From a virus, in IMG/VR virus record IMGVR_UViG_3300025978_000013, positions 1 to 43,311 of that record: a stretch of 43,311 nt of DNA. One strand, 5' to 3'. The stretch's first letter is position 1, and every line of letters starts with the position of its first letter. A program made the position numbers and the translations under genes. Shown here one piece after another: positions 1 through 43,311 of the stretch. The notes under the pieces are model-generated. The model saw only the letters and a list, made by a program, of their open reading frames with translations. It searched no databases and was not told the origin of the DNA.

Positions 1-99
1 ACGCATAATCCAGGCCTCGGGTATCCCGCGCGTGTATGTGCAATCGGGCCAGCCTGGACAACCAAGAAACTGGTTCCCGTTTGTTCGGTTTGTTTTCAC
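1..99. repeat. 99-bp terminal direct repeat, left copy
   Basis: Bases 1-99 are identical to bases 43213-43311. An exact overlap of odd k-mer size is the usual mark of a circular contig from a de Bruijn assembler. A gene reads in frame across the join, so the true circle is about 43,212 bp. Confidence 0.95.
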
Positions 100-174
100 G
101 CGCAAAAGTTTGCCGCAATCCGGGCACGGAATATCGGTTTCTTTGTTATTCTCGAATTTCGGTGTTTCGCTCAT
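1..174 (-). CDS. Topoisomerase-type zinc-ribbon miniprotein (5' part; continues at 43212-43186)
   Basis: The ATG at 174 overlaps the TGA of the preceding gene (ATGA). The 58 codons here read on across the contig join into eight more codons and a stop at 43186, giving a 66-aa protein. Residues 17-45 carry CPDCG...GCPGWPDC, the four-cysteine pattern of the C4 zinc ribbons at the C-terminus of DNA topoisomerase I. A free-standing ribbon of this kind probably binds single-stranded DNA or a partner enzyme. It sits just upstream of an HNH nuclease and a RusA-like resolvase, which suits DNA processing. The function is inferred from the motif only. Confidence 0.8.
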   Translation of the reverse strand, partial: MSETPKFENNKETDIPCPDCGKLLRVKTNRTNGNQFLGCPGWPDCTYTRGIPEAWIMR

Positions 175-383
175 TCGTCATCCCTTTCTAAAAATCCCGT
201 AATCCGCATTACACCAACCGTGTGTATATTATTCCGGCAATGATGCAAGATAACATGCTCTGGAACTGTTCCCGGTAAACGGAAATTATAATCTTCGTCA
301 GGGGCAAGCGGTAATTTAATATCCACTAATATCTCTTTTTCTTTGCCACAAAAAGAGCATTCATAGCAGGCATATGCTTTCAT
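171..383 (-). CDS. Small zinc-binding protein, 70 aa
   Basis: The ATG at 383 overlaps the TGA of the upstream 49-aa gene (ATGA). The N-terminus has CYECSFCGK and a later HHC, a plausible zinc knuckle (two CxxC cysteines plus His/Cys). No family recognised. It is one of a run of very small zinc-finger or membrane proteins in the same operon, each with a 1-14 nt overlap with its neighbour, which supports it as a real gene. Confidence 0.7.
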   Translation of the reverse strand: MKAYACYECSFCGKEKEILVDIKLPLAPDEDYNFRLPGTVPEHVILHHCRNNIHTVGVMRITGFLERDDE

Positions 384-529
384 CTTCCAGCCCCCTTGCT
401 ATCCAATCGATAAGTAAAGCTACAGCCCGCCCAGCTAATCCACATTCGGCGGCGAGCCTTGAGTAATTTCATGTCGCGGCTCTCAACAAATGGTTTACGT
501 GTTTTCTTGCAGGTCGTTTTACTTGTCAT
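380..529 (-). CDS. Small basic protein, 49 aa, unknown
   Basis: Both ends overlap neighbours by ATGA: its ATG (529) with the stop of the 36-aa gene and its TGA with the ATG at 383. The protein is very basic (KTTCKKTRK near the start, KARRR in the middle), with two cysteines and aromatic residues. Nucleic-acid binding is possible, but no family was recognised. The case for coding rests on frame continuity and the double overlap. Confidence 0.55.
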   Translation of the reverse strand: MTSKTTCKKTRKPFVESRDMKLLKARRRMWISWAGCSFTYRLDSKGAGR

Positions 530-636
530 CTGTTCCGCCTTATCTCCACCGTGTCAAGCGGCCTGTACAGCCGTGCTACGATGGCGGATAAGATAAGCAC
601 GGCTGTAATTAGCATAATCGAGATTATCTTATTCAT
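526..636 (-). CDS. Tiny single-pass membrane protein, 36 aa
   Basis: ATG at 636 with AGAGGA eight bases upstream; a longer upstream in-frame extension would overlap the zinc-finger gene and lacks a comparable ribosome site. Residues 4-22 are one hydrophobic helix (IISIMLITAVLILSAIV) followed by a basic, Arg-rich tail, so the tail is predicted inside the cell. It couples to neighbours on both sides by ATGA overlaps. Function unknown. Confidence 0.65.
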   Translation of the reverse strand: MNKIISIMLITAVLILSAIVARLYRPLDTVEIRRNR

Positions 637-800
637 CCAAACAATCCTCTCAGGAAACGCCGGGCCGCGAGACACGAATACCACATTGCTTTTACGGCGC
701 GCTGGCTTTTGTTGTGTTTCTTGATGTGTAACCGCGTTACCTGTTTGTCGCAGATTTCGCAATATAGAAGCCTTCTAAATCGTGGGTTTGGTTTTGTCAT
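633..800 (-). CDS. C2H2-like zinc-finger miniprotein, 55 aa
   Basis: The ATG at 800 overlaps the TGA of the 215-aa membrane protein. Residues 14-29 read C-x2-C-x7-H-x3-H (CEIC...HIKKH), the spacing of a compact C2H2-type zinc finger, embedded in a very basic sequence rich in Arg and Lys. A DNA- or RNA-binding role is likely from charge and motif. The stop overlaps the ATG of the 36-aa membrane protein. It lies antiparallel to nothing else convincing. Confidence 0.65.
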   Translation of the reverse strand: MTKPNPRFRRLLYCEICDKQVTRLHIKKHNKSQRAVKAMWYSCLAARRFLRGLFG

Positions 801-1444
801 TTCGTCACCGCATCCTTATATGCTTTCCCCGATGAAGGGCTGGCAAATCCGAGCGCCGCCGCAATTTCTCGCGTGGTTGCGTTTGGATTTTTGCTGATAA
901 TGTCTCTCGTGATGCGCAACTTATCCGGGTCAAGACCCTGTACACTTGTTCGGTGTACAGACTGTACAGATTGTACACCGTTGGACGCCTTCGCTAATCG
1001 CGCCTGAGCCGCCACAAGTTTTCGCTGCGCGTCGGTTTCTTTGATACCAAGTTCCGCTTCCCCGGTCATATCCTGAAAGTACTGATAAATCCCGCTCCCA
1101 AGGTATGCAATCAGGGTAATAAATACCATCGTAGCGAATGTGCCCGCGTTCTTTGCTGTGTAAATCCCAAAAAAAACGAACATGGCGTAGACCAAAGCGC
1201 CTCCAATAGCCAGCCACATGACGCCAAAAGCCTGTTTTCGGAACGCTTTCAACGCCATCGAACACATCAACATACCAGACAGCTCCATTCCTACGGTAGC
1301 CGTAAACGCACCAATTAGGGCAATTCCCCAGGGGATACCGGCATTTAGCATCCCGCCATAAAGATTATTCCCCAGCATAAGCGCCGGAGCTGCCGGGGTC
1401 GCAAGCGGGGCAACGATGGATTGAATCTTTGATAAATCGCTCAT
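797..1444 (-). CDS. Membrane protein with C-terminal helix-turn-helix domain, 215 aa
   Basis: ATG at 1444 is preceded by GGAGAGGAGA. Residues about 20-125 contain three to four hydrophobic segments (around 40-60, 72-92, 103-120). The cytoplasmic C-terminus, about 170-215, reads like a winged-helix/replication-associated helix-turn-helix (ITRDIISKNPNATTREIAAALG). A stretch with SVQSV and SVHRTSVQG links the two. The architecture suggests a membrane-tethered DNA-binding protein, perhaps anchoring or sensing. No named family recognised. It lies between the lipoprotein-like gene and the zinc-finger miniprotein in one coupled operon. Confidence 0.75.
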   Translation of the reverse strand: MSDLSKIQSIVAPLATPAAPALMLGNNLYGGMLNAGIPWGIALIGAFTATVGMELSGMLMCSMALKAFRKQAFGVMWLAIGGALVYAMFVFFGIYTAKNAGTFATMVFITLIAYLGSGIYQYFQDMTGEAELGIKETDAQRKLVAAQARLAKASNGVQSVQSVHRTSVQGLDPDKLRITRDIISKNPNATTREIAAALGFASPSSGKAYKDAVTK

Positions 1445-1459
1445 AATCTCTCCTCTCCC

Positions 1460-2509
1460 CTACTGAAATGGGGTGAATGTGCTATCTATCGACCGATTTG
1501 GGCCGATAGGGGGGCTTTTAGGGGCATCTTGGTTAAGTGGGGGGCATGTTTCTTCCAAGTTGTCAAAGAAATCATATCCCTTTTTGGTCAAGTCAATCCC
1601 ACCCTTGTGTGTATCATCCGCCCACTCAGCCGCGCCATATTTTACAAGAATGTATTGCAATGATGTAAAGCGGCCCTCGCTCAATAGATGCGTTTTGGCG
1701 GGCGTCCAGTTGTCGTGAATTAGCGGGATACCCTGTCTGATACCATCTCGCATTTTCAATAGTTGCTCATGGGTAGCGATATTCTGAAATAGTCGCAGGT
1801 CAAGCCCGGCTGAATACGCTTTAACGGCGACGGGTTGCGGCTCTGGTTCCGGCTCTTCAGCTTCGTTCTCGTCTATTGCCGCTTGCTGATTGCCATATTT
1901 CATCCGGTAAGAGACAACAGACGCGACCACATAAACCACCCCGCCGAAAAGGATGACTGCGAATATCATCCCGCCCAATTGCAGCCCGCCCGAAACCATA
2001 GCGGCTTGGTCGCTGGCCTTCTGGGTCGCCGTTGCAACGCGCTCCATAAGCAGCGCATTTTGGCGGGCTGGCGTCTGTGTCATCCCGATTCGCGCCTGTT
2101 CGGTTCGTACTGCTTGCGATGTGGATTCGATAATCGCCTGCATGGTTGGCGTGCCCGCTTGTATTGCCGCTTCGGTCGCATGGTTTGCCACTACCGTGCT
2201 TTGCGCATCCGCTACGTCCTGCGCCGCCCGTGCGCTTACCCGGTCGATTTCCGCTTCGGTCATTTTGGGGATTAGATAGCGGGTATCGATGGTCGGTTGC
2301 GGGATGTCCGTCGCCGTTTCGGTTGCGGTCGGCTCCGGCGTGCCCGTGGCGATTTCGGCCATCAGCGCGGCGGGCCGGGTTGTTGCGGTTGCCGATGGAT
2401 TGCCGTTATCGATGCCGAAAATCTGCTTACAACCCTGAACCATAAATAGCACAGAGATGATAAGCCCGGCAGAAAAGACAATAGCGAAAATCGAGTAACC
2501 GTGTTTCAT
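1460..2509 (-). CDS. Lipoprotein-like surface protein with Thr/Pro-rich ectodomain and second TM, 349 aa
   Basis: I chose ATG 2509 because it makes an ATGA overlap with the upstream stop; an in-frame ATG lies at 2518. The N-terminal hydrophobic segment ends in VQGC, a borderline lipobox. Then follow a Thr/Pro/Ala-rich stretch (TPEPTATETATD) of the kind common on Chloroflexota surface proteins, an Ala/Gln-rich coiled-coil region (about 80-160), a second membrane helix (about 178-205), an acidic linker and a soluble C-terminal domain with helices and a beta hairpin. Two membrane anchors with an ectodomain between suggest an envelope-spanning factor such as superinfection exclusion. The function is inference. 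Confidence 0.75.
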   Translation of the reverse strand: MKHGYSIFAIVFSAGLIISVLFMVQGCKQIFGIDNGNPSATATTRPAALMAEIATGTPEPTATETATDIPQPTIDTRYLIPKMTEAEIDRVSARAAQDVADAQSTVVANHATEAAIQAGTPTMQAIIESTSQAVRTEQARIGMTQTPARQNALLMERVATATQKASDQAAMVSGGLQLGGMIFAVILFGGVVYVVASVVSYRMKYGNQQAAIDENEAEEPEPEPQPVAVKAYSAGLDLRLFQNIATHEQLLKMRDGIRQGIPLIHDNWTPAKTHLLSEGRFTSLQYILVKYGAAEWADDTHKGGIDLTKKGYDFFDNLEETCPPLNQDAPKSPPIGPNRSIDSTFTPFQ

Positions 2510-2802
2510 TTTATCCATCCCGGCCTATATTCAACCGGTTTCCAATTTGGATCACAGGGGGCTTCGTTCTGCGGCGGCGACGGATAACCGTATGCCATCG
2601 CAAGGAAAATCATCGAGCTAATAACCAAGATAGCCCCGCCAACGATAAAAAACAGCGCAGCACCGGATACAATCGCGATGGACACAACCACCCCGCCGCA
2701 CAAGAATAAGACAATCCCACGCGCCGAAAAGAATCCGAAACGAATCCCGATCAGCACAAAGGCCAGCATCCCAATCCCGGCAGCGATGGCGATACTGTCC
2801 AT
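2506..2802 (-). CDS. Small membrane protein, 98 aa, three predicted TM helices
   Basis: ATG at 2802 shares a base with the TAA of the 44-aa gene (TAATG). Three hydrophobic segments occupy about residues 4-20, 26-42 and 45-70, followed by a Pro-rich soluble tail ending PVEYRPGWIK. No family recognised. It sits in a chain of tiny membrane proteins directly upstream of the lipoprotein-like gene, so it may be part of the same envelope complex. Confidence 0.7.
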   Translation of the reverse strand: MDSIAIAAGIGMLAFVLIGIRFGFFSARGIVLFLCGGVVVSIAIVSGAALFFIVGGAILVISSMIFLAMAYGYPSPPQNEAPCDPNWKPVEYRPGWIK

Positions 2803-2936
2803 TATTGCCCCGCCATATATTGCTGAATAAATGGCAACGTGATAGCGCAGCAAATCACGGTTGCAAACAGGGCAACGATTGCGTAAATCACGAAAAATTT
2901 ATCACCCGCATTTGGTGGCTCTGGGGGAAATCGCAT
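2802..2936 (-). CDS. Tiny membrane protein, 44 aa
   Basis: ATG at 2936 follows the stop of the 31-aa gene by one base, with GGGGGTG just upstream. The protein has a Pro-rich N-terminus and one strong hydrophobic segment (FFVIYAIVALFATVICCAIT). It shares a base with the next gene. Function unknown; holin-like or regulatory peptides have this look, but the lysis genes are elsewhere. Confidence 0.6.
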   Translation of the reverse strand: MRFPPEPPNAGDKFFVIYAIVALFATVICCAITLPFIQQYMAGQ

Positions 2937-2937
2937 A

Positions 2938-3033
2938 TCACACCCCCAGAGCGGCGATTGCCAGCAACAAGCAACCGGCCACAACTAGCAGGGTAAATCC
3001 CAGCTTTACGAAAAAGATTTCTTCTTTTTTCAT
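2938..3033 (-). CDS. Tiny single-pass membrane protein, 31 aa
   Basis: A very short gene. ATG 3033 overlaps the TGA of the 81-aa gene (ATGA), and its own TGA ends one base before the next ATG. The N-terminus is charged (MKKEE), followed by one hydrophobic helix (LGFTLLVVAGCLLLAIAALG). The precise tiling between its neighbours supports it as a real gene despite its size. Confidence 0.6.
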   Translation of the reverse strand: MKKEEIFFVKLGFTLLVVAGCLLLAIAALGV

Positions 3034-3275
3034 TTCTCACCATCCTTGAGTGCCGATGTTGCAATCTCTGGCCCCGATGCGCGCCAAAAGGTATTCAGGC
3101 GCCCATCGTCATCGTACCGCCAGTTACCAGGCTCGGCGTACTGTTGCAGCGCTGCTTCGAGCTTGGCGATACGGGCAATTAGGGCCACGAGTTCTGCGCG
3201 TGCCTCGTCGATCTCGGACGCATAAAATTCATCCCCTGAGCACGCGATAATTTCTAAAAGTTTAGGCGTTTCCAT
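3030..3275 (-). CDS. Coiled-coil protein, 81 aa, unknown
   Basis: ATG 3275 (METPK...) has AAAGGCGG in front and overlaps the end of the regulator gene by 14 bp. Residues about 18-45 form an Ala/Glu-rich heptad-like helix (EARAELVALIARIAKLEAAL), followed by an aromatic loop (GNWRYDDDGRLNTFWRA) that resembles small phage proteins of unknown role. No function assigned. Confidence 0.65.
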   Translation of the reverse strand: METPKLLEIIACSGDEFYASEIDEARAELVALIARIAKLEAALQQYAEPGNWRYDDDGRLNTFWRASGPEIATSALKDGEK

Positions 3276-3480
3276 CGTTGCCGCCTTTCTCGCCGAGCCA
3301 CGCTGACCACAGCTCAATCGTTTTGGCTGTCATGGATACACCCTCGCTTATGCAGCGGGCGTCAAACTGCTCTCGCAATTCAGCCGGGATAAGCAGGCCA
3401 GTTTTGATAGTTGGGACGCCAGCCTTGGGGGGCTGCGCATTTGGAATATTCTTTCTGCGACCGCGCTTTACGTCTGTCAT
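3262..3480 (-). CDS. Small ribbon-helix-helix-like DNA-binding protein, 72 aa
   Basis: First gene of the leftward operon, with TAGGAG ahead of ATG 3480. The basic N-terminus (KRGRRKN) leads into a beta strand (TIKTGLLIPAEL) and two helices (REQFDARCISEGVSMTAKTIELWSAWL), the order of MetJ/Arc/CopG-type ribbon-helix-helix regulators. Its position beside two divergent promoters makes it a candidate switch for both early operons. The assignment is by pattern, not a firm family match. Confidence 0.55.
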   Translation of the reverse strand: MTDVKRGRRKNIPNAQPPKAGVPTIKTGLLIPAELREQFDARCISEGVSMTAKTIELWSAWLGEKGGNDGNA

Positions 3481-3504
3481 TGTTTATGCTCCTATCTGAT
3501 TATT

Positions 3505-3532
3505 ATCATACCCGATATTAACTGCATTACAA
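3505..3532 (-). promoter_or_regulatory. Predicted sigma70 promoter, leftward early operon
   Basis: On the minus strand: TTGTAA (3532-3527), a 16-bp spacer, then TATGAT (3510-3505), about 25 bases upstream of the regulator ATG at 3480. Sequence match only. Confidence 0.55.
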
Positions 3533-3583
3533 TATGCGTGACAATTCTTTAACATAACTGTAAGGTTTATTAGCTTATTTTTA

Positions 3584-3612
3584 TTGTAATTGGTCATAAT
3601 CTATGATAATAT
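3584..3612 (+). promoter_or_regulatory. Predicted sigma70 promoter with inverted repeat in spacer, rightward early operon
   Basis: TTGTAA (3584-3589), 17 bp, TAATAT (3607-3612). The spacer holds TCATA-ATC-TATGA (3594-3606), a 5-bp inverted repeat that could be an operator. Transcription would start near 3619, at the AAGGAG ribosome site. Confidence 0.55.
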
Positions 3613-3631
3613 TATTGTAAGGAGAAATGAC

Positions 3632-3781
3632 ATGAATAAAAAATACACCGTAACCGCAAGAAACATGAAAGAACCGGCATGGATTACCGTATCCGCACCA
3701 ACCGCAGAGCGGGCAATTGAAAAGGTGGAAAACTTTCTGGGCATGGCTCTGGATACACCCCTGGCTATTGAGGTGAAATAA
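3632..3781 (+). CDS. Early protein, 49 aa, unknown
   Basis: ATG 3632 with AAGGAG eight bases upstream; the nearer ATG at 3627 hits a stop at once. Sequence MNKKYTVTARN...PTAERAIEKVENFLG suggests a small alpha/beta fold with a C-terminal helix. It is the first gene of the rightward early operon, the position where many phages place small host-takeover proteins. No family recognised. Confidence 0.65.
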   Translation: MNKKYTVTARNMKEPAWITVSAPTAERAIEKVENFLGMALDTPLAIEVK

Positions 3782-3782
3782 C

Positions 3783-4184
3783 ATGGGAAACATCTCAATC
3801 CTGAACGGCTACACCACCGGCCTAACCAATGAGCAAAAAGCGGCAAATATCATCGTCCGCCTGATTGCTGTAGTATCACCCGATGAAGCCGGGTCAATCG
3901 TTGCAGAGTGCGTCAAGGCCTACATGGAAATCAGCGATGATTTTATCCGGTCGCTGGATTGGATGACACGCCAGGCCGAAGCGAAACACGCCAGCGGCGA
4001 CACGCTGGAAACTGTTGCAACCCGTCAGCAACGCCTTGAGTGCGAACTGTCCGAAAACCCCACCAAAGAGCGCGCCGATGCTATCATCGATGAACTCATG
4101 GAAATCGAAGCGTGGTATCAAAAACAGATGAATTTTATTGAGCCGGACGCGCTGCGCTGCGCACGGTATGGGGAGCAGTTATGA
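3783..4184 (+). CDS. Unknown helical protein, 133 aa
   Basis: Starts two bases after the previous stop and overlaps the next ATG by ATGA at its end. Almost entirely helical and acidic, with ERADAIIDELMEIEAWYQKQ near the C-terminus. No family recognised. Its place before the RecT-like gene suggests an early role in DNA metabolism or takeover, by position only. Confidence 0.7.
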   Translation: MGNISILNGYTTGLTNEQKAANIIVRLIAVVSPDEAGSIVAECVKAYMEISDDFIRSLDWMTRQAEAKHASGDTLETVATRQQRLECELSENPTKERADAIIDELMEIEAWYQKQMNFIEPDALRCARYGEQL

Positions 4185-4483
4185 ACCAAAAACGCATCGT
4201 CGGAATTCTCCGCGCAAACGAAGATGCTCTGTCGGATGGCTACGGATTTTATTCCGGCTCCGAGACAGAAAGTGTCCTGAATAAAATCGCCGAAGAAATT
4301 ATCAACGGCGACGGCAAGAAAATCGAAACGCTGCAACAACTCAAGGTGGCGGCGCAAAATAAGCGGTCTGTGTTCTGTCCAGGATGGAAAAGAATACCAG
4401 CCGCCTTTGTCATCAATATGACCGGACTCAAGATTTTGCAAATGATTGAATCCGGCTTATACATTTACGAAAAAGGAGAATGA
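4181..4483 (+). CDS. Unknown protein, 100 aa
   Basis: ATG 4181 overlaps the upstream stop. The sequence has mixed alpha/beta character and ends in a hydrophobic-aromatic helix (FVINMTGLKILQMIESGLYIYEKGE). It lies directly before the RecT-like gene, whose ribosome site is inside its last codons. No family recognised. Confidence 0.65.
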   Translation: MNQKRIVGILRANEDALSDGYGFYSGSETESVLNKIAEEIINGDGKKIETLQQLKVAAQNKRSVFCPGWKRIPAAFVINMTGLKILQMIESGLYIYEKGE

Positions 4484-4484
4484 C

Positions 4485-5459
4485 ATGACAGATGCAATTG
4501 TGAAATCAGAAAGCACTACCTTGTCTAACTTTGGCGGGCGCGATCCCATCAAAGAAATGGCCCTGCGGATTCAAACCATGATGCCCAATGCGCAAAAGCT
4601 AGCAACCGCCGAAGCGATGGCGGTTGCACAACTCGCTTTTGCCCATGGCCTCGACCCGTTCAACGGGGAAGTGTGGGGCATTAAGCGGCAGGATACCGGG
4701 CAATGGTACGGCGTTATGGTTGGTATCAAGGGATTGCGCAAAAGCGCCCGCCGGGAAGCCAAGCAAAACGACAGCGATTATTTCTTGACCTATATCAAAG
4801 TTGACCCGCGTAAGTATGATTTTCAGCCCACCGATGTAGTTTATGAATGTCACCTGCGGGATGTCGCCAGCTTTCAGGCATGGGTGAAAATTGACGTTGC
4901 CATGATGGCCGCCGGAATCGATAAGGAAACAATTAAGGAATCTCTTGGGCCGGCCCCGGTTGTTATCGGAGTTGGCAGGGCAAATCCTAGCGAAAAGTCC
5001 AAGATGGATTTGCACGCCCGCGCCAAGAAACGTGCTGAAGCTGATGCACTCAAACAAAAGTATGATCTGAACTTTGGCAATGGAGTTATGGTAGAAGGCC
5101 AGAAAGAAGTTGCCGCAATCTCTGAAATTGCCGAGGCCGCCGAATTTGGCGAACCGGTTCAAGATGCGACCATTATGGAATACGAGCAAGAACCGAGCGA
5201 TCCGAAGCCCACTATGAAAGCCCAGGACATCATCGACGAAATGTATCCCGCCGAAGTCCCCAGCGAAAATGTAACACGCAAGGCAGAGCCGGAACATACC
5301 CCAATTGATACTTACGAGACCCACGGCGAATTATGGAAACAAGCCAGCGCCGCCGGGCTTATCAATCCCGAAACCGTCAAGCTGTGGGCGGTTCGCAAAG
5401 ATGCCGACGCCGTAACAATTTCTGATAAGTGCGCTCTCATCCGGGACGCGCTCAAGTAG
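4485..5459 (+). CDS. RecT/Bet-like single-strand annealing protein, 324 aa
   Basis: ATG 4485 has AAGGAG nine bases ahead. Residues about 30-90 match the start of the RecT/Bet superfamily: AVAQLAFAHGLDPFNGEVWGIK, then a Gln/Trp-containing strand and VGIKGLRKSARREAK. These proteins anneal complementary single strands in phage recombination and replication. The C-terminal third, after about 215, is acidic and Pro-rich, probably a flexible tail that recruits partners. No RecE-type exonuclease was found beside it, though a RusA-like resolvase is encoded on the other early operon. The family call rests on the N-terminal pattern. Confidence 0.65.
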   Translation: MTDAIVKSESTTLSNFGGRDPIKEMALRIQTMMPNAQKLATAEAMAVAQLAFAHGLDPFNGEVWGIKRQDTGQWYGVMVGIKGLRKSARREAKQNDSDYFLTYIKVDPRKYDFQPTDVVYECHLRDVASFQAWVKIDVAMMAAGIDKETIKESLGPAPVVIGVGRANPSEKSKMDLHARAKKRAEADALKQKYDLNFGNGVMVEGQKEVAAISEIAEAAEFGEPVQDATIMEYEQEPSDPKPTMKAQDIIDEMYPAEVPSENVTRKAEPEHTPIDTYETHGELWKQASAAGLINPETVKLWAVRKDADAVTISDKCALIRDALK

Positions 5460-5471
5460 TAGGACTTCCTT

Positions 5472-5495
5472 CCCCGCCGTCACCCGGCGGCGGGG
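5472..5495 (+). other. Intergenic stem-loop before ribosome site
   Basis: CCCCGCCG (5472-5479) pairs with CGGCGGGG (5488-5495), loop of eight. It lies between the stop of the RecT-like gene and a GAAAGGAAAA ribosome site. No U-tract follows, so it is more likely an mRNA-stability or processing hairpin than a terminator. Confidence 0.65.
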
Positions 5496-5518
5496 ATACC
5501 AGACGAAAGGAAAACACG

Positions 5519-5719
5519 ATGCACAAATACACCAATGCGCTCCTGGCCCTTTTAGCTATGACGCAAGCCAAACAAGAACAGCAAACCGCAGAAATGCGGC
5601 TCAATATCGCCGAAGAGCCAGGCAAGCATCACACCAAGCCCGAACGCAAGCAGACCCGCGCCGGTCGCGGTCGCCCAGCAAAGGGATACGACCCGGTAAC
5701 GAAAACCTGGAATAAGTAG
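5519..5719 (+). CDS. Small protein with AT-hook-like basic tail, 66 aa
   Basis: ATG 5519 preceded by GAAAGGAAAACAC. The first 25 residues are helical (ALLALLAMTQAKQEQQTAE). The C-terminus is basic and holds RGRPAKG, the core of an AT-hook that lies in the minor groove of AT-rich DNA. Binding to DNA is therefore plausible. Both flanks are GC-rich intergenic hairpins. Confidence 0.65.
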   Translation: MHKYTNALLALLAMTQAKQEQQTAEMRLNIAEEPGKHHTKPERKQTRAGRGRPAKGYDPVTKTWNK

Positions 5720-5725
5720 GACATT

Positions 5726-5755
5726 TCCGCCGCCGGGGGAGACTTCGGCGGCGGA
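5726..5755 (+). other. Intergenic stem-loop before ribosome site
   Basis: TCCGCCGCCG (5726-5735) pairs perfectly with CGGCGGCGGA (5746-5755). It occupies the gap between two early genes, with GAAAGGAAAAC right after, the same layout as the hairpin at 5472. Confidence 0.7.
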
Positions 5756-5772
5756 TACGAAAGGAAAACGAA

Positions 5773-5997
5773 ATGCCAAATTTACCATATGTTGAAGATT
5801 TACAGACGCCCCACAAAACTCGCGGCAAAGTCTTGCGCGATATTTATAACTCACACGGTGTATTATTCGCCGCAGCCGGGCGCGTGGTTGACGTTACGCC
5901 GTCCGCTATTCTGGGGACGGTTTTCGTTGACAATAGCGGTTATTCACTCATGACGTTTGCCGAAGATGTCGAAATTATTGCGGGCGGTGAAGAATGA
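5773..5997 (+). CDS. Unknown protein, 74 aa
   Basis: ATG 5773 after GAAAGGAAAACGAA. The middle is beta-rich (GVLFAAAGRVVDVTPSAILGTVFVDNSG). Its stop overlaps the ATG of the 44-aa gene. No family recognised. Confidence 0.65.
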   Translation: MPNLPYVEDLQTPHKTRGKVLRDIYNSHGVLFAAAGRVVDVTPSAILGTVFVDNSGYSLMTFAEDVEIIAGGEE

Positions 5998-6128
5998 AGC
6001 CCGGCGACATCCTGCCCGATGGAAGGCGGATACTCGACATCTGGAATAACATCAGCGGCGGTCAGACTGTGTTCTTATCAGACGGGGCCGCATTGCTGAT
6101 TGAGACAGTTAAGAAGTTGATCAAATAA
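5994..6128 (+). CDS. Small protein, 44 aa, unknown
   Basis: ATG 5994 overlaps the upstream TGA (ATGA). The sequence MKPGDILPDGRRILDIWNN...VFLSDGAALLIETVK looks like a small beta barrel of the kind found in phage accessory proteins. Translational coupling supports it as a real gene. Function unknown. Confidence 0.55.
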   Translation: MKPGDILPDGRRILDIWNNISGGQTVFLSDGAALLIETVKKLIK

Positions 6129-6147
6129 CACATCTGCAAACCAACCA

Positions 6148-6193
6148 ACCGCCCGCTGCAAACTGTCTGCAAAGCACAGGCGCGACGGGCGGT
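6148..6193 (+). other. Intergenic stem-loop upstream of the GGDEF gene
   Basis: ACCGCCCG (6148-6155) pairs with CGGGCGGT (6186-6193). The 30-nt loop holds a repeated CTGCAAA. The GGDEF gene's AAGGAG site follows 17 bases later. The rest of the 94-bp gap shows nothing else. Confidence 0.6.
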
Positions 6194-6222
6194 GATATTA
6201 TAAAGGCAAGGAGAAAACGACC

Positions 6223-6810
6223 ATGACAACAATTCTGATCATCAGCCTTGCGCTAAATATCGTTCTTGCCGCCGCCGTCAAAACACTTGGAACCACTCAC
6301 TTCGGCACATTGTCGCCTGTCTTTACTCACGCGTACCTGCACCTACTCTCTGCCCTGCGTATCCCCTGCTCGGTTATCGTCTATGACATTCGCAAGATGC
6401 ACGAACTTAACGCCGTATTCGGTTACAGCAATAATAACCGTGACCTGATTCCGCGCCTGACCAAAGTCCGCCGCAGTCGTGGCGATTTGGTTGGGCAGTA
6501 CGGCGGTGATGAATTCGTTGTAATCGCAACGGCTCACGCCGGAAAAACAATCGCGCGGCGCATCATAGCGAGAGCGAAAGAAATCACGCAGAGCATGACG
6601 TTGGCACAGCGCCTTGAATTAAGCACGCGTACCGCCGGAATTGTTGACGGGTTGCACATCGCCCTGGCCTGCGAAGATTACACGCGGGACGCACTCAAAA
6701 CAGCGGCGGCGTTGGTTGACGAAACCGAACGGCTGAAAGAGTCCGGCGCAAGGCAAACTGGAAACCGCGCTACAACCGGCAATATTGGAACGCTTATTTC
6801 TGGACTATAG
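6223..6810 (+). CDS. Membrane-anchored GGDEF-domain protein (diguanylate cyclase-like), 195 aa
   Basis: ATG 6223 with AAGGAG upstream. Residues 3-20 are a membrane helix. The GGDEF fold follows: the metal aspartate D55 in YDIRKMHELN, guanine-contact N63, and an intact GGDEF signature at 94-98 (GQYGGDEFVV). Active members join two GTP into cyclic di-GMP, which steers motility, pili and biofilm. Departures from the canon: the residue aligned with the second guanine-binding Asp is Asn (N72), and the RxxD inhibitory site five residues before GGDEF reads SRGD, so product feedback should be lost. The domain is compact and has no sensor. Whether it makes c-di-GMP, binds it, or has another nucleotide role is open. 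Confidence 0.8.
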   Translation: MTTILIISLALNIVLAAAVKTLGTTHFGTLSPVFTHAYLHLLSALRIPCSVIVYDIRKMHELNAVFGYSNNNRDLIPRLTKVRRSRGDLVGQYGGDEFVVIATAHAGKTIARRIIARAKEITQSMTLAQRLELSTRTAGIVDGLHIALACEDYTRDALKTAAALVDETERLKESGARQTGNRATTGNIGTLISGL

Positions 6811-6821
6811 AAAGGGTAACA

Positions 6822-7103
6822 ATGACACTCAACGAAATCTTGCAAACAATGGGTGACGCAGGAAGCCACCTTGTAATCCAGCAGACATCCGGCGAGAACC
6901 AGGCCACCGAAATTATCAGCCGCGCAATGGACGAACTGGTAGAACAGAGCGCAGAAAAAGACGCCCTATATCGAGCCTTGAACGATTTGTTTATGGCGTG
7001 TTCGCGACTAACTATCGAATCAATGGATGATCTTTCAGCAGAAATTGAGCAAGCAAGCAAGGCGCTATCTGAATACAGTGCCTTAAGACCAGAAGATTTA
7101 TGA
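6822..7103 (+). CDS. Unknown helical protein, 93 aa
   Basis: ATG 6822 is 11 bases after the GGDEF stop, with AAAGGG ahead. Helical and acidic (EIISRAMDELVEQSAEKDALYRALNDL), with a second helix at the C-terminus. Its stop overlaps the next ATG. No family recognised; cotranscription with the GGDEF gene is likely. Confidence 0.65.
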   Translation: MTLNEILQTMGDAGSHLVIQQTSGENQATEIISRAMDELVEQSAEKDALYRALNDLFMACSRLTIESMDDLSAEIEQASKALSEYSALRPEDL

Positions 7104-7321
7104 CATATCGCATTTGCGCCTTATCCGACCAAGAGCGTGCCGCGTTGGCTGTCATCCCTGATGACCATGCACACAAGTGGGGTATGTGGTTCACAGATGA
7201 CCCGGGCCCAGGGATTATCTCGGACAGGTGCAAGCGCGTCTGCAAATGCGGCGCGTATCAGGTCTCCCACCGAACGCCATGGGGCACGCTGAAATCAGAG
7301 CCGCGCACCGTGATGCTGTAA
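7100..7321 (+). CDS. Small Cys-containing protein, 73 aa
   Basis: ATG 7100 overlaps the upstream stop. Residues 41-51 contain DRCKRVCKCG, a possible metal knuckle with His residues nearby (HAHKW). No family recognised. Ends 24 bases before the next gene. Confidence 0.6.
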   Translation: MTYRICALSDQERAALAVIPDDHAHKWGMWFTDDPGPGIISDRCKRVCKCGAYQVSHRTPWGTLKSEPRTVML

Positions 7322-7345
7322 TCAGTAAAGAATTGGAAACTTGAA

Positions 7346-7642
7346 ATGAGCCAAAACACTCCCGAACGTCACGAAGTCAGAATCCTAATATCCGACGAAG
7401 TATATGACTTTCTAGTCCTATCGACCGGCAAGAAAGCACCCGGCGACGCCGTGCGCGCTTATATTGACAAGCATATCGCAGCCGAGTCAAAAGCCAGCAT
7501 GAGTGATGAGCGGGTAATCCGCTGGAATGAGCGCCGCCACGCTGATGGCTTGATAGCGTATTACTCCAAACGGATGAAAATCGACTACGCCAATAGCCCA
7601 GAAATCAAAAAGGCAACGGCCGAATCGCTGGCCTATTTGTGA
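7346..7642 (+). CDS. Unknown protein, 98 aa
   Basis: Start ATG 7346. The N-terminal half has an ISDEVYDFLVLSTGKK strand-helix pattern and an amphipathic helix that could belong to a ribbon-helix-helix fold. The second half is helical and basic. It is the last gene before the 412-bp noncoding stretch. Function not recognised. Confidence 0.6.
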   Translation: MSQNTPERHEVRILISDEVYDFLVLSTGKKAPGDAVRAYIDKHIAAESKASMSDERVIRWNERRHADGLIAYYSKRMKIDYANSPEIKKATAESLAYL

Positions 7643-7662
7643 CCGATAACAAATATCACCCC

Positions 7663-7689
7663 TTGACATAGGGCGATTTGTTGTACAAT
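7663..7689 (+). promoter_or_regulatory. Predicted promoter of the 7.7-kb structured RNA
   Basis: TTGACA (7663-7668) and TACAAT (7684-7689) with a 15-bp spacer, two short of the optimum. It lies just after a gene end and at the head of a noncoding region, so it probably begins a new transcript. Confidence 0.6.
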
Positions 7690-7695
7690 AGATCA

Positions 7696-7965
7696 GGTTA
7701 GCGGGTTGACCCGTCACAAGCGGGACACGATGCTAACCGAAAAATACATTGCGGGTGGAGGGCAAGGCGTCCTATCAGGCCCATAACCTGAAAAAGCAGA
7801 TTTCGATTATCTGACCCGCAACAACCTTTATCAGATTAGTGGATAGCATGTATCGGGTCTGACGAAATGCAAATACAGTCTGCTTGGAAGTTGCAACCGG
7901 GTATCAATGCAGGCCGCCAACGTTGCAAGCGGTAAAGTTGCAAGCCGGAAAACGTAACCGGCACG
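7696..7965 (+). ncRNA. Candidate structured noncoding RNA / long leader
   Basis: This 412-bp gap has no convincing gene. Starting six bases after a promoter it shows nested pairing. GGTTAGC (7696-7702) pairs with GCTAACC (7732-7738) enclosing CCCG/CGGG. GCGGGT (7751-7756) pairs with ACCCGC (7814-7819) enclosing GGGC/GCCC and CAGAT/ATCTG. GTTGCAA then occurs three times between about 7885 and 7945, each followed by a CGG-type run. I do not recognise a known riboswitch, ribozyme or intron core. It could be a free ncRNA or a regulatory leader for the gene at 8055. Confidence 0.5.
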
Positions 7966-8007
7966 ATATTATAAATTTATTTTGTGCTACGTGGCCTAGC
8001 ACGTCAG

Positions 8008-8035
8008 CGGGCCGTCTCGCCAGAGCAGGGACGGC
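8008..8035 (+). repeat. Leader hairpin, copy 1
   Basis: GGGCCGTCTCGCCAGAGCA followed by GGGACGGC; GCCGTC (8011-8016) pairs with GACGGC (8030-8035). The 19-base 5' part recurs identically before the gene at 8320. A second small stem, GTGCTA/TAGCAC, lies immediately upstream. Confidence 0.75.
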
Positions 8036-8054
8036 AAAGGAAAGGAACGAGACG

Positions 8055-8258
8055 ATGAGCGCAATACAAGAAATGATTGAACGGCTAGTAAGCGATAATT
8101 ACTCTATTCACTTTCGTAAACATCTGGGTAATTACATCGTAACAGTGACCGACAAATCTAATGGCGCTGTTGAGGAAGTAGCACGCGCAGAAAGCCAAAT
8201 TCTAGACGATGCAATTGCCGAAGCATTCGAGACAACCCCGGAAAGATGCACACGGTAG
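8055..8258 (+). CDS. Unknown small protein, 67 aa
   Basis: ATG 8055 preceded by AAAGGAACGAG. Alpha/beta protein (MIERLVSDNYSIHFRKHLGNYIVTVTDK) with a helical acidic C-terminus. It follows the structured RNA and a duplicated leader hairpin, so it is probably expressed under RNA-level control. Longer in-frame upstream extension would run through the structured RNA and is rejected. Confidence 0.6.
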   Translation: MSAIQEMIERLVSDNYSIHFRKHLGNYIVTVTDKSNGAVEEVARAESQILDDAIAEAFETTPERCTR

Positions 8259-8277
8259 AAGTTCCCGCTTGACACTT

Positions 8278-8305
8278 TGGGCCGTCTCGCCAGAGCACGG
8301 ACGGC
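8278..8305 (+). repeat. Leader hairpin, copy 2
   Basis: Same 19 bases as copy 1 (GGGCCGTCTCGCCAGAGCA), with GCCGTC (8281-8286) pairing with GACGGC (8300-8305). It stands directly before the AAGGATAAG ribosome site of the gene at 8320. Confidence 0.75.
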
Positions 8306-8319
8306 GCAAGGATAAGACG

Positions 8320-8577
8320 ATGAGCCAACATAAAATCATACGAACGACTGTCCATCACCCAGATACGGAGATTGTCGAAAAAGAGACGCATAACGGATTA
8401 ACGCTTACATCTTCCCGCTGTTATACAGATTGCCGAACGCTCAACCAGGCATTTCGGCTGGCCAAGAAATTACATGCGCCAGGGATTGAGCAGGTATACC
8501 GGAATCGTAGCGGGAAAATATCGGCGCGGATTTGGGAACGAACAATGAAAGATGGCACGGCGCAAACTCCAGCTTGA
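8320..8577 (+). CDS. Unknown protein, 85 aa
   Basis: ATG 8320 with AAGGAT upstream. The sequence has beta strands then a basic helix (LNQAFRLAKKLHAPGIEQVYRNRSGKISARIW). No family recognised. Its last codons contain the -35 element of the next promoter. Confidence 0.6.
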   Translation: MSQHKIIRTTVHHPDTEIVEKETHNGLTLTSSRCYTDCRTLNQAFRLAKKLHAPGIEQVYRNRSGKISARIWERTMKDGTAQTPA

Positions 8578-8601
8578 CTTTTTCGGCGGATTGCATATAA
8601 T
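8574..8601 (+). promoter_or_regulatory. Predicted strong promoter before the nuclease leader
   Basis: TTGACT (8574-8579), 16-bp spacer, perfect TATAAT (8596-8601). The 120-200 nt downstream are noncoding and highly structured. Confidence 0.7.
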
Positions 8602-8686
8602 AAAAAGCGTAAGACGGGTTACACCAAACCCTTAGAACCTTAGACATAGCGCAAGCCAAAAGCGCAAAACCGAGTAATCGCTAGAC

Positions 8687-8794
8687 ATCCCTTGTGGATA
8701 TTTCTCAGCGGTTGACATTGGTTACTCATGCGGGTGGTGCCGCAAGAGTTTCTTTTGGCAACCGGTCAGCCGTTGAGAAATGTTTACAAGGGAT
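8687..8794 (+). other. Long imperfect hairpin over the nuclease leader
   Basis: ATCCCTTGT (8687-8695) pairs with ACAAGGGAT (8786-8794). ATTTCTCAGCGGTTGAC (8700-8716) pairs with GTCAGCCGTTGAGAAAT (8765-8781), 17 positions with two G-U wobbles. Inside, GGTT/AACC, ACTC/GAGT and GCGG/CCGC continue the stem to a GTGGTG loop. The structure contains the ATG at 8728 and buries the AAGGGA that precedes the ATG at 8806. Confidence 0.75.
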
Positions 8795-8805
8795 TTTTTG
8801 CTACT

Positions 8806-9417
8806 ATGGGCGCTTACAGCAAATTGCACAATTACGCAGCAAGAAAACTGCGAAATAGCCTGCCAGGGGTTCGAGTTATGGAAAACTATCATCCAGACTG
8901 GCTATTGTCGCCAACCGGGACGAGGATGGAACTAGATATTTTTATTCCCGATATAAACACAGCTATAGAGATTCAGGGGGAACAGCACTTTAGTTTTATA
9001 GGATTTTTTCACAAAACCTATGCCGATTTTGAAAAACAAAAAGAATACGACAAAGAAAAGAAAAATCTTTGTTATGGTGCTAATGTAAAATTATTAGAAG
9101 TATGCTCAGAAAAGGATGCCGATATTGTCGCTTACGAACTAGAAGAAAAATATAATAAATCCAGACCTAAATATTTTTATCAGGCGGACGATGAGTATAG
9201 AAAAAAGCGAGAGACTCGGAATGCGCCAAATCCAGAAGGAAACCGAAAAACGAGAAAGGCTCTATGGAACGCAACGGATGAAGCCGCAGGAAAAAGACTA
9301 AAATCTTTAGTAGAAAAAGTGAGAAAATACGAAGCCGGAGAGCTTCTCGAAAAACCGGAAAAAGTAAAAAAGTGGAAACTCGTAATTCAAAACAATGGGT
9401 ATCTTGTAGAAGATTAG
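8806..9417 (+). CDS. Vsr-like / homing-type nuclease, 203 aa
   Basis: The frame is open from ATG 8728, but those 26 codons lie inside a long RNA hairpin and have no ribosome site, so I prefer ATG 8806 (AAGGGA 12 bases ahead). The core reads ELDIFIPDINTAIEIQGEQHF, then F...QKEYDKEKKNLC. This is the signature of a PD-(D/E)xK/Vsr-fold endonuclease domain common in phage homing enzymes; likely active-site residues are the Asp of ELD, the E-x-Q pair and the His. The C-terminal third is Lys/Glu-rich and helical. The gene is clearly more AT-rich than its neighbours, which suggests recent transfer. Its target is unknown. Confidence 0.65.
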   Translation: MGAYSKLHNYAARKLRNSLPGVRVMENYHPDWLLSPTGTRMELDIFIPDINTAIEIQGEQHFSFIGFFHKTYADFEKQKEYDKEKKNLCYGANVKLLEVCSEKDADIVAYELEEKYNKSRPKYFYQADDEYRKKRETRNAPNPEGNRKTRKALWNATDEAAGKRLKSLVEKVRKYEAGELLEKPEKVKKWKLVIQNNGYLVED

Positions 9418-9462
9418 CATAACTACCCAAAAGCAAAGGTGATTTTTATTCTCGGGTGAAAT

Positions 9463-9654
9463 ATGGCAGAGCTTGGTTTTTCTTGCGGTAAAAAATGTCC
9501 AACGTGTAACGAACCGGTATCACTGGATGCGCAGGGCCGTTACACGTGTTTCTCTTGCGGCGGGTTTGTTCGGATTGACCAAGAAAAAAGCGCAGAGAAA
9601 GTATCGGCTATTCAGCCGCCATTATTCAAAACCGGCTGGGGGATTCCGTCATGA
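9463..9654 (+). CDS. Zinc-ribbon protein, 63 aa
   Basis: ATG 9463. Cysteines at CPTC and CFSCGG form a classic two-knuckle zinc ribbon (residues about 12-33), followed by a flexible tail. The stop overlaps the ATG of the VirE-type helicase. Such a ribbon could load or guide the helicase, or contact the primase; this is inferred from position. Confidence 0.75.
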   Translation: MAELGFSCGKKCPTCNEPVSLDAQGRYTCFSCGGFVRIDQEKSAEKVSAIQPPLFKTGWGIPS

Positions 9655-11042
9655 ATAAATTCTCAGATGATTTTACGCTGGCAATGCACCAGCTATTAAC
9701 TGGAGTATCGGTCGAAGAAATAACAGCGCCAAATGGAAATAGCGCCGAATGGGAACGGGAACTATTCAACGATATAAAAAGCGCGCCATCAAATAAGCGA
9801 TTATCTATCTATCATCAAAAAACATTCAGTATGATAGACAAGCCGGAATTAGATCGGTCTATATTCAACCCGCCCGCCAAAGTTGCTAAAGTTGAATATA
9901 TCGGAAAGAAAGAAGAATCGGCTTTCAAGGCGGCAAACTATGTAGATGTCCTGAAACGGCTTGGATATGAATTTAGACAATGCGATCTAGATGACTCCAT
10001 TGAAGTAAACAAACAGTCTATCTCGGATACGGTAGAGGCCGAAATTAGGGCGCGCGCGCGTGATATTGGCTTGAATCGTCTTGCCTATCTCCGAGACGCC
10101 TATATCATGGAAGCTGCGAAAAATCACTACAACCCGATTATCGATTACCTGACATCGTTGCAGTGGGACGGCGTAGACTGGATCACAACCCTGGCGTGCC
10201 ATTTGGTTGACGAACATGATCTAATGCCTATCCTTTTACGGCGCTGGTTAATTGGCGCTGTTGCCCGAGTTTTTGAAGAAACTCAGAATAGAATGCTTGT
10301 CCTTGATGGTAGGCAGGGTATAGGAAAATCCCGCTTTGTTTCCTGGCTGGCATCACCACTGACGCACCACTTTCACGAGGGTGAAATCAGAACAGATGAT
10401 AAAGACTTCAAAATCCTTTTGTCGAATACCTGGATATGGGAAGTATCAGAGCTGGGGAGCACTATCAAGCGCAGCGACGTGGAGGCCCTGAAATCTTTCC
10501 TTACTACGATCCGGGTGAAGGTACGCGCTCCGTTTCAGCGTAATCCAATTGATAAAAAAGCCATCACGTCATTTATCGGAACTGTCAATAACATCGGCGG
10601 GGTACTGAATGACGCCAGCGGAAACCGGCGCTTTATGGCTACAACCCTGCTAAACATCGATTTTGATTATGTAAAAATCGATGTCAACCAGGTTTGGGCG
10701 CAAGCCGTCGCGCTTTATAAAAGCGGTGAAACTTGGCAGATCGAGGGCTCCGAGCGGGAACTGGTAGACGAAGCGAATAAGAAATACGAAACCGAAAATC
10801 CAGTAATCGATTTGCTCAGAAAGAATTTCGAGATTGACGCAAGCCGCGAGGATTGGTTTGTTTCCACCCTGCGATTGGTAGAAGTCCTGCATGAGAACGG
10901 CTGGGGAAGCCATAACCCAACCGGGGAATCGATGATGATTGCCACTGCTTGCAAATCTCTTGACATCAAAAAAGCCTACCAGATGAGCAAGGAAAAGGTT
11001 TTGCAGCGGGGTTATAGTGGAATCCGGGCCAAAATGCCCTGA
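9651..11042 (+). CDS. VirE-type (DUF5906-like) replicative helicase, 463 aa
   Basis: ATG 9651 overlaps the zinc-ribbon stop. After an N-terminal region of about 150 residues comes the VirE/primase-associated ATPase: YLTSLQWDGVDWI, Walker A GRQGIGKS near residue 220, a Walker B-like TWIWEVSELGS near 262, and the conserved FIGTVNN and GNRRFMATT motifs. These proteins are superfamily-3-like helicases partnered with a primase-polymerase. The iteron cluster right after the gene and the prim-pol beyond it make a compact replication module. High confidence in family, moderate in the exact role. Confidence 0.88.
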   Translation: MNKFSDDFTLAMHQLLTGVSVEEITAPNGNSAEWERELFNDIKSAPSNKRLSIYHQKTFSMIDKPELDRSIFNPPAKVAKVEYIGKKEESAFKAANYVDVLKRLGYEFRQCDLDDSIEVNKQSISDTVEAEIRARARDIGLNRLAYLRDAYIMEAAKNHYNPIIDYLTSLQWDGVDWITTLACHLVDEHDLMPILLRRWLIGAVARVFEETQNRMLVLDGRQGIGKSRFVSWLASPLTHHFHEGEIRTDDKDFKILLSNTWIWEVSELGSTIKRSDVEALKSFLTTIRVKVRAPFQRNPIDKKAITSFIGTVNNIGGVLNDASGNRRFMATTLLNIDFDYVKIDVNQVWAQAVALYKSGETWQIEGSERELVDEANKKYETENPVIDLLRKNFEIDASREDWFVSTLRLVEVLHENGWGSHNPTGESMMIATACKSLDIKKAYQMSKEKVLQRGYSGIRAKMP

Positions 11043-11043
11043 A

Positions 11044-11244
11044 TTAATCAACCTTAATCAACTATCAAAAGTATAGTTGATTAAGAAAAACGACCTTTTT
11101 TAATCCATTACTATGAAGAAACTACCATATGAGCGCAGCACGTTAATCAACTTAATCAACTTAATCAACCTTTTAATTAAACTAAAAATTAATTAATATC
11201 ATCCCTTAATGAAAATGGATGATTAAGTTGATCAGGTTGATTAA
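11044..11244. other. Candidate replication origin with iterons
   Basis: Noncoding 219-bp gap between helicase and primase. The 9-mer TTAATCAAC occurs at 11044, 11054, 11143, 11152 and 11161, the last three in perfect tandem. Its complement GTTGATTAA occurs at 11076 and 11236, and degenerate copies at 11227 and 11218 complete a reverse tandem triple. The interval 11170-11210 is extremely AT-rich (TTTTAATTAA, AATTAATTAA), suiting an unwinding element. Iterons plus an AT-rich segment between replication genes is the standard layout of an origin; no initiator other than the helicase or prim-pol was recognised. Confidence 0.75.
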
Positions 11245-11261
11245 TGGAAAGGGAATAGACG

Positions 11262-12131
11262 ATGAAAAATATGCTAAATTTTGCTCTTGAATACGCGGCT
11301 CGGGGCTGGTTTATTTTTCCCTGTCGTGAAAAGGACGGTTTGTTATGGCAAGATGAGAAGGGAAAGCTACATCTTCCAAAAGCAAAAAGCCCATATATTA
11401 AGCAGGGGTTACTGAACGCCAGTAAAGACCCGGCACAAATCCGTGCTTGGTGGGGTAAGTTTCCGTCCGCCGCGATAGGCTGTAACTGTGGCATGTCTGG
11501 CCTATTTGCCTTTGACCTAGATGTCAAAGATGGCCGCGATGGTCACGGCAATTTTTTAGCCCTTGAGATTGATACCGCCGGAACGCTGATGACAATGACT
11601 CCCTCGGGGGGATTGCATATTATTTATACCGGTAGCGGTAAATCATCGTCTAATTCGGTGACAGGGGTTGATACGCGCGGGCAGGGTGGTTATATTATTC
11701 TTCCCCCATCTGAGATATTTCAAAAGGGGGTATATGAGGCAATAGGCAATTGGTCAATCGTTCCCGCCGCTCTTGACCCAGAAGTTATCAAGCGGCTATT
11801 CCCCGAAAATATGCCAGCCAGAACAAGTAAGGATTACCCGGTTTTGTCCCCATCAGAACAGGTGACGCGTGTTCAAAAAGCCCTCGACGCCCTTGACCCG
11901 GCCCGCGCCGCTACCTATTCCGAATGGATTCGGGTAGGGATGGCCCTGGCTGATTTAGGGAATGACGGCCTTTCGCTGTGGCATCGCTTTTCTGCTCGTT
12001 GCCCAGAAAAATATAATCCCGCTGAGTTAGATGCAAAATGGGAAACGTTCCGCGCCGGTAGCGGCCTTACTATCGGAACCGTTTTTTATTACGCCAGCCA
12101 GGATAACCCTGCTTGGTTTAAGAGAGCATAG
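11262..12131 (+). CDS. Primase-polymerase (prim-pol) with PriCT domain, 289 aa
   Basis: ATG 11262 preceded by GGAAAGGGAA. The N-terminal archaeo-eukaryotic primase fold is visible: FALEYAARGWFIFPC, the AWWGKFPSAAIG motif, the catalytic FAFDLDVKDG (DxD, about residues 84-87), SGGLHIIYTG and GVDTRGQGGYIILPPS. A PriCT-type helical domain follows at about 205-275 (YSEWIRVGMALADLG...WETFRAG). Such enzymes make primers and can extend them. No separate DNA polymerase was seen, so the host replicase is probably used. Confidence 0.9.
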   Translation: MKNMLNFALEYAARGWFIFPCREKDGLLWQDEKGKLHLPKAKSPYIKQGLLNASKDPAQIRAWWGKFPSAAIGCNCGMSGLFAFDLDVKDGRDGHGNFLALEIDTAGTLMTMTPSGGLHIIYTGSGKSSSNSVTGVDTRGQGGYIILPPSEIFQKGVYEAIGNWSIVPAALDPEVIKRLFPENMPARTSKDYPVLSPSEQVTRVQKALDALDPARAATYSEWIRVGMALADLGNDGLSLWHRFSARCPEKYNPAELDAKWETFRAGSGLTIGTVFYYASQDNPAWFKRA

Positions 12132-12161
12132 CCTGGCCCGCGCCTGAAAGGGTGAGACGAG

Positions 12162-12281
12162 ATGAACGAAGCAATTGACGAAATTATCCAGAAGATGCAA
12201 GACGGCTGGGCCGCATGGATTGAACCAAAGGTATGGCTAAATGAAAAACAAAATAAGCAAAACCAATCAAGCGGCAATTGA
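12162..12281 (+). CDS. Small protein, 39 aa
   Basis: ATG 12162 with AGGGTGAGACGAG upstream. Acidic helix then Trp-rich middle (MQDGWAAWIEPKVW) and a Gln/Asn-rich tail. It overlaps the start of the next gene by 41 bp, which weakens the last third. No function recognised. Confidence 0.45.
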   Translation: MNEAIDEIIQKMQDGWAAWIEPKVWLNEKQNKQNQSSGN

Positions 12282-12468
12282 AGCCCTCCGCAGACAAATC
12301 CAGCCTATCGCGTTTGATGCGAATATATACGACAGGGGCATAGGCGATTACCCCCACGCGGAAAATTGCTCGAATAAACGCAAGGCGCTACTGGCTGCGA
12401 TTGTGGAATTGCAAGGAATGCCCGCCACAACTGTAAAAAAGATTGACGAGCAACCGAAATTATTTTGA
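12241..12468 (+). CDS. Unknown protein, 75 aa
   Basis: ATG 12241. N-terminal basic helix (KISKTNQAAIEALRRQ), a middle loop with DRGIGDYPHAENC, and a C-terminal Lys-rich segment. It is placed between prim-pol and a zinc-knuckle gene. No family recognised. Confidence 0.6.
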   Translation: MKNKISKTNQAAIEALRRQIQPIAFDANIYDRGIGDYPHAENCSNKRKALLAAIVELQGMPATTVKKIDEQPKLF

Positions 12469-12478
12469 AAGGGACATC

Positions 12479-12760
12479 ATGAAACATTGCCTAGACTGTG
12501 CCATGCCGCCATATAGCCCACACGCGGCCCGCTGCCGCGAACACGCCGAAGCCGCCCGCCATGCGCAACAGATCGCGTACAATCGCGGCAAGCGCAAGCG
12601 AGACACCGAGAAATGGCGCGCGCTGGAGGCAGAAGTCAAGGCGTCATTATCTCCGGTTACAGAGCCGCGCAAGAGCAGGCCGGAGCCGTGGGAGAAACGC
12701 CGTCAAAAGATTCTGGCGTGCGTCGAACCAGGTAGCAAGCGGTATAGGCCGCGCGGGTGA
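12479..12760 (+). CDS. Basic Cys/His protein, 93 aa, possibly frameshifted at its end
   Basis: ATG 12479 with AAAGGGACATC upstream. The N-terminus has CLDCAMPPYSPHAARCREH, a plausible zinc knuckle, followed by a long basic helix (RGKRKRDTEKWRALEAEVKA). The frame ends at TGA 12758-12760. In the +1 frame, coding-like sequence continues from there to 12869 with no start codon of its own. The true product may be about 130 residues. Confidence 0.6.
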   Translation: MKHCLDCAMPPYSPHAARCREHAEAARHAQQIAYNRGKRKRDTEKWRALEAEVKASLSPVTEPRKSRPEPWEKRRQKILACVEPGSKRYRPRG

Positions 12761-12869
12761 GTTCGCCCGCTGGATTATTCTCGACTGCGGCGACCCAGCG
12801 CCAAAGTTCGAGAACTGGCAAGAAATGCTGGAATGGATACGTAAAGAATTTGGAGAAGGTGAAAAATGA
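12759..12869 (+). pseudogene. Orphan C-terminal reading frame (+1 relative to the 93-aa gene)
   Basis: Reads EFARWIILDCGDPAPKF... to a TGA that overlaps the next ATG (ATGA at 12866), exactly as real genes in this operon end. There is no ATG, GTG or TTG in frame near its beginning. Either a +1 frameshift at CGC-GGG-TGA fuses it to the 93-aa protein, or one base is wrong or lost here. Confidence 0.45.
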
Positions 12870-13177
12870 CTATTTCATTCGAAGAATATTGGGTAAAAGC
12901 AGCGCCGAAGTTTGGCGGAGATATGGCATCTATCCGTGCGCAAGATACTAAAGAAGCTGCTCGCAACGCCTGGGTAACGTGCCAAAATCAGTACGGAAGA
13001 ATCCACAACAATTGGTTTTATCTCAAGAAATTACTGGACGATCTGGGGGACTTCTTGGATGATATTGAAATAGACTTTTCTAAATTCGAATGGGATGATG
13101 CTGACGCCAAAGAAGTATGGAAAGAATGGCGTGATAGATACGTCCGCAGACCAAAAACAATAGAGCAAGGTCGATAG
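12866..13177 (+). CDS. Unknown acidic protein, 103 aa
   Basis: ATG 12866 follows GGAGAAGG. Strongly acidic with aromatic residues (LLDDLGDFLDDIEIDFSKFEWDDADAKEVW), the charge pattern of DNA-mimic or partner-binding proteins. Ends in a basic tail. Family not recognised. Confidence 0.65.
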   Translation: MTISFEEYWVKAAPKFGGDMASIRAQDTKEAARNAWVTCQNQYGRIHNNWFYLKKLLDDLGDFLDDIEIDFSKFEWDDADAKEVWKEWRDRYVRRPKTIEQGR

Positions 13178-13178
13178 T

Positions 13179-13415
13179 ATGACCGACTTATTCCACGATC
13201 CATTTGTCGAAGTCGTTGATGGCATTATCATCGGTGATATGCTCTTTCCATACGAGTTTTGGATTGACGAACCGCGCCCGGAATACGTCACCCGCAATGG
13301 CAAGCGCCGCATCGCGAAAGGCTCATTCGAGAATGACGAACAGGCGGTAGCTTGGTTCAAAGAAAATTATCCCGCTGAATTTAGGCAGGGCGTAGAGATG
13401 CGAGTTTGGGAATAA
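13179..13415 (+). CDS. Unknown protein, 78 aa, last early gene
   Basis: ATG 13179 one base after the previous stop. Beta-rich acidic N-terminus, then KRRIAKGSFENDEQAVAWFKENYPAEF. No family recognised. The operon ends here at the bidirectional terminator. Confidence 0.65.
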   Translation: MTDLFHDPFVEVVDGIIIGDMLFPYEFWIDEPRPEYVTRNGKRRIAKGSFENDEQAVAWFKENYPAEFRQGVEMRVWE

Positions 13416-13432
13416 CACACCACACCCAAAAT

Positions 13433-13463
13433 AAAAAAGAGCCGGAATAACCGGCTCTTTTTT
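13433..13463. terminator. Bidirectional intrinsic terminator between early and late operons
   Basis: AAAAAAGAGCCGG (13433-13445) pairs with CCGGCTCTTTTTT (13451-13463), loop AATAA. The stem is flanked by T-runs on both strands and lies exactly between converging genes ending at 13415 and 13462. Confidence 0.95.
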
Positions 13464-13875
13464 ATTTCAGCGTATTGCCATTTATGACAGGCCATGTTTT
13501 GTTACGAAGTGCAATTACCAACCGGGCCAGCGCCCAAAGCATCGTCCCCATCGCCCGCAGAATTGTTAGCATACTTGCTAATATTGTGCGAGTTGTAACG
13601 AGTGTTACTGTTGCCGGTATGTCTGTTTGCAACGGCGTGCCGATGTTGGCGTTGTACCATGTTTGTGCCTGTGCCTGTGTCCAAGTTGCCCAGTCTGGTA
13701 TATTGTCGACATCGGTTTTAGCCTGCTTAATCGAAGTCATGGCGGCGACAAATTTCGCCTTGTCTGTCTCGGAAATTCCGAATTCAGAACAATAAAACGA
13801 TATGGCGGTAGGCAGGGATGCAACGTCAACATCGTAAAAAATAGCTTGCATCTGTAAAAATGTTCTTGTGTCCAT
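13462..13875 (-). CDS. Distal tail-region protein, 137 aa
   Basis: Last gene of the late operon; the ATG at 13875 directly adjoins the stop of the tail-fibre gene. Helical, with a Trp-containing middle (WATWTQAQAQTWYNANIG) like small phage tail-fibre accessory proteins, and a hydrophobic C-terminal helix (TILASMLTILRAMGTMLWALARLVIAL). Role by position: fibre assembly or tip component. Confidence 0.6.
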   Translation of the reverse strand: MDTRTFLQMQAIFYDVDVASLPTAISFYCSEFGISETDKAKFVAAMTSIKQAKTDVDNIPDWATWTQAQAQTWYNANIGTPLQTDIPATVTLVTTRTILASMLTILRAMGTMLWALARLVIALRNKTWPVINGNTLK

Positions 13876-16143
13876 TTATATCTCAACTTCCATGAGCGGC
13901 CCAGCGCAGTAAAGCGAACCTGGAGAGCCTGTTTTTGTACAGAAGATGCGCACGATCTTTGTCGTGGCCCCTACCGATGTTGGACTAAAAGTTGTTGTTG
14001 TCTTGAGTGCAAATGTGGAAAAAGTGCCATCTGCACTTGTGTCAACGGATGCAATAGATGTGGCATCAATTAGCGAAATCGTCCAATAGTTAGATGCGTT
14101 GTTTGTGCCGTCGACATACACGGTTATGGCTAAGCTTTTTAGAGTCATCGTCCGGTCGATGGTAGCCGCATACGGGACTGCATTGGCGGTCATTGGGTTT
14201 ATGCTGGCATACACCCCAAACGGGATAAACATCCTACCGCTCAGGGTCGTCTTGGGAACAAATATAGCAGTCAGGCCGGTTGTCAAATCTGTAATTAGTT
14301 GTGCCAGAGTGCGGTTTGTCCATGCTCCGCTTTTGCGCTGGATGATGTCATCATTGGACGGTGTTAGCCCTGCGATTGCCGTTAAATCAGAATCGAGCGG
14401 CTGATACCCGGCCAAAGATATAGCTGCGCCCACTTCGACCCGGCTGTCCGTTGTACCCTGGTAATAGATGGTTGCGGTTGGAGTTGTGCCGGCCCCGGAC
14501 GGGGATGCATAAATCTTGGTAACAAAAATATCCGTGACAGCGAAAGCGGTGTCCGCAATCGTGACATCAAAATCATAGGGTGTGCTAGTTCCTGCCAAAA
14601 TGCCACTTGCTGCGGACGTACCGAGCAGTGTTTCAGTTCCGCCGCTGGTACGATGAAAGAGTTTGATATAAGCAGTCGCATCTTTGACGCCTGCTGTTTT
14701 CGCCATATGCCAATGAATGTGCATAGTCTGCCCGGATATAAAATCAAATAATCCCGCAGGCGCGGCAAAAGCCTTGATAAGTGTATCCGCAGCCGCAATA
14801 CTCACGGCGACATTCGCCACTGTCCCGGTAGGCCGTGAAGAGTTTAGATTTTTATACCCGGAGATGGCATTATCTGTGTCATCTCCAAATAGGGATAGCA
14901 CGGTCGGTATGTCATGCCAGGCCCCGTCCCCACCTTTATATTGCGTTGCAACGCCGCTGAGTTTAATTTCATAGCCGTGCGCCGATGTGGTAGCGTTGGC
15001 CGTTGTGACATCGGATAGAGATAAGGCCGCTTCGGCGATTAGTGCCCCGGCTCCCCCGATATGCGTGTGTGCTGCAATATTGCCAACTATTTTCTGAATG
15101 GCTTGCAAAAGGGAATCCGTTGCGGCTACCACTCCAGCGCCAGAGACAAAGCCCGTTATAAGTTTGCCAATTACAGCGGCATTAGAGAGTGTAGGATTTG
15201 GGTACGTGCCGCCCAATTCCCCGCCCGCGCTGCCTGTTGGCGTGCGCGAATCAGTGAAGCGGCTATCATCTCCAGCAGCTACTGTGCCTGTCGTTGTGCC
15301 AACGTTTAGATAGGCCGCTCCCCCGAGGCCTAGAATTGTCTTTATCTGTGCCAGTGTTTTTTTGATCCAATTGCCCGATCCATCTCCTACCTGAAAATCA
15401 TTTAGGGCCGTTGTAGCGGGCGGGGTATATCCGCCGCCCCCGCCGCCAGAAAAGCGCAAATCATAGACATCCTTAGCGAGCGGAGCATAAAGAAATTCGG
15501 TCATGCCGTTGATACAACGCACGGCAAATATAGATTGATTCCCGGTCGTTTGTGCCGGGATGTCGTCATAAGTAAGCAGGTCAGATTCGGCCGGAGTGCC
15601 ATCGACAATGTTCAGCGTGCCATCGTCAACCTTTTCGACCCTGACCCAGCGGGCATAGCCAGCCGTCGCCGGGATGGATGCGGTTAAATCCAAGTCCTGC
15701 GCGGGGATGTCGGCGACGGCGGTGCCGTCATCAAACGCGCCGCCATAGTAGCGCAGCGACAGGCTGCCCGGAATGGGGATAAGCAAATCATTAAGAAGTC
15801 TATCACCTTCGACAAAATCCGGATCGCTGCCAAAGCGTTTATGAGATTCCGCGTGTTCTGGCATTTCGGATAAATAGCTCGGGTATACCTGGCGCGTTTT
15901 GCGCACGTGGTAGCGTCCATCGATAAAATCTAGGAACACCTGGCGACCCGGTTCGCTTGGGCATTTCTGATTAATGGCCTTGACAATCGCGCCGTTCTTA
16001 CGATGTCGGCAATAAATTTCGTATGGCTCGCCGGTTTTTACCGTGCCATCCGACAGCCCGATCACGTAAATATCATTTTCGTTTTCGGGCTGATTATTGC
16101 GCTGTTCTGATTCGATGCGTTTCTTGTATTGGTTCATAGCCAC
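13876..16143 (-). CDS. Tail fibre / receptor-binding protein, 755 aa
   Basis: Starts at ATG 16143 (a second Met two codons on), overlapping the upstream gene by 10 bp. The N-terminal 210 residues look like a tail-attachment domain. A Gly-rich hinge (SGGGGGGYTPP, about 235) leads to low-complexity fibre sequence: TLAQIKTILGLGGAAYLNVGT, GGELGGTYPNPTL and another TLAQLITDL repeat typical of phage tail fibres. The C-terminal 150 residues are beta-rich and probably form the receptor tip. Position at the end of the tail genes fits. Confidence 0.82.
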   Translation of the reverse strand: MAMNQYKKRIESEQRNNQPENENDIYVIGLSDGTVKTGEPYEIYCRHRKNGAIVKAINQKCPSEPGRQVFLDFIDGRYHVRKTRQVYPSYLSEMPEHAESHKRFGSDPDFVEGDRLLNDLLIPIPGSLSLRYYGGAFDDGTAVADIPAQDLDLTASIPATAGYARWVRVEKVDDGTLNIVDGTPAESDLLTYDDIPAQTTGNQSIFAVRCINGMTEFLYAPLAKDVYDLRFSGGGGGGYTPPATTALNDFQVGDGSGNWIKKTLAQIKTILGLGGAAYLNVGTTTGTVAAGDDSRFTDSRTPTGSAGGELGGTYPNPTLSNAAVIGKLITGFVSGAGVVAATDSLLQAIQKIVGNIAAHTHIGGAGALIAEAALSLSDVTTANATTSAHGYEIKLSGVATQYKGGDGAWHDIPTVLSLFGDDTDNAISGYKNLNSSRPTGTVANVAVSIAAADTLIKAFAAPAGLFDFISGQTMHIHWHMAKTAGVKDATAYIKLFHRTSGGTETLLGTSAASGILAGTSTPYDFDVTIADTAFAVTDIFVTKIYASPSGAGTTPTATIYYQGTTDSRVEVGAAISLAGYQPLDSDLTAIAGLTPSNDDIIQRKSGAWTNRTLAQLITDLTTGLTAIFVPKTTLSGRMFIPFGVYASINPMTANAVPYAATIDRTMTLKSLAITVYVDGTNNASNYWTISLIDATSIASVDTSADGTFSTFALKTTTTFSPTSVGATTKIVRIFCTKTGSPGSLYCAGPLMEVEI

Positions 16144-19055
16144 GCTCTGATGTATCGCGGTCTAAAATCGGCCCCAAGCAAATCGTATAGATTGCCTGTT
16201 TTATTGAGCCAGGTTGCGGTATTATCCTGGGTAATCCATACCCCGGCGTCGCCAGATAGCGCCTGAGTGCCTGCTGCCCAAATCCATTGATTCGGGGATA
16301 CCCACTGAATCGCGCTGTAATAGGCCCCGGACGTTTTGGGGAACGTTGCAATCGTCGTCCAGTTGGCCCCGCTATCGGTCGAAATCTTGGGCGTGGCCGC
16401 GGTATCTTCCCGCGCTAGGATTGTCGTATTGGTCGGTTCCCCGGCAATGCCTTCATCGTCTGCAAGGGTGATACCGGAAAAGAGCGACTCGGCAGTTCCG
16501 CCTGAGCGTAGAAACGAATTGCGGCCCCGAATGTAATTAAAATCAGCCGTTAAGCCTGCGTTCTTGGTGTATAGCGTGGTTGCCGTATTTGGGGTGATGG
16601 TGCTGGATGATTCGATTGCCCCGGCTGCGGACAGGCGCAAAACGCGCAGCGGATCATAAAGCGTTTGGGGATATAGACAAATCCATTTATTGAGTGAGTT
16701 TGTCAGGCCGCCGTAATCCCATACCGCGGCGGGAACCGTAGCGCCCAAGGAAAAACCGCCCGAACTGCCAACATAGAAGCCATCTACCGCAGTATCGAAA
16801 TCCTTGCCCAGCCAGGCCACGGCATCCGCCGCATTATCATTTACGCCAAAGGCCCAGGCCTGCGAGATGTTAGCGAGCGCGGCCTCGGTCATCTGATCGC
16901 CAAATAAGCACGAATACAGCCCGCCAGTCGTTGTGCCAAAGTACAGCCGCCCGGCCCGGTTTGACCCATAAAATACTTTGACCTGACTCAGTGCGGTTTG
17001 ACTTATTGCCCCGTTGCAAAGCTGCCAGGTTGGACTTGGCTCGTTGCCGTTTTTGGTAAATACAAGTCCATTTGTCGCTACCATGAAAATATAGCGCGGG
17101 CCGCCTGCACTAGGTAGGGTGGGTAATGGCAAAGGCGGCAATGGCGGCAATGGTGGAAACGCCGATAACTCAGGTAAGTTGCTCGTGCCATCGGCGGGTT
17201 TGTCGCCGTCTACCGCAACGTCCGCCGTGACAGAAACCTCAAAATCATACTCTACAGTAATCGCGCCATTGTCGTATGAATAGCTTTTGCGCATCGGGAT
17301 AATAAGCCCACTGTAGCCTTTCCCGCGCGGGTTGTCAACTGGGTCAATCGTAATGCTGGCGTATTGATAAGGCGCGATTGATAGCAGGCGATTGTTTTGT
17401 ACCAGCGTTATCGAAAACGGGGGGAATTCCGCATTGCCCCGCGCCAGGCGCAGCCCGGCCAAAGTGTTGGCATAGGACTGTGATTCGAGTAATAGATTTT
17501 CGATGTTATCCGGTTTTCCATAAGCCCTGTCAATATGCCCGGTTGCCAGCGAGAAAAGCGCCGGGGATGTAGCCGTGCTTCCCGTAAAGTTGATACCGCT
17601 TAAATCTACAGATGACACCTGTGGCACGATAACCCGGTCAAGCTGCAATCCCAGCGCGCGGTCATTCTTGGTGATAGTCATAACCGTGACAATCCCGCCG
17701 CGTTCTGATTCTGGGGTATTGTTTGGATGTGGCTCGATAAATAGCCGTCCGTATTCGTCGCAATGCGGGGTATATTCGATGGAAGCGCCGAAAAGTTCAG
17801 TGAGCTGGGACCAAATACTGCCCTTTGGCGCGGTCAATTCGCTGGCCTGCAATTCGGCCCGCGTGCCCGCCATGGGGTAACAATCGATGATGCTGGTCAG
17901 GTTGGTTCTGTAAAGCAAATAATCTGTGTATGCTTTTTGGGGCGTCAGGTCTTTTATCTCGACCCAATCCAGCGCCGTTTTTGCGCTGTACTCTACGCCA
18001 TGCGGAAAACTTTCCTGATTTTCCAGCCACCAACCCGGCCCAGCTATGTCCAATTCAAGCGCCCCGCCGTCCATTTGATTTTCTTGGATGGTTTCGCCGC
18101 GCACCCAGCCCATGAATAGAATGTTCTCGCGGTCGGTAATCTGGCCCAGCACGCCCGGCTGCGCGCTGAAGTAATCGGCGGTAAATAGGATAATCAGCGC
18201 GCGGTCTACAATCGCGCTGAAATCGTCACCCATTAGCGTGATTTTGCCCGTAAAGTAATCATCTGCGCTCCCGGTCAAAAATCCAGAACTGACCTGCGCC
18301 GAATAGGGCGGATGCGTGGCGTCATGTACATACACAAGCCGATAAGCGTCATTTACCTTTGTATAGGTGTAGGACGTGACGCGATCCCGAATCCAATAAG
18401 TACCCGCCGCGTCAATTGTCAGGGTAGCTTTTTCGCGGTCTGGCCTACCGCCTGGCGTGGTGGTTGCAATTGAGCCGCCATTAAGCGCCGTCCAGTCATG
18501 TTTCCAAATCGAATCGCCCTGACACCAGCTATCGTAGGCATCGAAGTTAATAGCGACATCATCCCCGGTCAATTCTGCTACCGCGTGTGTCCCCAAAACG
18601 GGAACAGGCAACCAGTAGCGGTGTTGGTCGGTGTAGGCTTCGTCCCGGTCGATAAAAGCATCCCCGTTTGAATTTAGCCAGATATGCTTGGCGCGCGGCG
18701 AAACATCCAACACGCCAGAGATATAATGATTATCCATGATAATGGCGTCGCTAGACTCATTGAAGTAAATCACGCTGGATGTGGCCGCCTTGCGAATCCG
18801 CAGCCTAGCCACATCACACGCGCCGTCAGTTGTGCCAATCCATATCTCCATTTGGGGCAACAAATCGGTATACGCCCCAAGCGTGACGGTGTCAAAAGTC
18901 AATTGTGAAATGCTATCCCAGGCTATAAATACCTGATTGACCCGCGCCCGAAAGATGACCGGCGGAGCGATGATAGCCGCATAGACTTTGCTGGCCTGTC
19001 CGTTGCTGCGCAGCTTGAGCAATTCCGGGGATGTAGCGGCATGGATGGCTGGCAT
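16134..19055 (-). CDS. Large tail-tip protein with C-terminal Asp-box (BNR-like) domain, 973 aa
   Basis: ATG 19055 abuts the upstream stop. The first 630 residues are beta-rich and include a region (about 330-560) with the feel of a tail hub/baseplate gp27-like protein. A Pro-rich linker (PPLPPLPPLPLP, about 632-645) separates it from a C-terminal domain. That domain has a clear Asp-box, STDSGANWTT near residue 890, and a second weaker one near WITQDNTATW, as in sialidase-type beta-propellers. A tail tip that ends in a propeller suggests glycan binding at the host surface. Enzyme activity cannot be claimed. Confidence 0.75.
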   Translation of the reverse strand: MPAIHAATSPELLKLRSNGQASKVYAAIIAPPVIFRARVNQVFIAWDSISQLTFDTVTLGAYTDLLPQMEIWIGTTDGACDVARLRIRKAATSSVIYFNESSDAIIMDNHYISGVLDVSPRAKHIWLNSNGDAFIDRDEAYTDQHRYWLPVPVLGTHAVAELTGDDVAINFDAYDSWCQGDSIWKHDWTALNGGSIATTTPGGRPDREKATLTIDAAGTYWIRDRVTSYTYTKVNDAYRLVYVHDATHPPYSAQVSSGFLTGSADDYFTGKITLMGDDFSAIVDRALIILFTADYFSAQPGVLGQITDRENILFMGWVRGETIQENQMDGGALELDIAGPGWWLENQESFPHGVEYSAKTALDWVEIKDLTPQKAYTDYLLYRTNLTSIIDCYPMAGTRAELQASELTAPKGSIWSQLTELFGASIEYTPHCDEYGRLFIEPHPNNTPESERGGIVTVMTITKNDRALGLQLDRVIVPQVSSVDLSGINFTGSTATSPALFSLATGHIDRAYGKPDNIENLLLESQSYANTLAGLRLARGNAEFPPFSITLVQNNRLLSIAPYQYASITIDPVDNPRGKGYSGLIIPMRKSYSYDNGAITVEYDFEVSVTADVAVDGDKPADGTSNLPELSAFPPLPPLPPLPLPTLPSAGGPRYIFMVATNGLVFTKNGNEPSPTWQLCNGAISQTALSQVKVFYGSNRAGRLYFGTTTGGLYSCLFGDQMTEAALANISQAWAFGVNDNAADAVAWLGKDFDTAVDGFYVGSSGGFSLGATVPAAVWDYGGLTNSLNKWICLYPQTLYDPLRVLRLSAAGAIESSSTITPNTATTLYTKNAGLTADFNYIRGRNSFLRSGGTAESLFSGITLADDEGIAGEPTNTTILAREDTAATPKISTDSGANWTTIATFPKTSGAYYSAIQWVSPNQWIWAAGTQALSGDAGVWITQDNTATWLNKTGNLYDLLGADFRPRYIRAWL

Positions 19056-19471
19056 TAGCTAGGCTCCGGTATGGGGGTTATATCGACGCATCCTACAAAG
19101 TCAACCGCAAAACCGATAATCTTGTCACCAACCTTGTCCAAGCTGCCCTCATCCGGCCACACCATCACACATGAGTAACGCTTGGTATCATCGTCATTAT
19201 TGAGTAGTTCGACGAATACCGGGCAGGATACAAGATTTGTGCAATAGACCGCCAGCGCATCGCGCTGTGCTTGTGTGATAATGCCAAAGTCAAGCTGGAA
19301 TTTTGGCAAGCCCAGCCCGCGCCAGGTCAAATCTGCAAGTTGTTCCCGGCGCGGGTAATCCCAAAACGGCTGTTTTGGCGCGGGGAAGTCGCCACTATTC
19401 AGGCTTTCAATGTTGGTCAAGGCGGCTTCGGTCAATCCGATTTTTATAGCCTGTTCATATTCAAAGGTCAT
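19055..19471 (-). CDS. Minor tail protein, 138 aa
   Basis: I chose ATG 19471, with AAGGA upstream, one base after the tape-measure stop. Sequence of mixed alpha/beta type, with ITQAQRDALAVYCTNLVSCPVFVELL resembling small distal-tail (Dit-like) proteins that follow the tape measure. The role comes mainly from gene order. Confidence 0.65.
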   Translation of the reverse strand: MTFEYEQAIKIGLTEAALTNIESLNSGDFPAPKQPFWDYPRREQLADLTWRGLGLPKFQLDFGIITQAQRDALAVYCTNLVSCPVFVELLNNDDDTKRYSCVMVWPDEGSLDKVGDKIIGFAVDFVGCVDITPIPEPS

Positions 19472-19472
19472 A

Positions 19473-21695
19473 TTACATCCTTCCCAGGGCCACCCCGGTC
19501 TTATAGCGTCCAGCATTGATCAGCGCATCAAAGAGCTGATCGGCTTTTGCTCCCAGCATCCCGCGCACATCCGAGATAGTCACACCGTTGGCAAGATTGA
19601 TAGAAATATTCGTGCTACCCGCCAGGGCTTGCATCATCGTGGATTGATTGAAATCACGCCCAATCATGCGGGAGGCAAGCTGTACATTTTGACTGGTAAT
19701 CACTTCTTCCCCGGCGTGTACTGTTGCAAGTCCGGTGCTTGCCACCCGCCCGCCGATGTCAAACGAAGGACGGCTACCGGCGGCGTAGGGGTTGTAATTC
19801 GGCCCGGATTGGGGCGTTTTATTCGCCGTGCCCGTGTTGGTTGCGGCTGTATTGGCTGCGGTTCCCGCCGATGATTGATAGCTATTGAGCCATTGCTGGA
19901 ATTGGGCGGTACGCTGTTGCATGTTGTTAATCCAAAGCCCGTAGGCTTCAGCCATGAGCGGATCGAGCGCCGCAATACGCTTGATAAAAGCATCTTCCAA
20001 AAGTTTCAACTGTTTTTGGTAGGCTTCGCTCAGTTTGTCAAGCTCTTTTTGCTTGGCTTCGTCAACCTGTGCAAGCTCCTGCTTATACTTATCCTGCGCG
20101 ATTGCAAATTCCTGGTTGCGTCGTACCTGCTCGGCCTTGTATTGCGCATCCGAATCGGCAAGGCGGGCCGCAATATCTTCCCGGCGGCGGGATACTTCCA
20201 GGTTAGTATTCGAGCGTTCGGTGTCAACCTTTTTAGCATAGGCTTCCCGTTCATCTTTCACGCCTTTTGCGTCGCGTTTGCCAATCAGATTCTCCATCTG
20301 GTCATCGTGCTCACTACGCATCTGCGCAATGCGGCGCTGGCTATCTTCTTCCAGCCGGGCAATCTCTTTGCCGCCATCCGCCGCGATTTTGGCGCGTTCT
20401 GTATTGTGCTGTTGTTCGGCCTGTGCGCTTTGTTGGTTGAAACTGCGCACAGTATCAGCCCAGCGACTTTCTACCGCTGCCCGCTGTGCGCCCGCATTGG
20501 CTACAATCGCCGTGCGCGCATCTTCATTGGCCTGTTCCGCTGCTTTAATGCTGTCCTGGTATTCCCCAAAAGCCGTGACAAGGTTGGCTTTTTGGGGTGA
20601 ATTTTCAAGCGTGGCGGTATTTTTGAGCGCGTCGGCTTTTTCCTTTTCTGCCTGTGTAGCCGCCATAGTTGCCGCCTGAATGTCTTTTAGCGCCTGTGTA
20701 GCCCCCTGTGTGGCTCCTGTGGCATCCCCAACGGCTGCGGCCCATTCATCTTGTTTTCCCACAAGCGTACCAGCGCCAAAAGCAAGCACGGTAGCCCACT
20801 GATTTAGTGTAGCAAGCCCGGCCTTTTGCCCGGCTTCGCTGCGGGCGATGGCTTCGTAACCCGCCCCGCCCAGGGCCACGCCACCCAGGGCTAACCCGCC
20901 GCCAATCGCCGCAGCACTACCGCCCGCAACGGCGGCCCCACCAGCGGCCCCCGCCGCAGCGCCCCCACCACCAAGTCCCAGCATTGTGCCAATCGAACCA
21001 ACGGCCCCGGCAACCTTTAGCCCTGTGCCGACTCCCGCGATAGCAGTACCGGCCACGGCTGCGCTGCCCGCGATTTTCAAAGCGGCGGCGATAATCTCGG
21101 GATGTTCTTGCGCCCAGCCCGCTAAATCTTTTGCGAGTTGTGCGGCCTTTTCGAGATAAGGCAGGGCTTGCTCTACAATCACCCGGCCCACCTTGATGCC
21201 GCTTTCTTCCAGGCTGCGCATGGATACCAGCCAATCGCGGCTGGCTTGTTCGCTCATGCCAACGGCTTGCACGTACTTATTCGCAAAAGTGCCAGCGATG
21301 GCAAGCCCGGCGGCCCCGGCCCCGCCGATAAGTGTCCCCACCATTTGCAAGCGTTCGCCCGCCTCACGCATCCGACCAAAGGCTTGGGCGCTTTTTTGGA
21401 TAGCCGCCTGTCGGCGCTGTTCTGCCTGTTCTGCTGCCCGAATCTCTTTGTTTTGGGTATAGATATAATCTTCGAGCGATTGCTTGCGGGCTTTGGCTTG
21501 CGCCGTCGCCATATTTGCGGTTTTCTGCAAAGCGGCTTGTTTTTGTTTTTCGGATTCGGTTTCAATGCGCAATTGAGCCTTTGCGCTGGCTTCGGCGAAG
21601 GCACTAAAATTCTTTATATCGGCTTGGGCTTCTTTTATGCCCTGCCCGGTTTTCTTTGTTTCAATCTCTACTGTTACTTTGCGGGTATCACTCAT
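19473..21695 (-). CDS. Tail tape measure protein, 740 aa
   Basis: ATG 21695 shares bases with the stop of the chaperone fusion (TAATG). Long Ala/Gln/Lys-rich coiled coils (1-110 and 345-600) flank a central Gly/Ala hydrophobic segment (about 215-290: GLGGGGAAAGAAGGAAVAGG), and another hydrophobic stretch lies at about 118-140. This is the standard build of a tape measure. At roughly 1.5 Angstrom per residue it predicts a tail of about 110 nm. It follows the chaperone pair directly, as in most siphoviruses. Confidence 0.9.
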   Translation of the reverse strand: MSDTRKVTVEIETKKTGQGIKEAQADIKNFSAFAEASAKAQLRIETESEKQKQAALQKTANMATAQAKARKQSLEDYIYTQNKEIRAAEQAEQRRQAAIQKSAQAFGRMREAGERLQMVGTLIGGAGAAGLAIAGTFANKYVQAVGMSEQASRDWLVSMRSLEESGIKVGRVIVEQALPYLEKAAQLAKDLAGWAQEHPEIIAAALKIAGSAAVAGTAIAGVGTGLKVAGAVGSIGTMLGLGGGGAAAGAAGGAAVAGGSAAAIGGGLALGGVALGGAGYEAIARSEAGQKAGLATLNQWATVLAFGAGTLVGKQDEWAAAVGDATGATQGATQALKDIQAATMAATQAEKEKADALKNTATLENSPQKANLVTAFGEYQDSIKAAEQANEDARTAIVANAGAQRAAVESRWADTVRSFNQQSAQAEQQHNTERAKIAADGGKEIARLEEDSQRRIAQMRSEHDDQMENLIGKRDAKGVKDEREAYAKKVDTERSNTNLEVSRRREDIAARLADSDAQYKAEQVRRNQEFAIAQDKYKQELAQVDEAKQKELDKLSEAYQKQLKLLEDAFIKRIAALDPLMAEAYGLWINNMQQRTAQFQQWLNSYQSSAGTAANTAATNTGTANKTPQSGPNYNPYAAGSRPSFDIGGRVASTGLATVHAGEEVITSQNVQLASRMIGRDFNQSTMMQALAGSTNISINLANGVTISDVRGMLGAKADQLFDALINAGRYKTGVALGRM

Positions 21696-21988
21696 TAGAT
21701 ACCTTCTTTCAGCGCCCGATCTACCTGTTCATAGATGGCATCCAGGGCCGCCATGCCATAAATCTCATCGTCGTCTTGGTCACGTATACCACCCGGGCGC
21801 GGCAAAAAGCGATTGCCAGTCACCCGCTTCAATTGCCACATGGGATAAAGCCGCAGTAATTCGTCAGGATTATCAAGCATTGTGTCAATCTTATTCGAGC
21901 GGCTGGCAAGGATGGATTTCGCCATGCGCTGATGGATTTTCCAGGTCAAGTCTTTTTTTTCGGCGTCGGTTAGTTCTCGTCTTTTTTT
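21695..21988 (-). CDS. Tail assembly chaperone, C-terminal part made by -1 frameshift
   Basis: This frame has no good start of its own (a TTG at 21949 only) but is open back to the A-run at 21982-21990 in the preceding gene. Slipping back one base on A-AAA-AAA there would join residue 96 of the 99-aa protein to RRELTDAEKKDLTWK..., giving about 191 residues. This is the gpG/gpGT arrangement of lambda-like tails, in which the rarer fusion guides tape-measure and tube assembly. Confidence 0.8.
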   Translation of the reverse strand, partial: KKRRELTDAEKKDLTWKIHQRMAKSILASRSNKIDTMLDNPDELLRLYPMWQLKRVTGNRFLPRPGGIRDQDDDEIYGMAALDAIYEQVDRALKEGI

Positions 21989-22269
21989 TTCTCGTTAGCT
22001 TCTTTGGTTGCAAACTGCGGGTGATTTGGAAAATACTTTTCATTCATGGCGCGAATTTCAAATGCCAGGCGGCTGGCCTGCTCATCATCCATGTCTTGAA
22101 CTTCTTCAACGGTCGGAGAGTTCTTAAGACCGAGCTTGAATGTTATGTATAAATCTTTCACATACCAATTCAAACTTTCATCATTTTCCAAATCCCTGGC
22201 GGTATCGAAAAAATCCGCCACCATGCCAACCGTCGCCTTGACCGGGATATACTTTGTATCGGTCATCAA
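21970..22269 (-). CDS. Tail assembly chaperone (G-like), 99 aa, carries the slippery site
   Basis: ATG 22269 overlaps the stop of the tube gene; an in-frame Met follows at once. Acidic helical protein that ends ...NEKKKDEN. The KKK codons are nine consecutive adenines (21990-21982), a slippery A-AAA-AAA heptamer for -1 frameshifting. Position between tube and tape measure is diagnostic. Confidence 0.85.
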   Translation of the reverse strand: MMTDTKYIPVKATVGMVADFFDTARDLENDESLNWYVKDLYITFKLGLKNSPTVEEVQDMDDEQASRLAFEIRAMNEKYFPNHPQFATKEANEKKKDEN

Positions 22270-23084
22270 ATCACCGCCGGGTACTCATACAGGGCAATGC
22301 AAATCTTGCCGTCGCCTGGAGCGGCTGAAACGGTCAGGGTGGTAGCACTCACGGACGACGGAACCACAATAGCGCCGTCAACCACCAGGCGGGTTTTGGC
22401 AACCGAGATACCGGGATAGGATGTATTGAAGGTGAAATCATCGGTGGTGCCATCCCCAACCCAGGCGGCCAGCATCAGCGGATTTTCGCTCACATAACGA
22501 AACCCCTGTGAGCGGTTGTATCCATTGGTCGCTTTTGCCAGGGCCTGCCCTTGCACATCGTAGCCAGTACGGGAGGGGGTAATCGTAAACACATTGGGCA
22601 ACTTTTCGTTATTCATGCCCTGATTGTTTTCGATCACGGTGGCCTTCGGGAAAACATAGGTCACATAGTAATGATTCCCCGTTGTAATGCCCTTGCAATC
22701 TTTCCATGCGATAAAGGCAACAGTCGGCTCATTGCCTTTCTGGTTGGTGCCCATGCCAGTCATGCTGGCTTCGCCCTGGGTGACGACTTTCGTCCCACCA
22801 AAGAGCGCAGTCAGGGCATCGTTGATAGCTTCGGCGTTCAAGGTAAGCGACATGCCCTCAAGCGGGGGCAATGTGGCAATCTGGCTGATACCATTTTGCG
22901 AGACGCCCGAAATGGTACGCGGGGCAGGGTCGTTAATGGTCAATTCGGCATTGCCAAGAATATCAAGGCCCGTGTACATGGTCACGGCATCGGGAGCGTC
23001 AACCAAGCCGGTAGACTGTACCAGCGGATAAGCGCGGGCCGATGCGAAGCCGTAAGGGAAAACAGATTCAGTAATAGCGGTCAT
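22266..23084 (-). CDS. Major tail tube protein, 272 aa
   Basis: ATG 23084. Beta-rich sequence with NAELTINDPAPRTISGVSQNG, a central FTITPSRTGYDVQGQALAKATNGYNRSQGF loop and a C-terminal Ig-like section (TTDDFTFNTSYPG...SVSATTLTVSAAPGDGK). It precedes the chaperone pair, the fixed place for the tube gene. Confidence 0.8.
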   Translation of the reverse strand: MTAITESVFPYGFASARAYPLVQSTGLVDAPDAVTMYTGLDILGNAELTINDPAPRTISGVSQNGISQIATLPPLEGMSLTLNAEAINDALTALFGGTKVVTQGEASMTGMGTNQKGNEPTVAFIAWKDCKGITTGNHYYVTYVFPKATVIENNQGMNNEKLPNVFTITPSRTGYDVQGQALAKATNGYNRSQGFRYVSENPLMLAAWVGDGTTDDFTFNTSYPGISVAKTRLVVDGAIVVPSSVSATTLTVSAAPGDGKICIALYEYPAVI

Positions 23085-23093
23085 TTATAGCTC

Positions 23094-23621
23094 CTATCGA
23101 AACTCGCCGCCAGTAACCCGGCTGCGATATTCTGCGAGAATGGACATTTCCACCCAAAGGGCGGCGATTGATTTTGTGTTTTGTACGGGCAACTCTGATA
23201 CTTCCCCGTGTCCGTTTGGGGTAATCTCTATGATGTTTTTTGCAATCGGTTTGCCGTGCGGATACTGCGCAAATTTGAGATTTACAAGGTCAATCAAATC
23301 GACCAGGGCGGCCATCGTGTCTTTTTCATTGGTGTAGCGCACGCCTAAGATTGTTTTGATTTCATAAATGCGCCCAAATTCGCCGCTTGTCAGGTCGCCG
23401 GGCACATCTTCAGCCCCCGGATAACAAATCGCAAAGGCAGAGACGCCGGTATCGATAATGCTATCGTCGGCTTCGGTCACATTCGAGCGCTTGGTAATGT
23501 GTGAGATACCAACCAGCGCGGGCGGGATAGGCGGATCGGTTACAACGACATCCGGGTACAGGGTTGGTGTACACAGTCGCAAAACTCCGATTACCACATC
23601 TTGCGTATCCTTGTAGCTCAT
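23094..23621 (-). CDS. Tail terminator / completion protein, 175 aa
   Basis: ATG 23621 overlaps the upstream stop. Alpha/beta protein with DTQDVVIGVLRLCTPTLYPDVVV, a RIYEIKTILGVRYTNEKDTMAALVDLIDLV segment and a strand near the C-terminus, like tail terminators that cap the tube before head joining. The role is set by order: neck proteins, then this, then tube. Confidence 0.6.
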   Translation of the reverse strand: MSYKDTQDVVIGVLRLCTPTLYPDVVVTDPPIPPALVGISHITKRSNVTEADDSIIDTGVSAFAICYPGAEDVPGDLTSGEFGRIYEIKTILGVRYTNEKDTMAALVDLIDLVNLKFAQYPHGKPIAKNIIEITPNGHGEVSELPVQNTKSIAALWVEMSILAEYRSRVTGGEFR

Positions 23622-24103
23622 TGCGCTTGCAATCCTTTTCGGCGGGCAACCGTCACGATATTGGCACCAACTTCGGCGGGTAGGGTTTCAATCGCTTTAT
23701 CGGTTTCGTCTCTCAGGACTGCCCAGCGCCCTTTGTGGATACTGGACTGTGAAAGCCCATAAGCATCGCCGCCAATGTGCTTGGCTCCGGCAAATTTATT
23801 GTGAACCTTGTAGCCGCTCTCAATCTTTTCGATTTCCCAGCCCGCCGCATATTGTCCGGTTCTGCGGGTTGGTATTCCGCGACCAAAGCCACCGGTTGCG
23901 AAAAATGCGCGGCGCTGTTTGTCGCTATCCCACTTGATAGGATAGGTGGGCTTCTTTCCCGGCTTACGCATGGCCGCCTTTATTTTGCGCACCGTGTTAT
24001 AGATTTGTTGCCGTCCGATTTTCGGAATTTCGGCATCCAATTCCTGAAGCGATTTCGCTACCAGATCGCCACGCACGCGCACGGAAAAGGTAACGCCGGT
24101 CAT
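23618..24103 (-). CDS. Neck / head-tail joining protein (HK97 gp10-like), 161 aa
   Basis: ATG 24103 makes an ATGA overlap with the upstream gene; an upstream Met four codons earlier is less likely. Features: a basic middle (RKIKAAMRKPGKKPTYPIKWDSDKQRRAFF), RRTGQYAAGWEIEKIESGYKVHNKFAGAKHI and a C-terminal helix. The RTG...W...N...YA-type pattern is that of HK97 gp10-like tail-completion proteins. Confidence 0.65.
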   Translation of the reverse strand: MTGVTFSVRVRGDLVAKSLQELDAEIPKIGRQQIYNTVRKIKAAMRKPGKKPTYPIKWDSDKQRRAFFATGGFGRGIPTRRTGQYAAGWEIEKIESGYKVHNKFAGAKHIGGDAYGLSQSSIHKGRWAVLRDETDKAIETLPAEVGANIVTVARRKGLQAQ

Positions 24104-24609
24104 TTGGCATCCCAATCGGTAAACGTATTCCCGAAACCTTCCCGCTGAAAAATTGGGAAAGTTGCGTTTCCAGAGTTATCGTGAGAGCGGAATGAAATCT
24201 CGTCCCGCTCAGAAGCGGCACGCTTGGCCCCCAATGCTTCCCACCCTGCGGCATTGATATTGATAAAATCAAGCAATTCCTTGCGTATCATGCCCAGACT
24301 GGATAGGTTTCCATCAATCGCCCGCTCTGAGAAAAAGCGCCCGGTGCCGTGTGCAGCATGGCATAGGTCGGATACCTGTTGATTTATTAGGCCCTGTAGC
24401 GAGAGTTTGGCGTCTGTCTGCGTTAGCGGGACCGAAAATCCGATTGCCTTGAGCGCGGTAGTGGCAATAGAAGAAACTTCATCAAGCCAGCCCTCGACGG
24501 TCGCGGTCGTTGGATTGGTCGCGGTGGTAAAAGAACCATTGTCAGTGTAAAGCGGAACATAACCAGCTACTCCCGCCGCACTACCGTAAGAGTTCGCTCC
24601 CAAAGTCAT
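24100..24609 (-). CDS. Head-tail connector (Mu gp36-like position), 169 aa
   Basis: ATG 24609 sits four bases after the previous gene's stop. The protein is helical, with VEGWLDEVSSIATTALKAIGFSVPLTQTDAKLSL typical of adaptor proteins of the DUF1320/gp6 type. Its C-terminal 50 residues are charged. Assignment from gene order and fold impression. Confidence 0.55.
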   Translation of the reverse strand: MTLGANSYGSAAGVAGYVPLYTDNGSFTTATNPTTATVEGWLDEVSSIATTALKAIGFSVPLTQTDAKLSLQGLINQQVSDLCHAAHGTGRFFSERAIDGNLSSLGMIRKELLDFININAAGWEALGAKRAASERDEISFRSHDNSGNATFPIFQREGFGNTFTDWDAK

Positions 24610-24612
24610 GGC

Positions 24613-25002
24613 TCAGCACTCCATTAACAACCAGACATCAATACTGTCGCCAGCATTAGCGCCGTCGATTTTGACGTTGACATTATCCGCGATTGGGGCA
24701 GGCTCAAGAACGGTAAGCGCGGCCAGGTTTGCGCCTGTATTGCCCTGCGGCGTCAAGCGGGGGAAAACCCATTTGTCCGTAGCGGAATCCGTGAGTGTCA
24801 GGATTGTGAGGGCCGGGGCTGCATTACCAGCGGTTGCAATAATGGCGTCAGTAGTTCCGGCGGGAGGCGTATCGTTATAGCGGACATACACACCAAGCAC
24901 GCGGCCCCGTATGGGGTTTGCCGTCGAAGTGTTAGCGGTTGCAGCACCATTGCCACCCACCGCAACGCCCGAATTGATAGGGCCGACTAAATTAATTGTC
25001 AT
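24613..25002 (-). CDS. Structural protein, 129 aa
   Basis: ATG 25002, overlapping the upstream gene by 11 bp. All-beta, Ala/Thr/Gly-rich (GVAVGGNGAATANTSTANPIRGRVLGVYVRY), like head-decoration or fibre-like virion proteins. Placed between capsid and connector genes. Family not recognised. Confidence 0.6.
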   Translation of the reverse strand: MTINLVGPINSGVAVGGNGAATANTSTANPIRGRVLGVYVRYNDTPPAGTTDAIIATAGNAAPALTILTLTDSATDKWVFPRLTPQGNTGANLAALTVLEPAPIADNVNVKIDGANAGDSIDVWLLMEC

Positions 25003-25240
25003 GGTTTTTTCTCCTGTTGCGGTGCTGGCTTATTACCGGCGCGATTTCTATAACTCTTTCAGAAGTAGGTTGCACTTCTTTGGCGTAAACCGGCATCTTT
25101 TGGATTTCAAGCCAATCGCTTACCAGCGCGTCGCTTTCAAATTCGGCGGGAACCGGTCGCCATTCTGCTTTCACAAATTCGCAACCGGAGAAAAGCACAA
25201 CCCTGTTATAGCGTGAGTCGTTCTTTACTCTTGCTTGCAT
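24992..25240 (-). CDS. Unknown virion-region protein, 82 aa
   Basis: ATG 25240 with GGAGAAATT ahead. Mixed sequence (RVVLFSGCEFVKAEWRPVPAEFESD...LEIQKM) with a basic tail. It begins just after a terminator-like hairpin, so it may be the first gene of a neck/tail transcript segment. Function not recognised. Confidence 0.55.
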   Translation of the reverse strand: MQARVKNDSRYNRVVLFSGCEFVKAEWRPVPAEFESDALVSDWLEIQKMPVYAKEVQPTSERVIEIAPVISQHRNRRKNHDN

Positions 25241-25252
25241 AATTTCTCCATC

Positions 25253-25290
25253 AAAAAGGGCGGCGCGGCTTGCTTGCCTTGCCGCCCTTT
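25253..25290 (-). terminator. Terminator-like hairpin after the capsid genes
   Basis: AAAGGGCGGC (25255-25264) pairs with GCCGCCCTTT (25281-25290), loop of 16. On the minus strand the stem is followed by TTTTTGATGG. Probably a partial terminator that lowers transcription beyond the capsid genes. Confidence 0.6.
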
Positions 25291-25309
25291 CGGGTAATAT
25301 CGCTCTACG

Positions 25310-25744
25310 CTACGCCAGCGTTACGCCAAAGTCACCAATGACATACCATTTTCCCTGATAGGCCATCAAGCGCAAAACACCACCAATGGCGGCCCCAAAT
25401 GTGGCAATGTCATAAGATGCCCCACCGCCGCCAAACGAAGTGGCAGACGTGACGGTGTTAGCCTGCGCCTGTGCGTTGATAATCGTCAGGACTTTGTAAT
25501 CGTCGGTCGTTGCGGTTGGATCGGCCAGGGTAGCGGCAACAACACCGGCGACCGTTTTGGCAATCGTGCAAACGCCATTTTTGACGGTAATAGCGCCGTC
25601 GGCAACCAGGGCCTGGGCGGTTTGCTGATCCATGCGATTGAGTTCTGCGGCGGTTGCCGTTACCAGCGTCCCGCCCAAGCTCAAACCAACGGTAGAGCCG
25701 TCATGCAGTTCGACATCAAGCTCATCTACGTGAGTTTTTGTCAT
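25310..25744 (-). CDS. Head fibre / decoration-like protein, 144 aa
   Basis: ATG 25744, nine bases after the capsid stop. Beta-rich with LVTATAAELNRMDQ, a motif common in head-fibre and tail-fibre proteins, and a C-terminus like ...VLRLMAYQGKWYVIGDFGVTLA seen in phage surface proteins. Likely sits on the capsid. Confidence 0.65.
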   Translation of the reverse strand: MTKTHVDELDVELHDGSTVGLSLGGTLVTATAAELNRMDQQTAQALVADGAITVKNGVCTIAKTVAGVVAATLADPTATTDDYKVLTIINAQAQANTVTSATSFGGGGASYDIATFGAAIGGVLRLMAYQGKWYVIGDFGVTLA

Positions 25745-25753
25745 GGCAGCCTC

Positions 25754-26653
25754 CTAGCTGTGGCCCATCGCGGCGGTGCGCCAATCTCCATAGTAGAAGT
25801 TGTAGCGGGCGGTGAAATTGAAGTAGTAGCGGCCACCGTTAGGGGCTTCTGGGTCTTTCCAGGCGTCTTCCAGGTGGGGCTGTTCCCGCATGACAATCAA
25901 AATCGGCTTGACGGTTTCACTAGATGCAACGATGAACCAGGCCCCGGTATCCAGTTTCGGTGAAATCAGTGTGCTAAAGATACCAGCATAGGGATTGCGA
26001 GCACGGTCAGCGGTTCCGGCATCTTCGGGGTTGTTCGTGATATTGAAGGCCAGGCGACGATTGGTAGGGTCGGTCACGAGCAGGTTGTAGTTGTAGTCGG
26101 TGAACTCGCCCTGATCGTCGCGGAACAGCTGCGCCTTAGTCAGCACGGTTTCGAAGTTGTCGAGACTCAGCGCCAAGCTGTCCAGGTTGTCTTGAACGGT
26201 CGAATAGGCAGCGCCCTTGTCAACATGGCTATTGGAGAACATCGCCAGGGCATCATAGCCCGCGCCAAAGTTGGTTGTGGCATCGCCATCGTTCAGGGCC
26301 TGGAAAGCCTGCTGTGCAATATGCCGCTGGAAGTTCGCGCCAGCGCCACGAACTCTGGTGAGCAACGTGCCGGTCTGATCGTCCTTGACGGCGTTGCCGG
26401 AAATCCATACGGGCAGTTCCCAGTCCAGCGGTTCAACGGTCAAAGATTTCTCGATGAAATCTTGCGCGTTGAACTTGCCACGATTGCGGGCGGGCATTGG
26501 GGCAGCTCCCAAATCAACCAGGGTCTGGTTTTTTAGAGTTAAATCGATCATGGTCGCAATCGGCGACCAATCCGGCACAGGCTTAAGCGCCGTGGTCAAA
26601 AAGCCGGTTTTTGCCATTGCAACGAGATGATTGGGTACATTTCCTGAAATCAT
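25754..26653 (-). CDS. Major capsid protein (Mu gpT-like), 299 aa
   Basis: ATG 26653 preceded by CAGGAGATGAG. Sequence pattern of the Mu gpT family: an N-terminal NRGKFNAQDFIEKSLTVEPLDWELPVWISGNAVKDD, a long helix region with IAQQAFQALNDGD, NLLVTDPTNRRLAF and the C-terminal GGRYYFNFTARYNFYYGDWR. Follows a protease and a small decoration protein in the Mu order. Builds the HK97-fold shell. Confidence 0.85.
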   Translation of the reverse strand: MISGNVPNHLVAMAKTGFLTTALKPVPDWSPIATMIDLTLKNQTLVDLGAAPMPARNRGKFNAQDFIEKSLTVEPLDWELPVWISGNAVKDDQTGTLLTRVRGAGANFQRHIAQQAFQALNDGDATTNFGAGYDALAMFSNSHVDKGAAYSTVQDNLDSLALSLDNFETVLTKAQLFRDDQGEFTDYNYNLLVTDPTNRRLAFNITNNPEDAGTADRARNPYAGIFSTLISPKLDTGAWFIVASSETVKPILIVMREQPHLEDAWKDPEAPNGGRYYFNFTARYNFYYGDWRTAAMGHS

Positions 26654-26668
26654 TGTCTCATCTCCTGT

Positions 26669-27118
26669 TTACGGAACGTCCAGAACATAGGGCGATTCGA
26701 GTGCAATATAGCAATACCCGTCCTCGACCTTGAAAAGTTTTCCAATGCGCGGATAAGCGCCATTAGAGCCGCTCAGGGTTCCCGTATCGCTCATGTAAAC
26801 CGTTTTGCCCAAATCGGCATTAGTAAACACGGTTGACTTGAATCCGATAATCGACGGCCAAACGTAGCATTCGATTTCGGTCGTTTCGGGATCGCTTGCA
26901 GCAACGGCCTTGCCTTCGGCGGCAATGCCAAGAAAGACATCGCCGTCCACGCACGTGATCGACTTGGCGGTATGGGCTAAAAGAGTATCGACGCTCTGGT
27001 CAATAATCATCCCAACGCCTTTGTAGCAGGTTTGTGCGCCAGATGTATCAAGGAAAAACTTCTCGGTCTTCCCTTCGCCCTTAATGCGCAGCGGGGCATC
27101 AGCAGATAAATCAGTCAT
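26669..27118 (-). CDS. Capsid cement / decoration protein (DUF2190-like position), 149 aa
   Basis: ATG 27118 immediately after the protease stop. Beta-rich with FLGIAAEGKAVAASDPETTEIECYVWPSIIGF and GKTVYMSDTGTLS, as in small decoration proteins that precede major capsid genes. The role rests on order and composition. Confidence 0.7.
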   Translation of the reverse strand: MTDLSADAPLRIKGEGKTEKFFLDTSGAQTCYKGVGMIIDQSVDTLLAHTAKSITCVDGDVFLGIAAEGKAVAASDPETTEIECYVWPSIIGFKSTVFTNADLGKTVYMSDTGTLSGSNGAYPRIGKLFKVEDGYCYIALESPYVLDVP

Positions 27119-27121
27119 GGG

Positions 27122-28207
27122 TTACTCTCCATCGGCCTTTTTGATAAATTCGGCCACGTTGTAGTTTTCCATCCCGCCCAGTTCCGGCATAACTTCGCGG
27201 AACCAGGAACCGATGGACTTGCCACTCTCGACCCAAATCCGGGCGGCTTCTTTCAATTCGCCGGGCAGTTCGGGGCGCTTGACAAAGCCTTCCCCGTCAT
27301 AGCCTGTTTCGGCAAACTTGACGGCAGAGTCAAGCGCCTTCGAGAGCATCTTTTCAACGGCCAGGGCTTGCGGTTCGGGCAGGGAGAGTAAGAGCGCGAC
27401 AATTTCGTTGGCACGCACCGCCAAACCAAACGGTCGCTCTTTTGTCCCGCCGGCAATACCGGCGGCAAACTCAACCACGTGCTGCTTGCGCATGGCAGTT
27501 TTGGCCAGGTCTTTGGCTTTTTCTTCGGCCAATTCTCCCAGCTTGTTAAGCGCCTCGGGCGTATTCAAAAGCTCGGTAATGCTTGCGCTTTGAAGTTCGG
27601 CGGGCGCGGGGCTTGTGGGCTGTTCAATCTTTGCGGGTTTCAATGCTTCGGCAATCTTACCCGGCAGAGCGGACAGGAGTTCCAGCAAACCATTATCATT
27701 CTTTTCATCAGACATAGGATTCTCCATTACTTGCATCGATTTGGATAACTCAACCGGGCGCAGCAAGAAACGCCCTTTTTTGTCAACAGAGCCAGGCCAG
27801 TTTGTGAGTGACCCGCCCAAAATAACCTTTTCAACATCGTCGAAGGACGGCGAAAAATAGCGGCTTATATTTTTTTGTACTAACTCAATTCCGGCGTCTG
27901 TCCAGTCAAGGACAAATTGGATGACATTGCGGGCCGCGTCAAGCTCCAGGCCAACGAGCCAAGCTGCGCCGCCCTGGTGATCGTGATTGCGTAGGTCAAT
28001 CGGAAGGCCGACAATCTGACCCTTGCTATCCCGCGTGCTCTCTAGTACGTCCTGGGTGTTTCTGACATAAGCGGGCAAATCGGACGGCTTGATTGTGATT
28101 GGTTTGCCGTGCATATCAACGGCGTCCCCCAACACGGCCATCCCATCAATTTTGGACAGGTGTCCGAGTTCTTTGTACAGGTCAGTAAAAAGGATATTAT
28201 CAGGCAT
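27122..28207 (-). CDS. Mu gpI-like prohead protease / scaffold, 361 aa
   Basis: I use ATG 28207; an in-frame TTG at 28228 lies inside the U-tract of the upstream hairpin. The N-terminal 165 residues fit the Mu-like protease: GLPIDLRNHDHQGGAAWLVG (catalytic His candidate), AGIELVQKNISRYFSPSF and GGSLTNWPG. The rest (about 170-330) is helical and charged, a probable scaffold arm removed during maturation. It sits before decoration and capsid genes, as in Mu. Confidence 0.82.
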   Translation of the reverse strand: MPDNILFTDLYKELGHLSKIDGMAVLGDAVDMHGKPITIKPSDLPAYVRNTQDVLESTRDSKGQIVGLPIDLRNHDHQGGAAWLVGLELDAARNVIQFVLDWTDAGIELVQKNISRYFSPSFDDVEKVILGGSLTNWPGSVDKKGRFLLRPVELSKSMQVMENPMSDEKNDNGLLELLSALPGKIAEALKPAKIEQPTSPAPAELQSASITELLNTPEALNKLGELAEEKAKDLAKTAMRKQHVVEFAAGIAGGTKERPFGLAVRANEIVALLLSLPEPQALAVEKMLSKALDSAVKFAETGYDGEGFVKRPELPGELKEAARIWVESGKSIGSWFREVMPELGGMENYNVAEFIKKADGE

Positions 28208-28231
28208 AATCTCACTATCCAAAAACAAAAA

Positions 28232-28260
28232 AAACAGACTGGCGATCTGCCAGTCTGTTT
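28232..28260 (-). terminator. Intrinsic terminator / attenuator in the leader of the head operon
   Basis: A perfect 12-bp stem, AAACAGACTGGC / GCCAGTCTGTTT, loop GATCT. On the minus strand it is followed by TTTTTTTTG and TTTTT. It lies 25 bases before the protease ATG and about 40 downstream of a strong promoter, so transcription must pass it. Confidence 0.85.
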
Positions 28261-28306
28261 GACAAGGTAGTATTTTGCTTTTGCTAGGGTTTCCCCGGCT
28301 AGAATA

Positions 28307-28335
28307 AGTATATGCTAATCGTAGAGATTAGTCAA
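28307..28335 (-). promoter_or_regulatory. Promoter with operator, head operon
   Basis: Minus strand: TTGACT (28335-28330), 17 bp, TATACT (28312-28307). The spacer holds the 6-bp inverted repeat CTAATC-GTAGA-GATTAG (28315-28331), a likely operator. A CUAG...GGGGAAACCC...UAG hairpin and the attenuator follow in the leader. Confidence 0.7.
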
Positions 28336-28338
28336 GTA

Positions 28339-28608
28339 TCATCTTGTGCCAACAGTTTTATATATCTCTTTTCCTATCGCCGTGCCAATATTTATATTGG
28401 CCTGCTCTATTCTGGAAATCTCTCTATGGAATTCTTTGATAGGAGGCAGGACAAGAGAATAAATTACTACACGGAAACACAAAACGCTGATGTAGCATCT
28501 GCCTGGCTCTGTGGATATGTACAAGGGAAATGCCCAGGACGTGGGCGATAATACGAAATCGCATCCAACCTTGTCATTAGCCAGACTGAATAAAACGATA
28601 TTTTTCAT
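28339..28608 (-). CDS. Uncertain reading frame, 89 aa, coupled to the pilin
   Basis: ATG 28608 overlaps the pilin stop by ATGA, and the frame ends just before the head-operon promoter. The sequence is not convincing: hydrophobic N-terminal half with scattered Cys, helical C-terminus (EFHREISRIEQANINIGTAIGKEIYK). A plus-strand frame of 79 codons at 28312-28551 overlaps it and has no ribosome site. If either is real, this one is better placed. Otherwise the 397 bp between pilin and protease are mostly regulatory or filler. Confidence 0.35.
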   Translation of the reverse strand: MKNIVLFSLANDKVGCDFVLSPTSWAFPLYISTEPGRCYISVLCFRVVIYSLVLPPIKEFHREISRIEQANINIGTAIGKEIYKTVGTR

Positions 28609-28751
28609 AGGCTCTCGTTAATCGTTGCAAAGATGTCTTTTACCAGCGGCCCCATCACGGACAGGGCCACGATAACAACAACCGCAACCAGTACCAGGAT
28701 GAGGGCATATTCAACCATGCCCTGCGCTTTTTCGGTGAGTGAGAATTTCAT
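28605..28751 (-). CDS. Flp-family (type IVb) pilin, 48 aa
   Basis: ATG 28751 has AAGGA nine bases upstream. The mature part is the hallmark of Flp/Tad pilins: a short charged leader (MKFSLTEKA), QGMVEY, and a long hydrophobic helix (ALILVLVAVVVIVALSV). If cut after the alanine of the leader, the conserved Glu is at +5 followed by Tyr, as the prepilin peptidase requires. The sequence is very close to the style of Chloroflexota Flp pilins. No assembly ATPase, secretin or peptidase is present, so it would need host machinery. Confidence 0.85.
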   Translation of the reverse strand: MKFSLTEKAQGMVEYALILVLVAVVVIVALSVMGPLVKDIFATINESL

Positions 28752-29033
28752 GATTTTTTTCCTTTGCTCTGAGACTTTATAGGGGGAATGCGGATTCTCT
28801 TTCTCCCACGCTTCCCAATTTTCAATAGTGTCAACTTCGCACGGACTGATAACTTCGGCACCATCGACAAGCGCGTATGATACGCAAACCAGCTTTAGCA
28901 CGCCCGTATTCCAAAAATCGCTCTTGACGTTTTTCGGCGTCAGATAGCCATTTTTACAGACAGGACAGAGAATTTGCTTAGCACCTTGCATATAGGGCGT
29001 TGCCATACTTTGAATTTTTTGTGTATTATCCAT
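28605..29033 (-). CDS. Zinc-finger protein fused in frame to an Flp-type pilin, 142 aa
   Basis: From ATG 29033 one frame runs to 28605. Residues 1-94 are soluble with CPVC (23-26) and further cysteines at 50 and 65, a possible zinc site. Residues 95-142 are an Flp pilin that also has its own start and ribosome site at 28751. So the product is either a 142-aa fusion, or a 94-aa domain read through into an internal pilin gene. The initiation context ATAGATATATG is the same as for the gene at 29259. Confidence 0.6.
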   Translation of the reverse strand: MDNTQKIQSMATPYMQGAKQILCPVCKNGYLTPKNVKSDFWNTGVLKLVCVSYALVDGAEVISPCEVDTIENWEAWEKENPHSPYKVSEQRKKIMKFSLTEKAQGMVEYALILVLVAVVVIVALSVMGPLVKDIFATINESL

Positions 29034-29037
29034 ATAT

Positions 29038-29259
29038 CTATTCGCCTATTTCCGAGATGCACACAATTTGCGCTTTTTTGGCGGGCTTGTTTTTCAAGCG
29101 GAATCCTGTTCCCGTTTCGATAAACTCAACTTCTTTTTTATTGACAAGCACGCTTAAAATCTTTGTCGGTGGGTAGTTTTCAGAAAACATAAACTCTGCT
29201 TCGTCAAACTCTTTTTGGTTAGTTGGCCCGATAGAAGAAGAATTGTCTTTTTTTTGCAT
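29038..29259 (-). CDS. Unknown protein, 73 aa
   Basis: Start ATG 29259 in the context ATAGATATATG, without a clear Shine-Dalgarno. Charged N-terminus, then PPTKILSVLVNKKEVEFIETGTGFRLKNKPAKKAQIVCI, a small beta-rich domain. No family recognised. It is part of the short block between the minor head gene and the pilin, which is not typical of Mu-like head clusters. Confidence 0.55.
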   Translation of the reverse strand: MQKKDNSSSIGPTNQKEFDEAEFMFSENYPPTKILSVLVNKKEVEFIETGTGFRLKNKPAKKAQIVCISEIGE

Positions 29260-29266
29260 ATATCTA

Positions 29267-29485
29267 TTATACGCCCTTTGTCAAGGCGTTATCAATGTTT
29301 TTCCATGTCTGCGCGTCAATTACTTGTGTATTCCAAGTTTTATCTTTTGATACTTCTAAAATGATGACATGCTTGCCGGGCGGCAGGCGGTCTATTGTGC
29401 GCCCCAGGCGGATAGCCTTCTGAGATATGCCTACATCGACAATCTTCACACCTTGCGCCCCTGCGATATTCTGATAGTCGCTCAT
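29267..29485 (-). CDS. Unknown protein, 72 aa
   Basis: I chose ATG 29485 (MSDYQNIAGAQG), with AGGAGG just ahead; the open frame extends upstream into the minor head gene. Alpha/beta sequence ending ...KTWNTQVIDAQTWKNIDNALTKGV. No family recognised. Confidence 0.55.
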   Translation of the reverse strand: MSDYQNIAGAQGVKIVDVGISQKAIRLGRTIDRLPPGKHVIILEVSKDKTWNTQVIDAQTWKNIDNALTKGV

Positions 29486-29492
29486 ATGCCTC

Positions 29493-30125
29493 CTATACTG
29501 TGAACAGTTTACCATCATCTGTAAATAGAAAATGCCGACATTGCCACGCACCACAATCAAAGTTTTCATTGCCGGGATATGGAATGTATCCGCGTTTTGT
29601 CCACCACGAAGCCCTGTGACGCTGGCCCTTTAGTTTTCTGCACGTTCTGCAGGGAAATCCGGGCGAGTGTCCATCTTGCCCGCCAAAAATCAACATCATG
29701 TTACCGGCACCGCGCGTTTTGGCTTCATTGTAAATACTATCCAGCGTCGCCGCGTATCCATCGGCGCGTGTGTTGCCAATGTCATTTGCTTCGATGCGCT
29801 GAAATTCCGGGTCCTTGCGCGTTTCGGATAACTGCGCAAACAAAACACTGATATTGGAAAACTCCTTTTCCATGCGCCCCGCAACCCAATCATTGAAGTC
29901 AGGATCGCGGTTTTTCAAATCTCCGCCGCCGTCAGTATAACCCAGGTCTGCGGCAGAGTTGAACGCATCCGAAACGGCGCGCTTGGCCGCGTTGCGTTTT
30001 GAAACGAGATTGCCGCCGGTCAAATAATCAACGATTTCGGCATATAGGCGCGCGCGGTATTCCTGGCGAATACCGGCATAATCCCCCATTGCCAATTCAA
30101 GAATATTGGCGGGCAGGTTAATCAT
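29493..30125 (-). CDS. Minor head protein (Mu gpF / SPP1 gp7-like), 210 aa
   Basis: ATG 30125 overlaps the portal stop by four bases. The C-terminal part matches the phage head-morphogenesis pattern, with FPCRTCRKLKGQRH, a YIPYPGNENFDCGAWQCRH segment and paired cysteines. Located immediately after the portal, the fixed place of this family, which helps fix portal and packaged DNA in the prohead. Confidence 0.78.
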   Translation of the reverse strand: MINLPANILELAMGDYAGIRQEYRARLYAEIVDYLTGGNLVSKRNAAKRAVSDAFNSAADLGYTDGGGDLKNRDPDFNDWVAGRMEKEFSNISVLFAQLSETRKDPEFQRIEANDIGNTRADGYAATLDSIYNEAKTRGAGNMMLIFGGQDGHSPGFPCRTCRKLKGQRHRASWWTKRGYIPYPGNENFDCGAWQCRHFLFTDDGKLFTV

Positions 30126-31651
30126 TTTCGGCCTCGGTAAACGTTCTTTGCCATGCGGATCATATCGGCAGTTGCTTGCGCGTCGGTCTGTTCCACCTTC
30201 TGTTCTGGCATATCTTCAGGAGCATAGCCGGCCGCGCCCGCGTCCGGGGTAGTGGTCAGGTTCGGGCCTTTTACGCCGTTGATAATATCGTCATCTTCCG
30301 GGTTATTCTCCGGCATCCATCCCGCTTCTTTTCGCAGCGCCTTCATATCGTCATTGCCGAGCGGGACAATGCCGCTGATGGAGTTCAGGAACGAACCAAG
30401 CGCGCCCATATCAAGATTATTGCGCACATGGCTGAATTTGATTTTTGGCCTGCAAGTCATACCGGGAAAAGAGTCCTTATTCCATTTGTAAAGCCTTTTT
30501 CCGATCTGGTCGTCATATTGTTTCGCAAATCCATCCAGCATGGAATTGAACGTAAACACGCCCATGTTCGTGCTGTCAACCTGCGAAGCCTGCGCCCCGG
30601 TGTTAGTCATGGTGTTTAGCGCGATAAATTGCATCATATAGACTGACAACATTAGTATGCTGTAGTGCTTTATCGCTTCGAGCAAAGAAGTTGCGGATGA
30701 AAACGAAATATCCTTGACTTCTCCAGTGATTCCATAGGGCCAGGCGGCGTAGTTTCCTTCCTGTGCCGTTAGAATGGCGCGCGCTGCATCTGCAATATTT
30801 TGCTTATCGGTATCAGAAAGCGTTCCGGTTTCCGTTTTCTGAACGTTTAAGTAGCCTGCGCTATGCTCAAAGCCGATTCCCTGAATAACTTCCAAGCCAA
30901 ACTTGATCCGCTCCAATCGCCACACGGCTTGTAATGGGCTGTTGCCTTCCGGGTTATTCGGGTCACCGAATTGATGATGTAACGAATCTTTGAGCGGGAG
31001 TGTAACCTGCCCGTATGGAAAATCTTGCTGAATAAAGCCCTGTACGCGCTTTTGGCCGTTCATATCCCAGCCAAAAAACGTAGAGCTATCACGGTATGCC
31101 AGGCGGCGAATCCCGATTAACCCATCGTCGGCTTCGCTGCGCCAATCATCCGGCCACTTAACGCCGTTGCCATCTACAAAGGGCGGCGGAACCCAGCCAG
31201 GCAAACGCAGAGACGGCACGGCGCTAAACCATGCAAAACCATCAAAGGGTGTGCGGGCCACTGCGGTTTCAAGATACTGCCCAAAACCGCCCTCCATATT
31301 GTCAAAGTCACTCAGGATAAAATCTTGATAGCGTTTATCATCGTCGCTGGCATCTTCCGGCAAATCTACAACAGGGGTAATATTGCGCGCCCAGGATGTA
31401 AATGCACGCGCGATCATGACAATTTCCGGGCAGGATGTTCTCAGGCGGGAATATATATCAGAGACGCCCGGCCAGAAAAGTTGTTGATTGTAGGCTTCGG
31501 AGATGAAACCCGCCCACTCTTTCAAGCCGCTGGTTCCCTTTTCTGGCTGATTCAAAAGAATGCGCACCTGCGTTTCCTGCTTTGGCGCGGCGGCTAATTC
31601 AGAGAAGCTCTTGATAGGATTATGATTTTTGCGAGACATAATTACTCCCAT
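30122..31651 (-). CDS. Portal protein (Mu gp29 / DUF935-like), 509 aa
   Basis: ATG 31651 (or MSRK at 31639) with terminase overlap. Long helical and wing domains typical of portals: YSRLRTSCPEIVMIARAF, DDKRYQDFILSDFDNMEGGFGQYLETAVARTPFDG, a GNSPLQAVWRLERIKFGLEVIQGIGFEHSAG crown-side helix and the C-terminal NPEDDD region. Forms the dodecameric DNA gate at one capsid vertex and binds the terminase. Order after TerL supports it. Confidence 0.85.
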   Translation of the reverse strand: MGVIMSRKNHNPIKSFSELAAAPKQETQVRILLNQPEKGTSGLKEWAGFISEAYNQQLFWPGVSDIYSRLRTSCPEIVMIARAFTSWARNITPVVDLPEDASDDDKRYQDFILSDFDNMEGGFGQYLETAVARTPFDGFAWFSAVPSLRLPGWVPPPFVDGNGVKWPDDWRSEADDGLIGIRRLAYRDSSTFFGWDMNGQKRVQGFIQQDFPYGQVTLPLKDSLHHQFGDPNNPEGNSPLQAVWRLERIKFGLEVIQGIGFEHSAGYLNVQKTETGTLSDTDKQNIADAARAILTAQEGNYAAWPYGITGEVKDISFSSATSLLEAIKHYSILMLSVYMMQFIALNTMTNTGAQASQVDSTNMGVFTFNSMLDGFAKQYDDQIGKRLYKWNKDSFPGMTCRPKIKFSHVRNNLDMGALGSFLNSISGIVPLGNDDMKALRKEAGWMPENNPEDDDIINGVKGPNLTTTPDAGAAGYAPEDMPEQKVEQTDAQATADMIRMAKNVYRGRK

Positions 31652-32952
31652 TTGTTTGTATAGTTTTCAATACGACCGAGGCCTAACAATCCATCCGATA
31701 GTTCTATCATATCATCTTCATAAGCGTAGCGCAGACCGCCATCAATCAAGTGGTTATTCTTTTCCACGGGGCGCGCCGGGCTGACAGGGTTGCCGTTCGC
31801 GTCTTCTTTCCATTTACACTGCTGTAATTCTTTGCGCATGTTCAGACACTTTACATCGACTATGATCGTCTGCTTTTGTAACCACTTGATACCGAATCGA
31901 ACTGAGTCAGGGCCTTTCTTTGCGCCGGTTGCATTTATACCGTATTTGCGCAATTCTGAAATGCTCTTAGGCTCCGAGCTATCACAAACGACGCGCCTGT
32001 TCTTGACACGCGGCTTAAGTGTTTCTGCGAGTTGCTCGTTGTCTAAATCAGTTTCATAGATTTCATCATAAACATAAATGCGCTCATGCTTTTTATCATA
32101 ATGCGAAGCTGCCCAAGCCGCCGGGTCTTTTGCGAAACCGAAGTCTAGGCCGTCGCGGGGATTTGTGCGTTGATTTTCCGGCAAGTAATACGGGTCATTC
32201 GGATCATCCAGGTTTGCCACAACCCAATTTGTAAAGATGACATTGCCCAGCACGCCCCAATTGCCCAGCGTGTACACGTCATGGAAATACTTGTCCGTTT
32301 CGTTTTCGAGTTCGTCAATGTCATCCTGTTCAAGAAAGTGATTATCTTTGTAGGTTGTTTTCAGGATTGACAGGGCATCGGAGTGATATTCTTTTTGGTC
32401 ATCTGCCCAAGCTATCTTGCTGAAATACTCTTCATAAATCCAATGTTGCAGCATGATTGGGTTAAACAATAGTGTCAGCGTTTTCTTGATGTCGCCCGGA
32501 ACCTTGCCACGAATACGCTTTTTTAGCTGCTTGATTGTTTTGTAATCTGCCTCGGTCGCCTCTTCTACAATGATGTCGGTCAAAACACCTTTTACAAACG
32601 TTGTCCCTTTTAGCTTCTCAACATCGTCAAGCCCGGTAAACTGCGCCTGGTAGCCGTTCTTGCATGTTATAGTGCCGTCCGTTTTGTTTATAGTGAACAG
32701 CGACGACAGACCCCAAGCGTCTATGACTTTTGTCACTTCCGGTATAACGGACGTTCGCAGGCTAGTTTTGGTTTGGCGACAAATCAAAAAGTTATGGCCG
32801 CCTTTGAGCAATAGATAAACGACGCGTTGCCCGATAACAAAAACACTTTTACCAGACGATGAGCCGCCGAAATATATCTGTACACGCGATTGATTATCAA
32901 GGTACGGCAGATAGGCAGGGTTAAAAACTTCTTTGTAGAGTTCAATCTCCAT
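31642..32952 (-). CDS. terL: Terminase large subunit, 436 aa
   Basis: ATG 32952 overlaps the small-subunit stop by 11 bp. ATPase domain: Walker A GGSSSGKS at 29-36, an arginine-bearing ICRQTKTSLR, Walker B-type LTDIIVEEATEAD near 130-140. The nuclease half has LDFGFAKDP near 265 and DGLRYAYED near the C-terminus, acidic residues as in the RNaseH-fold nuclease. It belongs to the PBSX/Terminase_3 type. It cuts and pumps DNA into the prohead through the portal. Confidence 0.93.
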   Translation of the reverse strand: MEIELYKEVFNPAYLPYLDNQSRVQIYFGGSSSGKSVFVIGQRVVYLLLKGGHNFLICRQTKTSLRTSVIPEVTKVIDAWGLSSLFTINKTDGTITCKNGYQAQFTGLDDVEKLKGTTFVKGVLTDIIVEEATEADYKTIKQLKKRIRGKVPGDIKKTLTLLFNPIMLQHWIYEEYFSKIAWADDQKEYHSDALSILKTTYKDNHFLEQDDIDELENETDKYFHDVYTLGNWGVLGNVIFTNWVVANLDDPNDPYYLPENQRTNPRDGLDFGFAKDPAAWAASHYDKKHERIYVYDEIYETDLDNEQLAETLKPRVKNRRVVCDSSEPKSISELRKYGINATGAKKGPDSVRFGIKWLQKQTIIVDVKCLNMRKELQQCKWKEDANGNPVSPARPVEKNNHLIDGGLRYAYEDDMIELSDGLLGLGRIENYTNKWE

Positions 32953-33295
32953 CTTTCACCAAGCGGACAACAAAATTATTAGATTCTACATTCACACCTA
33001 CGGATTGCCCGTACTCGTCCCGGAATCGTCTCTCCAGCATCCAGGCTGCCGCCCGCCAGTCATCGGTGGCCGCCGACTGGATGCGCATGGTCAATATTTT
33101 ACGCGCTTCAGCGTTGGCTCGTGATACTGCCTCTTGAAACTTGACATAATGGGGGCGGATGTCCTTCATCCATTCGTTGAATACCGCATATGAGACACCC
33201 GCTGCCTCTGCGCTGGCTTTGTACGTCAAGCCAAGCCGGATGTTGTCACAAATGGCTTTTTCGGTGATGTCGGTAAGCTTGGTGGGTCTTGACAT
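32942..33295 (-). CDS. Terminase small subunit-like DNA-binding protein, 117 aa
   Basis: ATG 33295. N-terminal helix-turn-helix (TEKAICDNIRLGLTYKASAEAAGVSYAVFNEWMKD), then a long helix (FQEAVSRANAEARKILTMRIQSAATDDWRAAAWMLERRFRDEYG), the exact pattern of phage small terminase proteins that find the packaging site. It is adjacent to and coupled with the large subunit. Confidence 0.85.
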   Translation of the reverse strand: MSRPTKLTDITEKAICDNIRLGLTYKASAEAAGVSYAVFNEWMKDIRPHYVKFQEAVSRANAEARKILTMRIQSAATDDWRAAAWMLERRFRDEYGQSVGVNVESNNFVVRLVKDGD

Positions 33296-34662
33296 TATTC
33301 GCTCATCAATACCGGCGTCTTACCGGTGGCGGTTGCCCAGCGTTCGAGCGCGACGGCAACATAGGCGGGGGAGATTTCAATAGCGCGACATTTGCGCGAT
33401 AAGTTTTCACAGGCGATTATGGTTGTGCCTGAGCCAGAGAAGGGTTCGTAAACTATGCCGCCCTCATCGCTCCATGTTCTTATACCAAACGCAGCAAACT
33501 CAATAGAGAAAACAGCGGGATGGGTTTGGGTGTGTATTCCCCGCGCCATTTCCCTTCCAACTCTTATAACGCTATCCGGGACCTTGTAGGGCTGCCCTAT
33601 TGTGTCGGGGCTTGCTAGCTCGTTCATGCTCCCGTCTTTTTGGCGAAATCTCTTTCCGGACGTGCCGCGCTTTTCACTCTCTCCGGTTGTCTTAATCCAT
33701 TTATTAGCAGAAACCCGGCCAATCGAAAAGTGAAAAACAAACTCGTGCGAAGGTGCCAGCCTTCCGCTCCACTCACCGGGAAAACCGCTTCCTTTGTCCC
33801 AAACATACCAACCATAAAGCGGATGACCTAAATCCTTGCAATGAGAAATCCAATCGTTCCAGTAAAACTCGCAAGCGCCGTCCTTATAACTCATTCCGAG
33901 ATTAATTAATAAATCCGACGGCTTCCCGCCCACAGAAAAAGCGCAATCGCTCATCCCGTTTGCAAGCGCAAGCCAATCAAAATCCCCTATCTCGTAGGTT
34001 CTTTGGTTTGAATATGGCGGCGACGTAAAACATAATCGGAACCGTTCCCCGCCCATCACCCGCGCCACGACCGCCGCGTCGGTGCAATCGCCGCAAATCA
34101 GCCGATGCTCTCCAAGTTGCCACATTTGCCCGCTTTCAACATTCCATTTTACGCGCAATTCTTCGGCCCGGTCAATCTTCGGTTCCGCGTCAACTTCCGG
34201 CGGTTTCTCGCTTTCCAATAACGCTTGATTTGCCGCCATCAACTCGCGGGCGTTGTCAAGCATCTCTTGCCCGAAGCCCGCCGCCTGTAGCAGGCTGGCG
34301 TCAACGTTGGCTAGTAGGTCGGAATCCCACGCGCCGCCGCCCGCGTTGGCAACCAGGTTCGCCCGCGTGCGCTTGTCAGCATCCCAGCCACGAATGGCGC
34401 GGTAAGTGAAGCGCCTGCCTCCCACATCGAAGTAACCGAGTTCTGCCGTGCCATCGGCCAGGGGCGGGTCAAACGTCTCGGTGATAGTCGGCTTTTGCGT
34501 CATCAATTGCGCTACGTTAGACCGCTGGTTTCCGCCGATAATCTCATCCGTGTCAAGGCAATGCACAATCCCGGACAAGTCGCCGAATTCTGTCATCGTC
34601 TCTTTTAGGCGTTTCGCTTGACGTGCGCTCATTTTGCGCGGGTTATTTGTGAACGGTTTCAT
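33295..34662 (-). CDS. ParB-like nuclease domain fused to DNA methyltransferase, 455 aa
   Basis: ATG 34662 overlaps the upstream TGA. The N-terminal 110 residues have the ParB/sulfiredoxin pattern (NNPRKMSARQAKRLKETMTEFG, IIGGNQRSNVAQL). A methyltransferase follows: HRLICGDCTDAAVVARVMGG, motif IV FTSPPYSNQ near 211, and the SAM-binding EPFSGSGTTI near 407. TSPPY is the form usual for N4-cytosine, but also some N6-adenine, beta-class enzymes. Phage ParB-methylase fusions are common next to terminase genes and may protect the DNA or mark packaging sites. Confidence 0.88.
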   Translation of the reverse strand: MKPFTNNPRKMSARQAKRLKETMTEFGDLSGIVHCLDTDEIIGGNQRSNVAQLMTQKPTITETFDPPLADGTAELGYFDVGGRRFTYRAIRGWDADKRTRANLVANAGGGAWDSDLLANVDASLLQAAGFGQEMLDNARELMAANQALLESEKPPEVDAEPKIDRAEELRVKWNVESGQMWQLGEHRLICGDCTDAAVVARVMGGERFRLCFTSPPYSNQRTYEIGDFDWLALANGMSDCAFSVGGKPSDLLINLGMSYKDGACEFYWNDWISHCKDLGHPLYGWYVWDKGSGFPGEWSGRLAPSHEFVFHFSIGRVSANKWIKTTGESEKRGTSGKRFRQKDGSMNELASPDTIGQPYKVPDSVIRVGREMARGIHTQTHPAVFSIEFAAFGIRTWSDEGGIVYEPFSGSGTTIIACENLSRKCRAIEISPAYVAVALERWATATGKTPVLMSE

Positions 34663-34982
34663 CCATGCCTTTTTAGTTCCCTTCGTCGCCGGGGCTTACC
34701 CCAGGACAAATATTTGTTTTGTCGTATCTCCTCGGATTCGAGATACTGCGCCGTTACTTTCCAGTCAGTCGCCTTTTCGAGATACCTTTTGCGCGCATCG
34801 TCTCCGGCGCACAATTTTATAAGGTCGAAATAGTGCCGGTACATAAACTGTGCAAACATGCGCGCCTTTTCGGCAAGACCGGTGCCGCGTTCCCCAACAA
34901 CGGCACCGGCGATTTCTTCCTTTTCTTCCGTCGAAACAGCCTGAGAGACTGCAATAGTGTAGGCGGGGCGCGGCTCTGACAC
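34659..34982 (-). CDS. Unknown helical protein, 107 aa
   Basis: ATG 34982 lies four bases after the lysin stop; the end overlaps the methylase ATG. Helical, with EKARMFAQFMYRHYFDLIKLCAGDDARKRYLEKATDW and a very basic tail (GKPRRRRELKRHG). Possibly a DNA-binding partner of the methylase or terminase; no family recognised. Confidence 0.6.
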   Translation of the reverse strand: MSEPRPAYTIAVSQAVSTEEKEEIAGAVVGERGTGLAEKARMFAQFMYRHYFDLIKLCAGDDARKRYLEKATDWKVTAQYLESEEIRQNKYLSWGKPRRRRELKRHG

Positions 34983-34986
34983 AGGT

Positions 34987-36393
34987 TTAGCCTACCTTTG
35001 TGAGTATCGACATCGGAATCCACCACGGCAGGCCCTGCGCACTCAGTAGCGGGATGGTATAGGTATTATTTAGCACCGAATACCCACCGCCGCCTTTGAG
35101 AGAACCGTAAACGTGATGAAATAACCAGGGCGTTGCCGTTGGGTTGACGGTTTCGGGAGGAATGGCACTTATGGAAATGCTATCTATGCGGCCCCATAGC
35201 TGCCCGCCGAATGTTTTGGTTTCCAGCACGCGCACATAATTAGGGCGCGGGGAAATTGCAACAGGGCCGGGATAGGCCAGGCCGATGTATTTAAGCAAGC
35301 CCGCGCCATTGAAGCCAAACGTAGGTCCGAAATCATCTGAGCATATGCGCTCAAAATCTTTCGGTGTATTCCATTTTGCAATATAATTTTGCCATTTTTT
35401 AATCAGCGCCAGGATATTATTGGCCTTCGGTGGGGTGGTCGTCATGGGTTGTGTCAGTGGGCCGCCGCCTGGGGGAACCGTCATACCCGGGTGGGTAATG
35501 CTCCATTTGCGCGCGTCAACATAGTACAGCCCGGATATATTTGCAATCGGGGACACAACCGGATCAGGAACAACTACCGGCGGTTCTGGTTCGATAACGG
35601 GCGGGATGCTTGGGGTAAGATTATAGCGCGCCTGGAATTGCGATAGCGTACCGTTATAGTACGACTTGTCTATATTCAGACTTTCTACGCCAGCCGCAAG
35701 GCCATCCCCGTGTGATGTCCATTGCCAAAAAGTAACCTTGTCCCACGGCTTTGGAATGCGCACATTAGCGGGATTGTCCGTGTATTGCGCCAGCCAAAGC
35801 GGGTATCTTGCGAACCATTCAAAAGATGCTTTTTGGGTAACCGGATTGGGCGAATGTGCCAACCAATACCAGTAGCCGGTATAAATGCCTACTCTGGCCC
35901 AGGGTATCAGGCGCTCAATCTCCGAGATAAACACCGAGAAATGACGCCAGCCCGCATATGCCCCGTTATATGTTTCTTCATAATCTGCCCAGATTTCCAT
36001 ATCGGGCATACCGTGTTTCATGAGCAAATTCTTGATGCGCAGCGCCTGGCTGCCGGGTGAGTAGTGGCTGTCATAAAACCAATACAGCCCACGCGGTAGA
36101 ACGGATCGGGATGCGCTCCAATTCGCGGCAAAGTCGCTATCATCCCAGGAACCCTGACCGGCCCGGATAATCACGCCCGCCGCCGATTGTTTCATCTTTG
36201 CAAAGTTTGTGATCTCAAGGGTGTCATTCCGGTCATTCCAGAATGAAATATCGTACACGTTCACTGACTTTTCGATAATGGCAGATTTTGCATTGAACAG
36301 CTGAGTAAACGCCGGGCGGGATGCGCTACCCGCCAGTAGATGCGCGGCTATATTGGAAATGGTTTCAGGGGTAATCTTTGCTTGTACGTTCAT
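34987..36393 (-). CDS. GH25 muramidase endolysin, 468 aa
   Basis: ATG 36393 makes an ATGA overlap. Residues about 45-245 are a glycoside hydrolase 25 domain: VYDISFW with Asp48, GVIIRAGQGSW, RGLYWFYD, EIWADYEE with the catalytic Asp/Glu pair (about 137 and 139), VGIYTGYWYW and WQWTSHGDG. It cuts the MurNAc-GlcNAc bond of peptidoglycan. A Pro-rich hinge (PPVIEPEPPVVVPDP, about 258-275) leads to a 185-residue C-terminal region, probably wall-binding, of unrecognised family. No signal peptide, so a holin must release it. Confidence 0.9.
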   Translation of the reverse strand: MNVQAKITPETISNIAAHLLAGSASRPAFTQLFNAKSAIIEKSVNVYDISFWNDRNDTLEITNFAKMKQSAAGVIIRAGQGSWDDSDFAANWSASRSVLPRGLYWFYDSHYSPGSQALRIKNLLMKHGMPDMEIWADYEETYNGAYAGWRHFSVFISEIERLIPWARVGIYTGYWYWLAHSPNPVTQKASFEWFARYPLWLAQYTDNPANVRIPKPWDKVTFWQWTSHGDGLAAGVESLNIDKSYYNGTLSQFQARYNLTPSIPPVIEPEPPVVVPDPVVSPIANISGLYYVDARKWSITHPGMTVPPGGGPLTQPMTTTPPKANNILALIKKWQNYIAKWNTPKDFERICSDDFGPTFGFNGAGLLKYIGLAYPGPVAISPRPNYVRVLETKTFGGQLWGRIDSISISAIPPETVNPTATPWLFHHVYGSLKGGGGYSVLNNTYTIPLLSAQGLPWWIPMSILTKVG

Positions 36394-36608
36394 ACGTTCA
36401 CCGCCTGATGTTGCTCAATTTTCAAAGTATTCGGCTTGATAAATTGCTCTGGCTCGAATGTAATCGTGACGGTACAGCGGCGCAGCGGGCCGCCCTGCGC
36501 GGCGACTTCCACCGCCGAAAGATGATGCACGACTGAGTCCATGTCTGTGCCTTTTTTCCATTCAGCCGCAAAGCGCGCGGCCCGCACCCGGTCGAGATTG
36601 TCTGTCAT
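36390..36608 (-). CDS. Unknown lysis-cassette protein, 72 aa
   Basis: ATG 36608 overlaps the stop of the 34-aa gene; its own stop overlaps the lysin ATG, so four genes here are translationally coupled. Basic helix, then a TVTITFEPEQFIKPNTLKIEQ beta segment. No family recognised. Confidence 0.6.
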   Translation of the reverse strand: MTDNLDRVRAARFAAEWKKGTDMDSVVHHLSAVEVAAQGGPLRRCTVTITFEPEQFIKPNTLKIEQHQAVNV

Positions 36609-36709
36609 TTTTTATCACCTGTAATCGAAATAAGAAACGCCCAAATAAGAGCAAGGATAATTGCAACTATTGCAAGAGTAATAATAACAGTCAGGGCAGT
36701 TTCCATCAT
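36605..36709 (-). CDS. Tiny single-pass membrane protein in the lysis cassette, 34 aa
   Basis: ATG ATG at 36709/36706 overlaps the TGA of the coiled-coil gene; the stop overlaps the next ATG. One hydrophobic helix (LTVIITLAIVAIILALIWAFLISI) and a GDKK end. It is placed between a TM coiled-coil protein and the endolysin, where holins, antiholins or pinholins occur. Function not proven. Confidence 0.65.
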   Translation of the reverse strand: MMETALTVIITLAIVAIILALIWAFLISITGDKK

Positions 36710-37029
36710 TCGCCCCGCTTCCGTCTGAAAAACTTTGCCGGTTCTAATCCGGCGGCCCTGACCTGACTTACCAGCTTTTCAGCCCATTCTTTCAGGTCAT
36801 CTATCATATCATCCCGCTTTTCTATTTCGCGGTCTTTACGAATTAGTTCTTTTTCAAGCGCAGATACGCGCCCGCTTAATACTTCGTTTTCTTCTTTGAG
36901 CGTGTCAACTATCAACTTTAATTGTACATAGGCGTCTTTTTTTGCGGCATTAACTGCGGTAAACAACGAAACAAAAACCGCTATTAGTCCGGTTATGACT
37001 GTAAGAAATGTAGCGATTTCGCTCATCAT
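36706..37029 (-). CDS. TM + coiled-coil lysis-associated protein (XhlA/spanin-like build), 107 aa
   Basis: ATG 37029 (or 37026) after TAGGGGTAG. Residues 6-28 form one membrane helix (FLTVITGLIAVFVSLFTAV); residues 35-90 are a charged coiled coil (TLKEENEVLSGRVSALEKELIRKDREIEKRDDM). The tail is basic. This build is shared by XhlA-type hemolysin accessory proteins and inner-membrane spanins. With two other small membrane proteins and the lysin it makes the lysis cassette. Confidence 0.65.
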   Translation of the reverse strand: MMSEIATFLTVITGLIAVFVSLFTAVNAAKKDAYVQLKLIVDTLKEENEVLSGRVSALEKELIRKDREIEKRDDMIDDLKEWAEKLVSQVRAAGLEPAKFFRRKRGE

Positions 37030-37051
37030 CTACCCCTAAAAATGTTCAATG

Positions 37052-37126
37052 GCCTGCCCCGTCGTATTTCCCGCTTTGCTGGATTTTTATGTCGACCAGC
37101 AGTAACACGAGTCGGACGGGGCAGGC
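37052..37126 (-). other. Long-range stem-loop between holin-like and coiled-coil genes
   Basis: GCCTGCCCCGTC (37052-37063) pairs perfectly with GACGGGGCAGGC (37115-37126). Inside, GCTGG/CCAGC forms a second stem. It lies in the 109-bp gap and could limit read-through or protect the mRNA. Confidence 0.65.
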
Positions 37127-37138
37127 TCCCCAAACTTA

Positions 37139-37399
37139 TTAACCGCCCCGTGAGGCTTTGACAATCTCTTTCAGAGTGTCATAGCTGCCTGCGGCGGCAA
37201 TAAACAATGCGACAACGTTCACCAGCCCGCCAATAAACGGGGCTGCGGCGGGAACCAGGGCCGACAGCGCCGGGGCATACTGCACCAAAAGCGCCGTAAC
37301 AAACGCAGCCCCAAGTGCGGCAGGGCCTTTCCAGCCGAATTGAGCCTTGAAAAACCCAACGGCGGCCACAACGAACGCAACATCCAAGACGATTTCCAT
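37139..37399 (-). CDS. Holin-like membrane protein, 86 aa; first late gene
   Basis: I chose ATG 37399 (MEIVLDVAFVV), with AAAGGAT seven bases upstream; a longer frame reaches 37447 but overlaps the promoter. Three hydrophobic segments (about 3-18, 28-45, 50-75) and a charged C-terminus, a class-I-holin-like plan. First gene of the late operon, next to the lysis genes. Holins make the membrane pores that let the lysin out. Confidence 0.65.
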   Translation of the reverse strand: MEIVLDVAFVVAAVGFFKAQFGWKGPAALGAAFVTALLVQYAPALSALVPAAAPFIGGLVNVVALFIAAAGSYDTLKEIVKASRGG

Positions 37400-37438
37400 A
37401 GTTATCCTTTCGATTATTCGACAAATTTTTACATACTC

Positions 37439-37466
37439 ATTATACACCCGCGCGGGCTAAATTCAA
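37439..37466 (-). promoter_or_regulatory. Late promoter with palindromic operator
   Basis: Minus strand: TTGAAT (37466-37461), 16 bp, perfect TATAAT (37444-37439). The spacer contains the palindrome CCCGCGCGGG (37447-37456). Start would be near 37430, 30 bases before the holin-like ATG. It heads the whole late operon. Confidence 0.75.
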
Positions 37467-37566
37467 TGACTGAAATTCAGGAGATGAATATAGAAACATT
37501 GCGGTAATTCGTCACTTTTGGCAACTTGGTGTAAATATGCGAATCTGTGCTTACAGCACGTAAGGA

Positions 37567-37582
37567 TTGTATCATTGTACAA
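37567..37582. promoter_or_regulatory. Upstream operator-like palindrome
   Basis: TTGTA-TCATTG-TACAA (37567-37582) shares GTATCATTGT with the palindrome that overlaps the rightward promoter 40 bp downstream. Two copies of one motif on one side of the divergent region suggest a common regulator. Confidence 0.55.
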
Positions 37583-37597
37583 TAATATTAAAATCGC

Positions 37598-37626
37598 TTG
37601 TATTCACGGTATCATTGTGATACAAT
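37598..37626 (+). promoter_or_regulatory. Promoter of the cassette array, with overlapping operator
   Basis: TTGTAT (37598-37603), 17 bp, TACAAT (37621-37626). The inverted repeat GTATCA-TTG-TGATAC (37609-37623) overlaps spacer and -10. Transcription should start at about 37632-37633, at or one base before the GTG start codon, so the first mRNA would be leaderless. Confidence 0.75.
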
Positions 37627-37632
37627 CATACT

Positions 37633-37974
37633 GTGAATAAAGAGATAATCATTTTTACCGGAAAGTGCCCTTATTGCGACGAGCAAGTTCCGACGCCCGC
37701 CCCAGATATGATAAACAGGCGTCATCACTCGTGTTCGTGCGGTAAAAAACCCCACGCAACACGATACGATGACAAGGACGGGAATATTCACTTTTCGTAT
37801 TCGTCAAACCGCAATCATCAGACCGTACAGCCAGGCGGGATGAAAGGCATTAGCATCCGCCTTCCAGACTATCAAATCACCTGGATAGGAACAAGCGCCG
37901 CAGAGCGTATTAGGATGTTAATTGACATGGCTATACGGGAAGATGATTGTGATACAACGTTTTCTAAACCATAG
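37633..37974 (+). CDS. Zinc-ribbon protein upstream of the cassette array, 113 aa
   Basis: GTG 37633 coincides with the predicted transcription start (leaderless). Residues 11-36 hold CPYC...HHSCSCGKK, a four-ligand zinc ribbon. The C-terminal part (GISIRLPDYQITWIGTSAAERIRMLIDMAIRE) resembles ribbon-helix-helix-type segments. Its last codon and stop (CCATAG) run straight into GTTAGAC, the first core site of the cassette array. It could be the resident gene at the entry point. Confidence 0.7.
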   Translation: MNKEIIIFTGKCPYCDEQVPTPAPDMINRRHHSCSCGKKPHATRYDDKDGNIHFSYSSNRNHQTVQPGGMKGISIRLPDYQITWIGTSAAERIRMLIDMAIREDDCDTTFSKP

Positions 37975-37980
37975 TTAGAC
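37974..37980 (+). repeat. First GTTRRRY core site of the array
   Basis: GTTAGAC fits GTTRRRY. It is preceded by TTCTAAACCATA, a weak echo of the TAACGCNAACC box found before later core sites. No paired RYYYAAC box was found, so it is a possible attI-like entry site or a damaged attC. Confidence 0.5.
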
Positions 37981-38006
37981 CCCTATCTTGAAAAAGGAGA
38001 ATCGCA

Positions 38007-38201
38007 ATGGCAAAAAGAAAAGGTTATGCAATCGTCCGCGTTCACAAGCAAATTGAAATCGAGATTGACTTGGACGATGAAATTGAAGTTGACCAGCAAG
38101 CACTTGTCGAAAAAGCTGTTTCTGAAAAATTCGGAGAACTCAATTTTGAAATTGACGAACCCGATGAAGTTGAAATCCTTGAATGTGACTACGCCGAATA
38201 A
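38007..38201 (+). CDS. Cassette 1: acidic small protein, 64 aa
   Basis: ATG 38007 with AAGGAG upstream. Lys-rich strand, then an acidic alternating segment (HKQIEIEIDLDDEIEVDQQ) and an acidic C-terminus with ILECDYAE. No family recognised. Lies between core sites at 37974 and 38295, the gene plus its own attC, as an integron cassette. Confidence 0.75.
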   Translation: MAKRKGYAIVRVHKQIEIEIDLDDEIEVDQQALVEKAVSEKFGELNFEIDEPDEVEILECDYAE

Positions 38202-38211
38202 CATTGGCGGG

Positions 38212-38301
38212 GTCTAACAAAGCGTGCAGGCGACGTGGCGGTACAGCGCGGCTTATGGCATAGTTTCGCAACCGCCACGCGCCTAACGCCAACCGTTGGG
38301 C
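38212..38301 (+). repeat. attC-like site 1
   Basis: R'' GTCTAAC (38212) to R' GTTGGGC (38295-38301). Internal arms GTGGCGGT and ACCGCCAC pair, with GGCG/CGCC outside. L' is CTAACGCCAACC. Confidence 0.85.
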
Positions 38302-38324
38302 GGCTTCGCCCAGGAGAAAATCAC

Positions 38325-38558
38325 ATGCTTGAATTATCAATCAATGAATACTTCGTGGTTTGTGTTTTGTGCTGGAAACATGGCCCATCCGAGAAAACTA
38401 TTGAAAAGGCCGTGAAAACTGCGCGTTTGAGCGGTTGGGTTTATGTGCCAGATTTGGCAATGAATCGCTGCCCGGAATGTGCCGCCCAACACCGCGTGCA
38501 CCCGACCGCCGCTGGCGGGTCTACCAGCGACAATAATTCCGAAAGCGGCGGCGGGTAA
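38325..38558 (+). CDS. Cassette 2: Cys-rich small protein, 77 aa
   Basis: ATG 38325 with CAGGAG upstream. Cysteines in CVLC and RCPEC suggest a zinc-binding unit, a helix lies between them, and the last 25 residues (HPTAAGG...SESGGG) are encoded by the attC itself. The stop is the TAA of TAACGCC in the L' box. Confidence 0.75.
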   Translation: MLELSINEYFVVCVLCWKHGPSEKTIEKAVKTARLSGWVYVPDLAMNRCPECAAQHRVHPTAAGGSTSDNNSESGGG

Positions 38559-38573
38559 CGCCAGCCGTTAGGC
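38484..38573 (+). repeat. attC-like site 2
   Basis: R'' GCCCAAC (38484) to R' GTTAGGC (38567-38573), both perfect. CCCGACCGCCGC pairs with GCGGCGGCGGG. Overlaps the end of the cassette 2 gene. Confidence 0.9.
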
Positions 38574-38598
38574 GTTTACTTTTGAAAGGAGTAACCCC

Positions 38599-38751
38599 AT
38601 GAAATTCAAAGAAAAATTGCAAAAGTTATTTGAAGAATATCTGGCAACATTGGACGACACAGACAAAGACGAATACTACAATCACGAGCAGGGAATTGCA
38701 AAAGATGTTTTTGAAGAGTTTATGGCGTGGCTTGAAAAGCGCAACGCCTAA
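38599..38751 (+). CDS. Cassette 3: acidic helical protein, 50 aa
   Basis: ATG 38599 with GAAAGGAG upstream. Acidic, almost fully helical (FEEYLATLDDTDKDEYYN...FEEFMAWLEKRNA). The stop codon is the TAA inside GCCTAAC, the R'' box. No family recognised. Confidence 0.75.
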   Translation: MKFKEKLQKLFEEYLATLDDTDKDEYYNHEQGIAKDVFEEFMAWLEKRNA

Positions 38752-38837
38752 CAAAGCGTGCACCCGACAAGGGCGGGCGTAGGCTCTAAATCAATTATCA
38801 GGTTTGCCGCCCTTGCGGGTAACGCAAGCCGTTAGCC
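38746..38837 (+). repeat. attC-like site 3
   Basis: R'' GCCTAAC (38746) to R' GTTAGCC (38831-38837; one mismatch to GTTRRRY). CCCG-AAGGGCGG pairs with CCGCCCTT-CGGG. L'' AAAGCGTGCA is shared with site 1. Confidence 0.85.
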
Positions 38838-38852
38838 CGCGAAAGGAAAACA

Positions 38853-39176
38853 ATGTTTACTTTGCCAACGGAAGTAGGTCAGCGTATCGAGCAGGCTTTG
38901 GCGCAAAGAGTTTGCACCGCCAACGATGGCTCTTATATCAGGCGCTCATCTGGGCGACGCTGCGCCGGTCGCCCCACGAAATACACCGTTCATCTGGCGT
39001 CTGGTAAGCCCTTTATCATTACCGCGTACGATGACGGCGCGGCTGTTGAAATCGCCAATAAGCGCGTTCTAACATCGCGTGCACTGGACGGGGCTAAATG
39101 CTTTGTCTGCGGCAAACCATGCGGCGGCGGCGCACTTTGCGAGAAGTGCGAACTCCCCGAGACGCCCCGCCAGTAA
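38853..39176 (+). CDS. Cassette 4: protein with zinc knuckle, 107 aa
   Basis: ATG 38853 with GAAAGGAAAAC upstream. Middle part (GRPTKYTVHLASGKPFIITAYDDGAAVEIANKRV) is beta-rich; the C-terminus, encoded by the attC, has CFVCGKPCGGGALCEKC, a good zinc ribbon. Stop is the TAA of TAACGC. No family recognised. Confidence 0.75.
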   Translation: MFTLPTEVGQRIEQALAQRVCTANDGSYIRRSSGRRCAGRPTKYTVHLASGKPFIITAYDDGAAVEIANKRVLTSRALDGAKCFVCGKPCGGGALCEKCELPETPRQ

Positions 39177-39191
39177 CGCAAACCGTTAGCC
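39067..39191 (+). repeat. attC-like site 4
   Basis: R'' TTCTAAC (39067; one mismatch) to R' GTTAGCC (39185-39191). ACTGG-CGGGG pairs with CCCCG-CAGT. At 125 bp it is a long variant; its middle encodes the zinc ribbon of the cassette 4 gene. Confidence 0.75.
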
Positions 39192-39325
39192 GCTTCATTC
39201 GAGAAGCATGGGATTACATCGCAGATAGCCGCCCAACCACGCGCGCAGCGGACGTGTGCCACGTGTGTACTACGGTGTTTGTTCCGTCCGCCGAATATTG
39301 TCACGTTTGTGGCACACGCCGCTAA
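39185..39325 (+). pseudogene. Cassette 5: zinc-ribbon reading frame without a start
   Basis: This smallest cassette (149 bp) holds a frame reading FIREAWDYIADS...CHVC...EYCHVCGTRR to a TAA in TAACGCC. The frame has no ATG, GTG or TTG inside the cassette; the only ATG (39208) is out of frame and stops after six codons. It may be a truncated gene, or use ATT at 39197. Confidence 0.5.
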
Positions 39326-39340
39326 CGCCAGTCGTTGGGC
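39231..39340 (+). repeat. attC-like site 5
   Basis: R'' GCCCAAC (39231) to R' GTTGGGC (39334-39340), perfect complements. GCGG-CGTGTGCCAC pairs with GTGGCACACG-CCGC. Confidence 0.9.
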
Positions 39341-39368
39341 GTATACTTTGCAAAAGGAGATTTGAAAA

Positions 39369-39533
39369 ATGGCACAAAGAATAATCGTTGAGTACACATA
39401 TATCTTTTATTGCGATGGTGATTTTTTCGAGCAAAATACTTTTGATTCTGACGATGCTGCTATCAGGCACGCTAAAGCCGAAGAAGAGAAGCGCGGAAAA
39501 CCTGTGAAGGTTGCAAGATGGTTAGAGTTTTAG
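39369..39533 (+). CDS. Cassette 6: small protein, 54 aa
   Basis: ATG 39369 with AAAAGGAGATTTG upstream. Beta strands with aromatic residues (VEYTYIFYCDGDFF) then an acidic helix and a basic end (VKVARWLEF). A pattern of small alpha/beta plasmid-type proteins, no family recognised. The stop comes before the attC. Confidence 0.75.
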   Translation: MAQRIIVEYTYIFYCDGDFFEQNTFDSDDAAIRHAKAEEEKRGKPVKVARWLEF

Positions 39534-39544
39534 TTGAGAAATAC

Positions 39545-39671
39545 TCCCAACAGTTGCGCGCAGCGGACGGCTGAAACTCGTGCGCGTGTATGAAGAGTCG
39601 GAAGTCGAAGAAGTCTCCGTTGGCGAGTATCGGCTGAAGAACCGCCTCCGCTAACGCAAATCCGGTTGGAT
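39545..39671 (+). repeat. attC-like site 6
   Basis: R'' TCCCAAC (39545; first base off) to R' GTTGGAT (39665-39671, perfect). AGCGGA-GG pairs with CC-TCCGCT. Its middle contains a second open frame reading ...VRVYEESEVEEVSVGEYRLKNRLR to a TAA in TAACGC, with GTG as the only possible start. Confidence 0.7.
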
Positions 39672-39686
39672 TCTGAAAGGAAAATT

Positions 39687-39893
39687 ATGTTTACACCTGA
39701 ATTAGCAAGTTTGATTTGCGAAATTGATTTATCCACACCTGAAAAGATGTCCGCGTTCAAGGCGTGGCAGTTCGATGATGGCACACTGGAAGGCTTGCAA
39801 AAATTGTACGAAGCCCAACAAAGCGCGCAGCCGGTTAGTGTGCAAATTTCAGGGCTTACGGCAGATGGCGATGTTTTACCGCCGTGCCGCTAA
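39687..39893 (+). CDS. Cassette 7: unknown protein, 68 aa
   Basis: ATG 39687 with GAAAGGAAAATT upstream. Acidic helical N-terminus (LASLICEIDLSTPEKMSAFKAWQFDD), then attC-encoded tail ending PPCR. Stop is the TAA of TAACGC. No family recognised. Confidence 0.72.
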   Translation: MFTPELASLICEIDLSTPEKMSAFKAWQFDDGTLEGLQKLYEAQQSAQPVSVQISGLTADGDVLPPCR

Positions 39894-39908
39894 CGCAAAC
39901 CGCTGGGC
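39813..39908 (+). repeat. attC-like site 7
   Basis: R'' GCCCAAC (39813) to R' GCTGGGC (39902-39908; GTT changed to GCT). GCGGC- and GCCGC-type arms remain. The mutated core would be expected to recombine poorly. Confidence 0.7.
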
Positions 39909-39921
39909 GTATGCTTACACA

Positions 39922-40128
39922 ATGAAAATTCTTGCAAACATTCTCGGTAAGCCAGCAGCGTCGGCAACTTCAAAAGGCAAGTTGTGGCGCGGTCAGTATT
40001 ATGTCAAAAGCGGCTTTGTTGAAAGCGGATCGCCTATATGGTTAGAAACTCCTAATAAAGCGTTCACACGACTCTTGCTAGTCGTCAAGAAAATTCAATC
40101 ACTGGCGAGCGTCCGCAAAAGCCGGTAA
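39922..40128 (+). CDS. Cassette 8: basic small protein, 68 aa
   Basis: ATG 39922, weak ribosome site. Basic protein (MKILANILGKPAASATSKGKLWRGQYYVKSG) with a Lys/Arg-rich C-terminus ending VRKSR at a TAA in TAACGC. Homology unknown. Coding confidence is lower because the ribosome site is poor. Confidence 0.6.
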   Translation: MKILANILGKPAASATSKGKLWRGQYYVKSGFVESGSPIWLETPNKAFTRLLLVVKKIQSLASVRKSR

Positions 40129-40143
40129 CGCAAACCGTTAGCT
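40050..40143 (+). repeat. Degenerate attC-like site 8
   Basis: TCCTAATAAAGCG (from 40050) mirrors GCCTAACAAAGCG but has lost the AAC triplet. The 3' side TAACGCAAACC-GTTAGCT (40126-40143) is well kept. Probably decayed. Confidence 0.55.
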
Positions 40144-40169
40144 GGCAACTTGCCAGAAAGGAAAATTGT

Positions 40170-40382
40170 ATGCCTACTTTTATCAACCCAAATACTGGCT
40201 TCCCCGATGAAACGCCCTGTATTGGTTGTGGCTGGCCGCTGTATTGCTGCTTGTGCCCAGCCGATGACCAGGACGAAACAGAGAGCCAGCTAACACCGGT
40301 TGCGGCGAACTTGGCTACCACAGCCCCGGACGAGATAGACTTGCAACTAAAAGACTTACTCGACCAGGCTGATGGCGCGTAA
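40170..40382 (+). CDS. Cassette 9: zinc-ribbon protein, 70 aa
   Basis: ATG 40170 with GAAAGGAAAATTG upstream. Cysteines CIGCGWPLYCCLC (residues 17-29) form a compact metal knuckle. Acidic, helical C-terminus (EIDLQLKDLLDQADGA) to TAA. No family recognised. Confidence 0.75.
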   Translation: MPTFINPNTGFPDETPCIGCGWPLYCCLCPADDQDETESQLTPVAANLATTAPDEIDLQLKDLLDQADGA

Positions 40383-40412
40383 CACGCCAAGCCGCTAAAC
40401 CAACCGTTAGAC
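40288..40412 (+). repeat. attC-like site 9
   Basis: R'' AGCTAAC (40288; one mismatch) to R' GTTAGAC (40406-40412, perfect). GCGG-CTTGGC pairs with GCCAAG-CCGC. Confidence 0.7.
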
Positions 40413-40448
40413 CGCACCTTCATTCAAAGGTGCGTCAGGAGAATGAAA

Positions 40449-40622
40449 ATGGAAACACTCGAAGGAAAAACGCTCGACATCTTGAAAGCCGCTCTTGCCC
40501 AACTGCAAGCCGCAAAGCCGAATGACCGCTCAGAAATTGACAGGCGGTACGCCGTCGCCATCACCGAACAAGAGAAGGTTATTGCATATTATGATACCTT
40601 CGTCAATCGGGCAACGGTCTAA
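40449..40622 (+). CDS. Cassette 10: helical protein, 57 aa
   Basis: ATG 40449 with CAGGAG seven bases ahead; an in-frame ATG at 40443 is too close to it. All-helical (METLEGKTLDILKAALAQLQAAKP...DRRYAVAITEQEKVIAYYDTF). Stop is the TAA inside GTCTAAC, the R'' box. No family recognised. Confidence 0.75.
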   Translation: METLEGKTLDILKAALAQLQAAKPNDRSEIDRRYAVAITEQEKVIAYYDTFVNRATV

Positions 40623-40708
40623 CAAAGCGCGCAGCGGAATTGGGGCGGGCGTAGGTGTCCGCAGGTCAAGTACCAGCCGCCCCAATCCGCTAACGCTTGC
40701 CGCTAGGT
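40617..40708 (+). repeat. attC-like site 10
   Basis: R'' GTCTAAC (40617, perfect) to R' GCTAGGT (40702-40708; GTT changed to GCT). AGCGGA-TTGGGGCGG pairs with CCGCCCCAATCCGCT, the cleanest stem in the array. Confidence 0.8.
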
Positions 40709-40715
40709 GGCCTCC

Positions 40716-41030
40716 ATGCAAATTGTAGAAGTTGAATGGGTAGATAGTCAGGCTTTTGATGGCTGGCACGGTTCTGAAGAAATGAAAAACTGGAACGATT
40801 CTCTTGTGTGCAAATCCGTAGGATATTTGTTACGAGAGAGCGAAGACAGAATGGTTTTAGTTATGTCGGAGAGTTTCGGTTCTGGGGCACTCGATAATGG
40901 AATGACAATTCCGCGCGTTGCCATTATCCAAATACGCCACCTAACAAAGCGGGAACCAGACGCGCGAAAGTCTGGCGCGAAAATCGTATCATCCAAATCA
41001 AAAAGGTCTGCAAAACCCGCGCGCCGGTAA
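40716..41030 (+). CDS. Cassette 11: unknown protein, 104 aa
   Basis: ATG 40716 (a GTG lies three codons earlier). N-terminal strand and acidic loop (VEVEWVDSQAFDGWHGSEEMKNW), then DRMVLVMSESFGSGALDNGMTIPRVAIIQIRHL, which looks like a small conserved phage/plasmid domain with a beta core. Basic attC-encoded tail to TAA. Function unknown. Confidence 0.72.
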   Translation: MQIVEVEWVDSQAFDGWHGSEEMKNWNDSLVCKSVGYLLRESEDRMVLVMSESFGSGALDNGMTIPRVAIIQIRHLTKREPDARKSGAKIVSSKSKRSAKPARR

Positions 41031-41045
41031 TGCAAACCGTTAGAA
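40939..41045 (+). repeat. attC-like site 11, end of array
   Basis: R'' ACCTAAC (40939, perfect) to R' GTTAGAA (41039-41045; last base off). L'' AAAGCGGG and L' TAATGCAAACC are kept. Cassette-type sequence ends here. Confidence 0.75.
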
Positions 41046-41052
41046 AGCACCA

Positions 41053-41074
41053 AACATCCCCGTGCGGGGATGTT
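41053..41074 (+). terminator. Hairpin after the cassette array
   Basis: AACATCCCC (41053-41061) pairs with GGGGATGTT (41066-41074), loop GTGC. Only a weak T-run follows (CTGTT), so termination may be partial. It separates the array from the next promoter. Confidence 0.6.
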
Positions 41075-41086
41075 CTGTTACACGCT

Positions 41087-41114
41087 TTGACCTGCGCCTA
41101 ATCGGATGTATAAT
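41087..41114 (+). promoter_or_regulatory. Promoter of the phosphoesterase gene
   Basis: TTGACC (41087-41092), 16 bp, perfect TATAAT (41109-41114), then a 28-base leader with AGAAAGGGG. Confidence 0.75.
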
Positions 41115-41148
41115 ATAGGCATGGGTGAAAATTAGAAAGGGGAAAATC

Positions 41149-41997
41149 ATGCACACAACCGAGAGAATATCGGGGAATGTTATCTACGTTCGGTTTGATG
41201 AAATTAAAAGCGGGTGGGAGCAGTGGCTGCTACTTTCAAGTGATCGGCATTTTGACAGCGCACACTCTGACAGACAATTACAAAAATATCATCTTGAAAA
41301 AGCAGTAGAGCGAAACGCGCTAGTAGTTGACAACGGGGACATATTCGACGCCATGCAGGGCCGCAATGACCCACGCTCCAGCTATGCCGAATTACGCCCT
41401 GAGTACGTGGGACGCCCGGATTATTTCAATGCCATCGTAAATGACTCCGCTGACTTTTACCGTCCGTATTCCAAAAATATTCTGATGCTGGGAAAAGGAA
41501 ACCACGAAACAAGTGTGGAAAAGAAAAATCAAATTGATCTGATCAGCATGTTGATTGCGAAACTTGCCCCGGGCCCGCTGGCTGGGGGTTATGGTGGCTA
41601 TATTAAGTTTGGTTTCAGGCGGGGCACTTGGCAGAAAAGTATCAATCTAAAATATATGCACGGTTGGGGAGGCGGCGGCCCGGTAACGCGCGGGGTAATC
41701 GATACAAACCGGCAGGCGGTCTACTTACCAGATGCGGATATTGTTATCAACGGGCATACCCACGATAGCTGGTATATGCCGATTGCTCGTGAGAGATTTG
41801 ACCAAAACGCAAAAATCACCCATGACATAATTCATTTTGTGCGCACCCCAACCTATAAAGATGATTTCGGGGATGGTTCAGGCGGCTGGCATGTCGAAAC
41901 GGGGAAACCGCCGAAGCCAAAAGGCTGTGTGTGGTTGCGATTTTATTATTGGAGCGAAGATATACATATCGAAGTTATCCCCGACATTACAGCCTGA
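41149..41997 (+). CDS. Calcineurin-like metallophosphoesterase, 282 aa
   Basis: ATG 41149 with GAAAGGGGAAAA upstream. All binuclear metal motifs are present: SDRHFD (Asp32-x-His34), NGDIFD (Asp64), GKGNHE (117-120), an HGW near 176 and GHTHD near 206. The fold hydrolyses phosphodiesters or phosphomonoesters; phage members act on nucleic-acid ends or nucleotides, and the substrate here cannot be told. It has its own promoter and terminator and stands alone beside the cassette array. Confidence 0.85.
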   Translation: MHTTERISGNVIYVRFDEIKSGWEQWLLLSSDRHFDSAHSDRQLQKYHLEKAVERNALVVDNGDIFDAMQGRNDPRSSYAELRPEYVGRPDYFNAIVNDSADFYRPYSKNILMLGKGNHETSVEKKNQIDLISMLIAKLAPGPLAGGYGGYIKFGFRRGTWQKSINLKYMHGWGGGGPVTRGVIDTNRQAVYLPDADIVINGHTHDSWYMPIARERFDQNAKITHDIIHFVRTPTYKDDFGDGSGGWHVETGKPPKPKGCVWLRFYYWSEDIHIEVIPDITA

Positions 41998-42002
41998 CAA
42001 CA

Positions 42003-42034
42003 AAAATCCCGCCGAAATGACGGGATTTTGTTTT
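42003..42034. terminator. Intrinsic terminator after the phosphoesterase gene
   Basis: AAAATCCCG (42003-42011) pairs with CGGGATTTT (42021-42029), followed by GTTTT on plus and TTTTTGTTG on minus, so it can serve both converging operons. Confidence 0.85.
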
Positions 42035-42047
42035 GCGGTCGTTGGCC

Positions 42048-42169
42048 GGACACGGGCATACCGTGTCCCAGGATTCGAACCTGTCGCTCTCCTTTGCGTT
42101 CGTGGTTGTAAGAGTACCGCATCCCTATTCTACCATAAAGCGAACCGCCCCGGAGGATGGGGGCGGTTC
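42048..42169. other. Noncoding gap with two perfect hairpins
   Basis: The 231 bp between converging genes hold no convincing gene. GGACACGG (42048) pairs with CCGTGTCC (42061-42068), and GAACCGCCCC (42142) pairs with GGGGCGGTTC (42160-42169). Neither has a U-tract. On the minus strand GGTTCGAATCC (42072-42082) resembles a tRNA T-arm but no tRNA can be folded. Confidence 0.6.
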
Positions 42170-42228
42170 TAGGAGAAAGGGAGGACATGAAGAAGCTAGA
42201 ATTATTGTAGCACGTCAGGCGGGGAAAG

Positions 42229-42486
42229 TCAACTAGCGCTAAGTAAACAATCGTACTTGTGTTTACACCAAGTGATAAGATACTCAATCATTCCGATCTC
42301 ATCCTTGTATTTATTTAGCTCGCCTTCTGTAAAAATTCCGCATGAATAAAAACCTTTATCCCGCCAATCAACCCTAATCGATAAGGCGGCGCTTCCAAAC
42401 ATTTTATCGATGCGCAGGTTTACTTCGGCCCCATTCCCAATTTCTTTTTGCATTTTTTGGATAATCTCAGAAGAACTTAGAGACAC
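42229..42486 (-). CDS. Unknown protein, 85 aa
   Basis: GTG 42486 with AAAGGATAC upstream. N-terminal helix then a beta domain (AEVNLRIDKMFGSAALSIRVDWRDKGFYSCGIF) and a helical C-terminus with a Cys-x-His-x3-Asp-Cys stretch. Last gene of the leftward operon. No family recognised. Confidence 0.65.
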   Translation of the reverse strand: MSLSSSEIIQKMQKEIGNGAEVNLRIDKMFGSAALSIRVDWRDKGFYSCGIFTEGELNKYKDEIGMIEYLITWCKHKYDCLLSAS

Positions 42487-42498
42487 TCGTATCCTTTC

Positions 42499-42518
42499 GC
42501 GCCGCTGAACTACGGCGC
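42499..42518 (-). other. Intergenic stem-loop before the last leftward gene
   Basis: GCGCCG (42499) and CGGCGC (42513-42518) pair, directly ahead of a GAAAGGATAC ribosome site. Same design as the hairpins of the rightward operon. Confidence 0.55.
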
Positions 42519-42540
42519 TGTTTGTATCGGATAATATACG

Positions 42541-42924
42541 TTATGCAATCCAGAAATCAACGCCGGGAAAGTTTTTATTAACTTCGTGCCCGGCATAAAT
42601 TGGAATGAAATGATTCACGTCATCATCGGGAATATAGCCAGCCGCCACCATTGCATCGGCCAAGCCTTGAACCATATTTATAAAATCCCAGCGGGCGTTA
42701 GTTTTACGACGAAAACAAATCATAATCCAATACGGATATTCAAGCCCTTCGACCATCTCAAGCCATCTGACGCGCTGCTCCGCTAGTTGGTCGGTAATCA
42801 TTGATTCGTCCGCCTTGGCTGCTTTGCTCTTGGCAACGTAGGGCTTTCCGGTACGCCGGTTACGGTGTATTTCGCGGCTATTTTTGCTACTATGTATTTC
42901 GCCGTAAATTTTAATCATTGGCAT
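42541..42924 (-). CDS. RusA-like Holliday junction resolvase, 127 aa
   Basis: ATG 42924 with AGGA upstream, overlapping the HNH gene by 14 bp. The second half is RusA-like: ARWDFINMVQGLADAMVAAGYIPDDDVNHF with the aspartates expected of the metal site, and GHEVNKNFPGVDFWI as the last strand. Dimeric RusA cuts four-way junctions. It would resolve intermediates from the RecT-like pathway before packaging. Confidence 0.78.
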   Translation of the reverse strand: MPMIKIYGEIHSSKNSREIHRNRRTGKPYVAKSKAAKADESMITDQLAEQRVRWLEMVEGLEYPYWIMICFRRKTNARWDFINMVQGLADAMVAAGYIPDDDVNHFIPIYAGHEVNKNFPGVDFWIA

Positions 42925-43186
42925 GTTCGGTCCTATGACAATCTCTACAAAGCACCACAGTCAACCAGGGGACAAATTGCTCCAGCCAAAGAAAATAGTA
43001 GCCCGCTGAAAAGTGGTGAACGTGGCAAATGTAATGCTGGTATCCGCACCGCTGACAAGTGTAATTGTGGCGTTCTTTTTGTTCGCGGCTAAAGCGTTTC
43101 CAGTGGTTACTTTGTAGATACTGCTCCCTATACCACCTGCGGCGGGGCATAAAGAACTGACGAAGGTAAATCAGTAAATCACTCAT
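42911..43186 (-). CDS. HNH endonuclease, 91 aa
   Basis: ATG 43186, next to the zinc-ribbon stop. Sequence EQYLQSNHWKRFSREQKERH, then CQRCGY, HVHHF and CRDCHRTEH, the treble-clef HNH fold with structural cysteine pairs and His catalytic residues. Small phage HNH proteins cut DNA, often in packaging or homing. This one is in the early small-gene operon, away from the terminase, so repair or homing is equally possible. Confidence 0.82.
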   Translation of the reverse strand: MSDLLIYLRQFFMPRRRWYREQYLQSNHWKRFSREQKERHNYTCQRCGYQHYICHVHHFSAGYYFLWLEQFVPWLTVVLCRDCHRTEHAND

Positions 43187-43311
43187 CAAAACAGCTCCTC
43201 TTGTCCCTGCGCACGCATAATCCAGGCCTCGGGTATCCCGCGCGTGTATGTGCAATCGGGCCAGCCTGGACAACCAAGAAACTGGTTCCCGTTTGTTCGG
43301 TTTGTTTTCAC
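43186..43311 (-). CDS. Topoisomerase-type zinc-ribbon miniprotein (3' part, spans the circle join)
   Basis: This is the C-terminal part of the 66-aa zinc-ribbon gene that starts at 174. Positions 43213-43311 duplicate the left end; only 43186-43212 (AQGQEELF and a TGA) are additional. The stop shares one base with the ATG of the HNH gene at 43186, so the two are translationally coupled. Confidence 0.8.
   Translation of the reverse strand: MKTNRTNGNQFLGCPGWPDCTYTRGIPEAWIMRAQGQEELF
43213..43311. repeat. 99-bp terminal direct repeat, right copy
   Basis: Exact duplicate of the first 99 bases. It should be counted once in the circular genome. A genuine 99-bp phage terminal repeat is the less likely alternative. 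Confidence 0.95.

Follow-up and report, generated by a model that had tools for sequence, protein, structure and literature searches.

Clusters of attC sites that lack an integrase (CALINs) have already been described from bacteriophages. Qi et al. 2023 (PMC9892861) surveyed 10,705 phage genomes and found 17 CALINs and three complete integrons; the integrase-less clusters occurred in both temperate and virulent tailed phages, their cassette genes were often DNA methyltransferases, and attC sites of phages other than the one considered here were recombined by IntI1 in an assay. The array described below is therefore not the first case of its kind. Phage attC clusters have previously stood as isolated cases, and the functioning of their cassettes had been demonstrated only by laboratory assay.

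Here we analyse a window of 43,311 nucleotides, the whole stretch of viral DNA available to us and of environmental origin, which very probably carries a genuine CALIN of a tailed phage whose cassettes entered through an integrase and are exchanged by the phage. The array had no DNA match among 50,697 deposited phage records, and the evidence that its cassettes move appears, from sequence comparison, unusually direct. Because single cassettes found in different phages end at core sites, and because one locus holds different cassettes in related phages, the natural traffic of cassettes through phages now becomes directly testable.

Organization of the array and its phage surroundings

The window covers part of a tailed phage genome, in which genes for terminase, portal, head and tail lie together in a single cluster; large and small terminase, portal, major head, tape measure, endolysin, VapE-type helicase, primase-polymerase and RecT genes were all recognized. 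As the first-pass annotation had reported, eleven integron-type units of 149-354 bp follow one another on the + strand between positions 37974 and 41045 (Table 1), bounded by core sites at 37974, 38295, 38567, 38831, 39185, 39334, 39665, 39902, 40137, 40406, 40702 and 41039.

Table 1. Coordinates of the cassette units and flanking features in the window
Feature	Position	Strand	ORF	attC	R1 score (bits)	R'' vs own core	Remarks
Palindrome	37601..37639					 	Inverted repeat; 18-nt arms, 89% complementary
113-aa gene	37633..37974	+					Cys pairs (CPYC...CSC); direct reading
Cassette 1	37975..38295	+	38007-38201 (64 aa)	38212-38301	73.9	exact (GTCTAAC, reverse complement of GTTAGAC)	AAGGAG ribosome site
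Cassette 2	38296..38567	+	38325-38558 (77 aa)	38484-38573	61.3	exact	
Cassette 3	38568..38831	+	38599-38751 (50 aa)	38746-38837	77.8	exact	
Cassette 4	38832..39185	+	38853-39176 (107 aa)	39067-39191	55.8		ORF runs through attC4
Unit 5	39186..39334	+		39231-39340	49.6		149 bp, nearly all attC5
Cassette 6	39335..39665	+	39369-39533 (54 aa)	39545-39671	19.6		ORF with AAAAGGAG; attC6 weak
Cassette 7	39666..39902	+	39687-39893 (68 aa)	39813-39908	43.5		
Cassette 8	39903..40137	+	39922-40128 (68 aa)	40050-40143	48.6		
Cassette 9	40138..40406	+	40170-40382 (70 aa)	40288-40412	no match	exact (AGCTAAC for GTTAGCT)	Arms pair
Cassette 10	40407..40702	+	40449-40622 (57 aa)	40617-40708	49.4	exact	
Cassette 11	40703..41039	+	40716-41030 (104 aa)	40939-41045	60.1	1 mismatch	
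Hairpin	41052..41075	+					10-pair stem, directly 3' of last core site
Promoter-like site	41087-41114						TTGACC-N16-TATAAT; own site of gene 41125..41997
Metallophosphoesterase/exonuclease-like phage gene	41125..41997	+					phrog_7339, PF00149; right boundary of array
Right-flank gene	42541..42924	-					Homologue in record G500

Each unit had been credited with a ribosome site and a small gene, which holds for most of them; unit 5 lacks its own start codon, and cassette 8 has no clear ribosome site. Ten of the eleven units contain their own ORF, and eight of the eleven frames stop inside an attC box, either L' (TAACGC or TAATGC; units 2, 4, 5, 7, 8 and 11) or R'' (units 3 and 10), bearing out the earlier remark that stop codons often lie in the TAACGC or YCTAAC boxes. 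The frame of unit 5 enters from unit 4 and is continuous with ORF 39098-39325, in which the attC arms translate as two Cys-X2-Cys knuckles with weak zinc-ribbon matches. Pfam searches of the cassette proteins gave sub-threshold matches only.

On the left, the array abuts a 113-aa gene for which no family match was obtained, and whose TAG stop codon contributes the G of G/TTAGAC, the first core site. The palindrome overlaps both the GTG start of this gene and a promoter-like sequence, TTGTAT-N17-TACAAT, which was read by eye and is absent from the list of the consensus promoter scan; it is likely to be the regulated promoter of the whole array. On the right, the hairpin that follows the last core site is the probable end of the array transcript; the scan listed it on the - strand, and the + strand holds few T residues. 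The units between the stop of gene 37633 and this hairpin are promoterless, and would probably be read from the promoter upstream of that gene, forming a single operon of small accessory genes.

Could the array instead be host DNA, left in the contig by a prophage lying beside or within a chromosomal integron? A Vibrio prophage is known to excise at attC sites (PMC9892861), and in some records (G001, G003 and G011) the arrays are found only at the contig end or beside a tyrosine recombinase. In the window, however, the array has phage lysis genes on one side and a phage nuclease gene on the other, no phage integrase was found, and array and phage agree in GC content (0.50 and 0.504), while attC clusters lie deep within nine other records (G006, G012, G013, G500, G501, G503, G508, G510 and G512). 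A host origin of this kind is thus very improbable. A chimeric join of the contig would be made less likely by the right-flank gene at 42541..42924, a homologue of which (50% identical) recurs 1.2 kb from the attC array of the terminase-bearing phage record G500.

attC sites and the own-core signature

The covariance search that had been proposed was carried out with a model (R1) for which attC sites from elsewhere, and none from the window, were used. Nine of the eleven sites gave R1 scores of 43-78 bits, with E values from 6e-19 to 1.5e-9; attC6 scored 19.6 bits (E 0.005), making ten in all. The best R1 score elsewhere in the window was an unconvincing 14.8 bits. The missed site, attC9, is degenerate, with TAAACC in place of TAACGC in its L' box. 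In the 22-pair attC structure 85% (84.6%) of cells are paired, a level reached by 0 of 500 shuffles, and sliding the structure by 1-3 bases lowers the pairing to about 35%; compensatory changes are also in excess, with 36 cells altered on both sides of the stem against 16 expected. The R''/R' and L''/L' boxes pair imperfectly, with unpaired bases on one arm, among which an unpaired A is conserved, as in attC. Rfam gave 0 matches in the window at the gathering threshold.

Movement of cassettes as circles, with the cut placed between G and TTRRRY, leaves a trace, namely a match between the R'' box and the core at the start of the same unit. The window carries this signature: R'' boxes differ from their own cores at 12 positions against 20.9 expected (p=0.001), with exact matches in five of the eleven units, whereas they differ from the next core at 19 positions against 21.2 expected (p=0.27). 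In two sets of other phage records the own core is matched exactly in 48 of 60 and 32 of 54 cassettes, compared with 8 and 5 expected, and the next core in 7 and 4, respectively; pooled, the own core is exact in 80 of 114 cassettes (about 13 expected). The first-pass annotation had noted perfect or near-perfect pairs at 38212/38295, 38484/38567, 39231/39334 and 40617/40702. Between R'' and the following core these show 2, 1, 0 and 3 mismatches, so that the third is indeed perfect but perfection is not the rule, and the own-core match is the stronger evidence.

Hairpins are common between small phage genes, and the promoter/terminator scan lists two hairpin-like sites on the + strand within the array, as would be expected if the sites were ordinary intergenic repeats, either terminators or units of a tandem duplication. 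Such repeats can hardly account for the sequence boxes, the asymmetric unpaired base, the single orientation and the matching of own rather than next cores, nor for the presence of the same sites immediately next to an integron integrase, both in a Chloroflexota genome (G021) and in the phage record G011; this explanation has almost no credibility.

The array thus comprises ten sites recognized by an independent model and one degenerate site, all on the + strand within 3.1 kb. The integrase profile TIGR02249 had no match in the record, which is a fragment, and no attI was recognized at the left end of the array, so that a complete integron was not found. Together with the own-core signature and the phage genes on both sides, the independent model supports the proposal that 37974-41045 is a CALIN within a phage genome. 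Three or four of its sites are degraded (attC9 is degenerate, attC8 has a degraded R'' that no longer pairs, and attC6 is weak), and parts of the array may therefore no longer be mobile.

Cassettes in other phages and the presumed source of the integrase

Searching with DNA patterns derived from these attC sites brought up a further 30 virus records, of which about 29 are distinct and many are plainly phage. Residues 1-71 of the cassette 4 protein share 80% identity with the product of a cassette gene in a 56-kb phage record (L159:8966-9211, - strand), the similarity stopping at attC, and the dN/dS of this pair is about 0.19 (0.12-0.21 across comparisons). For cassette 3, the homologue (51% over 45 aa) is a cassette at L050:1114-1341, in a different phage record. 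Extra scans for cassettes 3 and 4 yielded nothing beyond these two, and cassette 11 had no relative in IMG/VR. The similarity between cassette 2 and record G509 falls within the attC, and it was left out of the tally.

The comparison of other phages bore on whether cassettes move singly. Records G013 and G512 have in common a 562-bp cassette with 85% DNA identity inside and background levels outside, ending at the core sites; with the own-core signature, this points to a crossover between G and TTRRRY. G006 and G512 carry entirely different cassettes at one locus between homologous flanks (80% and 70% DNA identity). The array is patchily distributed, being absent from seven head-protein relatives, among them a sister of 39 kb and a relative of 45 kb; no empty site with the same two flanks was found among relatives, those of the right-flank nuclease (45-48% identity) being too short or distant to reveal one; insertion at G/TT in the window is accordingly reconstructed from the junction.

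These comparisons also bear on whether a preassembled segment of a host integron was captured once, by illegitimate or homologous recombination, its cassettes unmoved since. The degraded sites, an exact own core in just five of eleven units and a contig without integrase would fit such a fossil. It is nevertheless unlikely, given that homologues of window cassettes 3 and 4 sit in different phages beside unrelated neighbours, that the cassettes at one locus differ between related phages, and that array positions differ among phages related by head protein. Moreover, phage cassettes, with a median of 343 bp (n=125), are much shorter than cassettes from the two host metagenome-assembled genomes (MAGs) examined (853 bp, n=34), which would not be expected of random blocks. 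The earlier suggestion that the phage serves as a shuttle for cassettes gains support from single cassettes common to different phages with breakpoints at cores.

No IntI is encoded on this record, and the integrase acting on the window array is presumably supplied by the host. Chloroflexota are a candidate host group: the attC model matched 73 of 249 genomes of the class of MAG JPNG_maxbin.044, often several times per genome, integron integrases above the cut-off occurred in 44 of 150, and the cassettes bear the same own-core signature as the phage arrays. In one Chloroflexota genome the same attC sites lie 377 bp downstream of an integron integrase (G021:C358, 382 bits). The attC type is not exclusive to this phylum, an idea that was dropped, as it also occurs in 11 of 75 Brocadia relatives used as a control class. 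The portal gene of the window phage was found in 0 of 396 genomes of that Chloroflexota class. Phage record G011 (36.7 kb) encodes its own IntI (329 aa, 411 bits), with an attC about 150 bp downstream, and this enzyme shows 50-60% identity with most of the integrases sampled in the same class.

A model of exchange and comparison with known systems

We propose that a cassette enters as a circle, the bottom strand of its attC folding into a hairpin, and that an integron integrase in the infected cell, judging from the sequence signature, cuts between G and TTRRRY and joins the cassette in. The phage would take up, carry and pass on cassettes from a pool common to other phages and probably also to host chromosomal integrons. 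More tentatively, and with less than even confidence, uncultivated phages might keep their own pool of unusually small cassettes, swapped singly via host integrons or a phage-borne IntI such as that of G011, the array then being a standing exchange system and not host by-catch. With some 30 other virus contigs containing the same units, and some single ones shared, viruses take part in integron gene exchange. The pool of small phage genes, including the DNA methyltransferases among cassettes of relatives, may play a part in the arms race between phages and host defences.

Like the CALINs of Qi et al. (PMC9892861), the present arrays are integrase-less attC clusters in tailed phages, with methyltransferase cassettes in relatives. 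They differ in coming from uncultivated phages (about 30 records sharing one attC type) and in single cassettes common to phage backbones with breakpoints at the core; one characterized example, TJE1, has three attC sites, against eleven in the window. The complete integron of G011 shares the attC type and homologous tail genes with the window phage, but has its own IntI, and only one attC was found in it. Chromosomal integrons of Chloroflexota (JPNG_maxbin.044 class) fit the same attC model and show the same own-core signature, whereas their cassettes are longer (in the two MAGs) and the phage array is integrase-less and apparently set in a phage operon.

Structure and setting of the array

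The array, which the first-pass annotation had read as integron gene cassettes, is divided by its core sites into eleven units of 149-354 bp each (see the table). A covariance model was trained on 29 attC-like sites that had been retrieved by DNA pattern from contigs of other viruses and genomes and then aligned; it contains no window sequence and, as the search pattern was derived from the window, is independent in sequence but not in motif choice. On the window it matched nine sites at 43-78 bits and a tenth at 19.6 bits, with a single chance-level place elsewhere (14.8 bits); attC9, the eleventh site, unmatched by the model, has a degenerate L' box. The attC structure consists of R''-R', L''-L' and an inner arm in which one A is unpaired. 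In the window sites 84.6% of cells are paired, with many two-sided changes, and pairing drops to about 35% once the structure is slid; the attC set from outside the window behaves likewise in this test. No family above the curated cut-off was found in a family search with the window cassette products. A frame entering from cassette 4 reads the complementary arms of attC5 as two Cys-X2-Cys knuckles, and the attC sequence may there double as zinc-knuckle coding.

The record, classed as linear in IMG/VR at 43,311 bases, is probably a fragment of a virus genome. It encodes small and large terminase, portal, major head protein, tape measure and endolysin, together with a DNA methyltransferase, a VapE-type helicase, a primase-polymerase and a RecT-like protein; its head protein is only about 25% identical to those of the deposited phages resembling it. 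Its early region includes a tRNA gene, and one phage gene gives a match that is unusual for a phage (see the table).

The G of the first core also belongs to the stop codon of gene 37633, and the last core is followed by a hairpin and then by the promoter-like site of the next gene. Joined in silico, the flanks read CCATAG|TTAGAAAG, suggesting that a single GTTAGAA between the stop codon and the hairpin was where the array grew. The strong palindrome 5' of gene 37633 has 18-nt arms and overlaps a promoter-like TTGTAT-N17-TACAAT; 40 bp upstream of it, GTATCATTGT occurs once more. Lying over the probable promoter of this gene, it looks like an operator, and one regulated transcript would run through the array.

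Coordinates of the array and associated features
Feature	Record	Position	Strand	Remark
Core sites	window	37974, 38295, 38567, 38831, 39185, 39334, 39665, 39902, 40137, 40406, 40702, 41039	+	delimit the units
Palindrome	window	37601-37639		5' of gene 37633
Cys-X2-Cys frame	window	39098-39325		cassette 4 into attC5
GGDEF match	window	6223-6810		diguanylate cyclase, 28.7 bits
tRNA-Met (CAT)	window	7750-7822		early region
Tyrosine recombinase	G001	31211-32149		adjoins attC array
Tyrosine recombinase	G003	28458-29423		adjoins attC array
Tyrosine recombinase	G011	19375-20364		adjoins attC array
IntI	G011	L049:2361-3350 = G011:C1:20361-21350		411 bits

Match of cassettes to their own core

Insertion by an integron integrase places the cut between G and TTRRRY, which means that, as long as a cassette was circular, the bases at its linear start adjoined its own R'. 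A cassette's R'' is thus expected to match the core at which that cassette begins; a match to the following core is not required. Summed over the window units, mismatches to the own core number 12 vs 20.9 in shuffles (p=0.001; five exact), and those to the next core 19 vs 21.2 (p=0.27). Among 60 cassettes from the first 15 of the other virus records, 48 agreed exactly with their own core and 7 with the next one (8 expected for each); the second set gave 32/54 and 4/54 respectively (4.8 expected for each). In chromosomal arrays 30 of 34 cassettes matched their own core. The own-core match would not be expected if the units were terminators or had arisen by tandem duplication.

Arrays and cassettes shared among virus records

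Two pattern scans of IMG/VR (15 and 18 stretches) yielded 30 further records, two of them (G504 and G511) nearly identical. All 30 contain attC model matches; the large terminase was matched in six of the first 15 and eight of the second 15, and others have structural genes in common with the window. Several carry attC clusters between phage genes, distant from contig ends; the cluster follows the terminase immediately in G013 and lies among phage genes in G501, whose head protein is 62% identical to the window's, and in G512, where the tape measure was confirmed. In some records arrays occur at contig ends only, where phage residence cannot be judged. G012, G013 and G510 each have several attC clusters, in separate places and on both strands. 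Seven head-protein relatives picked regardless of attC, including the sister G025 (39 kb) and G028 (45 kb), lack attC sites, and the trait is therefore patchy among relatives. The tyrosine recombinase genes adjoining arrays in three phage records belong to one family; their position may reflect attachment sites or a functional link.

An array in G510, a 56-kb phage record, contains a homologue of window cassette 4 (80% identity over 71 residues); similarity ends at the start of attC, where the inner arms differ yet each self-pairs. For cassette 3 a homologue (51%) lies in an array of G014, and the neighbours of both shared cassettes are unrelated. The cleanest case, outside the window, is a 562-bp cassette common to G013 and G512 at 85% DNA identity, beyond which identity is at background level from the core outward on both sides. 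In G006 and G512 the genes flanking the arrays are shared (80% and 70% DNA identity), but the arrays have no cassette in common. Shared cassette genes show dN/dS of 0.12-0.21, and were thus selected as proteins. Cassettes of the relatives encode N6/N4 DNA methyltransferases, with one weak cytosine methylase match. Median cassette length is 343 bp in phages vs 853 bp in hosts, the host figure coming from two MAGs; the shorter length in phages may not hold generally.

Source of the integrase and relation to known phage integrons

No IntI was found on the window record, and supply by the host is the simplest reading. The attC type of the window directly adjoins an IntI in a Chloroflexota MAG, and occurs in 73 of 249 genomes from the class of that MAG, in which 44 of 150 sampled genomes have an IntI above cut-off; it was also found in 11 of 75 genomes from the class of a Brocadia MAG. 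A search through 396 genomes of the Chloroflexota class found no copy of the window portal gene. A phage-borne integrase is possible, and one phage record, G011, encodes its own IntI, which shares 50-60% identity with most of the integrases sampled in the Chloroflexota class and 42-43% with two others, namely the attC-adjacent IntI of the Chloroflexota MAG and one of the Brocadia MAG. In this 36.7-kb record the genuine integron integrase is followed after about 150 bp by an attC and directly preceded by a second tyrosine recombinase; the genome may be circular, as pieces of an F11-family gene lie at either end of the contig. In a 1.2-Mb MAG titled 'bacterium' (G022, L058-L066), short contigs carry 47 attC sites, and a full-length IntI was not found; a large chromosomal integron that contaminated the bin may be the source of these sites.

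Phage CALINs, i.e. clusters of attC sites without integrase, and phage integrons have already been described by Qi et al. (PMC9892861), who also reported methyltransferase cassettes and that IntI1 recombines attC sites of phages, and the window array belongs with these. New relative to that work are the array size, the presence of a single attC type in about 30 records of uncultivated viruses, and sequence comparisons that point to one-by-one movement of cassettes between phages.
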